From positions 124,001 to 188,000 of the forward strand of contig JAFIFE010000011.1 in assembly GCA_020832185.1 (NCBI GenBank): a DNA stretch of 64,000 nt, written 5' to 3'. Source of the stretch: Alkalibacterium sp. (GTDB taxonomy: Bacteria; Bacillota; Bacilli; Lactobacillales; Carnobacteriaceae_A). Each line of letters begins with the position of its first letter. The first letter of the stretch is position 1. A program made the position numbers and the translations under genes. The notes beneath the pieces were generated by a model, which ran no database searches, was not told the DNA's origin, and saw nothing but the letters and a program-made list of their open reading frames with translations. This document shows, piece after piece, positions 1 to 64,000 of this stretch.

Positions 1-108
1 ATCAGTAACCACTAGTTCATTGACTTCAACAATTTTTTTCTTCAATAATTTCTTAACTTCTTTGCGTGTGCCTAACCCGCTATGGGCCAGCAATTTATCT
101 AGTCTCAT
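1..108 (-). CDS. rsuA: 16S rRNA pseudouridine synthase RsuA, 5' end only (cut by left window edge)
   Basis: The first 36 codons of a minus-strand gene are present, starting at ATG 108 and running off the left edge. The start is set by the sequence AAAGGAGTTTTT directly upstream. The N-terminus reads MRLDKLLAHSGLGTRKEVKK, the S4-type RNA-binding opening typical of RsuA/RluB pseudouridine synthases, which isomerise a uridine of 16S rRNA (U516 in E. coli). The catalytic domain lies outside the window. It follows murJ by 59 bases on the same strand, an arrangement also seen in other Firmicutes, so co-transcription is likely. RluB-type enzymes share this N-terminal domain, so the exact subfamily is inferred from position. 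Confidence 0.8.
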   Translation of the reverse strand, partial: MRLDKLLAHSGLGTRKEVKKLLKKKIVEVNELVVTD

Positions 109-167
109 AAAAACTCCTTTAAGATAGTGAATGCTTGCATGCGGTTTTAGTCGTTTACATCAAAAAT

Positions 168-1829
168 TCAACTCATTCTCAGTTTGTTTCTGACTCGTGC
201 AGCTTGTCCGCCGATCAGTCGGTCAGCTAGTCTCGTTTTTAACACAAGGTAGCCGTAGATGATCATGCCGATAAGAGCTAATATCATTAAGGCGATAAGA
301 GAGTGCACTTTAATTTCATAATTCAGTACGAAACCTAATCCCCATTTTGCTATGAATGTCCCGATTCCCATGATGATAGAGAATACAAGGATAAGCAGTG
401 AACGTCTGAATAAACGTTTAGCTGAATAATGCGTACTCTGATGCATGATGCGCATCATCAGACCACAACTGACTGCAAACCCTGCAATGGCAGACAAGAG
501 CATCCCGTATGGCCCGAATGTAGCCACGAAAATTACCTGAGTCACGATCTTCACAACCAGCCCCAGAAAGAGAGCTTTGATTGCAGGTCGTGTAAGGTTA
601 GCAGCCTGCAGCATATTTCCTAAAACGGCATACAGTGCTACAAAAATACTCATGATGGCTGACACTTGCGTGATTCCCGTTCCTAGTGTGTTATTACCGT
701 AAAATATAGTGTATAGCGGTTCTGCTACGACCATCATTCCAATAGCTGCCGGGAACATGGCGAACAATAGTAATTGAATCCCTTTTGAGAATTGTCTGCG
801 GACTTCGTTCATATTCTTTTTAGCAATCAGGTCACTGATAAGTGGAACAGATGCAATCGACATGGCCGTCCCAAATGAAGTCAAGACCATGATTAGTTTG
901 TGCGCATTAGCCTGTGTTATACCGTAAGTCTGTTGAATATTGCTCTCACTCATATTTGAGAATGCAGACATAATCGGACCATATGTGATCTGGTCGACAA
1001 TTTGAAACACAATGATTCCTGTCGCGATGACGATAAATGGAATCGATGTTTTGATGATATTGATGATCAGCTGATTGGGAGAAACAGAAACTTCTCCTTT
1101 GCTCTCTCCCGGTTCATAGTTGAAAGCTGTCTTCATACGTTTCAACACATATCCTAGGTACAGAAGCGAAAACAGTGCCCCGACGAATGCTGCGAAAGTA
1201 GAAAACGCTACTGCTGTCACCACTTCACCTGAGTTGACTTGTCTGATGACAAATACGGTTGCCAGGACGAATAATATCCGTGACAGTTGTTCAAGTATCT
1301 GAGAAATTGCTGATGGAGCCATTGTATTATGCCCCTGGATAAATCCTCTGGTGACACTTTGAGCCGGTATGATCAGTAGAGCGGGTGTGAGAGATCTCAT
1401 GACTAGTATGGCTTCATCCGTATTGGCAGAAGGACTTGCCCCTGCTAATAGAGGTGCAATCAGATACATGATCACTGCTGATAATACACCCGTAAAGGCC
1501 ATGATTTTCAGACCCTGCTTGTAAATCGATTTTGAGACCTCATATTCACCTAGTGCATTATAGTAACTAACCTGTTTCGATATGGCACTCGGCACGCCCG
1601 CTGTTGCCAGAGCCAGGAAGAATCCGTATGGCGTGTAGCCCATTTGATAAAGCGCATTGGCTGCATCTCCTGGTCCTTGTCCGCCCATCCATGCATACCA
1701 GGGAATGATGTATAGAGCTCCCAATATACGTGAGATCATGCTCCCTGCTGTCATCCATGCCGTTCCACTCACCATTTTCTGGTCGTGCGACATCTCTTTA
1801 GCTATTACTTTAGTTGTATCAGAATCCAT
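168..1829 (-). CDS. murJ: Lipid II flippase MurJ (YtgP-type, MOP/MATE superfamily)
   Basis: This 553-residue, strongly hydrophobic protein has about 14 membrane segments and a short charged N-terminus. It matches the YtgP/SpoVB-like polysaccharide-biosynthesis transporters. In Bacillus subtilis YtgP acts as MurJ, moving the peptidoglycan precursor lipid II across the membrane. Recognisable parts are the early GTAWMTAGSMISRILGALY helix and the VTRGFIQGHNTMAPSAISQ segment. The ATG at 1829 has AAAGAGGTTT seven bases upstream; the ATG twelve codons further in lacks a clear site. It lies downstream of a terminator and upstream of rsuA. SpoVB-like flippases of other substrates are the main alternative, but the rsuA neighbour favours YtgP. 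Confidence 0.85.
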   Translation of the reverse strand: MDSDTTKVIAKEMSHDQKMVSGTAWMTAGSMISRILGALYIIPWYAWMGGQGPGDAANALYQMGYTPYGFFLALATAGVPSAISKQVSYYNALGEYEVSKSIYKQGLKIMAFTGVLSAVIMYLIAPLLAGASPSANTDEAILVMRSLTPALLIIPAQSVTRGFIQGHNTMAPSAISQILEQLSRILFVLATVFVIRQVNSGEVVTAVAFSTFAAFVGALFSLLYLGYVLKRMKTAFNYEPGESKGEVSVSPNQLIINIIKTSIPFIVIATGIIVFQIVDQITYGPIMSAFSNMSESNIQQTYGITQANAHKLIMVLTSFGTAMSIASVPLISDLIAKKNMNEVRRQFSKGIQLLLFAMFPAAIGMMVVAEPLYTIFYGNNTLGTGITQVSAIMSIFVALYAVLGNMLQAANLTRPAIKALFLGLVVKIVTQVIFVATFGPYGMLLSAIAGFAVSCGLMMRIMHQSTHYSAKRLFRRSLLILVFSIIMGIGTFIAKWGLGFVLNYEIKVHSLIALMILALIGMIIYGYLVLKTRLADRLIGGQAARVRNKLRMS

Positions 1830-1913
1830 TTACTGAAACCTCTTTTCAATCGTTTCCACTTCATGTCTTTCAATGAAACGTGGGTCAATTAGTCTTTCAT
1901 TCTATTTTTGGTC

Positions 1914-1941
1914 GAAGAAAAAAGGAGCAAGGAGCTCCTTT
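1914..1941 (-). terminator. Rho-independent terminator of the ABC exporter gene
   Basis: An 8-bp perfect stem (AAAGGAGC at 1921-1928 pairing with GCTCCTTT at 1934-1941) is followed on the minus strand by a T-rich run. It sits 95 bases after the stop of the ABC exporter gene and ahead of murJ, so murJ probably has its own promoter in 1830-1913. Confidence 0.8.
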
Positions 1942-2035
1942 GTAACAGATTCTATTTTACTTCTTTCTTTCAGCAGGTGCAATCTTTTAGACAAAAGATT
2001 CACCGTTTTCTCTAGTTTTTCGTTAAAATGTCACA

Positions 2036-3796
2036 TCATTCATCTCGTAACTGCTGATGGGCAAAGGACTGGTAAAGGGGGTGTGTCTTTAATAGTTCTT
2101 CATGTTTCCCGACGCCTGTGAGTCGCCCGTTTTCAATAAACAGAATTTTATCTGCGTCTACGATAGTGCTTAAGCGGTGGGCAATCACAAACGTCGTCCG
2201 TCCTTCCATCAGTTTAGACAGGGCCTGAGATACTTTTTCTTCAGACTGACTATCCAGACTGGCAGTCGCTTCATCCATCATCAGTACTTTCGGGTCTCTT
2301 AAAAAGGCTCTGGCAATGTTGATTCGCTGCCTTTGTCCCCCTGACAATTTCAGTCCGCGTTCACCTACAGGCTCGTCCAGTTTTAATGGGAACTGGCTGA
2401 CAAAGTCTTTTGCGAATGCCATTTCCAGCACTTCCCAGAGCCGTTCATCTGATAGGTCTTCTGCGTCAGGCAAGCCGTAACACACATTCGAACGGATCGT
2501 TCCTGACATCATAGCGTTCTCTTGAGAGACGTAACCGATCTGACTTCGCCAGGAATTTAAGGAAATCTCCTCGATTGATTCCGCCCCTACCCGGATTTCA
2601 CCACTGTTCGGTGTATAAAAACGTTCCAGCAAAGCAAAAATCGTCGATTTCCCGCCTCCACTTGGTCCGGCAAACGCAATTTTTTCTCCGGGACGCGTGT
2701 CAAAAGAGACAGCATGAAGCACATCATTTTTCTCTTCATACGCAAAACTCACATGATCAAAAATAATCGGCAAGTCGGCGATGTTCTTCTCTTTCCCTTG
2801 GTGCTTCGCCTCTTCTTGTTCATCCAGGATAGTCGCAATGCGTTCTGTCGCTCCTGCTGCCTTCTGCATCTGCATGAAAAAGTTCATGAAAGTGATGACC
2901 GGGAAAATGATTTGAAAAAGGTAAAGTAAAAAAGCAACGAGTTGTCCTGTCGTCATGATGCCCTGAGCGACTCTGACACCACCGTATCCAATAACAAACA
3001 CCATAACCCCCATCATTAAAGTGTAGATCAGCGGGCTGATAATTGCCATGTATTTGCCTTCTTTTAATCCGATCTGATAGAGTTTAGTAATATCTTCCTG
3101 GCCTTTATCTTCCTCATACTGTTCAGCAGTTGACGATTTCATTAATCTGATTTCGGCAATTGTCTGCTGTATTTTTCCAGAAAAAGAAGCTGTTTCATCC
3201 TGCATCTCTCTGGAGACTTTCGCGATTTTTCTTCCCAGCGGACGAGTCATAATCAATGCTAACGGAACAGCTGTCAGCATAACGACAGTCATCTGCCAGT
3301 CCATCAAGACTAATATAATAAAAATACCAAAGAGCGAAAGAATCCCATTGATAAACTGCGGGAAAAATGATGAAATCAGATTCTGAACGATGGTTGTATC
3401 ATTCGTGATCCGACTGACCACTTCTCCTGAGGCATGCTGGTCAAAAAAAGAAACGGGTAACTTAATGACTTTCTGCCATAAAAAGGTTCTAAGGCCGGAT
3501 ACGACTCGCTGGCCTATTTTATGGAGGACATAATTTGAGAATCCATTGAATATCACCTGGAAGACAAATATGCCGATAATCAGTGCAATCATCCACGGAG
3601 CAAATTGATCGAACTCAATGCCATCTATAAATTGCTGTGTTGCTAAGGGAATCATCAGTTGAGTGATTGTTGTCAGTAGACTTCCAGCCAGCCCAATGGC
3701 TATCAATCCTTTTGAAATTCTAGTTGACCAAATCAGCTGCATGAATTTTTTCAGATCCTGCTTTGTTGGTGTCTTTGTTTCTGGTGTCTTCTGCAT
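2036..3796 (-). CDS. ABC exporter, fused permease-ATPase (BmrA/LmrA-like multidrug type)
   Basis: The protein is 586 residues long, a half-transporter that should work as a homodimer exporting lipophilic compounds or lipids. The first ~310 residues form a six-helix type IV exporter membrane domain. The C-terminal ATPase carries Walker A GPSGGGKST, the signature LSGGQRQR, Walker B VLMMDEATASLD and the switch histidine in FVIAHRLST. The length and a single nucleotide-binding domain fit the BmrA (YvcC)/LmrA family. Start ATG 3796 is preceded by GAGG with 7-base spacing. It stands alone between the leuS terminator and its own terminator. Substrate cannot be told from sequence. Confidence 0.87.
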   Translation of the reverse strand: MQKTPETKTPTKQDLKKFMQLIWSTRISKGLIAIGLAGSLLTTITQLMIPLATQQFIDGIEFDQFAPWMIALIIGIFVFQVIFNGFSNYVLHKIGQRVVSGLRTFLWQKVIKLPVSFFDQHASGEVVSRITNDTTIVQNLISSFFPQFINGILSLFGIFIILVLMDWQMTVVMLTAVPLALIMTRPLGRKIAKVSREMQDETASFSGKIQQTIAEIRLMKSSTAEQYEEDKGQEDITKLYQIGLKEGKYMAIISPLIYTLMMGVMVFVIGYGGVRVAQGIMTTGQLVAFLLYLFQIIFPVITFMNFFMQMQKAAGATERIATILDEQEEAKHQGKEKNIADLPIIFDHVSFAYEEKNDVLHAVSFDTRPGEKIAFAGPSGGGKSTIFALLERFYTPNSGEIRVGAESIEEISLNSWRSQIGYVSQENAMMSGTIRSNVCYGLPDAEDLSDERLWEVLEMAFAKDFVSQFPLKLDEPVGERGLKLSGGQRQRINIARAFLRDPKVLMMDEATASLDSQSEEKVSQALSKLMEGRTTFVIAHRLSTIVDADKILFIENGRLTGVGKHEELLKTHPLYQSFAHQQLRDE

Positions 3797-3821
3797 AAGG
3801 AATCCTCACTTTAAATGAAAA

Positions 3822-3847
3822 CAGAAAAGGGAAGGTCTACCCTTCCC
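3822..3847 (-). terminator. Terminator of leuS
   Basis: GGGAAGG (3829-3835) pairs with CCTTCCC (3841-3847). On the minus strand the stem is followed by TTTTCTGTTTT. It lies 12 bases past the leuS stop codon and ends the T-box-controlled transcript. Confidence 0.8.
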
Positions 3848-3858
3848 CGATCTGCCTA

Positions 3859-6276
3859 TTAATTCGCTACTATATTTACTAGTTTGCCTGGTACGACGAT
3901 TACTTTACGAATGGTTTTTCCTTCTAAATGTTCCTGCATTTTTTCATGTGACAGAGCCAGTTCTTCTAATGCCTCTTTTGATATCGTTTTAGATGCGGTT
4001 GCTTTAGCACGCAGTTTTCCGTTCACCTGGAAGACTACTTCTACTTCATCCGTTACTAATTTCGTTTCATCAAACGTCGGCCATTGCTCGTAAGCAATAC
4101 TGTCTGATGCCTGCGTCACTTTTGCCCACAATTCTTCAGACAAGTGAGGAGCGACGGGTGCGAGCATCTGAATGAACCCTTTTACGTATTCCAAAGGCAA
4201 TCCCTCTGCTTTATAAGCCGCATTGATAAAGACCATCAATTGAGAAATTCCTGTGTTGAACTGCAGGTTTTCAAAATCTTCCGTTACTTTCTTAACCGTT
4301 TGATGATAGACCACTTCAAGTGACTGATCATTGTACGTGGTGATGCGGTCTCTTACTTTGTCTTCTTCATCTATAAACAAGCGCCATACACGGTCAAGGA
4401 ACTTACGTGAGCCTTCCAGTCCATCTTCACTCCAGGCAATCGCTGCGTCAAGAGGACCCATAAACATTTCATACACACGCAGTGTATCTGCACCGAATTT
4501 TTCGACAACCACATCTGGATTGACGACATTTCCTTTTGATTTGGACATTTTTTCGTTATTCTCACCTAAAATCATTCCTTGGTTGAATAGTTTCTGGAAT
4601 GGTTCTTTTGTTGGGACAAGTTTAAGATCATAAAGGAATTTATGCCAGAAACGTGCATATAAAAGGTGAAGAACAGCATGTTCAGCTCCTCCGATATACA
4701 AATCGACCGGCAGCCATTGTTCCAATTTCTTTGGATCAGCTAGCTGTGTTGCATTATGCGGATCGATGAATCTCAGGAAGTACCATGAGCTTCCTGCCCA
4801 TTGCGGCATTGTATTCGTATCGCGTTTGCCCTTCATGCCTGTTTTTTCATCGACTACATTCACCCACTCCTCAATAACCGCTAGTGGGGATTCACCTGTC
4901 CCGGAAGGTTTGATCTCTGTCGTTTTAGGGAGAACTACAGGTAACTCTTCTTCTGGAATCGTACTCGTCGTGCCATCTTCCCAGTGAATCACAGGGATCG
5001 GTTCACCCCAATAACGCTGACGGGCAAAGAGCCAGTCTCTCAAACGGTAGGTCGTTTTCGTCTGACCAATTTCTTTTTCTTCAAGGTAACTGACAATTTT
5101 ATCAGTTGCGTCTTTCTGATCCAGTCCATTGATGAAATCGGAATTGATGTGAACACCGTCTCCTGTATAGGCTTCTTTATCTACATCGCCGCCTTCAATA
5201 ACCGGACGGATGAGCAACTCATATTTTTGAGCAAATTCAAAGTCACGCTCGTCGTGAGCTGGAACTGCCATGATCGATCCCGTCCCGTATGATGCCAGCA
5301 CATAATCAGCAATCCAGATTGGCATGTCTTCATTCGTCACAGGATTAATGGCGTAAGCCCCAGTGAATACACCTGTTTTGTTTTTGTTTAAATCTGTACG
5401 CTCGAGATCTGATTTTTTGTTAGCTTCCGTTCTGTATGCTTCAACAGCCTCTTTTTGTTCAGGTGTAACGATACTGTCGACCAGTTCAGATTCAGGCGCA
5501 AGAACAGCATACGTTGCACCAAACAATGTATCTGCACGGGTTGTAAAGACATCAAATGAAAGGTTCGTGTCTTTGACATCGAACTTGATTTGCGCACCTT
5601 CTGATTTGCCAATCCAGTTTCTCTGCATGTCTTTAATGTGTTCAGGCCATTCTACCTCTTCCAGATCATCCAGCAGGCGATCTGCATAAGCAGTGATTTT
5701 CAGCATCCACTGTTTCATTGGTTTACGGTAAACAGGATGCCCCCCGCGTTCAGACTTGCCGTCAATGACTTCTTCATTCGCCAGCACGGTTCCTAAAGCC
5801 GGGCACCAGTTAACAGGTACTTCTGCTTCATAGGCAAGATCATGTTCAACCAGTTTGGTAAAAATCCATTGTGTCCATTTATAATAGTCAGGATCTGTCG
5901 TGTTGATTTCACGGTCCCAGTCGTAGCTGAAGCCCAGTGATTTGATCTGACGCTTAAATGTCTGAATATTTTTTTCAGTAAATTCTGCAGGATCATTCCC
6001 TGTGTCCAGTGCATACTGTTCAGCAGGCAACCCAAACGCATCCCATCCCATTGGGTGGAGAACGTTGTACCCTTGCGCACGTTTCATACGTGAGATGATA
6101 TCAGTTGCAGTATACCCTTCCGGATGACCGACGTGCAGTCCCTGACCTGATGGATAAGGAAACATATCGAGTGCGTAGAAATACCCTTTGTTCTCGTCTT
6201 CTGTTGTTTTGAAGGTCTGGTCGTTATCCCAGAAATTCTGCCATTTCTTTTCTATTGAACGATGATTAAAAGACAT
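3859..6276 (-). CDS. leuS: Leucyl-tRNA synthetase
   Basis: The 805-residue class I aminoacyl-tRNA synthetase charges tRNA-Leu in the cytoplasm. It has the HIGH-type motif in [15 protein letters not shown], the KMSKS loop in [10 protein letters not shown], the inserted CP1 editing domain and the C-terminal anticodon-binding and leucyl-specific domains. The open frame extends 15 codons further upstream, but that extension lies in the leader terminator. The ATG at 6276 with AAAGGAGAG ten bases upstream is the real start and matches the family N-terminus ([13 protein letters not shown]). It is controlled by the T-box leader at 6296-6545. Confidence 0.97.
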
Positions 6277-6295
6277 CTTATTCTCTCCTTTGTAT

Positions 6296-6545
6296 TTAAA
6301 AAGCCCTATAAATAACAGCAAAGCTGCTACTTATAGGGCGTTTATGATCGCGGTACCACCTATATTTACCGTATAGTTTAAGATACGGCCTCAAATCCTT
6401 AACGCGGATAACGGCTTTAAGTACTTGATTCCCTAAAGCGACTTCCAGGTGAGTTCAGTCATTTTCCTGTGTATTTTCACCAGCCATACACTCTCTAAAA
6501 GGAAAGTCTCACTTACTAGTCCTGTTCAGTCTTTGTTTATCTTTA
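6296..6545 (-). promoter_or_regulatory. T-box riboswitch leader of leuS (leucine specifier CUC)
   Basis: Read on the minus strand, the leader has a stem I with the AGAGAGTGTATGGCTGGTGA region and a specifier loop GAACTCACC holding CTC, a leucine codon, at 6453-6451. The conserved T-box GGTGGTACCGCG lies at 6349-6360 (minus). A strong terminator follows (CCCTATAA at 6304-6311 pairing with TTATAGGG at 6331-6338, then CTTTTTAAA). Uncharged tRNA-Leu binding should favour the antiterminator and so raise leuS expression. The specifier agrees with the downstream gene. Confidence 0.95.
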
Positions 6546-6549
6546 ACCT

Positions 6550-6578
6550 ATTCTACCAAAGCCTAGTGAAACCCGCAA
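6550..6578 (-). promoter_or_regulatory. Promoter of the leuS T-box transcript
   Basis: On the minus strand TTGCGG (6573-6578), a 17-base spacer and TAGAAT (6550-6555) form a sigma-A type promoter. The -35 box starts only two bases after the stop codon of the upstream PTS gene. Confidence 0.75.
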
Positions 6579-6580
6579 TC

Positions 6581-8077
6581 TTATTTTAATTTTTCTATTT
6601 CGTTTGCCACAAATTCAACTTCAGTCCCGACTACAACCTGCATACTATTTTTGCCGGTCTTTCTCATACCAGGGACATTCGCTTCTTTGATCCGTTTCTC
6701 ATTTACTTTGTCCATATCATTAATCTCAAGTCGGAGTCTTGTCGCACAATAATCAAGGGAGGCGATATTCTCCTGACCTCCAAGCCCATCTACTATGATC
6801 TTAGCTTTCCTGCGGTATTCATTGTCATCTTTTGCTTCGCTTGTCTGTGTAGAATGACCATCAGCAGTTGGAGCTGCAGGCGCTACACTTCCTTCAGAAA
6901 ATTCACCGTCATCCAGACTGACTTCTTCACCCCGTCCAGGTGTTTTCAGATTGAACTGTTTAATTGCCCATAAGAATGCAAAGTAGTAAATAGCGGCAAA
7001 CACTAACCCTTGAACAATCAGCATATACGGCTGGTTAGCCATTGGCAGTCTGAAACTTAAAATACCATCGACTAGACCGGCACTAAATCCAAATCCTGCT
7101 GTCCATCCAAATGATGCTGCGATAAACATGGATAACCCTGTTAAAATCGCATGGATAACGAACAGGAGCGGTGCAACAAACATAAAGGCAAATTCAATGG
7201 GTTCAGTTACACCAGTAAAGAAGGTGGCAAAACCAGCGGCAAGCATCAGCGAGCCCACACGTTTTTTCTGGTCAGCATCAGCCATCTGATACATAGCCAG
7301 CCCACCAGCGGGCAGTCCAAACATCATGACTGGGAAATATCCAGCCTGGTACATGCCTGTCACGCCTAAGACCCCGGTTCCTTCCCAGAAGTTCTGGATA
7401 TCATTGATTCCGATAAGATCGAACCAGAAAACGGCATTCAAAGCGTGGTGAAGACCCGTCGGGATAAGCAGACGATTGAAGAAGCCGTATAGCCCTGCTC
7501 CTAGAGCCCCTAACCCACTGATATACGTCCCGAATGTGACTAGCGCACCAAAAACTGGTGGCCAGACGAACAAGAGCACACCTGATAATACCAGTGCAGC
7601 AACCGCCGTTATAATAGGAGGCAAGCGTCTTCCACTAAAGAAGGCTAGGGCCTGCGGCAGTTTTACTCCACTGAACTTATTATAAATCGTTGCAGCAATG
7701 AGACCGACAAGAATCCCTATAAACTGGGTTTCGATACTATTAAACGCTATATCGACACTTTCAACTTCTATCTGCTGCAGCTGAGCAACAGTGTCCGGGC
7801 TCAACATGGTTGTCGTTACAAGCCAGCCCACTAACCCACTTAGTGCGGCGGCTCCATTCTTGTCTTTCGACATACCCAAAGCAACCCCGATCGCAAACAA
7901 TATCCCCATATTGTTTATCAAAGAGGCCCCTGCGCTGATCATGAAGGCAGCCAGCTGACTTTCTCCACCCCATCCACTAGGATCGATCCAGTACCCAATA
8001 CCCATCAGTATGGCAGCAGCAGGTAACACAGCAACCGGTAACATCAACGATCGTCCGATACGTTGTAAATATCTCAT
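6581..8077 (-). CDS. nagE: PTS EIICB component, N-acetylglucosamine/glucose type
   Basis: The 498-residue protein is an EIIC membrane domain (residues 1 to about 390, ten or so helices) fused to an EIIB domain. It imports and phosphorylates N-acetylglucosamine or glucose using phosphate from HPr via an EIIA encoded elsewhere. Family marks are FFSGRRLPP, WPPVFG, GLHHALNAVFWF and FTGVTEPIEFAFMF. The EIIB phosphorylation cysteine is Cys444 in LDYCATRLRL. The similarity is closest to B. subtilis NagP, which also lacks a fused EIIA. The frame opens at 8098, but AAAGGAGAG precedes the ATG at 8077. A cre site and promoter lie upstream, consistent with CcpA control. Glucose versus GlcNAc specificity is inferred. 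Confidence 0.85.
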   Translation of the reverse strand: MRYLQRIGRSLMLPVAVLPAAAILMGIGYWIDPSGWGGESQLAAFMISAGASLINNMGILFAIGVALGMSKDKNGAAALSGLVGWLVTTTMLSPDTVAQLQQIEVESVDIAFNSIETQFIGILVGLIAATIYNKFSGVKLPQALAFFSGRRLPPIITAVAALVLSGVLLFVWPPVFGALVTFGTYISGLGALGAGLYGFFNRLLIPTGLHHALNAVFWFDLIGINDIQNFWEGTGVLGVTGMYQAGYFPVMMFGLPAGGLAMYQMADADQKKRVGSLMLAAGFATFFTGVTEPIEFAFMFVAPLLFVIHAILTGLSMFIAASFGWTAGFGFSAGLVDGILSFRLPMANQPYMLIVQGLVFAAIYYFAFLWAIKQFNLKTPGRGEEVSLDDGEFSEGSVAPAAPTADGHSTQTSEAKDDNEYRRKAKIIVDGLGGQENIASLDYCATRLRLEINDMDKVNEKRIKEANVPGMRKTGKNSMQVVVGTEVEFVANEIEKLK

Positions 8078-8138
8078 TTCTTTCTCTCCTTTTTTCATGA
8101 GATCATATTCTTCAATGGTAATAATAATATCTAACTCC

Positions 8139-8154
8139 TATTCTTGAAAGAATA
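8139..8154. repeat. 16-bp inverted repeat in the PTS gene leader (possible operator)
   Basis: TATTCTT (8139-8145) and AAGAATA (8148-8154) form a perfect palindrome separated by GA. It lies between the -10 box at 8165-8170 and the start codon at 8077, where a repressor operator would block transcription. GntR- or ROK-family control of GlcNAc genes is common, but this site does not match a motif I can name with certainty. Confidence 0.4.
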
Positions 8155-8164
8155 TGTCCCTTCC

Positions 8165-8186
8165 ATTATATAGAATACGCTTACAT
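8165..8186 (-). promoter_or_regulatory. Promoter -10 box and catabolite response element (cre) of the PTS gene
   Basis: On the minus strand ATGTAAGCGTATTCT (8172-8186) fits the cre consensus WTGNAANCGNWNNCW at every position. It is followed immediately by TATAAT at 8165-8170. The site lies where the -35/-10 spacer should be, so CcpA binding would be expected to repress. The ccpA gene lies in this window at 50408-51409. Confidence 0.7.
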
Positions 8187-8227
8187 TTTACTACCTTTAA
8201 CCTCCTTGTTTATGACATAATTAATCA

Positions 8228-8308
8228 CAAAAAAACCCTTCTGCAATTGTTCTCTCAAACGACTAAAGGCTTCACTCTCCTTAGTCTGACAGGCATTGCA
8301 GAAAGGTT
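8228..8308 (-). terminator. Terminator of the LysM autolysin gene
   Basis: AACCCTTCTGCAAT pairs with ATTGCAGAAAGGTT with one mismatch. An inner hairpin (GACTAA..TTAGTC) sits in the loop, and on the minus strand GGGTTTTTTT follows. Confidence 0.75.
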
Positions 8309-8320
8309 CTGATTTAATTA

Positions 8321-11300
8321 TTACTTGGTCACAATTAATCGCTGATTTACAAATATAAGATCACTGTTTAAGGAATTCAACTCTTTTAATTCACTCACAG
8401 TAAGATTATATTGTTTAGCGATATGAGATAATGTATCCCCAGCTGCAACTGTGTGCTCTGCATCATTTATAACAGACACAGGCTCTGAAACAGGTGCCTG
8501 CTTAAACACAAGCGTCTGGTTTACAAAGATAATATCGCTTGTCAAATTGTTCCATTCTTTAATCTGGTTTAATGTGACACTGTATTCTCTTGCCAGATGA
8601 GAAAGAGTCTCCCCAGATTTGACTACGTGTCTAATCTCATCAGTTTTCACTGGTTCAGGTGCGGGAGTAACAGGTTTAGGTACTTCAGCAGGTGCTGCCG
8701 AGACAACCAGTTGCTGACCGATAAATAGACGATCAGCATTCTCCAGTTTGTTCAGGTTCATCAATTCAGTAAGCGACATGTTGTGAGCACGGGCGATTTG
8801 ACTTAAAGTATCCCCCGCCTTCACTACAACGCTCCCATTGACTGTCTTCACAGGTGCTGGCGTTGGTGCCGGAGCTGGTTCTACCGGTTTAGGGGCGTTG
8901 ACTTGCTCCGTTGTCACTGTCAAACGTTGTCCAATAAAGATTCGGTCAGCATTCTCCAATTTGTTCAGATTCATCAGTTCAGCAAGCGTCATGTTATGGG
9001 CGCGGGCGATTTGACTTAAAGTATCTCCTGCCTTCACTACAACATTCCCACTCACTGTTTTTACGGGTTCTGGAGTTGGTGCTGGAGTCGGAGCTGTCGG
9101 CTTAGGTGCTTCCTGTTTATTCAGCGACAGAACAAGCTGTTGTCCGACAAAAATCCGGTCTGTATTTACCAGATTATTTAGGTCTCTTAATTGTGTCAGC
9201 GACAAATTATGTGTACGTGCAATCTGACTGAGTGTATCGCCTGATTTAACTGTGTACGAAGCAGCTGTTGGTTGAACAGGAGCTGTTGGCGCTGGTTTTG
9301 GTGTCGCAGGTTTACTCTCTTCTCCCTGACCTTTAACCACGATTAATCTTTGTCCGACTGAGAGACGATTTGAGTCCTTCAGATTATTTATTGAAACAAG
9401 GGTGCTTACTGTCGTATTTTGACTTCGTGCGATTTGACTCAAAGTATCGCCAGCTTTGACTACGTATTCCACTTGCTGAGAAGGCGCTGGACTAGGTGCT
9501 GGTGTTTCCTGCTTAACTGCCGTAGCGTTGATCGTCAGCTTTTGACCGATAAAAATCCGGTCAGTGGATAAGTTGTTATCTGAACTTATTTTAGCAACTG
9601 TCGTGTTATACTCACGTGCAATTCGACTTAATGTATCGCCATTTTTAACTGTGTACACTGATTCTGATACTGGCTGTTCTTTTACAGGCTGCTGGCTTTC
9701 TTCTGTGACAGGTTGATTGCTTGGCACAGTCAGGACTGTTCCTGTGCGAATCATATCTGTCTGAAGAGTGTTGAGTGTTCTAAGCGTAGATACTGTCGTT
9801 TTGTTCACTCTAGCAATACTGTATAGTGTATCTCCAGATTTGACTGTGTAGGACGTTGTGCCCTTGACTGTCTCAGATGGTTTATCGCTGGAAGGGGGAT
9901 TGACTACTTCCTGAACACTCCCTTGAACGACTAATGTCTGTCCGACAAAAATAGTATCCGACTGCAGCTTATTAGCTGATTTAAGTGCCGCAACCGTTGT
10001 GTTATACGTTCTAGCCAGCTGTGAAAGTGTATCTCCTCTTTTCACAGTGATTGACTGTGTTTTTGAATCCGTACTTTCTGCTGGTGGTGTCACTGGTGTT
10101 TCACTATTCGCTAATCCTGGAATAGTCAATAACTGATTCACAAAAATACGGTCTGATGACAGCTTATTTAATTGTCTGATTGCATTAACAGTTGTATTAA
10201 ATCTTCTGGCAATCGACGTCAACGTGTCTCCACTGACAACACTATAGGATTGCCCGTTTGTCTCAACTGGCTTAGAAGGAGCTGTGACACCCGTTTCCGG
10301 TTTCGCTTCTTCTTTAGGCTTTTCTGGTGCAGGTTGAGTGGTTTGTAATTTAGGCACCGTTAATGTCTGATTTACAAATATCAGATCTGTCGTTAAATGG
10401 TTAGCTGTTTTTAGAGCTTGAACAGTGGTTTTAAACTCACGAGCTATCTTGCTGAGTGTGTCCCCACTTGCGACTCTATAGGTTGTTGTTTCAGCAAATG
10501 GATTTGACGGGTTTGACGGAGCCGGACTTGGTGTTGGCTTGGGTGCTGGACTAGGTGTCGGCTTGCTTACACTTCCAGACGGCACATCAAAACGAGTCAA
10601 ATCGTATAGCTGAATTAGATTATTAAGTTTACTTGCATACGTCGGATCTGTTGCATAACGCCCCTGTAACCAGGCTGTTGCATCTCGGTAGCTCGTCGTT
10701 CTTTCAATCCATGCTCCAGCATAGAATTCAGGATTCCAACTGAGTCCTCTTCTTAAGAGGCGGGCGTTATCATTAAGAGACGCCTCGTAGTTCGGATACT
10801 TTTTGAAGTGATCAGTAATAGTGATCCAGCCTGTATGCGAATAATATTCTTTTGTCTGCTTGGCAACAGATTGTCCATTGTAACTTCCTTTGATCCCGAA
10901 AAGATTATAGTTCGGGTGCGCTGATAAACTGCTTCGTCCGTAACCCGATTCCAGGCTTGCCTGAGCAATCATAACGGACGCATATAATCCATTTTGAGAC
11001 GCCACTTCTTGAGCATACCCGGCAATCTGGTTAATGAATGCTGTTGGTGTCGCAGCCTGGTTCAAGTTACCTGGAGTAGTCGGCTGTGGAGTCTTAGCTT
11101 CTGATACCCCTGCTTCGTTGATTGCCAGTACTTGTCCAACAGAAATACGATTAATATTGGCAAGTTTATTCAAGCTTGCCAGCTTTGCTGTCGTCGTATT
11201 ATATAATTGTGCTATTTTACCCAAAGTATCCCCTGACTTCACAACATAGACCACTGCCTTGTCATCAGTCTTGACGGGTGTTTCCTTAATAGGCTGTTCT

Positions 11301-12046
11301 TTTGGTGTTTCTTTTGGTGTTTCTTTCGGTGTTTCTTTCGGAGTTTCTTTTGGAGTCTCTTTCACCGGAGTCTCCTGCTTGGGTTCTTCCTTCGGTGGTT
11401 CTTTTACTTCTTCTTTTACTTCTTCAACTATAGATTCTTCAGCTTCTTCAGGTTCTTCCTCAATTTCTTCAACCTCAAGATCACGATCAGACTCTGGTTC
11501 TTCATCTAGTAGAGTGACCTCTTCAGTCTCACGTTCGATTTGGGTATCTGAAGAGTCCTCTTCTCCTACGAATTGTTCTGATTCTTCACTTGCCAGTCCT
11601 TCAACAGCATTAGCTGCATCTTCGGTATTTAACTGCTGTTCAATCAGGGCATTGAAAATAGTATCCAGCTGTTCGACAGTCATGTGTACACTGTCTAATT
11701 GCTCCAATACACTTTCTCCACCAGCTAGTTCAATCATTTTAAGTAACTGTGATTTTATGTACTCTAATTCTTCTGCTGTTTCTAGTGTAAGGTCATTAGT
11801 TGGGTTATCTGCATCTTCTAAATTCTCAACAGAAGGCTGGGATGTTACTTCTGTCGGCACGTTTAAAGCTGTATACTGCTCATACAGGCTTTGTAAAAAA
11901 TCATGATCAAGATCTAATTCTTGAGCTTCAACTGCACTGGTAAAGGTTCCAAGTGTAATTACACCAGCGAGAATACTTGATGAAAATAATAATGATTTTC
12001 TAATCTCTTTTCCTGGTGCAGGAGACCATAAAGTTGGTTTTGTCAT
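8321..12046 (-). CDS. Secreted autolysin: GH73 glucosaminidase with twelve LysM domains
   Basis: This 1241-residue secreted wall hydrolase has a signal peptide (about 1-45, ending near AVEAQ), an acidic Glu-rich region and a KETP tandem repeat. One LysM domain follows, then a GH73 N-acetylglucosaminidase domain with catalytic Glu366 in ASLESGYG. Eleven more LysM domains run to the C-terminus, each with a GDTLS-type start and an IFVNQ/IFIGQ end. It should cut the glycan strands of peptidoglycan and bind them through LysM. It resembles enterococcal AtlA, which has six LysM domains, so twelve is unusual. LysM 9 and 10 are nearly identical. The frame opens at 12139, but AGAGGAG precedes the ATG at 12046. 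A WalR-type box lies upstream. Confidence 0.93.
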   Translation of the reverse strand: MTKPTLWSPAPGKEIRKSLLFSSSILAGVITLGTFTSAVEAQELDLDHDFLQSLYEQYTALNVPTEVTSQPSVENLEDADNPTNDLTLETAEELEYIKSQLLKMIELAGGESVLEQLDSVHMTVEQLDTIFNALIEQQLNTEDAANAVEGLASEESEQFVGEEDSSDTQIERETEEVTLLDEEPESDRDLEVEEIEEEPEEAEESIVEEVKEEVKEPPKEEPKQETPVKETPKETPKETPKETPKETPKEQPIKETPVKTDDKAVVYVVKSGDTLGKIAQLYNTTTAKLASLNKLANINRISVGQVLAINEAGVSEAKTPQPTTPGNLNQAATPTAFINQIAGYAQEVASQNGLYASVMIAQASLESGYGRSSLSAHPNYNLFGIKGSYNGQSVAKQTKEYYSHTGWITITDHFKKYPNYEASLNDNARLLRRGLSWNPEFYAGAWIERTTSYRDATAWLQGRYATDPTYASKLNNLIQLYDLTRFDVPSGSVSKPTPSPAPKPTPSPAPSNPSNPFAETTTYRVASGDTLSKIAREFKTTVQALKTANHLTTDLIFVNQTLTVPKLQTTQPAPEKPKEEAKPETGVTAPSKPVETNGQSYSVVSGDTLTSIARRFNTTVNAIRQLNKLSSDRIFVNQLLTIPGLANSETPVTPPAESTDSKTQSITVKRGDTLSQLARTYNTTVAALKSANKLQSDTIFVGQTLVVQGSVQEVVNPPSSDKPSETVKGTTSYTVKSGDTLYSIARVNKTTVSTLRTLNTLQTDMIRTGTVLTVPSNQPVTEESQQPVKEQPVSESVYTVKNGDTLSRIAREYNTTVAKISSDNNLSTDRIFIGQKLTINATAVKQETPAPSPAPSQQVEYVVKAGDTLSQIARSQNTTVSTLVSINNLKDSNRLSVGQRLIVVKGQGEESKPATPKPAPTAPVQPTAASYTVKSGDTLSQIARTHNLSLTQLRDLNNLVNTDRIFVGQQLVLSLNKQEAPKPTAPTPAPTPEPVKTVSGNVVVKAGDTLSQIARAHNMTLAELMNLNKLENADRIFIGQRLTVTTEQVNAPKPVEPAPAPTPAPVKTVNGSVVVKAGDTLSQIARAHNMSLTELMNLNKLENADRLFIGQQLVVSAAPAEVPKPVTPAPEPVKTDEIRHVVKSGETLSHLAREYSVTLNQIKEWNNLTSDIIFVNQTLVFKQAPVSEPVSVINDAEHTVAAGDTLSHIAKQYNLTVSELKELNSLNSDLIFVNQRLIVTK
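11298..11364 (-). repeat. 12-bp tandem repeat encoding Lys-Glu-Thr-Pro units
   Basis: Inside the autolysin gene, five tandem units encode the tetrapeptide KETP, forming a charged linker just before the first LysM domain. The near-identical DNA units suggest copy number could vary by slippage. Confidence 0.75.
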
Positions 12047-12088
12047 AATTTTTCTCCTCTCGTTTGAGCTAATGATTGCTGTCACTAT

Positions 12089-12158
12089 ATTATACATTGC
12101 CGTGATAAGAAGAGATATATTAAATATGACTATTTGCACTTTGTTACCATACTGTAAT
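12089..12158 (-). promoter_or_regulatory. Autolysin promoter -10 box with a perfect WalR (YycF)-type binding site
   Basis: On the plus strand TGTTAC-CATAC-TGTAAT (12142-12158) fits the WalR consensus TGTWAH-N5-TGTWAH at every position. On the minus strand a TATAAT -10 box lies at 12089-12094, with no good -35 box, as expected for an activated promoter. WalRK controls cell-wall hydrolases in many Firmicutes, so the target gene fits. The same site also lies 112 bases upstream of the divergent mnmM gene. Confidence 0.65.
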
Positions 12159-12269
12159 ATTTGCGTGTGCCTTGGTGTTTCTATACAAGACTTTAAAAGA
12201 AAGATGTATACTATTATTAGGTCAAAATTCTCAATTTGAACGCATATTATTTATTTGGAGGCTTACTAC

Positions 12270-12833
12270 ATGCTAGAATCAGCTTTAAACTATTCGCACT
12301 CTTTGCTGGACAAAGCGGTCAGTTCAGGAGACATCGCAATCGATGCCACAGTTGGAAATGGACATGATACGATAAAATTAGCTCACTTAGTCGGTTCCTC
12401 AGGTCGTGTGATAGGCTTTGATATTCAACCGCAAGCAATAGACACGACCTTAAAAAAAGTGACTGACGCAGGTCTAGAAGAACAGGTTTACCTGCATCAC
12501 TTAGGGCATGAACAAGTCGACTCCCTTTCATTGGAACCTAACTCTGTATCCGCAGTCGTTTTTAATCTGGGATACCTTCCGAGAGGAGATAAATCGATTA
12601 TAACGACCCCTTCCACCACTCTAGATGCAATAGCTAAATGCCTGCCTTTATTAAAAAAGGGGGGAGTGCTGCTTGTTATGGTGTATTATGGCCATGAAGG
12701 CGGGGAACGTGAAAAAAATTCCGTTCTGACGTTTGTCGAGTCGCTACCCCAAAAGTCTTTCAATGTCCTGCAGTACGGATTCATTAACCAGATAAACTCT
12801 CCTCCGTTTTTGCTAGCCGTTGAAAAAAAATAG
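12270..12833 (+). CDS. mnmM: tRNA mnm5s2U34 methyltransferase MnmM (YtqB family)
   Basis: The 187-residue class I SAM-dependent methyltransferase has the SAM loop DATVGNGHDT, the acidic end of strand 2 in IGFDIQ and an NPPY-like motif in FNLGYLPRGDK. These are marks of the YtqB family, shown in Gram-positives to make the final methylation at wobble U34 (MnmM). A TTG-initiated frame starts 15 bases earlier, but it lies inside the GGAGG ribosome site. ATG 12270 with GGAGG nine bases upstream is the start. It is divergent from the autolysin gene and ends at a shared terminator. Confidence 0.85.
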   Translation: MLESALNYSHSLLDKAVSSGDIAIDATVGNGHDTIKLAHLVGSSGRVIGFDIQPQAIDTTLKKVTDAGLEEQVYLHHLGHEQVDSLSLEPNSVSAVVFNLGYLPRGDKSIITTPSTTLDAIAKCLPLLKKGGVLLVMVYYGHEGGEREKNSVLTFVESLPQKSFNVLQYGFINQINSPPFLLAVEKK

Positions 12834-12858
12834 GTTTTCTTTTATATAGTAGAATTAA

Positions 12859-12896
12859 AAAAAGCGACGCTTCCATTACTGGAAGTGTCGCTTTTT
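12859..12896. terminator. Bidirectional terminator between mnmM and nupQ
   Basis: AAAAAGCGAC and GTCGCTTTTT flank an inner CTTCC/GGAAG stem, giving T-runs on both strands. It serves the convergent mnmM (plus) and nup (minus) transcripts. Confidence 0.88.
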
Positions 12897-12905
12897 GATT
12901 TAAAC

Positions 12906-13862
12906 TTATTTAGATTTGATGTATGTTTTACCGATTGCAGCAGGTGCTTCTGAACGTCCGATTACCCCAACTAATACCAAAATAGTCAGTAGATAAGGTA
13001 AGACCTGAAGCCAAATACCTGGTACATCTTGCACGATTGGAATGTAGTTCCCAATACGAGCCAGACTCTGAGCAAATCCGAAGAATATGGCTGCTCCCAT
13101 GGCACCTAACGGGTTCCATTTACCGAAGATCATAGCTGCCATAGCGATAAATCCTTGTCCGGCAACTGTTAAGATACCGAATTCGTTGTGGATAGCCTGA
13201 GCCTGTATCGCTCCACCCATTCCGCCTAAGAATCCGGAAATCAGTACACCGGCATATTTCATAGTGTACACTTTGATGCCTAATGTTTCAGCAGCATGAG
13301 GGTGTTCACCAACTGAACGTAGACGTAATCCGAAACGTGTCTTGAATAGAACAAACCATGCGATGATTGCAATAACGATACCTAGATATGCTGGCCCAGA
13401 AGTGTTACGGAAGAAAATCGGACCAATAACTGGTATGCGGTGCAATAAAAAGATGTTTGAACGACCAAAGGCACGTGGAAGTGGCCCCGTTTGAGCTGCA
13501 CCGAAAATCGCACGTGTAAGGAACACTGCTAAGGCAGGTGCTGCCAGGTTGATAACTGTACCCGAAACGATATGGTCAGCACGCAGATGAATAGTTGCAA
13601 CAGCATGTAATAGAGAGAAAAGAAGACCAATTATTCCGCCTGCAATCAATCCGATCCATGGTGTCATATTTCCAAATGTTCCGAAAAATTGAATATTAAA
13701 GATAGCTGACATGAAGGCACCCATAACCATGATTCCTTCAAGTCCAATATTTACTACTCCGCCACGCTCAGAGAAGGTACCTCCAAGAGCTGTTAAGATC
13801 AATGGAGCGGCATACATTAAAGAACTGGATACGATCAGCTGCAGTAATTGCATAATGTTCAT
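12906..13862 (-). CDS. nupQ: Nucleoside ABC importer, permease NupQ
   Basis: This is a 318-residue integral membrane permease of the BPD_transp_2 type, with family marks GGVVNIGLEGIMVMGAF and SVGEHPHAAETLGIKVY. It pairs with NupP to form the membrane channel of a BMP-family nucleoside importer (B. subtilis NupNOPQ for guanosine; Lactococcus BmpA-NupABC). The start ATG 13862 lies two bases past the nupP stop, with GGAGGAG upstream. It is the last gene of the operon and ends at the shared terminator. Confidence 0.88.
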   Translation of the reverse strand: MNIMQLLQLIVSSSLMYAAPLILTALGGTFSERGGVVNIGLEGIMVMGAFMSAIFNIQFFGTFGNMTPWIGLIAGGIIGLLFSLLHAVATIHLRADHIVSGTVINLAAPALAVFLTRAIFGAAQTGPLPRAFGRSNIFLLHRIPVIGPIFFRNTSGPAYLGIVIAIIAWFVLFKTRFGLRLRSVGEHPHAAETLGIKVYTMKYAGVLISGFLGGMGGAIQAQAIHNEFGILTVAGQGFIAMAAMIFGKWNPLGAMGAAIFFGFAQSLARIGNYIPIVQDVPGIWLQVLPYLLTILVLVGVIGRSEAPAAIGKTYIKSK

Positions 13863-13864
13863 GC

Positions 13865-14938
13865 CTATTCTCCTCCTTCTGTCGCTTGTTTATTTGTCTG
13901 TACTTTATCTAAAAAGAAACGAATCAGGTAATTTGCGCCAACAAAGAATATGATAGCAGCAATTACAATACTTGCCATTTCATCAGGAACACCAGCTCTG
14001 TTAGGCAGGAATCCGGCCCCTACATCCAACACACCGAAAAGTATAGATGAGAAGAAAATCCCGATTGGATTTCCAAGTCCCAGCAAGGCTACGGCAATCC
14101 CATTAAATCCAACATGAGGCAAACCACTTTGAGTAAAGATGTTCCCAAATGTACCTAACCCATGAATGGCTCCACCTAAACCAGCTAGTGCCCCACTAAT
14201 GACCATTGATAAAATAATGTTTTTAGCTGCGCTCATTCCAGCATAGCTTGAAGCATAAGGATTCAATCCAACTGCTCTTACTTCAAATCCTGCAGTCGTT
14301 TGAGTCATAAATATCCAGTAAAGAACAACAACAATAATAGCGATGAAAAATCCGAGGTTCAAACGAGACCCGGCTGTTAAACTTGTCAGCCAATCCAGCC
14401 TCAGACTTGCATTTTCTCCAACTCGTTCAGTAGTGTTACCTGTACCAAGTACGTTTCTGATAAGGTAATTTGTTACATGCAAAGCTGTATAGTTCAACAT
14501 GATGGTTACAATAACTTCATTAGTTCCAAAATATGCACGCAGCGCTCCGGCAATCCCAGCCCAAATTGAACCGGCAACCACACCAGCAAGCAAGCTAAGG
14601 GAAACTAATACTATTCTCGGAAGATCCGGAAATGCTAAGGCAACCCATATAGCAGATACCCATCCTACGAGAACTTGACCGGCAATCCCGATATTGAAGA
14701 AGCCTGCCTTAAATGCAATCGCAAATCCTAATCCGGTAAATGTCAGTACAGTTGCCTGCCTCAACGCTTCACCGAAGAAGTAAGGACTTGTAAAGACGCC
14801 TGTCAGCATAGCCTGATAAGCAAGAATTGGATTATACCCAAAAACCAGCATCAATAAAGCTCCGAAAATAAATCCTAAAATGATCGAAAGGATCGGAACC
14901 AGTAAATTATTCAGTCGATTACTACTTTGTGTTAGCAA
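13865..14938 (-). CDS. nupP: Nucleoside ABC importer, permease NupP
   Basis: The 357-residue permease partner of NupQ has about eight to ten helices and the family segments FNIGIAGQVLVGW and VRAVGLNPYASSYAGMS. The start is TTG at 14938. No ATG exists before the second helix, and GGAG lies ten bases upstream, inside the end of nupO. The 17-base overlap with nupO implies translational coupling. Function is inferred from operon and family, as for nupQ. Confidence 0.87.
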   Translation of the reverse strand: MLTQSSNRLNNLLVPILSIILGFIFGALLMLVFGYNPILAYQAMLTGVFTSPYFFGEALRQATVLTFTGLGFAIAFKAGFFNIGIAGQVLVGWVSAIWVALAFPDLPRIVLVSLSLLAGVVAGSIWAGIAGALRAYFGTNEVIVTIMLNYTALHVTNYLIRNVLGTGNTTERVGENASLRLDWLTSLTAGSRLNLGFFIAIIVVVLYWIFMTQTTAGFEVRAVGLNPYASSYAGMSAAKNIILSMVISGALAGLGGAIHGLGTFGNIFTQSGLPHVGFNGIAVALLGLGNPIGIFFSSILFGVLDVGAGFLPNRAGVPDEMASIVIAAIIFFVGANYLIRFFLDKVQTNKQATEGGE

Positions 14939-16505
14939 TGGTATCCTTCTCCTTTCCTTTTGTTTCAGCCACTTCTTCGTGAGCCTTTTCTAAAGAAACA
15001 CCCGCCATCAAGAGGCCTAATTCTTTTTCATTAGTTTCATCAGCATTTACTACTGCAATAATATTGCCGTCATACATGACAGCGATACGGTCAGACACAT
15101 TCATGATTTCGTCCAGTTCATAACTCATTAGAATAACGCCTTTACCATTATCGCGCTGTTCAATCAGACGTTTATGAATGTATTCGATCGCCCCAACATC
15201 TAATCCACGAGTAGGTTGAGCAGCTATCAGAAGAATAGGGTCACGGTAAATTTCACGCGCAATGATTGCTTTCTGCTGGTTACCACCTGATAATGAAGAC
15301 GCTGTGTGCTCTTCACTTGGTGTTCGCACATCAAATTCTTCAATCAGCCTTTTTGCGTGTTCTTTGATTTCTTTATGATTTAAAAATCCGTGATTACTGA
15401 AAGGTTTTTGATAATAGGTTTGAAGAGACATATTCTCTTCGAGTTTCATTTGAAGAACTAACCCGTAACGCTGTCTATCTTCTGGAATATGACCTAGTCC
15501 TGTTTCAGTAATTTTTCGGGGTTTTTTGTTTGTGATATCTTTTCCATCCAGCGTGATGGTACCAGAATCAACTTTAGTTAACCCAGTGATTGCCTGAATC
15601 AGTTCAGATTGACCATTTCCATCAACACCTGCAATACCAAGAACTTCACCGGCTTTGACTTCCAGATCAATCGCTTTAACTGCATCGTAGCCCCTGGCTT
15701 CTTTAACAGTCAGCTTTTTGATTTCAAGTACCGGTCCCTGAGGATTAGCCGGCTTTTTGTCAACTTTAAAGGACACTGAACGACCAACCATCATGTCTGC
15801 CAGTTCCTGTTGAGACGTACTTGCAACGTCTACTGTATCGATACTCTTACCGCGTCGGATAACCGTACAACGGTCTGCCACTTTTTTGATTTCATCCAGC
15901 TTGTGCGTAATAAGGATGATTGATTTCCCTTCTTTTACAAGGGCGTTCATAATATCCATCAACTCGTCAATTTCCTGAGGAGTCAATACACCAGTGGGTT
16001 CATCGAAAATCAATATATCCGCACCACGATAGAGTGTTTTAAGGATTTCAGCACGCTGCTGCATCCCTACAGAGATATCTGAAATTCGTGCTTTAGGATC
16101 AACGCGTAACCCGTACTGATCAGACAACTTTTTGACGTCTTCTTCTGCGGAAGCCTGATCCATAAATCCAAATCGATGTTTTTCTTTCCCCAGTATAATA
16201 TTCTCAGTAACAGTGAATTTATCTACCAGCATAAAGTGCTGATGGACCATTCCAATACCAAGCTGGTTCGCAACATCTGGTGAGGAGATGTTCACTTTGT
16301 CTCCGTTCACCCATATTTCACCTTCTGTAGGTTCAAGTAAGCCAGACAGAATATTCATTAATGTTGATTTGCCGGCGCCATTTTCTCCGAGAAGAGCATG
16401 AATTTCACCTTTGTTGAGGTCTAAGTGAATATTGTCATTCGCTTTGAAATTACCGAACTGTTTTGTAATGCCTTTCATTTCAATGACTTTATTAGCCTCT
16501 GTCAT
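14922..16505 (-). CDS. nupO: Nucleoside ABC importer, double ATPase NupO
   Basis: The 527-residue protein carries two fused ATPase domains, as in sugar/nucleoside importers. The first has Walker A GENGAGKST and Walker B DILIFDEPTGVLTP. The second has a degenerate P-loop (AGVDGNGQSE) and the signature LSGGNQQK. The tail is Glu/Lys-rich. It drives import through NupP and NupQ from the NupN lipoprotein. ATG 16505 follows AAGGAGGGA. A terminator hairpin lies between nupN and this gene, so nupO, nupP and nupQ are probably made at a lower level than nupN. Confidence 0.9.
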   Translation of the reverse strand: MTEANKVIEMKGITKQFGNFKANDNIHLDLNKGEIHALLGENGAGKSTLMNILSGLLEPTEGEIWVNGDKVNISSPDVANQLGIGMVHQHFMLVDKFTVTENIILGKEKHRFGFMDQASAEEDVKKLSDQYGLRVDPKARISDISVGMQQRAEILKTLYRGADILIFDEPTGVLTPQEIDELMDIMNALVKEGKSIILITHKLDEIKKVADRCTVIRRGKSIDTVDVASTSQQELADMMVGRSVSFKVDKKPANPQGPVLEIKKLTVKEARGYDAVKAIDLEVKAGEVLGIAGVDGNGQSELIQAITGLTKVDSGTITLDGKDITNKKPRKITETGLGHIPEDRQRYGLVLQMKLEENMSLQTYYQKPFSNHGFLNHKEIKEHAKRLIEEFDVRTPSEEHTASSLSGGNQQKAIIAREIYRDPILLIAAQPTRGLDVGAIEYIHKRLIEQRDNGKGVILMSYELDEIMNVSDRIAVMYDGNIIAVVNADETNEKELGLLMAGVSLEKAHEEVAETKGKEKDTIANTK

Positions 16506-16650
16506 AAAAGGTCCCTCCTTTACTTCGTTCTTATAATAGAAACAGTTATTTTATCATTATAGCGTACATCTTTCACTTCGTAAATCGAAGAAATATAAGC
16601 CTTCACTAACAATTTAATTAAAATTCGTGAAACTTCTTCAGTATCTTGTG

Positions 16651-16684
16651 AAGAAAAAAAGCGCCAGCCCAGAGACTAGCGCTT
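16651..16684 (-). terminator. Intra-operon terminator between nupN and nupO
   Basis: AAGCGCTAG pairs with CTGGCGCTT (one G-T pair) on the minus strand and is followed by TTTTTTTC. Its place after the substrate-binding lipoprotein gene suggests partial termination that gives excess NupN over the transporter core. Confidence 0.75.
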
Positions 16685-16729
16685 AAATTATTCACTTGTG
16701 CCTATTCAAGTTTAGTATGAATCAGGTAA

Positions 16730-17860
16730 TTATTCTTGTGAATAAGTGAATTCTGGTACTTCAAGATCTCCGTCTAAAATAAGTTGACGTGCTTCCTCAA
16801 CAGCATCCCATGCTTCATCTGACATGTTTCCGCGAGTTACATCAACACCTTCTTCTTCTAAACCATAAGCAATTGTTTCTCCACCAGGGAATCCTTCTTC
16901 AATTGTCTGATTAGCTGAAGCTTCGATAGAAGAACCTACACCTTTAAGTGTTGAAGTTAAAGTGAAGTTTCCACCATCCCAGTTTCCTTCTTCTTCCTGG
17001 TCACGGTCGACACCGATTACCCAGATTTGTGTATCAGAGTCTGATTCTAAACGGTTACGGGCTTCTGTAAATACTCCGTTACCTACAGCTCCGGCAGCAT
17101 GGTAAACAACGTCTGCGCCATTAGCAAACATACCAGCAGCGATTTGTTGTCCAATACCAGCATCACTGAAAGATTCAGCATACTGAACATCTACTTCAAT
17201 AGATTCATCCACATGCGCTACTCCAGCTTCGAAACCAGTTTGGAAACGGTCGATAACTTCGCCTGCGATTCCTCCGATAAATCCAACACGTCCTGTTTCA
17301 GTAGTCTCTGCAGCAGCGACACCTGCAAGGAATGCAGCTTCGTGGTCACGGAAAGTTAGAGAAACAACGTTGTCATTTTCAGAAATCGCATCTACAATAC
17401 CGAAGTTTTGTTCAGGGTTCTGTTCAGCAACATCGTTGACTGCGTCAAGCAACATGAATCCGATACCGTAAATAATATCATAGCCTTCAGCATTTGCCTG
17501 ATTTAAGTTAGGAATAAAGTCAGCAGAGTCATTTGACTGGTAGTATGCATAATTGTCTTCGCTAGCACCTATATTGTCAGCCCATTCGTTCATACCTTCC
17601 CAAGCTGACTGGTTGAATGAACGGTCATCCACTCCACCTTCATCAGTGATCATAGCAATACGGAAATCGATTTCTTCAGTTTCGTCTCCGTTATCTTCGC
17701 CATTATCGGCAGCTGTATCTTCACCATTATCTGTTGCAGTATCTTCTGTATCATCTTCAATTGTATCAGTTGTATCCCCAGCATCTTGTCCCTGGCATGC
17801 AGCTAAAACAAAAGCAGATGTTCCTAGAGCTAATAAAGATCTTAATTTAATCATTGTCAC
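16730..17860 (-). CDS. nupN: Nucleoside-binding lipoprotein (BMP/PnrA family) NupN
   Basis: The 376-residue secreted lipoprotein has a signal peptide with the lipobox LAAC (Cys22). A very acidic Asp/Glu/Thr linker follows (about residues 25-60), then a BMP domain (IAMITDEGGVDDRSFNQSAW, GFIGGIAGEVIDRF). It binds nucleosides outside the membrane and delivers them to NupOPQ. The start may be GTG 17860, eight bases after AGGGGG, or the ATG two codons later. The acidic linker suits a salt- or alkali-adapted cell. No purine riboswitch is visible upstream. Confidence 0.88.
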   Translation of the reverse strand: MTMIKLRSLLALGTSAFVLAACQGQDAGDTTDTIEDDTEDTATDNGEDTAADNGEDNGDETEEIDFRIAMITDEGGVDDRSFNQSAWEGMNEWADNIGASEDNYAYYQSNDSADFIPNLNQANAEGYDIIYGIGFMLLDAVNDVAEQNPEQNFGIVDAISENDNVVSLTFRDHEAAFLAGVAAAETTETGRVGFIGGIAGEVIDRFQTGFEAGVAHVDESIEVDVQYAESFSDAGIGQQIAAGMFANGADVVYHAAGAVGNGVFTEARNRLESDSDTQIWVIGVDRDQEEEGNWDGGNFTLTSTLKGVGSSIEASANQTIEEGFPGGETIAYGLEEEGVDVTRGNMSDEAWDAVEEARQLILDGDLEVPEFTYSQE

Positions 17861-18054
17861 GATTATTTCCCCCTAATATCTTTTTTATGTAGCTTTAGAA
17901 AAGACCAGCAGGTTCTCATTTAAATTTAATAGGCGTATTTATTTGAGTGCGCTGTCAGTCTTTCCTTTCAAGGTAATAGTAACACTTTCGTAATAAAAAG
18001 AAAAGTTAGAATTTGATTATCAAAACTATTAAAACATTATCATAATCCCGGTTA

Positions 18055-20418
18055 TCACGTAAGGCCTTCCGGCATATTGCCTTCTTCGTCTGAAGATTCG
18101 CTTGTCACCAGTACTTCTCTCGGCTTGGATCCTTCAGACTGTCCAACGATCCCATTCATTTCCATTTCATCCACGATTCTGGCCGCACGGTTATAGCCGA
18201 TGCGGAAACGTCTTTGCAGAAGTGAGATACTCGCAGTTTGCATTTCTATTACGAGTGATACAGCATCGTCATATAAATCATCATCCGAATCTGCTCCATT
18301 TTGCTGAGGTTCATCTTTAGGAATCATTTCCTCTACATAATTGGCTTCCTGCTGATCCTTGACGAAACTGACAACCGCTTCTACTTCTTCATCTGAAATA
18401 AAGGCGCCCTGTACTCTTGTGGCTTTATTCGCTCCCATAGGCTGGAACAGCATATCGCCTCGTCCGAGCAGCTTTTCTGCACCATTACTGTCTAGTATTG
18501 TACGGGAATCTGTTCCACTTGACACCGCAAACGCAATACGAGACGGCACATTAGCCTTTATGATCCCAGTAATTACGTCCACACTTGGTCTTTGAGTGGC
18601 CAGTATCATGTGAATACCAGCTGCACGGGCCATTTGCGCTAACCGTATTATCGCATCTTCTACTTCATTTGATGCAACCATCATCAAGTCAGCCAACTCG
18701 TCGACTATAACTACTATGAAAGGCAGTGGCAGCAATCCTTCATCAGATTCCTGATTTTTACGTTTAACAAACGCATTATACCCTTCCATATTTCGAGACC
18801 CACTCGCTGCAAACAGTTCATAACGTCTTTCCATCTCCTGAACAACTTTCTGAAGCGCTACAGCTGCTTTCTTTGGATTTGTGACCACTGGTGTCAGCAA
18901 GTGCGGAATTCCGTTATACACGTTTAATTCGACCATTTTCGGGTCGATCATCATCAGCTTCAACTCGTTTGGTTTTGCTTTGAGCAGCAAGCTGGTAATC
19001 ACACCATTGATGGCTACTGATTTCCCCGACCCTGTAGCTCCAGCCACAAGCAGGTGAGGCATTTTCGCTAAATCAGCCATCGCCACATTCCCTGCGATAT
19101 CACGTCCTAATGGAACCTCAAGCAGTTTCTCTTTATTTTTAACTTGTCCTTCGATGATATCTCTGAAGGATACCGTACTGACTTCTGAATTAGGGACCTC
19201 GATCCCAATCAGCGCTTTGCCTGGTATGGGTGCTTCCATTCGAATATCTTTCGCTGCCAGAGCTAGGGCGATGTCATCGGATAGTCCAACGATTTTACTG
19301 ACTTTGACCCCTGTGGCCGGCTGAATTTCATATTTAGTCACTGCCGGACCCAGATTAGCCTTGGTCACTTTGGCGTTCACTCCAAAACTTTCAAAGGTTT
19401 CTTCCAGTTTCTTGACATTTTTCTGAATAATATCATATTCGTTCGACTGGTCAATTGCTTCAATTTGATTAAGAAGAGACACTGGCGGTAATTTGTACGC
19501 CTCATTTTCTTCTTCTCCAATTTCGAAATCAACAGGTGCTTCGTCGTTCTCTCCTGCACCTTTATCTGTTTCAGCCGGTTTATTTGCAGGCTGTTTTTTA
19601 CTTAATTTATCTTGAATTTCCTGATAGCCTTCTATTTCCAGAGCCGTCTGTTCTCCTTCAGAATAGTGCGAATCTTCAGTATCCTGCGGCACCTGTTCTT
19701 CAGTCGTGCGCTGATCAGTCACCTGGTTTGGTGAAGGGGTCGGATTATTCTTTTTACGTTTCGTTTTCTTTTGTGTCTTTTTGCGGTTTGATCGTTTAGT
19801 TTTCATGCTGGCAACGACTGATAGTACCCCATTCTTCAGAGCATTCACAGCTTTTCTCAATGCCTTTCTGATTTTCTCGAACAGTTTTCTGTATGAAAAC
19901 TGGAAGAAGGTCATGATCCCTATAAATACAAGTGTCACGATCATAATATACGTTCCTGCCATTGCAAAAAGGAAATAACTTGCTCCAAAGAAGACCGCGC
20001 CAATCATTCCCCCACCTATGTTCCCACCAATACTGTTATTGAGGAACTGTGGCCATAAAGCCTGCCAAGTTGCTGTCACACTATTAGTGGACTCTGTGAT
20101 GATCGGGATCACCCATCTTGAATGAACAAACACCAGCCATGCCGTATATAGCAAGGCTGCTCCACGTGTTTTCGGGCCTTTAAAACTCGGCCATTCTCCC
20201 TTAAGTAATAAGTAAACACCCGTTGCCAGTAAAATAATAGCTAAAAATGCGTAGGTTTCTCCTACAAAAAATCTGAATACATTAGTAAAAAAGCGTCCGA
20301 CAAATCCAAAAGATCCCAGTGCCATCAAACTAATAAAAAAGACAACAAAGCCTATTAGCTCCGGGGCAACTTTGTGGGTCTTTTTCTTTGGTCTGCCTCG
20401 TTTTTTTGCTCGTGCCAT
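18055..20418 (-). CDS. ftsK: DNA translocase FtsK/SpoIIIE
   Basis: This 787-residue septal DNA pump has four N-terminal membrane helices (about 20-180), a charged Lys/Thr/Glu linker and the RecA-like motor. The motor has Walker [10 protein letters not shown] and Walker [14 protein letters not shown]. The C-terminal gamma winged helix (about 705-770, [20 protein letters not shown]) reads polar chromosome sequences. It clears trapped DNA from the closing septum. The frame opens seven codons earlier, but GGAAGGAGA precedes the ATG at 20418. It is divergent from acyP. Confidence 0.93.
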
Positions 20419-20556
20419 GTTCAATCTCCTTCCTTTCATATCTGTGTCATTATAGCATGAATTGACCCCCTAAGGTAGATGACTCTATTAGACTTGTCGG
20501 AAAATCCTTATGTTCGATAAGTGGGTTAATTTAAAAAGAGTCAGACAGCTTATTCT

Positions 20557-20586
20557 TTGACCTTTTTCCATCTGAACAAGTAAACT
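20557..20586 (+). promoter_or_regulatory. Promoter of acyP
   Basis: TTGACC (20557-20562), an 18-base spacer and TAAACT (20581-20586) lie 42 bases before the acyP start codon, which also has a strong AAAGGAGGA site. Confidence 0.55.
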
Positions 20587-20628
20587 ATGAGTAGAATAAG
20601 ATAAAGTAAATCAAAGGAGGACAAACGG

Positions 20629-21000
20629 ATGGGATCTTTATTTAAGGAATTTTTCGACAAAGGAAAATCCAACGATTCAAACGCTGAAGTTATCTATACC
20701 AACGATCCGCTGGAAGGAACTAGCACACAAAAGTTTCGTGCTACTATATCTGGACGCGTTCAAGGCGTCGGATTCCGCTTTACTACTAAGCAGGCCGCAG
20801 ATGAACTAGGTGTTGGGGGAATCGTTCGAAATGAATCGGACGGGACCGTTTATGTAGAAGCTGTCGGTGACGCACAAAATCTTTCACGATTTATTGAGGC
20901 TTTAAAAAAAGGACCGAGCCCGTCTTCAGATGTGGACAAAGTTGTCATTACTTATGACGAAAACATTGAAGAAAAAACTAATTTTTCTCAAGCTAATTGA
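20629..21000 (+). CDS. acyP: Acylphosphatase with N-terminal extension
   Basis: This 123-residue protein ends in a complete acylphosphatase fold (about 37-123). The substrate-binding Arg is in RVQGVGFRF and the catalytic Asn in GGIVRNESDGTVYVEA. The enzyme hydrolyses acyl phosphates such as carbamoyl or acetyl phosphate. The usual length is about 90 residues. The extra 35 residues (MGSLFKEFFDKGKSNDSNAE...) look amphipathic and polar. The ATG at 20629 has AAAGGAGGAC upstream, so the extension is real. It lies just before yidC, as in other Lactobacillales. Confidence 0.9.
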   Translation: MGSLFKEFFDKGKSNDSNAEVIYTNDPLEGTSTQKFRATISGRVQGVGFRFTTKQAADELGVGGIVRNESDGTVYVEAVGDAQNLSRFIEALKKGPSPSSDVDKVVITYDENIEEKTNFSQAN

Positions 21001-21084
21001 ATTATCTCTTCCTTTATTGTATAGTGTTCAATAGCGTGTCCGAGTGATTACGCAACTAACTTACAATTAAGGGATTGAACTAAT

Positions 21085-22074
21085 TTGAAAAATAGAACTA
21101 AAAGATGGCTGCTCTCCGGCGGAATGCTTACGATGGTACTCTTCTTGTCAGGATGTATGAGAGTCGATCAGAGCGGAACACCTACAAGTGGATTTTCACA
21201 ATTTTTATATGACTACCTTGTTTTACCTACTCAAGCTGTGATCGAAATTCTAGCAGACTTATTTGGAGGAAACTACGGATTATCCATTATTGCCATTACA
21301 ATAATCGTGCGAATTCTAATCTTGCCTCTTTCAATTAAACAGCAGCGGACTACACTTGAACAACAGACTAAAATGGCAGTTGTCAAACCTGTTACTGATG
21401 AAATTCAGGCTGAAATGAAAGAAACAGACAATGCTCAAGAGAAACAGGCCCTTCAAGCGGAATTGATGGAAGTATACAGAGAAAACAATGTAAACATGTT
21501 AGGTGGTTTAGCAGGGTGTTTACCTCTGTTGATTCAGATGCCAGTCTTTACAGCAATGTTCCAGGCTATTCGTATGTCGGAATCCATTCAGAGCGCAACT
21601 TGGTTAGGGATTCAATTAGGAGAACGTAGTATTATACTGGCTCTGCTAACGGGTGCCGTCTACTATGTCCAAACTAAGGTCATGTCAGCTGGTATGCCAG
21701 AAGAACAGCGTAAGCAATCAAGTACGATGATGATGATGAACCCTGTTATGATCTTAATGTTCTCAATTACTGGACCCGCTGGATTAACGCTATACTGGTT
21801 CGCCGGTGGATTCGTCGCAATTGGTCAATCACTTTTAACTAATCATTACTATAAACCAAAAATCGAAAAAGAAATGAAAGAAAAACACGGCGATAAGCAA
21901 GTCGTCGAACGTAAAAAACCATCACGCAGAAAAATCGATGCAGAAGAAGTCGATTCAAGTAAATCCAAGCGTGTGACTGCTGCTCCATCTGCTAAAGACA
22001 AACGTCGTAACCAGAGTCCTTTTGAATCAAAAGACCGACGCAATTCAGGTAAACAGCAGCGAAACAATAACTAA
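21085..22074 (+). CDS. yidC: Membrane protein insertase YidC/OxaA
   Basis: The 329-residue lipoprotein-type YidC inserts and folds membrane proteins. It has a signal peptide with lipobox LSGC (Cys24) and five membrane helices, including GLSIIAITIIVRILILPL and LAGCLPLLIQMPVFTAMF. A basic tail of about 60 residues likely contacts ribosomes. The start is TTG 21085, because the next Met falls inside the signal peptide. It follows acyP by 84 bases and ends at a clear terminator. Confidence 0.93.
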   Translation: MKNRTKRWLLSGGMLTMVLFLSGCMRVDQSGTPTSGFSQFLYDYLVLPTQAVIEILADLFGGNYGLSIIAITIIVRILILPLSIKQQRTTLEQQTKMAVVKPVTDEIQAEMKETDNAQEKQALQAELMEVYRENNVNMLGGLAGCLPLLIQMPVFTAMFQAIRMSESIQSATWLGIQLGERSIILALLTGAVYYVQTKVMSAGMPEEQRKQSSTMMMMNPVMILMFSITGPAGLTLYWFAGGFVAIGQSLLTNHYYKPKIEKEMKEKHGDKQVVERKKPSRRKIDAEEVDSSKSKRVTAAPSAKDKRRNQSPFESKDRRNSGKQQRNNN

Positions 22075-22089
22075 TTGACTAAATAGGAA

Positions 22090-22118
22090 AGCAGAGACCC
22101 TCGGGCCTCTGCTTTTTT
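22090..22118 (+). terminator. Terminator of yidC
   Basis: AGCAGAG pairs with CTCTGCT around an inner CC/GG pair and is followed by TTTTTTCTTT. Confidence 0.85.
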
Positions 22119-22148
22119 CTTTGTCCGACATGTCTGTTAATGATGGTC

Positions 22149-22169
22149 GGCGGTCATGACTTGACCGCC
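22149..22169. repeat. Inverted repeat ahead of the 105-bp array
   Basis: GGCGGTCA (22149-22156) and TGACCGCC (22162-22169) form an 8-bp perfect stem with a 5-base loop. It sits between the yidC terminator and the tandem array and has no clear T-run. Confidence 0.6.
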
Positions 22170-22200
22170 TTCCTTTGTATCACCCACTGGCTCTAACCTT

Positions 22201-22637
22201 CTCGAGTGCTACCTATCTGGTATCATTATGTAGCACTCGTGATCCTTCACCCTCGCCAGTCCGACACTTACGGCTTCTTGTGTAGCACTCGCTGGCCCTG
22301 AACATCTCGAGTGCTACCTAATTGATCCCATTGTGTAGGACTCGTGATCCTTCACTCTCGCCAGTCCGACACTTACCGCTTCTTATGTAGCACTCGCCTT
22401 TCCTGAATGCCTCGAGTGCTACCTATCTGGTCTCATTGTGTAGCACTCGTGATCCTTCACCCTCGCCAGTCCGACACTTACCGCTTCTTCTGTAGCACTC
22501 GTTGTACCTGAACATCTCGAGTGCTACCTATCTGATCCCATTGTGTAGCACTCGTGATCCTTCACCCTCACCAGTCCGACACTTACCGCTTCTTCTGTAG
22601 CACTCGCTGGCCCTGAACACTTCGAGTGCTACCTATA
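22201..22637. repeat. 105-bp tandem array, four full units and one partial, each with three copies of a 10-bp element
   Basis: Units begin at 22201, 22306, 22411, 22516 and 22621 (the last is partial), exactly 105 bases apart. Each full unit has CGAGTGCTAC at offset 2, its inverse GTAGCACTCG at offset 29 and again at offset 81. The elements therefore start at 22203/22230/22282, 22308/22335/22387, 22413/22440/22492, 22518/22545/22597 and 22623. Only the copy at 22335 has a base change. Same-orientation elements are 52 or 53 bases apart. All frames carry stop codons in every unit, so it is not coding. The region between the yidC stop and the NERD gene holds nothing else beyond a terminator and a hairpin. 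Confidence 0.97.
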
Positions 22638-23543
22638 GTACCGACCTCTTCCTGCTCCTTCTTTAATGAACGACTCTTCTAGTACAATGCTGATACTTCG
22701 TTTGTATATCCTCTCTCCTATCCATTCATATACTAGAGAAGTGGTCACTTTTTTATCGGGGTATAAAAGGATCAAATTATTAATGTTTTCTATCAAACAA
22801 TTCTTTCTGCTTGTAGCACGCTCACAGTTAAGACATACGCACGATCGCTGATTCAGTTTTAAATCAAAACTCTTGCAGGATCCACATGTTAACCCCTTTT
22901 TCAGTTTGTCCCAATGAAAGTCGGGAAGCTGTTTCTGATATGGTACTTCGTCTCTATGGTGTTCAATTAATCGGTTAGCCAGCGACCTCACCTGTTGAGG
23001 CACCTTGTTATGCTGACTATTTAACAGCTTTAAGTGAGAGATAAGCTGGGAAGGTAACACGACTTGTTCATCAGGCTGGGCTTCATATAATGTAAAAGTC
23101 TGATGTACAAAAACCACTGCTCCCTTAAGCGGAGTCGCGACCTTCCATTGTTTCAACAGCTGACTCAATAAAGTTAATGTTTTATTGAGTTGGTTTTTGG
23201 GATTTAAAATATCGTACCCATTGGTTTTTCTATAATGATCATTATCATACCTGTAATTTCCTCTATAATTTTTAATTTCAAACAGGTAAATGATATCTGG
23301 CGCCAATATTAATGAATCAATCTGAATAGTTGATCCGTTTACCGACAGCAAAAGATCGTTTAAAACGATCCCTCCACTCGTAACACCTTCACTGAACATT
23401 TGATCAAATGCCAATTCTCCTTCAAAACCAGCTTTTAGTGCTCGGTAATAATTGTCCACATCTGTGCTCAATTTCATACGACTGTTTAAAATATCCAGTC
23501 CTTCCAGTAACTGTGACCTATTTCTTGTTTTTAATACATCCAT
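22629..23543 (-). CDS. NERD-domain protein with C-terminal zinc ribbon
   Basis: The 304-residue protein has a NERD (nuclease-related) domain at about 38-150, with conserved FEGELAFDQ, the acid residue of QIDSLILAPD and the FEIKNYRGNY strand, matching restriction-endonuclease-like folds. A zinc ribbon follows near residue 217 (CGSCKSF...CVCLNCE). The C-terminus is a winged-helix-like basic region. NERD proteins are predicted DNA-processing enzymes of unknown role. ATG 23543 has AAAGGAGGTTT upstream. The TAG stop codon is supplied by the last 10-bp element of the tandem array. It sits downstream of the two-component gene pair but beyond their terminator, so it is separately transcribed. Confidence 0.85.
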   Translation of the reverse strand: MDVLKTRNRSQLLEGLDILNSRMKLSTDVDNYYRALKAGFEGELAFDQMFSEGVTSGGIVLNDLLLSVNGSTIQIDSLILAPDIIYLFEIKNYRGNYRYDNDHYRKTNGYDILNPKNQLNKTLTLLSQLLKQWKVATPLKGAVVFVHQTFTLYEAQPDEQVVLPSQLISHLKLLNSQHNKVPQQVRSLANRLIEHHRDEVPYQKQLPDFHWDKLKKGLTCGSCKSFDLKLNQRSCVCLNCERATSRKNCLIENINNLILLYPDKKVTTSLVYEWIGERIYKRSISIVLEESFIKEGAGRGRYYR

Positions 23544-23611
23544 TTCGAAACCTCCTTTATAAGTATATTGATCAAAAAAAGGAAATGTCGCGAAATAAAA
23601 TGTGAATAGAC

Positions 23612-23641
23612 AAAAAGACCCGATACAGTGTATCGGGTCTT
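23612..23641 (-). terminator. Terminator of the two-component operon
   Basis: AAGACCCGATACA pairs perfectly with TGTATCGGGTCTT around a single base, and TTTTTG follows on the minus strand. It ends five bases before the kinase stop codon. Confidence 0.9.
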
Positions 23642-23645
23642 CGAC

Positions 23646-25160
23646 TTATTTTTCAACTGTTTCTTCTTTTTTCAGTTTAGGCAATTCGATTCTAAAAATC
23701 GATCCGTGATTCAATACACTTTCAGCCCAAATCTTTCCATGATATCCTTCAATCAGCTGTTTCGCAATTGACAAACCAAGACCGTTTCCACCCTTATGTC
23801 GGCTACGCGCTTTATCTACGCGGTAAAATCGGTTAAAGATTTTAACGGTATCTTCCTGAGTCATTCCTTCACCATAATCCTGAATAGCGATCTGAACATT
23901 TTGACCATTATCAGATACACTCAAGTGGACTTCCTGACGATCGGTTGAATACTTGACCGCGTTATCAAGGAGAATAATTAGAATCTGTTCCAGATGATTA
24001 CGGTAAATATTGACGAATACGTCATCTTCTAAATCATCATCTAAGATGAAAGAGAACTCTGGATGAACCAGTTTGAAATTATTAAACGTCTGATTAATGA
24101 TTGCTCTGATCTCTGTTCGTTCATTTTTATAATGAATCTCCACCTGTTCAGCTCGAGACAAGTCGAGCATTTCCTGAACCAGGCTCTTCATACGACCCAT
24201 CTCCTGCAGTGAAGCTTCCAGCGACTCTTCCAGTATAACGGGGTCGTCTTTCCCCCAGCGGTTCAAGAGTTTCATATGCCCTTCCACTACTGCAACGGGT
24301 GTCCGCAATTCATGGGATACATCTTCTACGAACTGTTTCTGCTGCTCAATATTCCGCTGCATCCGGTCGAGCATTGCGTTATACGCATTCGCTAGTTCGG
24401 TCAGTTCATCATTCCCGTCTCCAACATCAATGCGTTCTTGAGATTCCGGATCCTTCTCAATGATATGCATCGCTTCAGTCAGTCGACGAATCGGCTGAAG
24501 GAAAGAGATCGCAATAATGTACCCTATCACTCCACTAAAAAGCAAAGCAATGACGCCTGTGAGTAAAATCGCTCCTAACACTCTTCTAAAAAGCTGGTGA
24601 TAAGAAGCTAGTGTATTGATCACCTGAATGTAGCCGATTTTTTCATTATTTAAGAATGAATAAACAGGCGTTACTGCTGATAATGCTTCCCCATTCGGTC
24701 CCTCGGGAATTGTCTGGATCTGTAAATTCTCTCGTGATTCGAATCCGATATCGACCGTGTTCGTCTCGTAAAGGAGTTCTTCATTTGGACTATATACTCT
24801 GATAACGATCGTGCCTTGACTCGGTCGCAGAGGTGTACTTCTTTGATTTTGAGTTTCTTCCAATATGGGCATCTCAGGTGTTAGATACAGCTCCTGCTGA
24901 TCCAGCGTTTCCTCTACATCTTCTTCAGTCAACTCATAAAAATGCTGTCCGAAACGTTCGGTCAAGTTATAAACCACATTTCTGACAGCCTGTTGCTCGT
25001 TATCGATCATTATTTGTTGAAATGTTATAAAAAGAATAGTTGAAAAGATAGTATAGGTTAGAAATAACGCAATCGCAGCCCCAATTGTCCACTTCCATCT
25101 TAAAGAAATACGTTTCTGCTGGTTCACTGCAGTCGTATCAATGGCTGCTTGTGATTTCAC
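23646..25160 (-). CDS. Sensor histidine kinase, HAMP type (ArlS/LisK-like)
   Basis: This 504-residue membrane kinase has a first helix at about 25-48, an extracellular sensor of some 130 residues and a second helix near 190-215. HAMP, HisKA with phosphoacceptor His283 in VSHELRTP, and HATPase with ILLDNAVKYS and GGNGLGLSIAKQL follow. It should phosphorylate the upstream-encoded regulator. The GTG start overlaps the regulator stop by four bases (GTGA), so the pair is translationally coupled. The neighbour gnd resembles the LisRK/EtaRS loci of Listeria and Enterococcus, stress and envelope sensors. That assignment is by context. Confidence 0.88.
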   Translation of the reverse strand: MKSQAAIDTTAVNQQKRISLRWKWTIGAAIALFLTYTIFSTILFITFQQIMIDNEQQAVRNVVYNLTERFGQHFYELTEEDVEETLDQQELYLTPEMPILEETQNQRSTPLRPSQGTIVIRVYSPNEELLYETNTVDIGFESRENLQIQTIPEGPNGEALSAVTPVYSFLNNEKIGYIQVINTLASYHQLFRRVLGAILLTGVIALLFSGVIGYIIAISFLQPIRRLTEAMHIIEKDPESQERIDVGDGNDELTELANAYNAMLDRMQRNIEQQKQFVEDVSHELRTPVAVVEGHMKLLNRWGKDDPVILEESLEASLQEMGRMKSLVQEMLDLSRAEQVEIHYKNERTEIRAIINQTFNNFKLVHPEFSFILDDDLEDDVFVNIYRNHLEQILIILLDNAVKYSTDRQEVHLSVSDNGQNVQIAIQDYGEGMTQEDTVKIFNRFYRVDKARSRHKGGNGLGLSIAKQLIEGYHGKIWAESVLNHGSIFRIELPKLKKEETVEK

Positions 25161-25849
25161 GTACGCATCACGTATCCTGTTCCTCGAACAGTCTGGATGT
25201 AGCTTTCTTTACCTGACACGTCTATTTTGTTGCGCAGGTATCTGATGTAGACATCCACTACATTTGTTTCCACTTCTGTTTCATATCCCCATACTTTATT
25301 CAAGAGGACTTCACGGGATAACACCACATTGACGTTTTCCATTAATTCGACCAGAAGTTCATACTCTCTCTTTGTTAATTCAATGACTTCGTCTGCACGT
25401 TTAACGACACGGTTTTCCTTTTCAACAGTAATGTCTTTATAGTTGATCGTCGTTTGACGGCTGACGTTTTCTTCGGTTTCGATTTCAATACGACGAAGTA
25501 ACGCACGCATACGCGCCAGTAACTCTTCAATAGCAAACGGTTTGACCACATAATCATCTGCTCCGTGATCAAATCCTGATACACGGTCGATGACCGAGTC
25601 ACGTGCTGTCATCATGATGATCGGCACATTGCTTACCTGACGGATACGGCGGGCAACATCGATTCCGTTCAGTTCCGGCAGCATCAAGTCCAGCAATATG
25701 ATGTCCCAGTCTGCATCTTCATTGATTGCCGCTTCAAGACCGGCACGGCCATCAAAGCGGACTTCTGTTTTAAAGCCTTCATGATTCAGCTCCAGCTCGA
25801 CGAAACGGGCTAAGTTTTTTTCATCTTCAATTATTAAAATATTCGCCAT
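25157..25849 (-). CDS. OmpR-family response regulator (ArlR/LisR-like)
   Basis: The 230-residue regulator has a receiver domain (about 1-120, acid pocket IIEDE, phosphoacceptor Asp54 in LLDLMLP, Lys in VVKPF) and a winged-helix DNA-binding domain ending in QTVRGTGYVMR. It is the partner of the kinase encoded immediately downstream. The frame opens six codons earlier, but TAGGAGTGA lies before ATG 25849. Its regulon cannot be read from this window. Confidence 0.9.
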   Translation of the reverse strand: MANILIIEDEKNLARFVELELNHEGFKTEVRFDGRAGLEAAINEDADWDIILLDLMLPELNGIDVARRIRQVSNVPIIMMTARDSVIDRVSGFDHGADDYVVKPFAIEELLARMRALLRRIEIETEENVSRQTTINYKDITVEKENRVVKRADEVIELTKREYELLVELMENVNVVLSREVLLNKVWGYETEVETNVVDVYIRYLRNKIDVSGKESYIQTVRGTGYVMRT

Positions 25850-25993
25850 TATATTCACTCCTAGCATGATTTACCTGTTTCAATTTATTTATAGGATACT
25901 TCCTTTAATTCCTGTCACAAGGCTCTTTCAGTGTACCACAGTTTGAGCCTTTAGGGAACGAATGATAGCATCTTTAGGACTATTGTAACAGTA

Positions 25994-26028
25994 AAATAGT
26001 AGGTTTTCTAATCGAAAACCTACTATTT
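25994..26028 (-). terminator. Terminator of gnd
   Basis: AAATAGTAGGTTTTC pairs perfectly with GAAAACCTACTATTT around a 5-base loop. The T-run is short, but the 15-bp stem directly follows the gnd gene. Confidence 0.75.
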
Positions 26029-26063
26029 ATTCGTCTTTATTTAATTATATGAGAGAAAGTGGA

Positions 26064-27503
26064 TTAATCCGAGCTTTCTTCTCCTTTATTTCCATACCAG
26101 TCAAAGTGGAATGATCCTTCTTTATCCACACGTTCATACGTATGAGCACCGAAGTAGTCACGTTGAGCCTGGATGATGTTAGCTGGTAATCGTTCAGAAC
26201 GATAGGAATCATAGTAAGCAATAGCAGATGAATATGCCGGTACAGGAACACCTGCTTGAACAGATAATCCAACCAGATCTCTGACAGATTGCTGGTAGCG
26301 TTCTGCAATATCCATGAAGTAATCATCTAATACAAGGTTTTTAAGTTCAGGCTCACGTTCATACGCTTCTGTGATTTTTTGAAGGAAACGTGCTCTGATA
26401 ATACACCCTGCACGGAAAATCTTAGCGATTTCGCCGTACTTAAGGTTCCAGTCATACTCTTTAGATGCTGTACCCATTTGTGCAAACCCTTGAGCGTAAC
26501 TCATGATTTTACTGAAGTATAACGCTTGTCTTATTTTCTCGATCACTTCTTCTTTGTCGCCTTCAAATTCTTTTACTGCTGGTTTAGGCAGGACTTTACT
26601 TGCCGCTACTCGCTCATCTTTTAATGCTGAGATATAACGGGCAAAGACAGATTCAGTAATCAATGGAAGCGGCAGTCCTAAGTCAAGTGCACTTTGAGAC
26701 GTCCATTTTCCTGTTCCTTTATTTCCTGCGCGGTCTAAGATGATATCGATCATGTGTTTCCCTGTTTCCGGATCCTTCTTAGTCAACGCATCTGCTGTAA
26801 TTTCAATAAGGAAGCTGTCTAGTTCGCCAGTATTCCATTCTTTAAATACGTCTGCAATCTCTTCATTCGATAAACCGACCATATCTTTCAGAATGTGATA
26901 AGATTCAGCAATCAGCTGCATATCTCCGTATTCGATTCCATTATGCACCATTTTAACGTAATGTCCTGCGCCATCTGGTCCGATATAAGTTACGCATGGT
27001 TCTCCATCAGCTGGTGCTTTTGCAGCAATTTGTTCCAGTATGGGAGCCACTAGATCATACGCTTCTTTTTGTCCACCAGGCATGATTGCAGGTCCAAGTA
27101 ATGCACCCTCTTCTCCCCCGGATACGCCTGTACCGATGAAGTAAATGCCGGAGTCTTCCAGTTCTTTACTGCGACGAATCGTATCCTGATAGAACGTATT
27201 TCCTCCATCTATCAGTACATCTCCTTTATCTAAAAACGGCAGCAGCTGTTTAATAACAGCATCAGTTCCTCTTCCAGCTTGAACCATCAGTACTATTTTT
27301 CGAGGTGTTTCCAGAGAGTTGACAAATTCCTCGAGTTCGAATGTCGCTGTCAGATTTTTGTCTGGATTTTCATTGATGACTCCTTCAGTCTTAGAGCCGG
27401 TACGGTTATAAATAGAAACAGAATACCCTCTGCTTTCAATGTTTAAAGCTAAGTTTTTACCCATGACCGCCATTCCGATAACGCCTATTTCCTGCTTACT
27501 CAT
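26064..27503 (-). CDS. gnd: 6-phosphogluconate dehydrogenase, decarboxylating
   Basis: The 479-residue enzyme converts 6-phosphogluconate to ribulose 5-phosphate with NADP reduction in the pentose phosphate pathway. It has the Rossmann motif [14 protein letters not shown] with the NADP-type sequence YNRT, the substrate motif [12 protein letters not shown] and the catalytic Lys/Asn region [15 protein letters not shown]. The length is standard. The frame opens 22 codons upstream, but GAGAGGAG lies before ATG 27503. A TATAAT lies upstream near 27580. Confidence 0.97.
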
Positions 27504-27634
27504 TATATTTCTCCTCTCAATTTTGAACACAGTAAAGTCACTTCTAGCGTCCTTTACTGCATCAGTCACTCATTATTATATTAACAAAATTTGAACGCAT
27601 TTGAAACTCTCTTATCATTACACCTAATATTTAC

Positions 27635-27663
27635 TTGCAATAATCACTTACTTTCAGTACACT
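27635..27663 (+). promoter_or_regulatory. Promoter of the 39-residue membrane peptide gene
   Basis: TTGCAA (27635-27640), a 17-base spacer and TACACT (27658-27663) lie 38 bases before the small ORF start. Confidence 0.55.
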
Positions 27664-27701
27664 AATACGTGAAAAGCAATCACGAAAGTTGGTGTACACT
27701 T

Positions 27702-27821
27702 ATGCCTAATAAAGAAAGAAAAAAAGGATCAACAAGCGTAGCTTCAAAAATCATTATATGGGTACTTGTCTTGTCAATGGCTATCCCTGCATTTGCTTCT
27801 ATTTTAAGCATTATCTTTTAA
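27702..27821 (+). CDS. Small single-helix membrane protein, 39 residues (DUF4044-like)
   Basis: The ORF encodes a basic N-terminus (MPNKERKKGSTSVASK) followed by one hydrophobic helix of about 22 residues. The layout and size resemble the DUF4044 peptides of Lactobacillales, whose function is unknown. Support comes from its own promoter at 27635-27663, a terminator right after the stop and a position between two convergent minus-strand units with no other gene on the plus strand. The ribosome site (GAAAGTTGG) is weak, which lowers certainty. Confidence 0.65.
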   Translation: MPNKERKKGSTSVASKIIIWVLVLSMAIPAFASILSIIF

Positions 27822-27831
27822 ACTGACTAAT

Positions 27832-27880
27832 AAAATCCTCTTGTCCCCTTCTATTAAGGAGTGGATATAGAGGATTTTTT
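27832..27880. terminator. Bidirectional terminator between the small ORF and recN
   Basis: AAAATCCTCT pairs with AGAGGATTTT, followed by TTTTTT on the plus strand and TTTTATT on the minus strand. An inner imperfect stem fills the loop. Confidence 0.8.
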
Positions 27881-27884
27881 AATG

Positions 27885-29588
27885 TCATTTTTTCTTGTCC
27901 GAAGCTAGATTCAACAGTTCCTTAGCTGTCTCGATCGTTAGTTGAGTCATTACTTCACCCGAGAGCATGCGGGCAATTTCCTCTGTCCGCTCTTCGTCGG
28001 TAATGTGCTCCACAAACGTACTGGTCCGTTCATCCCTGACTTCTTTACGGATATACAAATGCTGATCCGCCATCGCTGCCACTTGAGGAAGATGTGTGAT
28101 GCACAAGACTTGAGAGTGATGGGCTACTGAATGAATCTTGTCTGCAATCGCCTGCGCGACACGCCCGCTGACTCCTGTATCCACCTCATCAAATATGATA
28201 CTAGTTATCCCCTGTGAACGTGAGAAAATGGTTTTCATTGCGAGCATCATTCTGGATAGCTCTCCACCAGATGCCACTCGTGACAAGGGTTTCAGAGGTT
28301 CTCCAGGATTTGTTGCAACAAAAAACTCCACTCTGTCCTTCCCATTATCCAATAGAGACGAGGCTGAGTTGTTTTTACCCGCCCCTTCTTTAAAAGTAAC
28401 AGAAAATTTAACTTTTTCCATGTACAGCTCTTTCAACTGTTCCAGGATAGCCTGTTCCAGTTTTTTAGCTGTCTGGATTCGCATGTCAGACAACTGATCT
28501 GCTAAATGGAGTGCTTCTGTCTTAAGTTGTGCCGTTTTCTTGCTGAGCTGGTCTACTTGTTCTTCTCGATTTTCAAGCTTTTCTAATTCTGATTCTGCCT
28601 GAGCATAGTGTGCCAGTACATCTTCTACTGAATGACCATACTTTCGTTTCAGCTGCTGAATCAGGTTCAAGCGTTCTTCGATTTCATTTAGACGTTCTTC
28701 ATCATATTCTAACTGATCCATTTCACTGTACAAGTCACTGGAGGCTTCCTGCAGCTGAAAAAAAGCCGCAGATAAAGTATCGGCAATTTGCTTGAACTTC
28801 TCATCCATATCAGAGATACTATCCATTTTCTCCATTGCCTGCCCGACTAAATCGAGTCCACTCAGCTCTTCCCCTTGTAAGGTAGTGTAACTGGATGACA
28901 AAGCTTCAACAATCGTCTGATGGTTGGCCAGCTTCTGTTCCTCTTCTTTAAGTTCTTCTTCTTCATTCGGCTGTAAATTTGCAGATTTTATTTCTTCTAC
29001 CTGATACTTTAAGATGTCCATTCGCTGAACGAGTTCCTGCTCATTGACGACCCATTCTTTTCGCTCTTTTCCAAGTTGCCTGAATTCTCGGTAGACCGTC
29101 TGATACGCTCTTTTCGTCGACTCAAGTTCTTTTGGACCAAAGTGATCAAGTAAATGAATATGATTTTCTGACACCATGAGTTCCTGATGTTCATTCTGAC
29201 CATGTATATCGATCAGATGGCTCCCGATTTCTTTGAGAACTGCAATTGTCACCATGCTGCCGTTAATGCGACAGACATTTCGCCCAGTAGTAAAGATTTC
29301 TCTCTGGATCAGTAAGGTGTGCTCTTCTTCCTCGATAGCATTCTGCTGTAAGAGGCTGCTTAAGGATTCCGAAGGCTGATAGCTGAACTGTCCTTCTAAT
29401 ATACATTTTTTCGATCCAAAGCGAACGAATTCGCTCGAGCCTCTTCCACCAGCAAGCAAACCTACTGCATCTATAATAATCGACTTGCCTGCTCCTGTTT
29501 CACCCGTCAGGACAGTCATTCCTTTTTTAAACTCTAGAGCTAAATCTTGTATTATCGCAAAGTCTTTAATCATTAACGATTCAAGCAA
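27885..29588 (-). CDS. recN: DNA repair protein RecN
   Basis: The 567-residue SMC-like ATPase acts early in double-strand break repair. It has Walker A TGETGAGKSI near the N-terminus, a long coiled coil (about 150-360), the signature LSRVASGGELSRMMLA and Walker B IIFDEVDTGVSG. The N-terminus aligns as MLESLMIKDFAI with B. subtilis MLAELSIKNFAI, which makes the TTG at 29588 the start. AGGAGG lies six bases before it, whereas the TTG two codons earlier almost touches that site. It follows argR by 26 bases in the conserved argR-recN order. Confidence 0.95.
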   Translation of the reverse strand: MLESLMIKDFAIIQDLALEFKKGMTVLTGETGAGKSIIIDAVGLLAGGRGSSEFVRFGSKKCILEGQFSYQPSESLSSLLQQNAIEEEEHTLLIQREIFTTGRNVCRINGSMVTIAVLKEIGSHLIDIHGQNEHQELMVSENHIHLLDHFGPKELESTKRAYQTVYREFRQLGKERKEWVVNEQELVQRMDILKYQVEEIKSANLQPNEEEELKEEEQKLANHQTIVEALSSSYTTLQGEELSGLDLVGQAMEKMDSISDMDEKFKQIADTLSAAFFQLQEASSDLYSEMDQLEYDEERLNEIEERLNLIQQLKRKYGHSVEDVLAHYAQAESELEKLENREEQVDQLSKKTAQLKTEALHLADQLSDMRIQTAKKLEQAILEQLKELYMEKVKFSVTFKEGAGKNNSASSLLDNGKDRVEFFVATNPGEPLKPLSRVASGGELSRMMLAMKTIFSRSQGITSIIFDEVDTGVSGRVAQAIADKIHSVAHHSQVLCITHLPQVAAMADQHLYIRKEVRDERTSTFVEHITDEERTEEIARMLSGEVMTQLTIETAKELLNLASDKKK

Positions 29589-29614
29589 AGACAAACCTCC
29601 TGTTCATAATTGAA

Positions 29615-30064
29615 TTAAATAAAGGAAATGATTCTTCTTTGAAAACGCTCGGAACTTTCTTCATCTCGACAGATGACAAGTACCGTATCATCTCCGCAAA
29701 TACATCCAAATACTTCCTGATAATTTGCTGATTCGATCAGTGTTCCTAAAGCAAACGCATTTCCTGGCAGTGTCTTGATCAGTACAAATTCCTTTTGAGT
29801 ATCAATTGAGACAAACGCGTCTCTCATTAAACGCTCAAGTTTCTTAGACACATTATAGTTCATTTCCGGCGGCAGGTTGTACTGATAGCCCCCTTCTTTA
29901 GCTGGAACTTTGATCAGCTGCAGCTCTTTGATATCCCTGGATATCGTTGCCTGTGTAATATCTATTCCTCGTTTTTGTAGAATGTCGACAAAATCTTCCT
30001 GTTTTTGAATAACGTCCTGTTGAACCAGTTGACGCAACAGTTGATGTCTTTCTTTCTTTTTCAC
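29615..30064 (-). CDS. argR: Arginine repressor ArgR/AhrC
   Basis: The 149-residue hexameric regulator has an N-terminal winged helix (ITQATISRDIKEL) and a C-terminal oligomerisation and arginine-binding domain (GNAFALGTLIE, CGDDTVLVICR). It senses arginine and controls its synthesis or catabolism. The start is GTG 30064, nine bases after GGAG. The upstream gap holds a 10-bp direct repeat (30102-30124) that could be an ARG-box-like site. A regulatory link to recN is only positional. Confidence 0.92.
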   Translation of the reverse strand: MKKKERHQLLRQLVQQDVIQKQEDFVDILQKRGIDITQATISRDIKELQLIKVPAKEGGYQYNLPPEMNYNVSKKLERLMRDAFVSIDTQKEFVLIKTLPGNAFALGTLIESANYQEVFGCICGDDTVLVICRDEESSERFQRRIISFI

Positions 30065-30101
30065 TCTGCTTCACTCCTATGCAATCTTACCACTAAATAA
30101 C

Positions 30102-30124
30102 ACAGTATATTTATACAGTATATT
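30102..30124. repeat. Direct repeat upstream of argR, possible operator
   Basis: ACAGTATATT occurs at 30102-30111 and 30115-30124, 13 bases apart, 38 bases ahead of the argR start. The second copy runs into ATTCATT, like an ARG-box half-site. ArgR autoregulation is common, but the match to the consensus is only partial. Confidence 0.35.
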
Positions 30125-30148
30125 CATTCCAATTATACTTCATTTAAC

Positions 30149-30174
30149 TGAGAGTTCCAATATAATAACTCTCA
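30149..30174. repeat. Inverted repeat between tlyA and argR
   Basis: TGAGAGTT (30149-30156) and AACTCTCA (30167-30174) form an 8-bp stem with a 10-base loop. There is no T-run on either strand, so it is more likely an attenuating hairpin or operator than a terminator. Confidence 0.45.
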
Positions 30175-30206
30175 AATATTATTATTCCTGCATAGAAAAA
30201 GGTTTA

Positions 30207-31010
30207 TTATAAAAATAAGGAATCATTTATAATATATTCCATCCATTCTGCTTTAGTTCTTCCCATTGGGACAGACTTCTTAATATATGCTAAATATTCT
30301 TTATTCCCTTTCCCACCTTTAATGGGGGAAGGAATGATACCTGATACGGTGAAATCTAAATCATACAAAAAGGATATAATATTTTGAATAACGTACTCAT
30401 GGACGTCAGGGTCTGATATGATTCCTCCAGTCCCGACATCTTCTCTTCTGGCCTCAAATTGAGGTTTAATAAGAGCTACAACTTCACCTTCATCACTCAA
30501 AATGTCTTTCAATACAGGAAAAATACGTTCTAACGAAATAAACGACACATCGATTGTAGCAAAGGTAGGTCTTCCCTGATTAAAGTCTTCACGTTTTGCA
30601 GCTCTGAAATTAGTCTGTTCCATCACCACGACTCGTTCATCTATTCTCAACTTCCAGGCTAGCTGATTCGTACCTACATCGAGGGCGTAGACTAAGCGAG
30701 CCCCGTTCTGCAAGCTGACATCAGTAAACCCGCCTGTGGACGCGCCGATATCCAAAACAATCTGATCCGTTAGATCAATGTCAAAATTGACTAAAGCGTG
30801 TTCCAGCTTCTGTCCGCCTCTACTCACATACAATTGTTCAGCCTCTTTGACATATACAAGAGTGTCTCCGGGAAGTTTTTCACCTGAAGTAAAAATCTGT
30901 TCTTCTTTACTCGTATAGACTTTTCCACTCATGATAAAACGTTTAGCTTTATCACGGTCTTCTGCCCAGCCTTGTTTGATCAGTAAATCATCTGCTCTTT
31001 CTTTTTTCAT
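30207..31010 (-). CDS. tlyA: TlyA-family rRNA 2'-O-methyltransferase (YqxC)
   Basis: The 267-residue protein has an N-terminal S4 RNA-binding domain (about 1-65) and an FtsJ-like SAM methyltransferase domain with LDIGASTGGFTDV, VALDVG-like YALDVGTNQLAW and ATIDVSFISL. The family methylates ribose in rRNA (capreomycin sensitivity in mycobacteria). The frame opens nine codons earlier, but GAGGTG precedes ATG 31010. This start overlaps the end of ispA only in its leader. The order ispA-tlyA-argR-recN is conserved in Firmicutes, here without dxs. Confidence 0.9.
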   Translation of the reverse strand: MKKERADDLLIKQGWAEDRDKAKRFIMSGKVYTSKEEQIFTSGEKLPGDTLVYVKEAEQLYVSRGGQKLEHALVNFDIDLTDQIVLDIGASTGGFTDVSLQNGARLVYALDVGTNQLAWKLRIDERVVVMEQTNFRAAKREDFNQGRPTFATIDVSFISLERIFPVLKDILSDEGEVVALIKPQFEARREDVGTGGIISDPDVHEYVIQNIISFLYDLDFTVSGIIPSPIKGGKGNKEYLAYIKKSVPMGRTKAEWMEYIINDSLFL

Positions 31011-31023
31011 CCTGAGCACCTCA

Positions 31024-31911
31024 TCACTTGCTTTCAATCTCTAGTGAGTGAATAAAAGAATCCAGCAGTTCGACATCATAATCCGTTTCTCGTTCCATGA
31101 TACGCTGATTGAGTTCAAGCGCTCTATCCAGCTTCTCAGAAAACAGCCTTTTGGCCTGATCCATACCAAGTAATGCCGGGTATGTGCTTTTACCAAGCTT
31201 TGCATCTGCACCCGTCCGTTTGCCTAATGCTACCTCATCCCCTTGAACATCCAGGATATCGTCTCTAATCTGATAAGCTAGTCCAAGTGCGTAGGCCATT
31301 TCTTCTAATTCACTGACGGTTTTATCTTTTGCCCCAGCCAGTAACCCACCGGCAAAAAATGCAAAGTGGATGAGTTTCCCCGTTTTTCTGGCATGAATGG
31401 ATTCAAGCTCTTTAAGACTTAAGGAAGTATTTTCCCCGTTCATATCAGCCTGCTGACCGCCTACCATTCCTTGATTCCCGGAATTTAACGCCAGTTCTCT
31501 AATCAGTTGAAGCTTGACTTCATCTGAAGCGTCTCCCTCCGTCATCAGTTCAAAGGCTTTCGTTAAAAGTGCATCGCCCGCAAGAATTGCTGTTGCTTCG
31601 GAGAACTGAATATGGTTAGTCGCTTTTCCTCTTCTCAAATCATCATCGTCCATCGCCGGTAAATCATCATGAATGAGAGAATACGTATGAATCATTTCAA
31701 GTGCTGCACCATATGGAAAGGCCGGTTCTGCAGCTTGACCGAATGCTTTAAGAACTGCAAATAAAATCAGCGGTCTTAATCGCTTTCCCCCTGCTGAAAG
31801 CGAATAACGCATTGACTCTTCCAGTTGAGTCCGACTTTGATCAGGAATAGACTCAATCATAAACTGTTCAAACATCTCTTTATATTCTGTACTTAATTCT
31901 TGAAATTCCAT
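31024..31911 (-). CDS. ispA: Polyprenyl (farnesyl/geranyl) diphosphate synthase IspA
   Basis: The 295-residue enzyme condenses isopentenyl diphosphate with allylic diphosphates to make farnesyl diphosphate for undecaprenyl and quinone lipids. It carries the first Asp-rich motif in HDDLPAMDDDDLRRG and the second in QIRDDILDVQGD. The length is standard. ATG 31911 follows AAAGGAGTA. The usual Bacillus neighbour dxs is missing, consistent with a mevalonate-pathway cell. Confidence 0.94.
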   Translation of the reverse strand: MEFQELSTEYKEMFEQFMIESIPDQSRTQLEESMRYSLSAGGKRLRPLILFAVLKAFGQAAEPAFPYGAALEMIHTYSLIHDDLPAMDDDDLRRGKATNHIQFSEATAILAGDALLTKAFELMTEGDASDEVKLQLIRELALNSGNQGMVGGQQADMNGENTSLSLKELESIHARKTGKLIHFAFFAGGLLAGAKDKTVSELEEMAYALGLAYQIRDDILDVQGDEVALGKRTGADAKLGKSTYPALLGMDQAKRLFSEKLDRALELNQRIMERETDYDVELLDSFIHSLEIESK

Positions 31912-31983
31912 TAGTTACTCCTTTGATTGTATATAACTCTACACATACTTTAATGATTTGAACCTGACTCGCTACTTACTAAT

Positions 31984-32003
31984 ATGACATACTTATATGT
32001 CAT
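31984..32003. repeat. Palindrome between xseB and ispA
   Basis: ATGACATA (31984-31991) and TATGTCAT (31996-32003) form a perfect 8-bp inverted repeat with a 4-base loop. No T-run follows. It may be an operator or a processing hairpin inside the xseA-xseB-ispA transcript. Confidence 0.45.
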
Positions 32004-32033
32004 CCATACTGACTAAACATCTTACAGTGCTGG

Positions 32034-32258
32034 CTATTCTTCTGCTGAAGCTTTAAGTTCAGCACTATTTTCTTCATTCACCATTTTAGTCACTGTTTTT
32101 TCTGCATCTTCTACAATCCCTTTACAGTATCGGCTAAGTTTGATGCCTTCCTGAAACTGATCCAGTGCTTCCTCTAGGGGGACATCCCCTTGTTCTAATT
32201 GCTGAACGATTATTTCCAGTTCCTTCATGGCTTCATCAAATGTTTTATCTTTTTCCAC
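32034..32258 (-). CDS. xseB: Exodeoxyribonuclease VII small subunit
   Basis: The 74-residue helical subunit has the family core FDEAMKELEIIVQQLEQG and LEEALDQFQEGIKLSRYC. It binds XseA to form exonuclease VII, which degrades single-stranded DNA. The start is GTG 32258 with GGAG eight bases upstream. It lies two bases past the xseA stop, so the two are coupled. Confidence 0.93.
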   Translation of the reverse strand: MEKDKTFDEAMKELEIIVQQLEQGDVPLEEALDQFQEGIKLSRYCKGIVEDAEKTVTKMVNEENSAELKASAEE

Positions 32259-32260
32259 AG

Positions 32261-33631
32261 TTAATTCTCCTCACTGAGTGTGTTTGTTGTTTCGTTCATC
32301 TTAGTTTCGGTGACTTTGGCACTGATTCTACCATCTGAAATCATTACTTCAATTATATCGTCTTTTTCAACTTGATTTGTCGATCTAATGACTTTTCCAT
32401 CTTTTCTAGTTATTCCGTACCCTCTGCCAAGAACTTTCAGTGGAGAAAGATAATCCAGTGACTGTATAAGATAATTCAGCTGATTTGATTCTTGCTTTAC
32501 AATATGCTGAGAAGCAGAGAGTAAACGCTGAAGCATCTGGTCTGAATCTTTTTTAGACTGCTTAACTCTAGTCTGGGGATGATAGGCTTGAAGCTGTCTG
32601 CTGAGAGACTGAGCTTTTTGCTGACTAGACTGAATGGTCTGCTCCGTTGTTCTGATCAGCTGTTCAGTCAACTGATCCAGATTCTGACTGTATCCGTCAT
32701 AGAGCCTGGCAGGCTGCCTGAAAATGTATGACTGATTCAGACGCTTCACTCTCTCTTTTTCCTGTTTCAATAAGGTCTGCATTGCCTGAGTCAGTCTTTG
32801 TTTAGTTAAATCAATTTTCCCCAACTCTTCCGTTAACACGGGAACCGCCAGTTCTGCTGCAGCAGTAGGCGTAGCGGCCCTTACGTCAGCTGACAGATCG
32901 GCTAGTGTCGTATCCGTTTCGTGACCGACTGAAGATATAACTGGAGTATGGGCTTGAGCAATCGCTAAAGCCACTCTCTCTTCATTAAATGGGAAGAGGT
33001 CTTCAAAGGATCCTCCCCCCCTTGCGACGATGATCGTATCAAATTCGCCGTCTTTATCAGCTTTTCTTATGCTTTTCACTATAGAGTCTGCAGCTTTGTC
33101 CCCTTGAACAAGTGTTGGAAACAGCGTCAATTCAACTATAGGAAATCGTCTCTCGATTGTTGTCTGGATGTCTTTAATCACAGCACCACTCGGGCTTGTG
33201 ATGACTGCTATTTTTTTAGGAAAGCGAATCAAGGGTTTCTTACGGTCTAAATCAAACCATCCCTCATCAGCCAGCTTTTTTTTGGTCTGCTCATAAGCCG
33301 CATATAATTGACCTAAGCCTTCCGGTTCAATGTGTTCAATATATAACTGGTAGGTCCCATTTTTCTCATAAACCGATAACCGTCCAATTGCCAGTACGCT
33401 CATTCCTTCTTCAAGGTCGACAGCTAGCTTTTTGCCTTCCCTTTGAAACAAAACCACTGATAACTTGGCACCCTTATCCTTGATACTAAAATACTGGTGC
33501 GCATTTCGTCTATGAGGGTTGTAGTTGGATATCTCCCCTTTGACAAAAACACGTTCCAGATAAGGATCATAATCAAATTTTCTTTTTACGTACGTCGTCA
33601 ATTGAGATACCGTTAAGTAATCTTCACTCAT
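32261..33631 (-). CDS. xseA: Exodeoxyribonuclease VII large subunit
   Basis: The 456-residue catalytic subunit has an N-terminal OB-fold (VFVKGEISNYNPH), the nuclease core (VITSPSGAVIKDI, IIVARGGGSFEDL, SVGHETDTTLADLSAD) and a long coiled-coil C-terminus that holds XseB. ATG 33631 follows AAGGAAGGA. It opens the xseA-xseB-ispA-tlyA-argR-recN series. folD, which precedes it in Bacillus, is absent. Confidence 0.95.
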   Translation of the reverse strand: MSEDYLTVSQLTTYVKRKFDYDPYLERVFVKGEISNYNPHRRNAHQYFSIKDKGAKLSVVLFQREGKKLAVDLEEGMSVLAIGRLSVYEKNGTYQLYIEHIEPEGLGQLYAAYEQTKKKLADEGWFDLDRKKPLIRFPKKIAVITSPSGAVIKDIQTTIERRFPIVELTLFPTLVQGDKAADSIVKSIRKADKDGEFDTIIVARGGGSFEDLFPFNEERVALAIAQAHTPVISSVGHETDTTLADLSADVRAATPTAAAELAVPVLTEELGKIDLTKQRLTQAMQTLLKQEKERVKRLNQSYIFRQPARLYDGYSQNLDQLTEQLIRTTEQTIQSSQQKAQSLSRQLQAYHPQTRVKQSKKDSDQMLQRLLSASQHIVKQESNQLNYLIQSLDYLSPLKVLGRGYGITRKDGKVIRSTNQVEKDDIIEVMISDGRISAKVTETKMNETTNTLSEEN

Positions 33632-33677
33632 CGATTAGTCCTTCCTTTGTCCTTTATGTATAGTGAAAATAAAAAGA

Positions 33678-33713
33678 GCAAAAAAAATAGAATGTGAACG
33701 ACACTCTATTTTT
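33678..33713 (-). terminator. Terminator of the Asp23-nusB transcript
   Basis: AAATAGA pairs with TCTATTT around an inner TGT/ACA stem, followed by a T-rich run of eight bases on the minus strand. It separates nusB from xseA. Confidence 0.8.
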
Positions 33714-33790
33714 CCGCCCTCTCTTGCTGTCTGCGTCACGATTTGATTTCTATGACTCCACTTAAAAGAAGTCATGACAGAAAAAAGTGC

Positions 33791-34276
33791 TCAAACTTTA
33801 TTTTCATCAACAATACTTTGCAGTACACCGTTAATAAATTTACTTGCTTTTTCATCGTTGAATGTTTTGGCCAATTCAATGGCTTCATTCATGACGATTC
33901 GTTTATCCATTTCCTCTTCAAACAAAAGCTCATACGTAGCTAATCGAAGCAGCAATAAATTTGTACGTTCCAGTCTACTCAGCGACCAGTTCTTTAAGTG
34001 TCTGTTAATCGTTTCGTCGATCACTTCACTGTTTTCTCTTGCACCTACGACTAATTTTCTTAAGTAGTGAAGGGCATCTTGTACAATCTGTTGTGTGTTT
34101 TTTTCTTCCGGCAAGGCTTCTTTCATTGCTTCTTCGATCGTTCTCATATCATCGAAGGATAGTGAACTTTCAAGTGCAAGCCTGATAGCCTGATCGATTG
34201 TTAATTCTTCATGTGTGGATAACTGGAAAAGAGACTGAAAGGCTTTTTCCCTGATCACACGCCTTACTGTAGTCAC
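33791..34276 (-). CDS. nusB: Transcription antitermination factor NusB
   Basis: The 161-residue all-helical protein has RRVIREKAFQSLFQL at the N-terminus and the C-terminal family motif VVMNEAIELAKTF-like IVMNEAIELAKTFNDEKASKF. NusB binds boxA RNA with S10 in rRNA antitermination. The start is GTG 34276, which overlaps the stop of the preceding Asp23-family gene by one base (TAGTG). Initiation is therefore likely coupled, as no strong ribosome site is present. Confidence 0.93.
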   Translation of the reverse strand: MTTVRRVIREKAFQSLFQLSTHEELTIDQAIRLALESSLSFDDMRTIEEAMKEALPEEKNTQQIVQDALHYLRKLVVGARENSEVIDETINRHLKNWSLSRLERTNLLLLRLATYELLFEEEMDKRIVMNEAIELAKTFNDEKASKFINGVLQSIVDENKV

Positions 34277-34692
34277 TATTCGTCATCTTCTTCCGTGTCC
34301 AATTCGAACAATTCTTGGATAGTAGTTTTTTCAGGTACGATATCTGCAATATGAATATTCACTTCAGCCAGTGTTATCTCAGTCATATGCAATACTTGTT
34401 CGCGTACACGCTGCTGGATGGTTTTTGCTACTTCAGGAACATTTACACCAAACTTAAAATAGCAGTAAATATCCAGTTTCAATCCATCTTCATCTGTATT
34501 CAAATGAACGCCTTTTTTATGATTGGTTTTACCAAAGACATTTTTCATACGTTTAGAGAACTTACCCTGCATGGCATAAACGCCATCAGCTTCATTAGCA
34601 GCGATTCCTGCAATAACCTCCACTACTTCAGGGGCAACTTCGATTTCACCTAATAGATTGCTTTTGTTTCTGTTTCCTATTACTTCAGCCAT
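34276..34692 (-). CDS. Asp23/Gls24 family envelope stress protein (YqhY)
   Basis: The 138-residue protein has the Asp23 domain (EVAPEVVEVIAGIAANEADGV; FKFGVNVPEVAKTIQQRV) and a Glu/Asp-rich end. YqhY, always next to nusB, has been linked to acetyl-CoA carboxylase/lipid homeostasis in B. subtilis. The start ATG 34692 follows AAAGGAGGA. It shares a transcript with nusB. Confidence 0.9.
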   Translation of the reverse strand: MAEVIGNRNKSNLLGEIEVAPEVVEVIAGIAANEADGVYAMQGKFSKRMKNVFGKTNHKKGVHLNTDEDGLKLDIYCYFKFGVNVPEVAKTIQQRVREQVLHMTEITLAEVNIHIADIVPEKTTIQELFELDTEEDDE

Positions 34693-34726
34693 TCCCGTTC
34701 CTCCTTTTTGTTAAATAAATGAGTGA

Positions 34727-35284
34727 TTAAGCACGTGATACATAGCTGGCTTCATCTGTATTAATGATCAGTACATCATCCACATTTATAAACAACGGGA
34801 CAGTAACAACCGCACCCGTTTCCAGTGTAGCGGATTTAGATCCTCCACCGGATGTATCCCCTCTAATTCCAGGTTCAGTTTCTACCACTTTTAACTGTAC
34901 TTTTTTGGGTAGATCCACACCAAGTACTTCACTGCCGTACATCATGATTTCGACTTGCATGTTTTCCTTCATCAGTTTCAATTCTTCCTCAATACGCTCT
35001 CCAGGAATTTCAAGCTGTTCATATGTTTCTGAATCCATGAATACGTGGTTTCCACCATCTTCATACAAATACTGCATAGATTTGGTTTCAATGTGTGCAG
35101 ATTCCATTTTCTCACCTGCACGGAATGTTTTATCCTGAATAGCTCCTGTACGCAGGTTTTTTAATTTCGAACGAACAAAAGCGGGTCCTTTTCCTGGTTT
35201 CACATGCTGAAAGTCCATGACTCTCCAGATACTTCCATCATATTCGATCGTTAGTCCTGTTTTAAATTCACTTGTTGAAATCAT
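34727..35284 (-). CDS. efp: Translation elongation factor P
   Basis: The 185-residue tRNA-shaped protein has a KOW domain and two OB domains. It stimulates peptide-bond formation at polyproline stretches, such as the Pro-Glu tail and Pro-rich linkers encoded elsewhere in this window. The tip loop KPGKGPAF carries Lys32, the modified residue in Bacillus. ATG 35284 follows AGGAGG. It lies between pepP and the Asp23-nusB genes. Confidence 0.95.
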
Positions 35285-35302
35285 TTAATTTCCTCCTAAT
35301 AT

Positions 35303-35330
35303 AAAATACTTTGAGTTGAAAAAGTATTTT
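35303..35330. repeat. AT-rich inverted repeat in the efp leader
   Basis: AAAATACTTT (35303-35312) and AAAGTATTTT (35321-35330) form a 10-bp stem with an 8-base loop, just upstream of the efp ribosome site. It could be a weak pepP terminator or a leader hairpin. Confidence 0.4.
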
Positions 35331-35342
35331 AATTCTCTTTCT

Positions 35343-35350
35343 ATTGTAAC
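35343..35350 (-). promoter_or_regulatory. Extended -10 promoter element of efp
   Basis: On the minus strand TGTTACAAT gives TACAAT at 35343-35348 with the TG extension. No convincing -35 box is seen. Confidence 0.4.
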
Positions 35351-35404
35351 ATGATTTGACTTGAAAACCTATTTGCAATTCAACCAGAACCGCATTTTAA
35401 CTGG

Positions 35405-36466
35405 TTATAATTGAATCAGTTCCTTAGTTACTGTCATCAGGTTTTTATTGCCCTCTTCAGTAATTAGAAGATCATCTTCAATTCTCACGCCACCCAGTCC
35501 AGGTATATAGATTCCCGGTTCATTAGTAATGACATTGCCTTTTACTAATGGGTTCTCATTACGGAAGTTGATTCCAGGCCCCTCATGCACTTCAAGTCCT
35601 ATTCCGTGCCCAGTAGAATGTCCAAACGCGTCGCCGTAGCCTTTCTCTTTGATGTAGTCACGAGCCACATCATCGAGTTCTTTACCGGTTACTCCTGCTT
35701 TGGCTAATTCTGTTACTTTCAGGTTGGCATCAAGTACGATCTGATGTATTTTTTTCAGTTCTTCACCAGGATCTCCCAATGCAAAAGTACGGGTCATATC
35801 TGAAACATAGCCATTATAGTAACAACCAAAATCAAGAGTGATCATATCTCCCTGTTCGATTTTTTTGTCACTTGCTACACCATGTGGCATGGCTGAACGT
35901 TTTCCACTGGCCACGATCGTATCAAAAGACACACCAGACGCTCCTTTTTCCCTCATCAGAAAGTCTAGTTTATTGGCGACTTCAATTTCTGAAACGCCTG
36001 GTTTGATGAAAGTAAGAATTTCTTCAAACGCGTATTCTGTTATTTTGATTGCCTGCTGAATTGTCGCTATTTCGGATGCTTCTTTTATTTCTCTTAATGA
36101 TTCAATCAGACCACTAACTGGTTTTAATTCACACGGCAGCAATGATTTAATCTGATCATACGTTCCAAACGTCACAAAATCCTTTTCAAAACCTAATGAT
36201 TGAATATTTTCTTTTTCTACAATCGTTTTTACTTCTTCATAAATCGGTCCTGTATTCTTGATGATTTCGAATCCCACAGCCTGATCTGCAGCCTGCTCTG
36301 TATATCTGAAGTCAGTCACAAAAAACGCCTTGTCTTCTGTGATCACGCTTAGTCCCGTTGATCCAGTAAAATTTGAGGCATAACGCAGATTATACGGACT
36401 TGTTATTAAAAGGGCTTCTAACCCCTGATTTTTGATTTTTTTCTGAATATCTTTTACTCGTGACAT
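35405..36466 (-). CDS. pepP: Xaa-Pro aminopeptidase, M24B family (YqhT-like)
   Basis: The 353-residue metallopeptidase removes N-terminal residues before proline in the cytoplasm. The pita-bread domain has metal ligands in LDFGCYYNGYVSDMTRTF, HSTGHGIGLEVHEGPG, NEPGIYIPG and RIEDD. The location just upstream of efp matches yqhT-efp of Bacillus. A second M24 enzyme, pepQ, is encoded at 51640. The dipeptidase versus aminopeptidase split is inferred from context. Confidence 0.88.
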   Translation of the reverse strand: MSRVKDIQKKIKNQGLEALLITSPYNLRYASNFTGSTGLSVITEDKAFFVTDFRYTEQAADQAVGFEIIKNTGPIYEEVKTIVEKENIQSLGFEKDFVTFGTYDQIKSLLPCELKPVSGLIESLREIKEASEIATIQQAIKITEYAFEEILTFIKPGVSEIEVANKLDFLMREKGASGVSFDTIVASGKRSAMPHGVASDKKIEQGDMITLDFGCYYNGYVSDMTRTFALGDPGEELKKIHQIVLDANLKVTELAKAGVTGKELDDVARDYIKEKGYGDAFGHSTGHGIGLEVHEGPGINFRNENPLVKGNVITNEPGIYIPGLGGVRIEDDLLITEEGNKNLMTVTKELIQL

Positions 36467-36608
36467 GTAAACACCCTATCCTAATAGTTTATCGTACAGT
36501 TGAACTTCGGTCTTTTTCATTATAGCAAAGCTGATATGAAAAATAAACGAATGGGTGTTTTCATCAGTCTATGTATGTTTATAGTGCCTAAAACTGCAAA
36601 CTAAATAA

Positions 36609-36624
36609 GGCTGCCTGAACAGCC
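36609..36624 (-). terminator. Possible terminator of the comG operon
   Basis: GGCTG pairs with CAGCC around a 6-base loop, followed by TTATTTAGTTT on the minus strand. The stem is short. Confidence 0.45.
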
Positions 36625-36665
36625 CTTTGTGACCTGCTCTATAGGTAGAGGGTAGTCCTTTTTAT

Positions 36666-37097
36666 TTAGTCGTTTAAAGAGTCCTCGTCTATCACTCTTG
36701 GATCCTCTTTATTTACTCCATGATTTTGATCACTTTCTGCAGGTATAACACTCTTGACAGGTATTTCAATATGTTTTTGACTGGTGTAGCGGCTGTTTAG
36801 AGTGGCTTTGATCAAGAGTTGGGTCTCTGATGTTTTAAGAACAACCGTTTTCCCGTTGTTAAATAGAACAGACGAGGGGTAGTGCCCGCCGTCTTCAACT
36901 GAAATCAGTGCTTCAGTCATTTCAATCAGCGCTTTCGCTTCGTAACTATGGGCTGTTTGCTTATATTGGATAATCTGATGTTTAATGACCGCTGCCGAGG
37001 CTGTCATTAATAAGGTAAGAAAGAGAAGAAGGAGCAGTGTAGAAATGAGACTGCTTCCCTGCTCTTCTTTTCCTTTTCCCTGAATATATTTACTCAT
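36666..37097 (-). CDS. comGG: Competence pseudopilus protein ComGG
   Basis: The 143-residue protein has a short leader (EEQGSSLISTLL) and one hydrophobic segment (LLLLLFLTLLMTASAAVI), then a soluble domain. It is the last gene of the comG series, where ComGG sits. ComGG proteins vary and are recognised mainly by position. The ATG overlaps the comGF end by eight bases, so it is coupled. It probably caps or primes the DNA-uptake pseudopilus. Confidence 0.75.
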   Translation of the reverse strand: MSKYIQGKGKEEQGSSLISTLLLLLFLTLLMTASAAVIKHQIIQYKQTAHSYEAKALIEMTEALISVEDGGHYPSSVLFNNGKTVVLKTSETQLLIKATLNSRYTSQKHIEIPVKSVIPAESDQNHGVNKEDPRVIDEDSLND

Positions 37098-37572
37098 TCA
37101 ATACCTCTACTTTGATCCATGCATTATAGGATTCATCATTTTCGAATGTAACATCTAGTTGGATCTGGTTATTGTTCTGCTGAACTTTGAAGGCCTTAAC
37201 CTTTGTCAGCACTGGCTGGTGTCCTTCCCCGTTTACTACTCGACGGTATATTTTTTTATGCACGTCATACGACACCGATTTGTTCAATAGGATCCCCTTT
37301 TCTACCTTAGTTACACTAAATCCAGTAGACCACACATCTTTTAGCACCGTATCTCTCAAATCGTGCTCCAGCATATTCAGAAACAAATGCCATTCTATTT
37401 GTCTGTCATCACTGATGCTCGCCCTTACCGACTGGATTTGTGATAATGCCAGTGAAAAAAAGAAAACACATCCCATTATTACATTGAGAGCGACCAGCAT
37501 TTCAATCAGGGTCAATCCTTCTTCACTCTGACCAGATGACAGAGCGTATTTCAACTTTCGCCTCGTTTCCAT
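37090..37572 (-). CDS. comGF: Competence pseudopilin ComGF
   Basis: A prepilin-type N-terminus (SEEGLTLIEMLVALNVIMG) is followed by a ComGF domain (about 60-160). The open frame reaches back to 37683. The longest version would give an untypical 60-residue leader, so ATG 37572 or the TTG at 37554 is more likely; I chose the ATG. It overlaps comGE by about 50 bases in another frame. It is a minor pseudopilin needed for transformation. Confidence 0.78.
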   Translation of the reverse strand: METRRKLKYALSSGQSEEGLTLIEMLVALNVIMGCVFFFSLALSQIQSVRASISDDRQIEWHLFLNMLEHDLRDTVLKDVWSTGFSVTKVEKGILLNKSVSYDVHKKIYRRVVNGEGHQPVLTKVKAFKVQQNNNQIQLDVTFENDESYNAWIKVEVLNE

Positions 37573-37858
37573 CCTCTCCTCTGATACTAATTTTGTATGC
37601 ATCACTGAAACTGGAGGTAACTGATACTCCTGAGACTTTTGTGTTGCCTGTTTCTTTTCTTTCCCAGAACAATGAACGCTCATATAAGTGCCGCGTCATC
37701 TCTACCTCACTCTTTGCTTGCTGCCTCACTTCAAATATATCCGTTAAATAAGGCATGGTTCCTGCTAATAAGAACACTAGAATGCTCATGCTGATTAAGG
37801 CTTCCAGCAAGACATACCCTTCACTTCCTTTGACTCGTTCTAATTTCAAAACGCCCAC
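37523..37858 (-). CDS. comGE: Competence pseudopilin ComGE
   Basis: The 111-residue protein has a prepilin leader cut at Gly before Tyr (KGSEGYVLLEALISM) and one helix. The GTG at 37858 is almost on top of AGGA, and TTG 37849 has better spacing, so the true start may be three codons in. It overlaps both comGD and comGF. Confidence 0.75.
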   Translation of the reverse strand: MGVLKLERVKGSEGYVLLEALISMSILVFLLAGTMPYLTDIFEVRQQAKSEVEMTRHLYERSLFWERKETGNTKVSGVSVTSSFSDAYKISIRGEDGNEAKVEIRSVIWSE

Positions 37859-38279
37859 TTCCTAACTGAAAAACATAGTCGACGTACCCTTCTGGTGTTT
37901 CAAAATAAATAGTTTCATAATAACCAATTGAGCCTGATTTTTTTGAGAATCGAAACTCAACAGTTGTATTCAATATTTTCACATGTTCTGGAAGTGTCAG
38001 GATATGCTCTATGGGATGACCTGTTTCTTCACTTACCCTAAAAGATATTTCTCCGCGGGATGGTCGAAACCTGACGACTGTCCACACATCATTTAACACA
38101 GAGTAGTTTTGGACGAGTGTCATACTGGACTGAAAGGAATCAAAAAAAATAGCGGTTTCAGTTTTTTTTGTCAAGGAGTTAAAATGAATAGTCGGTAAAG
38201 CAAGCAGTAATGACACCACACTCAGCACTAGAAGTGTTTCAATTAAAGTCATCCCATCATCTTTATTTATGTGACTCAA
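37821..38279 (-). CDS. comGD: Competence pseudopilin ComGD
   Basis: The 152-residue prepilin-like protein has the class III leader NKDDGMTLIETLLVLSVVS, cut between Gly and Met, and a ComGD-type C-terminal domain. The start is TTG 38279, seven bases after GGAG. It lies 12 bases after comGC. Confidence 0.82.
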   Translation of the reverse strand: MSHINKDDGMTLIETLLVLSVVSLLLALPTIHFNSLTKKTETAIFFDSFQSSMTLVQNYSVLNDVWTVVRFRPSRGEISFRVSEETGHPIEHILTLPEHVKILNTTVEFRFSKKSGSIGYYETIYFETPEGYVDYVFQLGSGRFEIRTSQRK

Positions 38280-38291
38280 TGCTAGACTCCA

Positions 38292-38618
38292 CTATTTAGG
38301 TTTGGCACTGACTATTCCATTGACCACATTATACTCAGCTATTGCTCTGGTTATTTGTTTATCAGTTAAGTAGTTGCCAGTTTTTAATTTATTAAAATCA
38401 TTTGGTTTATCATTGTCATTTAAAATGTATAAATTGACCTGAGTCTGGAGAACCGTTTCAAAAGCTTCGTTACTCTTCGATTCTGCACTGTCCTGACTCC
38501 CGGATAAATTGGGAATAAAAAGAAGAAGCAGTGCGGAAATAACGAATAAAACAAGCGACATTTCAATTAATGTAAACCCATTTTCACATCTGATTCTTTT
38601 TGTCATAGTATTAAGCAT
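38292..38618 (-). CDS. comGC: Major competence pseudopilin ComGC
   Basis: The 108-residue prepilin has the clean leader CENGFTLIEMSLVLFVISAL, cut between Gly and Phe by the prepilin peptidase ComC (not in this window). It is the main subunit of the pseudopilus that draws DNA through the wall. ATG 38618 has AAGGAGGAA upstream. Confidence 0.92.
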   Translation of the reverse strand: MLNTMTKRIRCENGFTLIEMSLVLFVISALLLLFIPNLSGSQDSAESKSNEAFETVLQTQVNLYILNDNDKPNDFNKLKTGNYLTDKQITRAIAEYNVVNGIVSAKPK

Positions 38619-38634
38619 TGTGTTTTTCCTCCTT

Positions 38635-39699
38635 TTATAGTGTATCCATGATGCTAAATGTAGGAAGCATTAACGCAGCGTATATGGCCACGATCAGCAG
38701 TGCTACCCCAGTAAATACGATGGGCTGAATCCAAGTCATTAACTGTTCAATCTTTCTGTCGAAATCTTCTTCACAACTGAATGAGTACAATTCTAGTTCA
38801 TATCCCAGTTTCCCCGATGTTTCTCCTTGTCTGACCACTTCCTTGATTTCATCATTCAAAAAAGCGAAAGATTCCAGAGCATCAGAAAAGGACTTCCCTT
38901 TCAGCATTTCCTGCTCGATACAGTGTCCGATTTCTCTGACTAAGTCTGAACTTTGTTTGCTTTTCATGATTGTGACCACTTCCAGCAGGCTGCAGCTTCC
39001 TTTGATCAACTGTCCCCATTCATACGAGAAATACTGGCTCCAGTATAATTTCAATAAGGGACTCTTGATCCATTTCGAAACCCCATTCCATTTTTCAACC
39101 GGAGTCCTGTTACTGTTGACTATATTAATGACTATCCACCCTATTACAGCAAGGCATCCCACAATCAGCATACCAATCGGAGAATGGTAGACCATCTTCA
39201 CTATCACCCTCGTACTTAACGGCATCTCCTGGGACTGAATTGACGTGATCTGTTCAATGTGGGGGATAAGGACATAACGCATAGTAAACAGCATGATAAT
39301 TATAAAGCCAATCAGCATCAGTGGGTACTGAATGATCCCTGCTGCTTTTTTCCGTTTTTCCGATTGCTTGACTAGCTGTTTTCCCGATCGAGTAATGGCC
39401 TGAGCAAAGTTGCCATGGTACAGTGCAAAATACAATTGTGTACACGTTTGGTCAGGAAACCCGCATTTGTGTAATGCGGCTGAAAGTGATGACCCTTCTG
39501 TCACTTCATTTCTTATAATAGTCACCCAGCTGGCAGAATCGGATTTAGACAGTGTCTGAAGAAAATGTAGAGACTCGTTCATAGAAAACCCTTCTGAGAG
39601 CAGGCGTCCCATCCGATTAAGAAAGACCCCTTGCTTGTACAAGTGATTACTGGTTCGCAATGAGGTACCGCTGATAGGTTTTTTCTGAAATATACCCAT
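38635..39699 (-). CDS. comGB: Competence type II secretion platform protein ComGB
   Basis: The 354-residue GspF-family membrane protein has two T2SSF domains (LLSEGFSMNESLHFLQTL; LIKGSCSLLEVVTIM), three membrane helices and the VRQGETSGKLG motif. It anchors pseudopilus assembly driven by ComGA. ATG 39699 has AAGGTGAG upstream and overlaps the comGA end by 53 bases. Confidence 0.9.
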   Translation of the reverse strand: MGIFQKKPISGTSLRTSNHLYKQGVFLNRMGRLLSEGFSMNESLHFLQTLSKSDSASWVTIIRNEVTEGSSLSAALHKCGFPDQTCTQLYFALYHGNFAQAITRSGKQLVKQSEKRKKAAGIIQYPLMLIGFIIIMLFTMRYVLIPHIEQITSIQSQEMPLSTRVIVKMVYHSPIGMLIVGCLAVIGWIVINIVNSNRTPVEKWNGVSKWIKSPLLKLYWSQYFSYEWGQLIKGSCSLLEVVTIMKSKQSSDLVREIGHCIEQEMLKGKSFSDALESFAFLNDEIKEVVRQGETSGKLGYELELYSFSCEEDFDRKIEQLMTWIQPIVFTGVALLIVAIYAALMLPTFSIMDTL

Positions 39700-40708
39700 A
39701 CATACTCACCTTCTCAAGTAAATGATTAAAATCTCTCTGAACATCAGATCTGACTGGGATCTCAACACGCTCATCCATGAGCCACCTTTTAAGGCTGTCA
39801 CCAGTTTTCACTTCAAAGAGCGCAGCCCTCTTCTGATCTCTGGGATAATGGGAACAGTATGTCTGGCAATTAGTTCCACACAGTGAACAGTACAATGGAA
39901 TCAGGTTCTGAAAGGCAATACCGATCAGCGTTTGCTGAAGCAGCGTCAGACTGACCCCTAGTTCCAGTAACCGTGAAATAACACCTCTGCAGTTCTTTGC
40001 GTGAATAGATGCTACGATCAGATGTCCGGTCAATGCGCCTCTCATCACCATTTTAGCCGTTTCTTCATCTCGGATCTCGCCTACTATGATGACATCGGGG
40101 TGATGACGAAGAGAACTCTTTAAAAGATGCTCATAGGAGATTCCGGCGGTTTCGTTCACTTGAGTCTGTAAAAATGTGACTTCTTCTATTTCTACTGGAT
40201 CTTCAACTGTTATTACCTGCTGCTTCTCTCCGTCCAGTCGATTTTTAACCAGATGATACATGGTCGTTGTTTTTCCTGAGTCTACCGGACCGGAAAATAA
40301 CAGTAAGCCGGATTTTGAGTCGACCAGTTTTTTCAGCATATCCCACTCATGCCTGAAAAAAGCACCTACTTCCTGCTTATTGGAATCTTTCTGTTTCAGT
40401 AACCGGATGACCAGTGATTCCTGACTCTGGTAGTTACTGATCGTGGAGAACCTCAGATCAACTGCCTTCTCTTTCAGCTGAAATGTCATCGATCCACTCT
40501 GCGGACGTCTCTTTTCGCCAACATCCATGTTCGACAGAAACTTGAAATACGATATTAACCTGCCTCCCTCTTCTCTATCTAAATAAAATTGCTTATCCAT
40601 CTGTCCATTCAGCCTGAAATAGATATCATAATGTTTCTGCTCGGGCAATATGTGTATATCACTTGTCCGAAACGAATCAGCAATGGTCAGCAGATGCTGT
40701 GCAAACAA
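39647..40708 (-). CDS. comGA: Competence ATPase ComGA (true start may be CTG at 40720)
   Basis: The 353-residue GspE/PilB-family ATPase drives pseudopilus assembly. It has Walker A FSGPVDSGKTTT, the Asp box VITVEDPVEIEE, Walker B HHPDVIIVGEIRDEETA and the His box ALTGHLIVASIHAKNC. TTG 40708 is the first standard start after an in-frame stop at 40721-40723. AAAGGAG, however, is nine bases from a CTG at 40718-40720, which would add MDTE and fit the Bacillus N-terminus (MDS...SDIHI). It opens the full operon comGA-GG. No ComK or ComX box is clear upstream. Confidence 0.92.
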   Translation of the reverse strand: MFAQHLLTIADSFRTSDIHILPEQKHYDIYFRLNGQMDKQFYLDREEGGRLISYFKFLSNMDVGEKRRPQSGSMTFQLKEKAVDLRFSTISNYQSQESLVIRLLKQKDSNKQEVGAFFRHEWDMLKKLVDSKSGLLLFSGPVDSGKTTTMYHLVKNRLDGEKQQVITVEDPVEIEEVTFLQTQVNETAGISYEHLLKSSLRHHPDVIIVGEIRDEETAKMVMRGALTGHLIVASIHAKNCRGVISRLLELGVSLTLLQQTLIGIAFQNLIPLYCSLCGTNCQTYCSHYPRDQKRAALFEVKTGDSLKRWLMDERVEIPVRSDVQRDFNHLLEKVSMYGYISEKTYQRYLIANQ

Positions 40709-40789
40709 TTCAGTATCCAGTTATCCTCACTCCTTTAACTCTTATTTTCCCAGCTACTATATATATTGTGCTTTAAATTCAAAACTTAC

Positions 40790-40835
40790 GAAAAAAACCT
40801 GTAAAAAACAGAATAATATCTGTCTCTTACAGGTT
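40790..40835 (-). terminator. Terminator of yebC
   Basis: AACCTGTAA pairs with TTACAGGTT, an inner ACAGA/TCTGT stem lies in the loop, and TTTTTTT follows on the minus strand. Confidence 0.85.
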
Positions 40836-40867
40836 AATGATCTTTCCCTATTTAGTTCATGATTACT

Positions 40868-41593
40868 TTACATTTCAGCATTATGATAGACATCACTTAC
40901 GTCATCATCATCTTCCAGTGCATCAATCATTTTTTCGAATTGTTCTACTTTATCGTCCGGTACAGGAATCATTGTTTGAGGGACCATTGTCAGTTCAGAC
41001 TGGTCAAGTGTAAATCCAGCCTCTTTCAACGCATCTCTGACTGCAGCATAATCATGTCCGTCAGTATAAATTTCAAATACTTCCTCAGACGTTTCAAGGT
41101 CTTCTCCTCCCGCTTCAAGGACCTGCATCAGCATATCATCTTCACTTAAGTCGAGATTTTCACGACTGACAGCGATATACCCCTTGCGGTCGAACATATA
41201 ATTGACTGATCCTTTTTCTCCAAGCGATCCGCCATTACGGTCGAAAGCCAGTCGGATATTCGTGCTTGAACGGTTCAGGTTATCTGTTAGCGCATAGACC
41301 AGCACTGCTATGCCATTTGGGCCATATCCTTCATATAAAACTTCCTTGTAGTCTGCTCCTTGACCAGAATCCGTTGCTCGCTTGATTGCACGGTCAATAT
41401 TATCATTGGGCATATTATTTGTTTTAGCTTTATCGACAGCCAGACGCAGTGCAGCATTAGTTTCGGGATCAGGGCCACCGTCTTTTGCAGCTTGATAAAT
41501 TTCTTTTGATAATTTCTGGAAAATTTTCCCTCTTTTAGCATCTTGTGCACCTTTACGATGCTGAATATTTTTCCACTTCGAATGTCCTGCCAT
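40868..41593 (-). CDS. yebC: YebC/PmpR family protein
   Basis: The 241-residue protein begins [20 protein letters not shown] and has the family segments [14 protein letters not shown] and [18 protein letters not shown]. The family includes DNA-binding regulators and proteins recently linked to relief of ribosome stalling at prolines (YebC/YeeI types). The role here is not fixed by sequence. ATG 41593 follows AAAGAGGAAA. It has its own promoter and terminator. Confidence 0.93.
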
Positions 41594-41637
41594 CTCATTT
41601 CCTCTTTCCTGATCTTTTATGTCGTTAGTCCTCTGTT

Positions 41638-41665
41638 ATTATACCAAATTTCCAGGTTGTTTCAA
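41638..41665 (-). promoter_or_regulatory. Promoter of yebC
   Basis: On the minus strand TTGAAA (41660-41665), a 16-base spacer and TATAAT (41638-41643) lie 45 bases before the start codon. Confidence 0.75.
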
Positions 41666-41723
41666 GGTTTTCCGGTTACGCTTTCAGACTTGACTAAACC
41701 TTTATGTGTAACGGTTTCGTCAC

Positions 41724-42239
41724 CTAAACTCGTTTGCGTCTCCTTCTCGTATTCGGTTTTGAAGACAAAAGTCCACTGACAATCCCAACGAACGCACCAG
41801 CTGTATCCAGCATGACATCTTCCATCAGCGCAGTCCGGTTTGGATGAAAGGATTGTCTCAACTCATCAAACGAAGCATAGCCAATTGACAGCAATACAGC
41901 AAGGATCACTGTCAAGTAGGGATTGTTCACTCTGTTTCTTAACCCTAGGTACCAGAATAACCCTAAGAAGAAAAAGGATATAAAGTGAGCTCCTTTTCGT
42001 ATGAAAAACTCGATAAATCCTATGTACCCACTTGAGTTCACACTAATTTCGCTTCCTGCGTACATAAACTCCACTCGTTCCAGCAATCCTCTAAGGGGCT
42101 CATTCTCGAGCCACTGATGTAGAAGCGGCTGCACGGTCTGATCCTGGTAACTCATGGATGAACTATAGTAAAGAATACCCATCACGACAAACGCTAACAG
42201 TAAATAAATATTATCTGCAGTACTTGCTTTATTTCTCAT
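41724..42239 (-). CDS. VanZ-like family membrane protein
   Basis: The 171-residue protein has four membrane helices and the VanZ motif set: FFIRKGAHFISFFFLGLF, a central Gly-Tyr-Ala-Ser-Phe-Asp-Glu helix (GYASFDELRQSFHPNRTALMED) and VMLDTAGAFVG. VanZ itself gives low-level teicoplanin resistance, but most homologues are of unknown role. The frame opens six codons earlier; AAGGTG is followed by ATG 42239. It lies 130 bases upstream of yebC and may be read into it. Confidence 0.85.
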   Translation of the reverse strand: MRNKASTADNIYLLLAFVVMGILYYSSSMSYQDQTVQPLLHQWLENEPLRGLLERVEFMYAGSEISVNSSGYIGFIEFFIRKGAHFISFFFLGLFWYLGLRNRVNNPYLTVILAVLLSIGYASFDELRQSFHPNRTALMEDVMLDTAGAFVGIVSGLLSSKPNTRRRRKRV

Positions 42240-42342
42240 ATTTTCACACCTTTTCAATCAATAGTCTTATTCTAACTGATGTGACTTTATATGGAAAGAA
42301 AAAAGCGATACAATTAGTTTATTATATTAAGGGGGAGAATAC

Positions 42343-44148
42343 ATGCAGAAACAGTTAACATGGGACATGGATACTATTTTCAAAGGGGGAAGCGATTCTA
42401 AAGAATTGCAGGCATTTATCGATAACATAAAAGAAACGATTTCAGAAGCAAAAACTCTTATCGAACAGTGGTCGCCAGAATCAGATGGGGCATCTACACG
42501 TCACTTGATTGCATTTTTAGCTAAACGAGAGACAGCCTTTGACCACTTGGGGGAAGCTTCTACATTTTCAAGAGGACTTTTATCTGCAAATGTCAACGAC
42601 TCTAAAGCGGCAAAAACAGTTAACCAGCTTAGCCAGCTCGGGAGTTCAATGAGCGACGTAGAAACGCAGTTTATGAAAAAAGTGAAGGCGATACCGGATG
42701 ATGACTGGGCTGATTTACTGGCTCATGATGACTTGAAAGCTAGTGCATTTAACTTAAACGAAAAAAGAGAAAAAGGAAAAAAACTTTTGTCTGAAAATGA
42801 AGAACGCATTATTCAGCAGTTATCACTCGATGGACTCGAAGGCTTCAACAATGTCTATCAGTCTCTGGTGAACAGCATACGTATACCATTTGAAACAAAT
42901 GGTGACGTCACCACGCTTTCAGCTGGTCAGGCTGCGAATAAATTAAGTGGTCACCCTGATCCGGCAGTCAGAGCATCCTTATTGACGACGTGGGAAATGT
43001 CGTGGGAAGCTAAAGCACCTTTGTTCGCTGATACTCTTAACCACCTGGCTGGGTTCCGTTTACAGACTTACAAGCTGAGAGACGAACCTGACTTTTTGAC
43101 TCCTGCACTGGAATATAATCGCCTTGAGAAACAGACCTTGGACACGATGTGGGATACGATCACCCGAAACAAACCGAAACTGGTCGACTTTTTAAACCGG
43201 AAAGCCGCTTTGATGAACAAAGACAAACTGGGATGGGCAGACGTGACCGCTCCCTTATCTTTGGGTGATTACGAACCGAAAGAATACTCATTTGAAGAGG
43301 CTCAGTCCTTTGTTATTGAGCACTTTGGATCATTCAGCGAGGATATGAAGAACTTGGCTCAAACGGCTTTTGATCAGACATGGGTCGAAGCAGAAGACCG
43401 TGAAGGCAAACGTCCTGGAGCTTACTGTTCAAACCTGCCGAAAAGTAAACAGTCACGCGTCTTTATGACCTTTTCTGGCACAGCTAACAATGTCTCTACC
43501 CTTGCCCATGAGCTCGGACATGCCTACCACAGTCATGTCATGCGCGATCTTCCGCATCTCAATCGTCGCTATGCCATGAACGTTGCAGAAACAGCTTCAA
43601 CGTTTTGTGAAATGGTGATATCAAGTGCAACCGTAGACGCTGCCAACTCCGCAGAAGAAAAAATTGCTTTGCTTGATAGTAAAATATCGAGAGCTGCTGT
43701 CATGTTTATGAATATTCATAGCCGCTACCTATTCGAAACACGGTTTTATGAACAGAGACAAGACGGACTTCTTGATGAAAATGAATTGTCGACGCTTATG
43801 GAAGAAGCACAAAAAGAAGCATTCCAGAACGCTCTGGAATCCTATCACCCTATGTTCTGGGCAAGTAAGCTCCACTTCCATATTACAGGCGTGCCATTTT
43901 ATAACTTCCCTTATACCTTTGGCTTCCTGTTCAGTCTTGGAATCTACTCATATGCTAAAGGACAGAACAAAAACTTCGAGTCAGATTACCGCGAGTTATT
44001 AAGAGATACAGCGAGTATGACAACTGAAGAACTGGCTAAAAAACATCTGGATGTCGACTTGACTCAACCAGATTTCTGGCAGTCAGCTATTGATGAAGTG
44101 ATGAGTGATGTCGATGAATACATGGAACTGACTAAGCGTTTCGTATAA
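42343..44148 (+). CDS. M3 family oligoendopeptidase (PepF-like)
   Basis: The 601-residue zinc peptidase has HELGH at residues 389-393 (STLAHELGHAYHSHVM) and the downstream Glu in NVAETASTFCEMV. The N-terminal half is the PepF helical cap. It cleaves short peptides in the cytoplasm. The spacing and sequence fit the M3_fam_3 group more than classic PepF. ATG 42343 follows GGGGGAGA. It is monocistronic, with a terminator at 44186-44240. Confidence 0.9.
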   Translation: MQKQLTWDMDTIFKGGSDSKELQAFIDNIKETISEAKTLIEQWSPESDGASTRHLIAFLAKRETAFDHLGEASTFSRGLLSANVNDSKAAKTVNQLSQLGSSMSDVETQFMKKVKAIPDDDWADLLAHDDLKASAFNLNEKREKGKKLLSENEERIIQQLSLDGLEGFNNVYQSLVNSIRIPFETNGDVTTLSAGQAANKLSGHPDPAVRASLLTTWEMSWEAKAPLFADTLNHLAGFRLQTYKLRDEPDFLTPALEYNRLEKQTLDTMWDTITRNKPKLVDFLNRKAALMNKDKLGWADVTAPLSLGDYEPKEYSFEEAQSFVIEHFGSFSEDMKNLAQTAFDQTWVEAEDREGKRPGAYCSNLPKSKQSRVFMTFSGTANNVSTLAHELGHAYHSHVMRDLPHLNRRYAMNVAETASTFCEMVISSATVDAANSAEEKIALLDSKISRAAVMFMNIHSRYLFETRFYEQRQDGLLDENELSTLMEEAQKEAFQNALESYHPMFWASKLHFHITGVPFYNFPYTFGFLFSLGIYSYAKGQNKNFESDYRELLRDTASMTTEELAKKHLDVDLTQPDFWQSAIDEVMSDVDEYMELTKRFV

Positions 44149-44185
44149 TCATTTTTTAATCAGCTAAACTGTTTTTGAATACTCA

Positions 44186-44240
44186 AAACAGAGGATCGTC
44201 ATTGAAGTCACTTGACTTGGATACGGTCCTCTGTTTCTTT
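44186..44240 (+). terminator. Terminator of the M3 peptidase gene
   Basis: AAACAGAGGA pairs with TCCTCTGTTT, an inner AAGTCA/TGACTT stem lies in the loop, and TTTCTTTT follows. Confidence 0.78.
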
Positions 44241-44502
44241 TCGTTGCCACTCGCTGGTGATTTTTCTCATAGTCGGGAAGTATAACTTTCAGGTGCTCTT
44301 CAATCAGGATGTCGATTGGAGTCGATAAGCTAGGGCATCTATGTTCTTGCTCGCGTTACGTTCCTTTGAGATAGACAGGTTAATTCATTCCCCTCAAAGC
44401 TCTGGTCTTTTACCCACTCAAATGGGCAGTTTTTTTATACATTTGAGAACTCTGTTTTGGTCAAAGATTGAGGCCAATCGTAATTCCTATTCAAACAAAA
44501 AA
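44241..44502. other. Intergenic stretch with no confident gene; possible gene remnant
   Basis: No gene can be supported here. On the minus strand a stop-free stretch at about 44200-44320 reads RCPSLSTPIDILIEEHLKVI and then a Lys/Arg-rich end. It looks protein-like but has no start or ribosome site and is broken upstream by stops. It may be the worn 3' end of a lost gene. A plus-strand 65-codon ORF at 44341-44538 lacks support. A short hairpin CCCA/TGGG followed by seven T residues lies at 44412-44437. Confidence 0.4.
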
Positions 44503-44551
44503 CCGAATGATCATCGAATTCTTTTAACAAGAATTTAAGATGGTCATTCGG
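44503..44551 (-). terminator. Terminator of the NlpC/P60 hydrolase gene
   Basis: CCGAATGA pairs with TCATTCGG, an inner GAATTC/GAATTT-type stem lies within, and TTTTTTG follows on the minus strand. Confidence 0.82.
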
Positions 44552-44580
44552 CTTTTACTTTTAACTGTTTACATTATATT

Positions 44581-46140
44581 TTAATATCTTCCATACCCTA
44601 CGAGGCGTTGTCCCCAGTAGCCGTTGTTAACACTTGTATAAGCAACACCGGTACTTGTCTGAGATCCAATGAATTGGCCGCCACCAGTGTAAATCCCTAC
44701 GTGAGTGATGCGTCCGCCTCCTTCTGAGAAGAAGACTAGATCACCTGGTTGAGGATTTGACACTTTTTGAGCTGAAGCGTATTGTCCTGCAGCACTACGT
44801 GGTAAAGACTTGCCTACTTGCCTGAATACTAAAGAGGTAAAGCCAGAGCAGTCCAGTCCACTAGCTTTAGTACTTCCGCCATATTGGTAACGGGTACCTA
44901 ATAAAGCTGTTGCATGCGGTGCTAAACTTGACCATGATGACCCGCTACTTGGTGCCGGAGCTGGTGCTGGTGCTGGCTTAGGAGCCGCCGGAGCAGGTGC
45001 TGGCGTTGGTGCAGGTGCTGGCGTACTGCTTGTTTCATTAGAACTGTTTGAATTCGTATTGGACTGAGTTGTTTCATTAGAGCTGTTTGAGTTAGTTGAA
45101 CTGTCTGTGTCTGCACGAGTATCAGAGTCGGCTGAACTAGTTGAAGGTGCTGCAGCACTCGTGTTATTTGACGGACTGTCTGCACTAGTCGTGTTGTCAG
45201 ATGGTGTTGTGGCAGCAGGAGATGAAGACTGATTAGTATTAGATTCAGACTCTTCACTCATTTCATCAGATTGAGAGGAGGATAATGACACTTCTATTTC
45301 TACTTCTGCAGCCGCTCTCTCTTCCTCTTCTCGCTGAGCCTGTTCCGCTCTTCTCTGTTCTTCAGCCGCACGTGCTGCTTCTGCTGCTTCTTCTCTCGCA
45401 ACTAATAATTGACCGACAGCCTGTTCCGCTTCTGCTTTCTGACTTAAGAAACGCTCTCGGTCAGATTCAGCTGTAGCTCTTTCTGCGGCAATCTGTGCAA
45501 CCAGTACTTCTTTTTCAAGACGCTGCTGTTCAAGATTCTCAGAGATTACTTCAAGTTCACCAGCCAGCGCATTTTGCTGAACGATCGTCTGTTCAGTACG
45601 CTCTTGTTTTTCAACAACAGCTGCTTTATCTCTAACTTGTGCTTTTACAAGTTTGCGGTTAGAAGAAACTAAGCTCGATACAATGTCGATACGACCAAGG
45701 ACATCTGTCAGTGATTCTGCTTCAATAATGAACTCGATGTAGTTGACTGTCTGTCCGTCCACTTGAATCTTTCTAGCCTGCTCTTCCAGCTGTTCTGTAC
45801 GTTTTTCTATGATTACTTCAAGCGCTTCGATTTCTTTCTGTAACTGGTTCATTTCTGCATGAGCAGCCTCTAATCGACCGACTACTTCTTGGATTTTATC
45901 TTCATTAGAAGAGATATCTTGATCTAAAATAGTCAATTCTTCTTCAGCATTCTGTACTTTTACTCGCAGGGAATCAATTGTTTCTTCTAAATTATGTACC
46001 CTGTTTTCTGTTTCTTCTATTATAGTCAGCTTTTCATCAATAGCTTCATCAAAATCATCTGCGAAAACTTCAGGTGCAACTGCTAAAGTACTCAAAAGGA
46101 GTGTACTTGTTAAGGATGCCAGTAAAAATTTCTTGATCAA
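44581..46140 (-). CDS. Secreted NlpC/P60 peptidoglycan hydrolase with N-terminal coiled coil
   Basis: The 519-residue protein has a signal peptide (MIKKFLLASLTSTLLLS to APEVFA), a coiled coil (about 35-260) and a Ser/Asn/Thr-rich then Ala/Pro-rich linker. The C-terminal NlpC/P60 domain has catalytic Cys in GLDCSGFTSL and His in ITHVGIYTG. The layout matches PcsB/p60-type endopeptidases that split wall peptides at division, often gated by FtsEX through the coiled coil. The frame opens 40 codons earlier, but GGAGGG lies seven bases before TTG 46140, which begins a perfect signal peptide. Degenerate WalR half-sites lie upstream. Confidence 0.92.
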   Translation of the reverse strand: MIKKFLLASLTSTLLLSTLAVAPEVFADDFDEAIDEKLTIIEETENRVHNLEETIDSLRVKVQNAEEELTILDQDISSNEDKIQEVVGRLEAAHAEMNQLQKEIEALEVIIEKRTEQLEEQARKIQVDGQTVNYIEFIIEAESLTDVLGRIDIVSSLVSSNRKLVKAQVRDKAAVVEKQERTEQTIVQQNALAGELEVISENLEQQRLEKEVLVAQIAAERATAESDRERFLSQKAEAEQAVGQLLVAREEAAEAARAAEEQRRAEQAQREEEERAAAEVEIEVSLSSSQSDEMSEESESNTNQSSSPAATTPSDNTTSADSPSNNTSAAAPSTSSADSDTRADTDSSTNSNSSNETTQSNTNSNSSNETSSTPAPAPTPAPAPAAPKPAPAPAPAPSSGSSWSSLAPHATALLGTRYQYGGSTKASGLDCSGFTSLVFRQVGKSLPRSAAGQYASAQKVSNPQPGDLVFFSEGGGRITHVGIYTGGGQFIGSQTSTGVAYTSVNNGYWGQRLVGYGRY

Positions 46141-46231
46141 AAAGATTCCCTCCATTGTCATAAGCCGATTGGTCGTTTGTTCGTTCATTAACTTAACTGA
46201 ATAGAGTATACCACTAAACTGAGATGTATAA

Positions 46232-46259
46232 ATTTCAAGTATATTACACTTGCGTTTCA
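46232..46259 (-). promoter_or_regulatory. Possible WalR-like half-site series upstream of the P60 hydrolase
   Basis: On the plus strand ATTTCA, ATTACA and GTTTCA start at 46232, 46243 and 46254, each 11 bases apart. The middle one is a perfect inverse WalR half-site, and each flank differs at one position. Placement upstream of a wall hydrolase fits WalRK control. Confidence 0.35.
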
Positions 46260-46384
46260 CTTATACATCTCTAAGGTAACGAAAGATACCGATTACTTGC
46301 AATTTGTAAGCAAAACAACTATAATTTTTAGTGATTCCATAAAATCGAAGTAAACTGTATGACCAGCAATTAGGAGGAAAAAAC

Positions 46385-47350
46385 ATGAGCAATTACCGCG
46401 TTTTATTGTATTATAAATATGTAACTATAGATAACCCGGAACAATTTAGAATCGATCATTTAAATTTATGTAACACACTTGGTTTAAAAGGCCGCATCCT
46501 TGTATCTGAAGAAGGAATCAATGGGACGGTTTCAGGAACAATCGATCAGACAGACCAGTATATGGAAGCTGTAAAATCCGATGATCGCTTTGATGATCTA
46601 TTCTTCAAAATGGACCCTGCTGATGGACACGCGTTTAAAAAAATGCACGTCCGTTATAGACCAGAAATCGTTTCTCTCCAGCTTGGTGAAGAAGATTTAG
46701 ATCCTAATCAGCTGACCGGACAATATCTGGAACCTGAAGAATTTAAAGCTGCACTGGAAGATGAAAATACGATTGTCCTGGATGCACGTAATGATTATGA
46801 ATACGATTTAGGTCATTTCAGAGGCGCTGTTCGACCAGATATTCGCTCGTTTAGAGAGCTGCCTGAATGGATCAAAGAGAATAAAGAGACATTTATGAAT
46901 AAACGCGTCGTGACGTATTGTACAGGCGGCGTCCGTTGTGAAAAATTTAGTGGATGGCTACTTAAAGAAGGCTTCGAAGACGTTGCTCAACTACATGGCG
47001 GAATCCATAATTATGGAACACATCCAAAAACCCAAGGGGAATTATGGGACGGTAAGATGTATGTCTTTGACGAACGTATCAGCGTTGACATCAACCGTGT
47101 CAACAAAACGGTTATATCAAAGGACTGGTTTGATGGCACGCCAAGCGAACGCTATATAAACTGTGGAAACCCACGATGCAATCGTCAAATAATAACCTCT
47201 GAAGAAAATGAACATAAATACCTTAGAGGGTGTACACATGAGTGTCGCATCTCTCCAGAAAATCGCTACGTTAAAGAACACAGTTTAAGTAAAGACGAAG
47301 TTGCTGAACGGCTGGCACAAATTGGTGAAACGTTACCCGAGACCGTATAA
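46385..47350 (+). CDS. trhO: tRNA uridine(34) hydroxylase TrhO (rhodanese family)
   Basis: The 321-residue protein has an N-terminal ferredoxin-like UPF0176 domain ([16 protein letters not shown]) and a central rhodanese domain with active Cys179 in [12 protein letters not shown]-terminal Cys-rich part ([16 protein letters not shown]) follows. TrhO makes 5-hydroxyuridine at tRNA wobble U34 using prephenate-independent oxygen chemistry. ATG 46385 follows AGGAGGAAA. With mnmM it makes two U34-modification genes in the window. Confidence 0.93.
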
Positions 47351-47488
47351 TGTTTATCCTTTGTGAGATTGGATCACCCCTATTTCGCAAAGGATTTTAT
47401 TATGTACAGACCCGTTTAACATTTTTGTCACAGACCCAGTCTATTCATGTGGGATATCCCCTGAATCATTTTATTTTACGGGATGTTT

Positions 47489-47497
47489 TGCTATAAT
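47489..47497 (+). promoter_or_regulatory. Extended -10 promoter of the PBP gene
   Basis: TGCTATAAT places TATAAT at 47492-47497 with a TG extension, 44 bases before the start codon. The -35 region is poor, as is usual for extended -10 promoters. Confidence 0.6.
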
Positions 47498-47541
47498 ATA
47501 GCCAGCTACAGTAAATTAAATCTAACCATAAGGAGTTCATA

Positions 47542-50304
47542 ATGAAACGATCTGAAGAAAAAGAATCCAGACAAACAGAAGAAACGAATGAACCCTCGTA
47601 TTTTGAAACATTCGTCTATTATTTTGATATATTTTATAGAGTAATCAAAGCTTTAGTTATTATGTTTGTTGTTATTCTATTAGTAGGAGGTTCACTTGGA
47701 GCCGGTACTGCCCTTGGCTATTTTGTATCACTCGTTAATGGAAATGACATACCGGAACACGATGTGATGGTTGAACAAATATACGATTTTAATCAGACCT
47801 CTACGATGTTCTACGAAGGCGGCGAAGTCATCAGTGATTTGAGAGCCGACTTGATGAGAACTCCTGTGGAACTTGAAGACATGTCCCCAAATATTATCAA
47901 TGCTATTGTGGCAACAGAGGATGAGTATTTCTTTGACCACGAAGGGATTGTCCCGAAAGCTGTAGCTCGTGCACTTGTTCAGGATATAACTGAATCTGGA
48001 GCCTCTACGGGTGGGTCCACATTGACTCAGCAATTAATCAAACAGCAGATTATTGGTGGAGAAGTTTCTCACGAGCGTAAAGCAAACGAAATCCTTCTTG
48101 CTATGCGTATTGAAAATCATCTTGAAAAAGATGAAATACTCGAGGCCTACTTGAATGTGTCCCCTTTTGGACGTAACAATAAAGGACAGAATATTGCGGG
48201 TGTAGAAGAAGCTGCTCAGGGTATCTTTGGAGTCTCTGCTGCAGAAATCACTTTACCACAAGCTGCGTTTATTGCCGGACTGCCTCAACGACCAAATATT
48301 TTCAGCCCTTACACAAACACTGGTGAAATCAAGGAGAATCAGGATCTTGGCTTGAGACGCCAGCGCGAAGTGTTATTCAGAATGTATAGAGAAGATATGA
48401 TTTCTTATGAAGACTATCAGGAAGCCAGTGAGTACGATTTGACACAGGACTTTCTGAATCGTGAAGAAATCGACTATGAAGATATCTCTTATGTTTACGA
48501 TCGTGGCGAGTACGAGGCTAGACGTATACTCGTAAAACAAGCAATGGAAAATGATGGAATAACAAATGAAGATATTGAAGAAAATCCTGATTTAGTCAGT
48601 GAATATGAAGAAGAAATTAGATTCAATATTCGTAACAGAGGCTATCAGATTCATACCACTATCGACCGTGACGTCCATCGCGTGTTAGAAGAAACAGTTA
48701 GAGAGTATCAGGACCAGTTAGGTCAGGAACGCTCTTACACATGGGAAGATGCAGATGGCAATACACAGTCTACTACTCTGCCCGTTCAAATAGGTGGATC
48801 TTTAACCGATAACGAAACGGGGCGTATTATTGGATTCATTGGTGGACGAGATTATGACGTCAGTCAATTTAACAATGCTTTCCAGATGAATCGTAGCCCA
48901 GGCTCTGCTATTAAACCATTGGCAGTATACGGTCCGGCCATTGATGCGGGGATTTTAACTCCAGCATCTATTATTCCAGATACTGAAGTAGAAATTAGAG
49001 ACGTTTACGATCCCGCTGCCGGTGACTGGACTTATTACACGCCAACCAACGTCGGTGCGACTACTAACGAATGGATCACAGCTAGACAGTCATTAGTAGA
49101 ATCAAAAAATATCGCTGCTTTCAAGATTCATGAAGAAATGATGGAACAGGAAGTTGATTTAGAAGGATACATCAGACGTATGGGCATTGACGAAGATGCA
49201 GTTGCTTCCTCTACGATCAATCTTCCGTCGTTTTCTATTGGTGGTCCGGATGGTCCATCACCTGTAGAATTGGTCAGCGCGTTTTCAACCATTGGAAATA
49301 ATGGTCAGCACGCTTCAACTTATATGATCGAACGAATAGAAGACAGCAACGGTGAAGTTGTCTACCAACATGAAGTTGAACAAACAGAAGTATGGAGTCC
49401 TCAATCAAATTATCTCTTGCTGGATATACTAAGAGGCGTTCATACAGATGGTACTGCTCAAGGAACAATCGACTTACTCAATTTTGAGTCTGACTGGGTT
49501 TCAAAAACCGGTACAACTCAAGACCGTAATGATGTATGGTACATTGCCAGTACCCCTAGAGTTTCATTCGGCACATGGATGGGCTATGGGACTAACGAAA
49601 TATCTCTTGGAGATGACTTCGGTCTTCACCCTAGTCGACGAAATAGAGATATGTGGGCACGTTTGATGAATGCTGTTCATGCAGTAAATCCTGATATTCT
49701 TGGAGTCGGAGAAACCCATTCTCGCCCAGATGGAATATCAGAAGATTCAGTCATTGTGGATACAGGCATGAAATCCGGCGAAGTTGAAACACCAGATGGT
49801 GACTCATTCAACTACTCTGGAAGTACACATACTGAAGTATTTGACTCTGAAAACGTACCAGGTACTACCGTCTATGACTTTGCGATTGGTGCAACAGAAG
49901 AAGAACTTGAAGAGTTCTGGAGCAGTTATTCATCTCCAGGTTCCAGTGATAAAGAAGATGAAGATGACGATGAAGACGAATCGGAGGATGAAGATGCCTC
50001 CGACTCTGAACCAGAGCCTGAACCTGAACCCGAACCAGATCCTGAACCAGAGCCCGAACCAGAGCCGGAACCAGAGCCAGAACCCGAACCTGAACCAGAG
50101 CCCGAACCTGAACCAGAGCCCGAACCTGAACCAGAGCCAGATCCCGAAGATGATGACACTTCTGATGAAGAGGAACCTTCCAACGGAAATGGCTCTTCTT
50201 CGCCTAATGGGAACGGAAATGGGAATGGCAACGGAAATGGAAATTCTGAAGGCACTCCTCCGGATGAATCCGAAGATGATGATGACTCTGAGGACGAGGA
50301 TTAA
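47542..50304 (+). CDS. Class A penicillin-binding protein with acidic Pro-Glu tail
   Basis: The 920-residue bifunctional enzyme polymerises and cross-links peptidoglycan. It has an acidic cytoplasmic start, one membrane helix (about 38-65), a GT51 transglycosylase with catalytic Glu126 ([12 protein letters not shown]) and TLTQQLIKQ, and a transpeptidase. The transpeptidase has Ser455-x-x-Lys458 (SAIK), Ser521-Lys-Asn523 and Lys655-Thr-Gly657. The last ~120 residues are disordered: Asp/Glu-rich, then about 25 Pro-Glu dipeptides, then Asn-Gly repeats and an acidic end. ATG 47542 has AAGGAG upstream. The tail may interact with wall polymers or balance charge. Confidence 0.93.
50008..50146 (+). 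repeat. 6-bp tandem repeat encoding the Pro-Glu tail of the PBP
   Basis: Tandem GA(A/G)CC(A/C/T/G) units encode alternating Pro and Glu. The low-complexity DNA is open on the opposite strand too, giving a false Gly-Ser ORF. Unit number may vary by slippage. Confidence 0.9.
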
Positions 50305-50321
50305 CACCCAATTTAAATAAC

Positions 50322-50358
50322 AAACGCTCTCTGCTTTTTTCACAGGCAGAGAGCGTTT
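50322..50358. terminator. Bidirectional terminator between the PBP gene and ccpA
   Basis: AAACGCTCTCTGC pairs perfectly with GCAGAGAGCGTTT. A T-run follows on the plus strand, and a weaker one on the minus strand. Confidence 0.88.
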
Positions 50359-50407
50359 TTGCATATAAAAAGAAGACCATTCATTTAGAATGATCTTCTC
50401 TTATATA

Positions 50408-51409
50408 TTATTTAGTGGTTCCTTTATTTTCAATGTGATAAGGCAATTTTACTGTTTTCTCGTCTGTTTCTTCTTTGTTCATCAACTTAGTAAGAAGACG
50501 CATAGCAACCGCACCAATATCATATAGTGGCTGGACCACTGTACTCAACTGCGGACGTGTCATTGCCGTCAACTTAGAATTGTTAGACGTAATCAATTCA
50601 AACTCTTCAGGAATAGACACACCGCGGTCTAACGCTGCATTCAACACGCCCACTGCTAATTCGTCATCAGCCAGGACAACCGCAGTCGCCCCTGCTTTAA
50701 CTAACTGCTCGTAGACAGCTTCTCCAACTTTGTAGGTATACTCAGATTGAAGGACCAAATTATCATCATATTCAATAGAGGCCTCTTTTAATGCTGCCTT
50801 ATATCCATTCAAACGGTAGACGCCATTAATTGGCTCTTCATGACTTTCCGATACGAAAGCAATTTTTTTATGACCGTTAGTGATTAAAACTTCAACACTA
50901 TCCTTCGTAGCTTTTTCATAATCAATATTAACGCTTCCCACCTGTTCATCCGGATCTACAGTCCCTGCTAATACCACAGGTGTACGTGAACGGGAAAATT
51001 CAGCTCTCAGTTCTTCAGTAATTTTATTCCCCATGAATATGACCCCATCCACTTGTTTAGCAAGCAGGGTATTCAATACCTGTACTTCTTTCTGTTCGTT
51101 TTCATCAGAGTTAGCTAAAATAATATTGTACTTATACATAGTTGCAATATCATCGATTCCTCTTGCCAGGGATGAAAAATATAAATTAGTTACATCAGGA
51201 ATAATAACGCCTACTGTAGTTGTTTTTTTACTTGCCAGTCCTCTAGCGACTGCATTCGGGCGATAATCTAAACGATCGATAACATCTAATACTTTTTTTC
51301 GTGTAGTCGGCTTTACATTCGGGTTTCCGTTAACTACGCGGGAAACTGTGGCCATAGATACGCCTGCTTCTCGAGCAACATCATATATTGTAATTGTTTG
51401 TTTATCCAT
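50408..51409 (-). CDS. ccpA: Catabolite control protein A
   Basis: The 333-residue LacI/GalR regulator has an N-terminal helix-turn-helix ([20 protein letters not shown]), the hinge [15 protein letters not shown] and a periplasmic-binding-like core. With Ser-phosphorylated HPr it binds cre sites to repress or activate carbon genes. The divergent pepQ partner is the standard Lactobacillales arrangement. Candidate targets in this window are its own leader (51444-51458) and the PTS gene (8172-8186). Confidence 0.95.
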
Positions 51410-51443
51410 TTATTAAACTCCTTTAGTCATTATAGCCCTCGAT

Positions 51444-51458
51444 ATGAGAGCGCATACT
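51444..51458. promoter_or_regulatory. Candidate cre site in the ccpA-pepQ intergenic region
   Basis: ATGAGAGCGCATACT matches the consensus WTGNAANCGNWNNCW with one mismatch. It lies 35 bases ahead of ccpA, where CcpA autoregulation is known in related bacteria. Confidence 0.5.
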
Positions 51459-51639
51459 TCTCATAATAGAATAACAAGAAATGTAACCAATTTCAATCAA
51501 TATCATGTATTTTCATGAAATTTTCCAAAACTCTTTTCAGAAAAGGCTTTCTTCTTAACCATTCTATCATTTTCTGTCTTTAAAGAGAAGTTTTTGGTAC
51601 ACTAAATGAATAATTTATCATTATAAAGGCGGCGGAAAA

Positions 51640-52737
51640 ATGGACCCATTAACACACTTAATCAATACTCTTAGCGAACAGGCGTTATCACTTCTATACA
51701 TTGATAATCCTCTGACCATCAATTACTTAACTGGATTCTTGAGCAATCCTCACGAGCGCGTACTCGCTCTCCTTATTACTGAACAGCATACAGCCTTGAT
51801 TGTTCCAAAAATGGAAGAGAATGAAGCAAAGGAAAACAAAGTGATCGATACTGTCCTTGGCTACAAAGATGAAGAAAGTCCCTGGGAGAAAATTCAAAAT
51901 CACCTGTCAGGACTACAGCTCAACCATGCATCAATCGGTATCGAGAGTGATTACCTGATCATGGATCGTTATAACCAGCTAAAACAACTCTTCCCTGATG
52001 CGACATTTGAGTCTATCACTTCTCGTATTCAAAACCTGAAAGTCACAAAAACAGAGGGTGAACTTGAACAAATGAGAGAGGCTGGTAGATTTGCGGATAT
52101 TGCTTTAAAAGTCGGATTTAATGCATTAAAAACTGGAATAGCTGAAGAAGAAGTCGTTGCTCTGATTGAATATGAAATGAAAAAGCTGGGCATAAAAGAA
52201 ATGAGTTTTGATACTATGGTTCTCTTTGGAGATCACGCAGCGAGCCCCCATGGAACTCCAGGTAAAAGAACACTTCAGCCCAATGAACTGGTTTTGTTTG
52301 ATTTGGGTGTCGTTTATAATGGGTACACTAGTGACGTGTCACGGACAGTTGCCTATGGCGAAGTCAGTTCAAAAATCAAAGACCTATATGAGGTTGTCTT
52401 ACAGGCGCAGAAAACAGCTCAAGCAGCTGTGAAACCTGAAATGACGACTGGATCGATCGATTCTATCGCTCGAGATATCATTTCCCAGGCCGGCTACGGC
52501 GACTACTTCATCCATCGATTAGGTCATGGACTAGGTCAATCCGTTCATGAGTATCCGGATATCGCACCCGGCACCCGTCTTTCAATTAAAAAGGGAATGT
52601 GTTTCTCGATCGAACCAGGCATTTACATTGAAGGTCTCGCTGGCATTCGTATTGAGGACTGCGTTGTAGTGACCGACTCTGGTTCTGAGCCTTTTACAGA
52701 AACGACCAAAGAATTGATCGTGGTTCCAGTTAAGTAG
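51640..52737 (+). CDS. pepQ: Xaa-Pro dipeptidase PepQ
   Basis: The 365-residue M24 metallopeptidase has the creatinase-like N-domain (YIDNPLTINYLTGF). Metal ligands lie in FDLGVVYNGYTSDVSRT, HRLGHGLGQSVHE, SIEPGIY and RIEDCVVV. It splits X-Pro dipeptides from peptide nutrition. The divergent neighbour ccpA identifies it as pepQ. ATG 51640 follows AAGGCGG. Confidence 0.93.
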   Translation: MDPLTHLINTLSEQALSLLYIDNPLTINYLTGFLSNPHERVLALLITEQHTALIVPKMEENEAKENKVIDTVLGYKDEESPWEKIQNHLSGLQLNHASIGIESDYLIMDRYNQLKQLFPDATFESITSRIQNLKVTKTEGELEQMREAGRFADIALKVGFNALKTGIAEEEVVALIEYEMKKLGIKEMSFDTMVLFGDHAASPHGTPGKRTLQPNELVLFDLGVVYNGYTSDVSRTVAYGEVSSKIKDLYEVVLQAQKTAQAAVKPEMTTGSIDSIARDIISQAGYGDYFIHRLGHGLGQSVHEYPDIAPGTRLSIKKGMCFSIEPGIYIEGLAGIRIEDCVVVTDSGSEPFTETTKELIVVPVK

Positions 52738-52744
52738 AGCGTGC

Positions 52745-52817
52745 AAAAAAACCTTACCGGTATTCATCAAAGCAGTCACTAATCTATCTGCTGTGATGAA
52801 TACCGGTAAGGTTTTTT
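52745..52817. terminator. Strong bidirectional terminator between pepQ and the first DUF421 gene
   Basis: AAAAAACCTTACCGGTATTC pairs perfectly with its complement at 52798-52817, and CATCA/TGATG extends the stem. Six-base T-runs flank both ends. Confidence 0.92.
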
Positions 52818-53310
52818 AGTAAAAAAAATCCTCTCTTTCAAGGTGTTTTTCTTTTGATTTTTCCATGACAGTCAATGTGCCATCTGTTTCCAGAATCACT
52901 GCTGCAATTTCATCAAGTGAAACATACCCGTCTTTTCTTATGGCCTGCATAATTTCAATCTTAGTTATCCGTTCTTTACGCATCGTTTTCTCGTCGTATT
53001 CATCGCTGTAATAAACGAGTGCCGGTCTGGATTTAAGTATAGAGCGAACTGTACTTGAACGCACGGAAAGCCAGGTCGATATATACTGAAGAAAGACAAG
53101 CAGACAGAATGCAACAAGCCCTTCCCAAAATAACGTTTCATGATTCACTATGATATTGGCAAGCACAGACCCTAATGCAACGGTCACTATAAAGTCAAAT
53201 GCGTTCATTTTGGATAATGTTCGCTTCCCTGACAGCCTCAGTACCAAAACGATAACTATATAGCTTCCAAATCCAACGCCTATCATTCGTATAAATGTTT
53301 CTAATGTCAT
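52816..53310 (-). CDS. DUF421 (YetF/YcaP family) membrane protein, copy 1
   Basis: The 164-residue protein has three N-terminal helices with the family signature LRLSGKRTLSKMNAFDFIVTVALGS and a C-terminal cytoplasmic alpha/beta domain (RITKIEIMQAIRKDGY, AAVILETDGTLTV). The family is of unknown function and linked to spore or envelope traits in bacilli. Its stop codon lies at the edge of the shared terminator. It is a paralogue of the next gene, about half identical by eye. Confidence 0.88.
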   Translation of the reverse strand: MTLETFIRMIGVGFGSYIVIVLVLRLSGKRTLSKMNAFDFIVTVALGSVLANIIVNHETLFWEGLVAFCLLVFLQYISTWLSVRSSTVRSILKSRPALVYYSDEYDEKTMRKERITKIEIMQAIRKDGYVSLDEIAAVILETDGTLTVMEKSKEKHLEREDFFY

Positions 53311-53370
53311 CTTATCCTCTTCTTTCCTGTTCCATTAAACTGATTCTGCATAGTGCAGTTTTAATGGAGT

Positions 53371-53880
53371 TTACTGATTCTCTTCTAAATCTGTCAAGGT
53401 GTTCAGGTTTTTCATTTCGTTCGTCTTTTTAGGCAACACAGAGAGCTTCCCGTCTGTCTCAAGTATCACAGCTGCTACTTCTTCTGTTCTGCCTATGCCC
53501 TGTTCTCTAATAGCTTGCAGGACTTCAGATTTAGGTATCCGCTCTTTCACCATTTTATGTTCATAATACGTCCCGTCATAAAATAAAAGAGTGGGATGCG
53601 CTTTTAACAGTCGACTAAAAAGAGTATATCTGGAAGAAAGAAAACTGGACAAGTACTGGAAGATCAGCAGTAAACAAAAGATGTATAGCCCTTCCCATAA
53701 AATCTCATCCTGATTAATCAAAATGTTCCCGAAGACTGTTCCTAAGGAAACAGTCACGATAAAATCAAATGCACTCATTTTAACTAACGTTCTTTTCCCG
53801 GATAATCTTAATACAAATAAAATAGCAACATAACATAAGAATGATACTACCGTTATGCGCACAAATGTCGATACGTCCAT
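53371..53880 (-). CDS. DUF421 (YetF/YcaP family) membrane protein, copy 2
   Basis: The 169-residue paralogue of copy 1 has the same layout: LRLSGKRTLVKMSAFDFIVTVSLGT, then RIPKSEVLQAIREQGI and AAVILETDGKLSVL. The two genes lie 60 bases apart in the same direction, a tandem duplication that has diverged. ATG 53880 follows AGGAGG. They may form hetero-oligomers. Confidence 0.88.
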   Translation of the reverse strand: MDVSTFVRITVVSFLCYVAILFVLRLSGKRTLVKMSAFDFIVTVSLGTVFGNILINQDEILWEGLYIFCLLLIFQYLSSFLSSRYTLFSRLLKAHPTLLFYDGTYYEHKMVKERIPKSEVLQAIREQGIGRTEEVAAVILETDGKLSVLPKKTNEMKNLNTLTDLEENQ

Positions 53881-53893
53881 TCATAGACCTCCT

Positions 53894-53923
53894 AAAAAAA
53901 AGCACTATTCAATGCTTTTTTTT
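53894..53923 (-). terminator. Terminator of the FMN-binding lipoprotein gene
   Basis: AAAAAAAAGCA pairs with TGCTTTTTTTT around an 8-base loop. It lies between this gene and the DUF421 pair. Confidence 0.7.
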
Positions 53924-53934
53924 AATCTATTCGC

Positions 53935-54414
53935 TTAATTATCTACTTCTATCGTCTCAGTAGATCCATTTTCAGCAGCATTTAAAAGCATTGCTGCATA
54001 TTCCTGGAATTTATCAGAGGAGGTCGTCGCACCAGAAACTGTATCAACCTGACCAGCGTCTTGTGTTTCGACTAATTGGGTATTCAGCTGTTCGACATAT
54101 TCCTGTGGTCCTACTCCAGTCTGTTCAGCCATCGCCTGCTGATAACTGTCATCTTCCGTTTTAGGCGTCCCCTGCTCATTGTATTCATTGTAATCCGAAT
54201 GAACAATTTCCCCATCTTCAACGTCAATAGAGAATTCTGCTTTCCATCCATTCTCATCGTAATTAGCTTCAACTAATTCATACGATCCATCTTCAAACGT
54301 CCCATGAGTCACATCAACTTGAGTTGTTCCATTTTCCAGAGCACCATCTTCTCCACAGGCTGTTAAAAATAGTGCAGATGCTGAAATTAAAAACAACATT
54401 TTGTTCAGCTTCAT
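53935..54414 (-). CDS. FMN-binding domain lipoprotein (PplA-like)
   Basis: The 159-residue lipoprotein has the lipobox LTAC (Cys20) and one FMN_bind domain. The covalent flavinylation motif is DTVSGATTSSDKF, where the acceptor should be Thr130. ApbE transferases attach FMN to this motif. PplA of Listeria, with two such domains, carries electrons outside the cell in flavin-based extracellular electron transfer. A single-domain protein here may do similar electron transfer. No ndh2, eetB or apbE gene is in the window. Confidence 0.85.
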   Translation of the reverse strand: MKLNKMLFLISASALFLTACGEDGALENGTTQVDVTHGTFEDGSYELVEANYDENGWKAEFSIDVEDGEIVHSDYNEYNEQGTPKTEDDSYQQAMAEQTGVGPQEYVEQLNTQLVETQDAGQVDTVSGATTSSDKFQEYAAMLLNAAENGSTETIEVDN

Positions 54415-54464
54415 CCGCTTTCCCCTTTCGGCTATTTTATGTCCTCATCTAATAAATCATGTAT

Positions 54465-54492
54465 AAAAAGGATGCGAGACTATCGCATCCTT
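54465..54492 (-). terminator. Terminator of the DUF948-YtxH operon
   Basis: AAGGATGCGA pairs with TCGCATCCTT and TTTTATAC follows on the minus strand. Confidence 0.82.
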
Positions 54493-54521
54493 AAATACTA
54501 CTATCACTTAAACACACTCGT

Positions 54522-55055
54522 TTAGTACTGCTTGTTGGTATCCTTGTTCATTGTGCGAGGAAATCCTTTGGGTAAAGAATGATCCGTTTCAGAAAGCGTC
54601 TTTCCTTCGTCAACGCCTTTGTCGACAGATTCTTTAGCATCCTCGGCTGCATCTTTCGTTATTTCTTTGTCTCTTTCGAAGCCATCTTTTAACGCTTCTT
54701 TCATGCCTTCAGCAGTATCTTTGGCTTCCTGCTTGATCTTATCGAGATTTTCTTCAGTATCTCCGTCTGATCCCACTTGATTAGTTAATTGTTCATAAGT
54801 AGCGGAGGCATTTTCAAGGTACTCGGATCCGGCTTTTTCAACCGTTCCTTTTAACTCAGACCCTTTGTCTTTAGCAATGGACATGTATTCTTTTGCCTGC
54901 TGCTTAGTTTTATCAGCTTGTCCAGCTATATCTCCACGCATATCTTTTCCAGATTTAGGTGCTAAAAGCAGAGCTGTTAAACCTGCTACTGTTGCCCCGA
55001 CAAATGTACCCAATACAAAACTTTCTAGATTATCATGTTTATTATGTTTATACAT
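54522..55055 (-). CDS. YtxH domain general-stress membrane protein
   Basis: The 177-residue protein has one helix (FVLGTFVGATVAGLTALLLA) with the YtxH APKSGKDMR motif, then a long amphipathic Lys/Glu/Asp coil resembling stress or LEA-like proteins. The frame opens 20 codons earlier, but AAAGGAGAG precedes ATG 55055. It is paired with the DUF948 gene, as in Bacillus ytxG-ytxH. Confidence 0.87.
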   Translation of the reverse strand: MYKHNKHDNLESFVLGTFVGATVAGLTALLLAPKSGKDMRGDIAGQADKTKQQAKEYMSIAKDKGSELKGTVEKAGSEYLENASATYEQLTNQVGSDGDTEENLDKIKQEAKDTAEGMKEALKDGFERDKEITKDAAEDAKESVDKGVDEGKTLSETDHSLPKGFPRTMNKDTNKQY

Positions 55056-55092
55056 ACTATGAATTCTCTCCTTTTGTAATGTGATAAGCTGG

Positions 55093-55491
55093 TTACCCTC
55101 TAACTTTTGTCCCAACTTTTTTGGCTATGCCAATCGTTGCCCCTTTTTTAGAGGCGCTTGCTAAATGAGATGTCAAATTACGTGTTGAATCATTTAAGCT
55201 TGATACAGATTCTCCTAAGTCCCCTACTGCTTTAAACAGTGGATCAGTTAATCCAAGCTTGCCATTGACATCATCTAAGGTCGTATTAGATTTATTCAAT
55301 AATCCTTCAACCTCGATCAGTAAATGATCTGCATCTTTCGTGATAGTGCCCAGACTCTTGTTTGCTTCTTCGACTGTCGTGTTAAGCTCTGAAACAACAC
55401 TTGCTACTTTGAATAAAACAAAACAAAGGCCTAAAACGAGTACTGCAAATGCTCCTGCTGCTATTAATGCTGCTATTTCTCCACCTGTCAT
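55093..55491 (-). CDS. DUF948 (YtxG-like) membrane protein
   Basis: The 132-residue protein has an N-terminal helix (IAALIAAGAFAVLVLGLCFV) and a helical domain of methyl-accepting-like heptads, the DUF948 family. ATG 55491 follows AAAGAGGGA; the frame opens 18 codons earlier. It is first in a two-gene operon with ytxH, homologous to the sigma-B/H dependent ytxGHJ stress operon of Bacillus. Confidence 0.87.
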   Translation of the reverse strand: MTGGEIAALIAAGAFAVLVLGLCFVLFKVASVVSELNTTVEEANKSLGTITKDADHLLIEVEGLLNKSNTTLDDVNGKLGLTDPLFKAVGDLGESVSSLNDSTRNLTSHLASASKKGATIGIAKKVGTKVRG

Positions 55492-55589
55492 AATTATCCC
55501 TCTTTCTTCTATTCTGTATAAACTAAGATTACCACTACCTGACAAATAATTGCAAACCAGACGTCCTTTAATACAGTATAAACTCTGAA

Positions 55590-55617
55590 TTGAATCTTAT
55601 TTTAAAACTGGTAGAAT
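55590..55617 (+). promoter_or_regulatory. Promoter of the MscS-type channel gene
   Basis: TTGAAT (55590-55595), a 16-base spacer and TAGAAT (55612-55617) lie upstream of the start at 55660. Confidence 0.55.
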
Positions 55618-55659
55618 AATGGTACACTATATCTTTGATGATAAAGAGAGGAACTTAAT

Positions 55660-56535
55660 ATGAATTATTCAACTGGTGAAACACCTACAACTCCTGAAGA
55701 GCAATTAGGCTTTTTTATTGAATTCTGGAACTCTATTAACTGGCGAGCTATAGGAAGCTCAATTATTGTACTGCTTATGCAGATCATTCTCGCATTGATC
55801 ATTTTCTTTATTTTCAAGAAAGTTGGACATTACATTATTGAGATGGTCTTCAAGCGATACATGAGAGAGAAAAAAACGGTCCCTAATCGTCTCAATACGC
55901 TGTATAAATTGAGTAAAAACAGTTACCACGCTATTTTATATTTTTTCCTTGTTTATACTATACTGGAATTAATGGGTGTCCCTGTTGGAACATTAGTCGC
56001 TAGTGCCGGGGTTGTTGGTTTGGCCCTTTCCTTAGGCGCACAAGGCTTCGTTTCCGACATTGTCAACGGGTTTATGATTTTACTTGAGAAACAGATTGAT
56101 GTGGGGGACGTCGTTGAACTGAGCGGAATCCTTGGAACTGTAGAGGATGTCAACCTTAAAACGACGAAGGTGAAAGATTTTGATGGGACGATCCACTTCA
56201 TACCCAATCGTTCAATCATCGTCATCAGTAACCGTTCGCGAGGAGATATGAGAGTGATGCTTCATATCCGTTTATTCCCACAGACTGATCTGCATTTAGT
56301 CAGGTCAATACTTGAAGGGGTCAATAAGGAATGGATTCCTAAAAGGGATGAAATAACCATCGAAGCCAAAGAAATTGCTTTTGTGCCTATTGGTTCAGGA
56401 CAAATTGCTGCACAAGTCATTATGTATACCAAAGCAGGAACAGAATTCGCTATGCGTAATCTGTTTTATGAGAAGTATGTCGATGCGTTAAGAGAAGCAG
56501 GTGTCGATCTACCTAAAGTCACTCTTGATATTTAA
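55660..56535 (+). CDS. MscS-family small-conductance mechanosensitive channel (YkuT-like)
   Basis: The 291-residue protein has three helices. The pore helix TLVASAGVVGLALSLGAQGFV and the beta domain (ISDIVNGFMILLEKQIDVGDVVEL, VKDFDGTIHFIPN) are the MscS core. It should open on membrane tension to release solutes on osmotic downshift. The cbpB (YkuL-like) neighbour matches the Bacillus yku region. ATG 55660 follows GAGAGGA. Confidence 0.9.
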   Translation: MNYSTGETPTTPEEQLGFFIEFWNSINWRAIGSSIIVLLMQIILALIIFFIFKKVGHYIIEMVFKRYMREKKTVPNRLNTLYKLSKNSYHAILYFFLVYTILELMGVPVGTLVASAGVVGLALSLGAQGFVSDIVNGFMILLEKQIDVGDVVELSGILGTVEDVNLKTTKVKDFDGTIHFIPNRSIIVISNRSRGDMRVMLHIRLFPQTDLHLVRSILEGVNKEWIPKRDEITIEAKEIAFVPIGSGQIAAQVIMYTKAGTEFAMRNLFYEKYVDALREAGVDLPKVTLDI

Positions 56536-56550
56536 AAATCCATAAAAAAT

Positions 56551-56593
56551 AAATACCCCACTCAGGCAGTTGGTAAGCTTGAGTGGGGTATTT
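56551..56593. terminator. Bidirectional terminator between the MscS gene and cbpB
   Basis: AAATACCCCACTCA pairs perfectly with TGAGTGGGGTATTT around a 15-base loop. Confidence 0.82.
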
Positions 56594-56598
56594 GCGTG

Positions 56599-57105
56599 TT
56601 ACTGTTTAATGGTTTCTTTACTGATTGCTTCCTCATTGATCGTTTTTTCTTTCACGTCGTAAATTTTTTCAAATTCATGAGCAATCCGATTGGTTCCTTT
56701 AAGTATTTCGCTGCGTGTAATAATCCCTTTGAACACATTCTCTTTATCTACCACTGTAATAAACGCATGGTTGACGAGCATTCCAAGGACATCTTCCAGT
56801 TCAAAATCATCGTACACATAGGGATAATCGGTATCCATTACCTCTTTGACTTCAATATCACCCAACTTTTCAAAATGCACATCTTCTATGTCCATGATGG
56901 CGTGCATAATGGTAGGCATAGATATTAGCCCACGCATCTTAGAGTCGCTGTCTAATACTGGTACTAAAGCATACTTATCCGTCGTCAAAATAAGCAATGC
57001 ATGATTCAATCGATTTTTCACTCCAACGACAGCTACTTCCTCAGCAGGTTTCACTAATGGCGTTTCGCTATCGATAAGTAACGCTTTTACTTTTTTACCT
57101 ATCAT
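56599..57105 (-). CDS. cbpB: CBS-pair protein CbpB (YkuL/DarB-like, c-di-AMP binding family)
   Basis: The 168-residue protein consists of two CBS domains with LVKPAEEVAVVGVKNRLNHA and TVVDKENVFKGIITRSEIL. In Bacillus (DarB) and Listeria (CbpB) the apo form stimulates the Rel (p)ppGpp synthetase and pyruvate carboxylase, and c-di-AMP binding releases it. The frame opens 17 codons earlier, but AGGAGTGAA lies before ATG 57105. Adjacent to an MscS channel, it links potassium signalling and osmotic control. Confidence 0.85.
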   Translation of the reverse strand: MIGKKVKALLIDSETPLVKPAEEVAVVGVKNRLNHALLILTTDKYALVPVLDSDSKMRGLISMPTIMHAIMDIEDVHFEKLGDIEVKEVMDTDYPYVYDDFELEDVLGMLVNHAFITVVDKENVFKGIITRSEILKGTNRIAHEFEKIYDVKEKTINEEAISKETIKQ

Positions 57106-57280
57106 TTTTTCACTCCTAGTAACCGTTCTATTCCCTTCTATTTTACCTCTTCCCATCTATTTTCCCAAACAAAATCTAGTTTAAAGTGAAATTTCTTAGA
57201 CTTTATTGGAACAAAGTTACCTTAATCCACCTTAATTGAGGATTACATGCTTATAACCATGAGAAGTTGATGAGAATAAA

Positions 57281-57802
57281 TCAGTCGTTGAATGAAAAGG
57301 ATTCTGACAGCTCGTTTACTGGATTGTGGTCTCTGTCATAATAACTAAATGAAACAGTTCTGGCACTGGTATCCAGGTCCATGACCACATAGGTTCCTAA
57401 CTCTCTGTCTCTAGGCTGAGTAATACTCCCAGGATTGATGAAAAAGATTCCGTCAATTTTATCCACTCTAGGAATATGAGTGTGTCCGTAAAAGACAAAT
57501 CTACACCCTTCTTCTTCTGCTCTTTGCTTAAGCTCCTCATAAGAACGTTTTACTGCATGACGATGCCCGTGAGCAATCAGGCATTTTTCACCTTCAAATT
57601 CGGCTACTTCTTCGATTTTAAATCCGTCCGCTATATCCATATTTCCTTCTACCGTTTTAAAGTGCTGCCATAACGGATGGTCTTCAAGCAGTTCCGAGTC
57701 TCCACAGTGGATCCATCCTGTGACCTCTTTCTCATAAATAGAGCGAATTTCTTCCATGTAGTACGTGTTTCCATGATTATCACTTACCGCAACCAGCTTC
57801 AT
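57281..57802 (-). CDS. Metallophosphoesterase YsnB (YfcE family)
   Basis: The 173-residue phosphodiesterase has the metal motifs VAVSDNHGN, IHCGDSELL, GNMD, LIAHGHRH and FYGHTHIP. The substrate is unknown. ATG 57802 follows AGGAAAGGA. It lies 19 bases after rdgB and is probably last in the murI-rdgB-ysnB operon, the standard Firmicutes order. Confidence 0.88.
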   Translation of the reverse strand: MKLVAVSDNHGNTYYMEEIRSIYEKEVTGWIHCGDSELLEDHPLWQHFKTVEGNMDIADGFKIEEVAEFEGEKCLIAHGHRHAVKRSYEELKQRAEEEGCRFVFYGHTHIPRVDKIDGIFFINPGSITQPRDRELGTYVVMDLDTSARTVSFSYYDRDHNPVNELSESFSFND

Positions 57803-57821
57803 TCGTCCGCTTCCTTTCCTG

Positions 57822-58433
57822 TTACTTCTTTAACCACTCATCCACTGCGCTGTCAAGTTTTTGCAGCGCTACTGCACGATGACTTATGCTGTTCTTCTCT
57901 TCCTGAGATAACTCAGCCATCGTGCATTCTTTTTCTGGAATATAAAACAGTGAGTCATATCCAAATCCATTCGTTCCTCTAGGCACGCCTGCAATTTCTC
58001 CATGTACTTCACCATCTATGACCAGTGAATCAGCATTTGGTTTTGCCAAGGCTAATGAACAATGAAATGTAGCTTGTCTTTCAGTGCCTGTCAGATCTGC
58101 CATTTCAATCAGTAATTTAGCATTATTCTTGGCATCACTTTTTTCTTCGCCTGCATAACGCGCTGAATAAACACCCGGTTGTCCATGAAGAGCTTTGACA
58201 ACTAATCCTGAATCGTCCGCAAGTACCATGGTCTTAAATGTTTCTGCAATGGTTTCTGCTTTCAGTAAGGCGTTCTCTTGAAAGGTATCTCCGGTTTCTT
58301 CCACATCCGGCACCTCTGGAAAATCAAGTAAGGTCTTGATCTGGTATCCTTTTTTACTGAACAAGGCTTCAAATTCTTTTGCTTTTCCCTTATTTCTAGT
58401 AGCGATCACAATTGTCTGTTCATTTCCGTTCAC
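57822..58433 (-). CDS. rdgB: XTP/dITP diphosphatase (RdgB/HAM1 family)
   Basis: The 203-residue house-cleaning enzyme hydrolyses non-canonical purine nucleotides to keep them out of DNA. It has the marks IATRNKGKAKEFEALF, VLADDSGLVV, YAGEEKSDAKN and GFGYDSLF. The start is GTG 58433, ten bases after AAAGGA. The gene overlaps murI by 14 bases. Translational coupling is likely. Confidence 0.94.
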   Translation of the reverse strand: MNGNEQTIVIATRNKGKAKEFEALFSKKGYQIKTLLDFPEVPDVEETGDTFQENALLKAETIAETFKTMVLADDSGLVVKALHGQPGVYSARYAGEEKSDAKNNAKLLIEMADLTGTERQATFHCSLALAKPNADSLVIDGEVHGEIAGVPRGTNGFGYDSLFYIPEKECTMAELSQEEKNSISHRAVALQKLDSAVDEWLKK

Positions 58434-59247
58434 TATCTATCAGTCCTTTTAAGGTAATGTGTTCAATTTCCAGGGATTTGGATTCCATCCAGTCTTCCGC
58501 AATCGCTTTAAACAGTTCAGGATCTCCAGTGGTATAAATTTTTGTTGAAGGATCAGGAGATGACTTATCTGCGCCTATAGACAGATCTTCTAATGTGTCT
58601 TTTATATACTCAACAGTCAAGGCCCCTGAATCAACTAATTGCACGCCACTGCCAACTTCCTTTTGTATGAAATCAGCTAGTAATGGAAAATGTGTGCAGC
58701 CTAAAATAAGTGTATCGATCGACTGATTTTTTAAAGGCGCCAGTTTTTCTGATACTACTTTTTGCGCGACTGGTGTTGCATGCTGATTCGATTCAACCAA
58801 TTCTACAAACTCAGGGCAAGCTATGCTTCTGACTTCAATATCAGAGGCTTCAGCCTGAATGGTCTGCGAATAAAATTTTGAATCAACTGTACTTTGTGTG
58901 GCCAGGACACCGACGTGTTTTGTCGTAGACAACCTGATAGCTTCTTTGCTTCCGGCACTAATGACCCCTATCACAGGGACAGTCAGTTTTTCTCTTAAGT
59001 AGTCCAGAGTTAATGCCGTTGCTGTATTGCAGGCGACCACAATCATTTTGACATCTTGTTCCAGTAAAAATTGAACAAGCTCATTAGTATAGCTCAATAT
59101 TTCTTCTTTTGTTCGATTTCCATATGGATTTCTTGCACTATCTCCAATGTAAACGAACGATTCATGAGGCAGCATTTTTTTCGCTGCTTTCAAGACAGTC
59201 AAACCGCCTATACCTGAATCTAATAATCCTATGGGTTTCTTTGACAT
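58420..59247 (-). CDS. murI: Glutamate racemase
   Basis: The 275-residue enzyme makes D-glutamate for peptidoglycan. The two catalytic cysteines are in VVACNTATAL and ILGCTHFPLL, and GLLDSGIGGLTVLKA opens the fold. The frame opens three codons earlier; ATG 59247 is best spaced from AAAAGG. It is divergent from yslB and feeds the same wall pathway as murJ and the PBP. Confidence 0.95.
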   Translation of the reverse strand: MSKKPIGLLDSGIGGLTVLKAAKKMLPHESFVYIGDSARNPYGNRTKEEILSYTNELVQFLLEQDVKMIVVACNTATALTLDYLREKLTVPVIGVISAGSKEAIRLSTTKHVGVLATQSTVDSKFYSQTIQAEASDIEVRSIACPEFVELVESNQHATPVAQKVVSEKLAPLKNQSIDTLILGCTHFPLLADFIQKEVGSGVQLVDSGALTVEYIKDTLEDLSIGADKSSPDPSTKIYTTGDPELFKAIAEDWMESKSLEIEHITLKGLIDSERK

Positions 59248-59471
59248 ATTTAACAACCTTTTCTATTATACACAGACTAACTATTTCCATTAGTCACATG
59301 TCTTGTTTGCATAGTGAATCAATCGACTTTTTTTATTACTAGAAACCAAAGTGAAAACACGGTAAAATAGACCTATGTGTTTTCAGGCTCTCTTTAATTA
59401 TAAAGAATTCTCTTATAAATATAAAGGCTTAAAGAATACCGGAAAGATCAACTACTAAATGAGGTGATAGA

Positions 59472-59897
59472 ATGTCAGCAGATTCAACTAAACATTCCCC
59501 ACTTGAGGGTATCACGCTTCTGAGAGATCAGTTGCTCCCAAATCTATTGAAAGAAGACCAGTCAGACATTTTATACTGGGCGGGTAAAGAACTGGCTCGC
59601 TCTTATACAGTCGCTTCAATAGAAGACATAAGCCCTTTAATGAGATCCTTATCTTTTGGTGCACTTTCTTTAATCGAGCATAAGAAAGCTTCTTACTTGT
59701 TTCATATGCAGGGTGAAATCGTCCACTCAAGACTTAAAAAGAATCCGAAAGCTGATTTCGCATTAGAAACAGGATTTCTCGCTCAGATCATGCAGCAGAT
59801 TTCTGAACAGTATACAGAAGGCTCTTATACCTTACAGAAAAAAACCAATGTGATTGAAATTGTCCTTCAATCTGATAAAAAGGAACCTATACATTAA
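59472..59897 (+). CDS. DUF2507 family protein YslB
   Basis: The 141-residue protein fits the YslB/DUF2507 family (LLRDQLLPNLL, ILYWAGKELARSY, VEYASG-like ALETGFLAQIMQQ). The family is related to V4R-type ligand domains, and its function is unknown. It often lies next to murI. ATG 59472 follows GAGGTGA. The transcript ends at a terminator overlapping the convergent gene. Confidence 0.83.
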   Translation: MSADSTKHSPLEGITLLRDQLLPNLLKEDQSDILYWAGKELARSYTVASIEDISPLMRSLSFGALSLIEHKKASYLFHMQGEIVHSRLKKNPKADFALETGFLAQIMQQISEQYTEGSYTLQKKTNVIEIVLQSDKKEPIH

Positions 59898-59900
59898 TTA

Positions 59901-59990
59901 ACCACTGACACACTTTGTGTTTAAATAAACGTCATCAGATACGACTTATGATCTGGTGACTTTCATTTAAACAACTAGTCAGTGGTTTTT
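59901..59990 (+). terminator. Terminator of yslB, overlapping the 3' end of the oxidoreductase gene
   Basis: ACCACTGAC (59901-59909) pairs with GTCAGTGGT (59978-59986), followed by a T-run. An inner hairpin CATCAGAT/ATCTGGTG (59933-59958) can form in both directions and may end the convergent transcript. The distal arm lies inside the last codons of the oxidoreductase gene. Confidence 0.6.
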
Positions 59991-61435
59991 ATTAAGTCAG
60001 TGATCATTGAACGTACCCCGTATTTTGCACTCAATGAAATCAATTCAACATTATTGTTCCCATACTGTACACCAGACACAAGTTGTCCATAGGCCTTAAA
60101 GGCATGACGAATCTGTTTTTGACCGTCCACTATACTCATGCTCGGGTAATCAATGGTTATTCCTCCGTAAGGGTGAGGAGTGACTATCTCTCTGGTCACT
60201 AACTGCGATAATAGTGTGTCTTGAAGAGGCAGAGACCTAGTCAGATCCATTTCTTGTCCTGTGCAGTTAATGACATAATCTGCAGTATACCTTTTTCCAG
60301 CATCTGTTTCCAATATAAACTGTGATCCGGTCTTATTGATGTCTTTTAATCCTTTGACCGTAGATACATCTCCTTGATGGATTTTTTTTATTAAATAATG
60401 TGCTGTTTTCTGAGGAATAGGCGCTTTAAATCGCTGCCACTGCTTGCCGTACTTTTCTATAAAGAGATCTTTTTCATTATCAGGCAATGCATTCCAGATA
60501 AGGGGGTAACACTTTCTCATGTGACGGATCAACGACTGGAACTCCCCTAGGACATCCGAGTAAGATAAGTCCATGGCCATCCCTTCTAAGGATCCTTTCC
60601 CTAAATTAGCCCAGACCCACTCGACATTGATCCCGTGTTCATTCATTTCTTTGTAAAACCAGTCTTTTACAAGGGATAAAGTAATCCCCTCTCCTTCTTT
60701 CATTAAATGAGTCACTTTGTCCTGACAGAAGTAATGCATCTTCACTGGTGTTTCATTTCCTCGCACGGAGGAAAAGAGACCATCCTTTGAGTAAAAGGTG
60801 ACGTCTGCAAAAGGGTACTCTTTTTTGATATATAACAGCATATCGAGGGCTGTCAACCCAGTCCCGACTAAGGCAACTGACACTTTCCCTTCTTGCAGGT
60901 GTATTTTTTCTTTTGCGGGGTATGGATTATAAATATAGCCCGTTTCTCCTAATAACTGATACGGGTCCTTGTACGCCAGATGCCCCGTTGTCAAATGAAT
61001 ACTATTCACGATGACCTCAGACCTATTCGTATGAATCGAATACGTCCCATTCGGCAAACACTTAATGTCCTCTACTCTTTCGTACTTGATCAGGACATTC
61101 AGCTCTCTTAACCAGCTGTTCATAGACTGACTAAGGTATTCTCCAAACCAGGTGCGCGGTAAATGAGTATGATACATAGAACGATCTGTCTTGTTTCTGC
61201 TGATCCAGTCGACAAAATCATCGGGCTCATCTGGATCGATCGTCATCGTTTCAGTATACTGATTGATCAGCAAGCTCTCATCGTCAGGCTGATACGGGAA
61301 TCCCGTCCCAAACTGTTCAGAATCTGTAAAAATAACGATTTCTACTCTGCGTTTAGTTTCTTCATTTAATTGTTTAGTCAACTCTCTCAGGATGCTTATA
61401 CCTGCTACACCCATCCCTATCAATCCTATTTTCAT
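59975..61435 (-). CDS. FAD/NAD(P)-binding oxidoreductase
   Basis: The 486-residue protein has an N-terminal FAD Rossmann fold (IGLIGMGVAGISILREL) and a second nucleotide-binding motif (VALVGTGLTALDMLLYI), with the motif NCTGQEMDL. The layout matches FAD-NAD(P)-binding proteins of the HcaO-like or NAD_binding_9 group, whose substrates are mostly unknown. It is alone on the minus strand; ATG 61435 follows GGAGG. The reaction cannot be told from sequence. A monooxygenase-like role is possible. Confidence 0.82.
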   Translation of the reverse strand: MKIGLIGMGVAGISILRELTKQLNEETKRRVEIVIFTDSEQFGTGFPYQPDDESLLINQYTETMTIDPDEPDDFVDWISRNKTDRSMYHTHLPRTWFGEYLSQSMNSWLRELNVLIKYERVEDIKCLPNGTYSIHTNRSEVIVNSIHLTTGHLAYKDPYQLLGETGYIYNPYPAKEKIHLQEGKVSVALVGTGLTALDMLLYIKKEYPFADVTFYSKDGLFSSVRGNETPVKMHYFCQDKVTHLMKEGEGITLSLVKDWFYKEMNEHGINVEWVWANLGKGSLEGMAMDLSYSDVLGEFQSLIRHMRKCYPLIWNALPDNEKDLFIEKYGKQWQRFKAPIPQKTAHYLIKKIHQGDVSTVKGLKDINKTGSQFILETDAGKRYTADYVINCTGQEMDLTRSLPLQDTLLSQLVTREIVTPHPYGGITIDYPSMSIVDGQKQIRHAFKAYGQLVSGVQYGNNNVELISLSAKYGVRSMITDLIKTTD

Positions 61436-61501
61436 CAGTCATCCTCCGGTCATTCAGTTAAGCTTATTTTATCAGAAATAGACTCAATGAACAGACAAAC
61501 T

Positions 61502-61548
61502 AAAAAAAGTGCCTATCCAATTCTTCCTAAAAAGAAAAGATAAACACT
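61502..61548 (-). terminator. Terminator of the orphan 93-residue gene
   Basis: AGTGTTTATC pairs with GATAGGCACT using two G-T pairs on the minus strand, and TTTTTTT follows. Confidence 0.72.
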
Positions 61549-61554
61549 CTCATA

Positions 61555-61836
61555 TTATAAATTTACATTAAGCGAAACCCTGTTAATGACAATTATTTCT
61601 TCATCAACCAGCTTTACAAATTGAATTTCTCTTGCATCCCAATTCATCAAATCATTGAAGGAATAGTCATTTTTTCTAAGCACGACATCTAATGGACAAT
61701 CGATTTCATCATCTGCATTACGAAAAACATCGCGATCCTCTACTTCAAGTTCCACTGATTTATTCTTACATTCAATTATATACCTGTACTGAATCGCTTT
61801 TGTCAGCACAGACTGACGATGTTCATCCTGTGTCAT
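61555..61836 (-). CDS. Hypothetical protein, 93 residues, no family recognised
   Basis: I do not recognise this family. The 93-residue protein is acidic (QYRYIIECKNKSVELEVEDR, RNADDEIDCPLDVVLRKND), without signal peptide or membrane helix, and appears made of alternating strands and a helix. GGAG lies nine bases before ATG 61836; a longer frame to 61851 starts inside that site. It has its own terminator and lies between the oxidoreductase and a gene-poor stretch. Confidence 0.7.
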   Translation of the reverse strand: MTQDEHRQSVLTKAIQYRYIIECKNKSVELEVEDRDVFRNADDEIDCPLDVVLRKNDYSFNDLMNWDAREIQFVKLVDEEIIVINRVSLNVNL

Positions 61837-61851
61837 GTGACCACTCTCCAA

Positions 61852-62280
61852 GCTGATTGATATGTATGTATAAAGTCAAAAGGAATAATGAAATTCAGTG
61901 GGTTGGGAAGTGTTGTTTTGAGCAAAACAATGATGTTTATCCTATTACAGACCCTATTTTATAGAAGTCCTCATTAAAAAGATACCCTTTTTGAACGGAT
62001 TTCCTTTAGCGTCCCCTTAAATGTCATAAAAAATTCACATTTGGTTCCACGTAAAATGTCCTATCTGACTAAAGACCATTTTCCTTCATTTCCCTGTGAC
62101 TTTCAAGGCATGTTTTAACTATATAAACATGTTTTAATTAAAAATCCAGGTCAATTGTAATGGAAATGTAACTGATTTGACACCCATTCCCGCAATTTAT
62201 CAGATTCATCTTCAGACACTCCTTCTATAAACATTTAAACACTAACGGTCTGAAGAGTTTATTAGAACGACCGATAGACA
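61852..62280. other. 429-base gene-poor intergenic stretch with one possible micro-ORF
   Basis: No conserved gene is visible. A 29-codon ORF at 61888-61977 (plus) reads MKFSGLGSVVLSK followed by a hydrophobic run, with AAAGGA four bases upstream, so a tiny membrane peptide is possible. CATGTTTTAA is repeated at 62109-62118 and 62128-62137, which could be an operator. The rest shows neither repeats nor RNA structure that I can support. Confidence 0.4.
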
Positions 62281-62309
62281 AAAATCCATCCCCAAATCAG
62301 GAGATGGAT
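62281..62309 (-). terminator. Terminator of trxA
   Basis: ATCCATC (62284-62290) pairs with GATGGAT (62303-62309), with further CC/GG pairing, and TTTTTGTC follows on the minus strand. Confidence 0.82.
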
Positions 62310-62337
62310 CCAAATGTCCACTTATTATTTTAACCGA

Positions 62338-62649
62338 TTATTTGTGTTTAACTAGTGCAGCTTCAATCTGTTCTTTGCTGTGGTAGCCAATCAATTTGTC
62401 TACTACTTCGCCATCCTTGGTTACTAGTAATGTAGGAATACTCATGATTCCAAATTTACTTGGCGTTGCCTGATTGGCATCTACATCCATCTTGAAGTAG
62501 TCAACACTCCCATCAGTTTCTTCATTTAATTCGTCTATAACGGGTGACTGCATGCGACACGGGCCACACCATGTTGCCCAAAAATCAACTAATGCTAACC
62601 CTGAAGCTGTTTCCTGATCAAAATTTGAATCTGTCAGTTCTCTAACCAT
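62338..62649 (-). CDS. trxA: Thioredoxin
   Basis: The 103-residue thiol-disulfide reductant has the active site WCGPC (Cys28, Cys31) in ATWCGPCRMQ, the cis-Pro in MSIPTLLV and the Asp in VDFW. Together with thioredoxin reductase it keeps cytoplasmic proteins reduced and feeds ribonucleotide reductase. The position next to mutS2 is conserved in Firmicutes. It has its own promoter, and ATG 62649 follows AGGAGGAT. Confidence 0.96.
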   Translation of the reverse strand: MVRELTDSNFDQETASGLALVDFWATWCGPCRMQSPVIDELNEETDGSVDYFKMDVDANQATPSKFGIMSIPTLLVTKDGEVVDKLIGYHSKEQIEAALVKHK

Positions 62650-62669
62650 TATTCATCCTCCTATAATTT

Positions 62670-62692
62670 AACTTACTTATTAAAAGTAAGTT
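62670..62692 (-). repeat. Leader hairpin in the trxA transcript
   Basis: AACTTACT (62670-62677) and AGTAAGTT (62685-62692) form an 8-bp stem between the trxA -10 box and its ribosome site. It may be a regulatory or stabilising 5' hairpin, or a weak terminator of mutS2. Confidence 0.5.
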
Positions 62693-62707
62693 ATTTAATC
62701 CATTGTC

Positions 62708-62736
62708 AGTATAGCAAAGATTGTTAATCTTGTCTA
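62708..62736 (-). promoter_or_regulatory. Promoter of trxA
   Basis: On the minus strand TAGACA (62731-62736), a 17-base spacer and TATACT (62708-62713), with an upstream TGC extension, make a good sigma-A promoter. Confidence 0.7.
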
Positions 62737-62750
62737 GCACTTGGTTTACA

Positions 62751-64000
62751 TTATTTAAATTTGACTATAGTAGCCCCGCTGCCTCCCTGATTAGCTGGGG
62801 CATCCTCAAACGTATTGACCTGGGAATGTTTTCTTAAGAACTGATGTACACCTTTTCTAACTGCCCCGGTCCCCATCCCATGTATGATCGTTACTTGAGG
62901 GTAGTTGGCAAGGAGGGCCTGATCAATGTATTTATCCACTCGGTTGAGGGCTTCTTCCACCCGCTCGCCTCTGACATCGATTTCCGTTGACACGCCACCT
63001 GAAGATGTTCGTCTGACAGACACTCTCTGTTTAGGCTCCGCTTCTTGTTTGACCTGAAGAAGATCGGCTTCGGGCAGTTTCATTTTCAGCATTCCCATCT
63101 GGACCACCCACTGTTTATGATCCGCTTGTTCTACAATGGTTCCTTTTTGTCCGAATGACTGGACCTCTACTGCATCTCCAACCTTCAATTCTCGTTTTCG
63201 CTTCTGTTTCTGAAGGACTTTATTCTTCTGAAGGGTCTCTTCCTCCGATTTCAGGTGAGACAGTTTTGACTGTGCTTCAATAAATTCATGCTCTTTGAGC
63301 GTTCCCTGCTGTGCCCCATCCAGTTGACGCTGCCTCAAATCTTTTACAATCGCATCGGCATCCTGTTTGGCCTGCTCTACATAGGCGTTAGCCTCTTTTT
63401 CAGCCTGTTTCTTTAAGGTCTCTTTTTCATTCTGATAATCAGCATACGCCTGTTTCAACTCGCGATGCAGTTTTTTGGCATCTCTTAATTCTATGTTTGC
63501 TTTTTCAGCGCCCGTTTCTGCTTCTTTTCGTTTGGCCTCCAGATCCTGGATCATCTGATCAACACTCTGACTTTCTCCACTCATCAGCTGCTTGGCTGAA
63601 TCAATGACCATATCATTCAGTCCGAGTCTTCTGGCAATTTCGAACGCGTTACTCCGTCCCGGAATACCTATCAGTAACCGATAGGTCGGACTTAATGTGT
63701 CGACATTGAATTCCATACTAGCATTGATGGTTTCAGGGCGATTATACCCATACGCTTTCAGCTCCGGATAGTGGGAGGTGATCATAACGTAACTGCCCTT
63801 TTGAGCAATCGCATCAAGGAGCGCAATCGCTAAGGCAGCTCCCTCCTGAGGATCTGTTCCTGCTCCTAATTCGTCCAGAAGAACTAGACTTTTTTCATCG
63901 ATCTGATTCAATATTGAAACGATATTCGTCAGATGAGAAGAGAATGTCGATAAACTTTGTTCTATAGACTGTTCATCTCCTATATCTGCGAAGACACTCG
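62751..64000 (-). CDS. mutS2: Endonuclease MutS2, C-terminal part (start lies beyond the right window edge)
   Basis: The frame is open without interruption to the right edge, reading FADIGDEQSIEQSLSTF before LVLLDELGAGTDPQEG, the Walker B region of the MutS ATPase. A coiled coil and the C-terminal Smr endonuclease domain (DVRGERVEEALNRVDKYID, IIHGMGTGAVRKGVHQFL) follow. MutS2 suppresses homologous recombination and rescues collided ribosomes in Bacillus. About 415 of an expected ~785 residues are here. The Met at 63911 is internal, not the start. Confidence 0.93.
   Translation of the reverse strand, partial: SVFADIGDEQSIEQSLSTFSSHLTNIVSILNQIDEKSLVLLDELGAGTDPQEGAALAIALLDAIAQKGSYVMITSHYPELKAYGYNRPETINASMEFNVDTLSPTYRLLIGIPGRSNAFEIARRLGLNDMVIDSAKQLMSGESQSVDQMIQDLEAKRKEAETGAEKANIELRDAKKLHRELKQAYADYQNEKETLKKQAEKEANAYVEQAKQDADAIVKDLRQRQLDGAQQGTLKEHEFIEAQSKLSHLKSEEETLQKNKVLQKQKRKRELKVGDAVEVQSFGQKGTIVEQADHKQWVVQMGMLKMKLPEADLLQVKQEAEPKQRVSVRRTSSGGVSTEIDVRGERVEEALNRVDKYIDQALLANYPQVTIIHGMGTGAVRKGVHQFLRKHSQVNTFEDAPANQGGSGATIVKFK

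Follow-up and report, generated by a model that had tools for sequence, protein, structure and literature searches.

Helically phased arrays of alternating half-sites beside NERD-domain genes in Alkalibacterium and other Bacilli

Here we describe an array of short half-sites, alternating in orientation and phased with the DNA helix, that lies next to a NERD-domain gene in an Alkalibacterium sp., stays at this address in related genomes while its own sequence turns over, and has counterparts beside NERD genes across the Bacilli. In six genomes, dispersed arrays elsewhere in the chromosome carry the motif of the NERD-side array of the same genome. Taken together, these comparisons make it probable that the NERD protein binds the arrays, in cis as well as in trans, as a phased nucleoprotein fibre, and that array and gene form one unit. 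With somewhat less than even confidence, we further propose that this is an unnamed, widespread system of Bacilli, in which a fast-evolving NERD nuclease would read, and perhaps write or multiply, its own phased palindromic satellite, with a repeat length that would follow from protein-DNA geometry.

Results

The window, by which we mean the whole 64,000-nucleotide stretch that was analysed, belongs to a genome of 2.64 Mb (G000; G and L numbers are our working labels for the genomes and loci compared). A degenerate half-site scan found 17 half-sites of 10 bp (GTMGNACTCR) at 22203-22632, alternating in orientation every 26-27 bp, with minus-strand half-sites at 22203, 22256, 22308, 22361, 22413, 22466, 22518, 22571 and 22623 and plus-strand half-sites at 22230, 22282, 22335, 22387, 22440, 22492, 22545 and 22597. 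A possible degenerate first half-site, GTATCACCCA (22177..22186, plus strand, 7/9 scored positions), is situated 26 bp 5' of the first clear one. The tandem array of 105-bp units put forward in the original prediction was confirmed by TRF (22159-22636, 4.5 copies, period 105, 86% matches) and proved more regular than described. That prediction had counted three elements per unit, a 10-mer once and its inverse twice; these are indeed present, and a fourth, degenerate element, CCAGTCCGAC, had been missed at 22256, 22361, 22466 and 22571, so that the elements of one unit alternate every 27, 26, 26 and 26 bp. The predicted distance of 52/53 bp between the starts of same-orientation elements was borne out; the copied unit is thus 105 bp and the underlying lattice period ~52.5 bp, with array autocorrelation values of 0.40 at lag 52 and 0.39 at lag 53, both below the 0.86 at lag 105. 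The 10-mer or its inverse occurs at 22203-22632 in 12 exact copies and one single-mismatch copy (22335), and at ≤1 mismatch the 64-kb window holds 16 matches, as compared with a mean of 1.76 in shuffles. The stronger conservation claimed for the 10-mers also held, as 1/40 of their columns are variable among the four units versus 19/65 in the spacers (Fisher p 3.3e-4). Elsewhere in the window, two 213-bp copies at 8733-9160 look by eye like LysM-type protein repeats.

The array lies, as predicted, between yidC and a NERD gene, except that the end of the NERD gene (22629) falls inside the last element rather than beyond it. On the left is an ORF (21085..22074, plus strand) that we take, with the original prediction, to be a yidC-type membrane insertase; the NERD gene (22629..23543, minus strand) is followed on the right by ORFs that are presumably a sensor histidine kinase (23646..25160, minus strand) and a response regulator (25157..25867, minus strand). 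The order acylphosphatase, yidC, array, NERD, kinase, regulator is kept in eight genomes (G000, G001, G002, G003, G004, G005, G006 and G011), and an array is found in 8/8 of the orthologous yidC-NERD intergenic stretches of these Alkalibacterium genomes, that of G002 being mostly an assembly gap. Among the seven relatives, identity to the window proteins is 75-94% for YidC, 82-94% for the kinase and 91-99% for the regulator, against 35-65% for NERD. G004, with the NERD protein that is 65% identical, has a half-site close to that of the window, and the half-sites of the remaining relatives diverge more. The NERD loci fetched from four other members of the genus (G007, G008, G009 and G010) sit elsewhere.

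The NERD protein (304 aa), which we propose as the array reader, matches Pfam PF08378 with an E-value of 8.9e-15 and 55.6 bits (cut-off 22.1). Among 69 aligned NERD proteins, D76 and E89 are conserved in 69/69, E43 in 68/69 and K91 in 67/69, and we presume that these four residues form the nuclease site; assignment to the PD-(D/E)XK type is our own tentative reading, and nuclease activity is putative. Three cysteines are invariant in the same 69 proteins (C220, C223 and C237) and C240 is found in 68/69, an arrangement that is zinc-ribbon-like, and the variable C-terminus looks by eye like a winged helix. In the Pfam search only NERD scored above its cut-off, with zinc-ribbon matches below theirs and no helix-turn-helix match; a PDB sequence search gave only three matches with E 0.6-0.9. 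Eight NERD genes were counted in G000; an array could be detected at three of them, and 5/8 showed none. Ten NERD copies among the matches listed carry in-frame stops (e.g. G000:C27:65292-66155), which we take as a sign of gene birth and death.

Could the locus be a defence or addiction unit, in which the array sequesters a nuclease that invading DNA or loss of the locus would set free? The conserved nuclease-type residues, the fast divergence of NERD between stable neighbours, the many paralogues and the copies with in-frame stops would all fit. However, PADLOC found no full defence system, only weak and partial PglW, MkoA, Cas10 and LmuB matches in five proteins, tblastn with the window NERD protein found no match in plasmid and phage collections, and no NERD relative was confirmed in viral contigs. 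We therefore consider such a unit unlikely, and for the same absence of relatives a phage, plasmid or viral origin was rejected.

A NERD gene recurs as array neighbour in G000, G003 and G083, and the array-side NERD proteins of these three genomes were used to build a family profile (A1). With no more than five or seven candidates scored per genome, the profile found the family in 80/395 Lactobacillales and 59/299 Bacilli genomes. Within 700 bp of the NERD gene, a TRF array with period ≥40 is present for 103 of 138 Bacilli genes (139 ORF records, one gene being split in two), compared to 3 of 196 control ORFs under the same thresholds. By group, this amounts to 43/70 NERD genes in Lactobacillales and 60/68 in other Bacilli. 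The Lactobacillales genes comprise 30 search loci and 40 hand-picked from the score list, the other Bacilli sample 28 new search loci and 40 more; loci were thus chosen by NERD score and not by array, but with a profile that itself derives from three array-side genes. The control ORFs (≥200 aa) come from 20 regions of 20 kb in 20 NERD-bearing genomes, all Lactobacillales. In these 400 kb of control sequence the only TRF rows with period ≥40 are L180:7044-7245 and L190:11463-11607, both of period 51. The array is downstream of 86 of the 103 NERD genes and upstream of 29, 12 of these having both, and the median distance from the stop codon to the downstream array is 32 bp. TRF arrays also occur in the 1.5-kb flanks of 26 of the 28 new other-Bacilli loci. 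For 35/138 NERD genes TRF found no array; at 7 of the 27 such genes in Lactobacillales the flanks nevertheless autocorrelate more strongly than any control (maximum 0.45), with the value reached at lag 51, 52 or 103.

The helical phasing claimed for the window extends well beyond it. The first autocorrelation peaks of 105 NERD-side arrays, a further 11 without clear peak being excluded from the period analysis, fall at 20-21, 41-42, 50-53, 61-63, 82-83, 93 and 102-105 bp and at none between, and their best common divisor is 10.35 bp (phase -0.06, R 0.926). None of 200,000 null sets did as well, a value that is optimistic since 82 and 103 depend on 41 and 52 and related genes repeat one another. 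At least three palindrome centres are found in 39/47 Lactobacillales arrays, and in only 22 of these 39 do spacings of 24.5-27 bp account for half or more by raw count; the spacing is regular in 25/39 if multiples are allowed. The NERD-side arrays L216, L219, L221 and L260 peak at 20-21 bp, and through them the published class of 20-21-nt repeats may be tied to the same NERD family.

The 10-mer is not confined to the yidC-NERD locus. In G000 it has 35 exact copies genome-wide (reversed control 1 + 1), and a relaxed facing-pair pattern gives 23 matches versus 0 for the control. Ten further full arrays (L009-L013, L038-L040, L045 and L102) and one short array (L103) were found in this genome, where half-sites agree from array to array, except in L102, and spacers are unrelated. 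The original prediction had called for a genome-wide search and had set its phased platform against an ordinary repeat dispersed over many loci: the element does lie at many loci, to the letter of that alternative, and what the loci have in common is half-sites and phase, not spacers. In L038, L039 and L040 spacers are unrelated even inside one array, and the alternation every 25-27 bp is still kept. L102 has the core common to the other arrays, and the remainder of its half-site differs. The L102 array, at 3300-3689 of G000:C5:76500-83500, has a TTATA-type half-site that fits none of the NERD-side arrays tested.

These arrays bear on whether we are looking at functionless minisatellites born of replication slippage, with half-sites that appear conserved because the arrays are young. 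Units are copied inside most arrays and species differ in copy number and sequence, as slippage would have it. Against this stand the half-sites and phase kept without copied spacers in L038, L039 and L040, the half-sites common to arrays with unrelated spacers, the quantised periods and the lower variability of the 10-mers relative to the spacers, and we regard slippage as a very improbable explanation.

Several dispersed, non-coding arrays per genome are present in G000, G003 and G004, and G003 has its own half-site variant with an exact 52-bp period. In a collection of named genomes, a strict three-element pattern matched six stretches, of which two belong to Alkalibacterium olivapovliticus and the other four are single matches in other organisms; with ≤3 mismatches it matched 6/27 family genomes and no control. 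The core pattern (ACTCR-N16-YGAGT, twice) occurs in at least 16/395 Lactobacillales genomes and 6/80 genera, with 0 in the controls; this is a lower bound, since G004 scores 0 despite carrying arrays. All 16 of these genomes have the NERD family, compared to 64 of 379 others (Fisher 2e-12 with kinship ignored; such values are optimistic, the genomes being related). Outside Lactobacillales, 1/271 genomes of the class gave a lone, chance-like match. The strict motif had 0 matches in viral contigs, and a core-pattern match there was dismissed as lone and chance-like. Two loci from different genera, L078 (G024:C1:507000-514000) and L271 (G006:C31:31500-38700), are 94.5% identical over 5.56 kb including the array, pointing to a recent horizontal transfer.

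Dispersed arrays were scored with matrices from NERD-side arrays covering 16 positions 5' of the core, the core itself being unscored. The matrix from the NERD-side array of the same genome scored highest on 31 of 32 dispersed arrays (G000, G003, G004, G005, G027 and G083; G011, G014, G024, G103 and G304 were left out of the test), L102 being the sole exception and some margins between G000 and G004 being small. The 16 bases 3' of the core hold ≤0.3 bit per column in G000, G003 and G004. We read the own-genome match as pointing to a common reader that would act in trans. Overall, motif similarity and protein similarity are not significantly correlated (Mantel r 0.06-0.075, p 0.23-0.24, 30 arrays). 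G304 has a dispersed motif unlike that at L173, and its NERD-side arrays examined have other motifs.

A different chromosome-structuring or nucleoid protein might instead own these sites, with NERD adjacency being secondary, for example through insertion spots. Consistent with this, G024 has core-motif arrays at L078 and L079, and other motifs in the arrays beside its two NERD matches. The neighbourhoods of 53 array loci also fit: 26 lie between tandem and 22 between convergent genes, with two undetermined and only 3 between divergent genes, so that arrays seem to avoid promoter regions. A polymerising nucleoid protein has, moreover, been proposed for similar repeats (PMC8161180). Yet array and NERD keep a common position in eight species even as both diverge, and if another protein were the reader the agreement in trans with the motif beside NERD would be a coincidence; we think this reading unlikely, slightly more so than a defence unit, and retain NERD as the probable reader.

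The original prediction had left open a binding platform or a hairpin-rich RNA. Transcription of the NERD gene may run through the array to a terminator-like hairpin at 22088..22115 (minus strand), between yidC and the array; another lies on the yidC side at 22149..22169 (plus strand), and both are pattern matches only. A pattern search of the NERD strand found no terminator-like site separating the NERD stop from the array, so the array could form part of the NERD 3' UTR and, with arrays in other transcripts, act as rows of RNA hairpins to which proteins or mRNAs would bind. The inner facing pairs of G004 show a slight excess of similarity over non-neighbours (7.57 vs 7.13 of 10; all ten equal in 12% vs 3%). 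In G000, G003 and the outer pairs of G004, by contrast, facing half-sites show no excess of complementarity over non-neighbours, the periods track the turn of B-DNA, and Rfam had no match in 21800-23800. Hairpin RNA was therefore rejected as the main reading and is improbable altogether. Of the two possibilities it is the DNA platform that is favoured, with the nuclease-like NERD protein as its likely partner, not the partition-like protein first suggested.

Discussion

How might a NERD protein use such an array? In the mechanism that we propose, the protein, with its N-terminal nuclease-related domain, zinc-ribbon-like cysteines and variable C-terminal part, would recognise the half-site, with one protomer every ~26 bp, each inverted relative to the last. 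Because the repeat length nearly equals an integral number of helical turns, the sites would all face one side of the DNA, making a cooperative fibre possible. Such a fibre would extend over a few hundred bp, both at the NERD gene and on some ten to twenty arrays elsewhere in the genome that carry the same motif. As an active nuclease, the protein might also break the arrays, and breakage and repair would then drive their fast turnover, comparable to the partnership of RAYT and REP. If true, this would be an example of coevolution between a gene and a dispersed satellite in bacteria.

The original prediction knew of no named family that fits, which does not stand: tandem repeats of 52 nt in Firmicutes have already been published. 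In PMC8161180 (Subirana and Messeguer), tandem repeats of 52 nt and of 20-21 nt in Bacillus and other Firmicutes are of constant size and free sequence, 20-21 nt is equated with two helical turns, a few 40-41-nt repeats are noted, and the 52-nt repeats of B. coagulans are reported as transcribed, a point in favour of the RNA reading. B. subtilis, B. pumilus and B. megaterium are free of 52-nt repeats according to its Tables 4 and 5. The paper leaves the partner protein unnamed, sees no evidence for a Cas-like one, and proposes either the polymerising DNA-binding protein mentioned above or small RNAs. Our arrays are of this known kind. They share with the repeats as described there a constant size, unrelated sequences, short signals together with their reverse, and many non-coding arrays per genome; in the arrays compared here the sequence is species-specific, each repeat contains short signals and their reverse, and the periods agree, with window half-sites at 52/53 bp and relatives at 51-52. 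B. indicus family 7_52_18 of that paper resembles the NERD-side arrays L206 and L207, with scores of 21 and 18 against a shuffle maximum of 14 (shuffles run on 8/23 families). On the other hand, the published account, as far as available, has no palindrome lattice, no 62-bp class and no mention of a NERD gene, and the copied unit of our window, 105 bp, is two lattice periods, unlike its 52-nt repeats. No link between such arrays and NERD was found in the literature that we searched, and the partner gene, the lattice, the quantisation of periods and the match in trans appear to be new as far as this search goes. The puzzle of 52-nt and 20-21-nt repeats with constant length and free sequence would thereby gain a candidate protein, and the length an explanation in geometry.

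Other systems resemble the arrays in part. REP/BIME sequences consist of alternating inverted elements, with one RAYT gene beside its repeat and further copies dispersed. Plasmid iterons and centromere arrays such as sopC and parC are phased tandem binding sites by the gene of a DNA-binding protein. Ours differ from the latter in being chromosomal, with many loci per genome, in having no NERD relative in the plasmid collection, and in being flanked by yidC and NERD rather than by a replication or partition gene. With REP/BIME and RAYT they have in common the alternating inverted elements, the one adjacent protein gene and the dispersed copies. However, the protein is a Y1 transposase there, whereas our neighbour shows only a NERD match, and the arrays here are long phased rows of 10-bp half-sites in which hairpin pairing is mostly not kept, the slight excess in the inner pairs of G004 apart.

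A CRISPR-like array was rejected on anatomy. Unrelated spacers of constant length between repeats are a likeness, but CRISPR repeats are direct and near-identical, whereas the arrays here alternate in orientation, with degenerate 10-bp repeats and spacers of ~16 bp. A figure legend in PMC10910872 lists NERD among putative CRISPR auxiliary genes, and our guess is that arrays of the present kind explain that listing.
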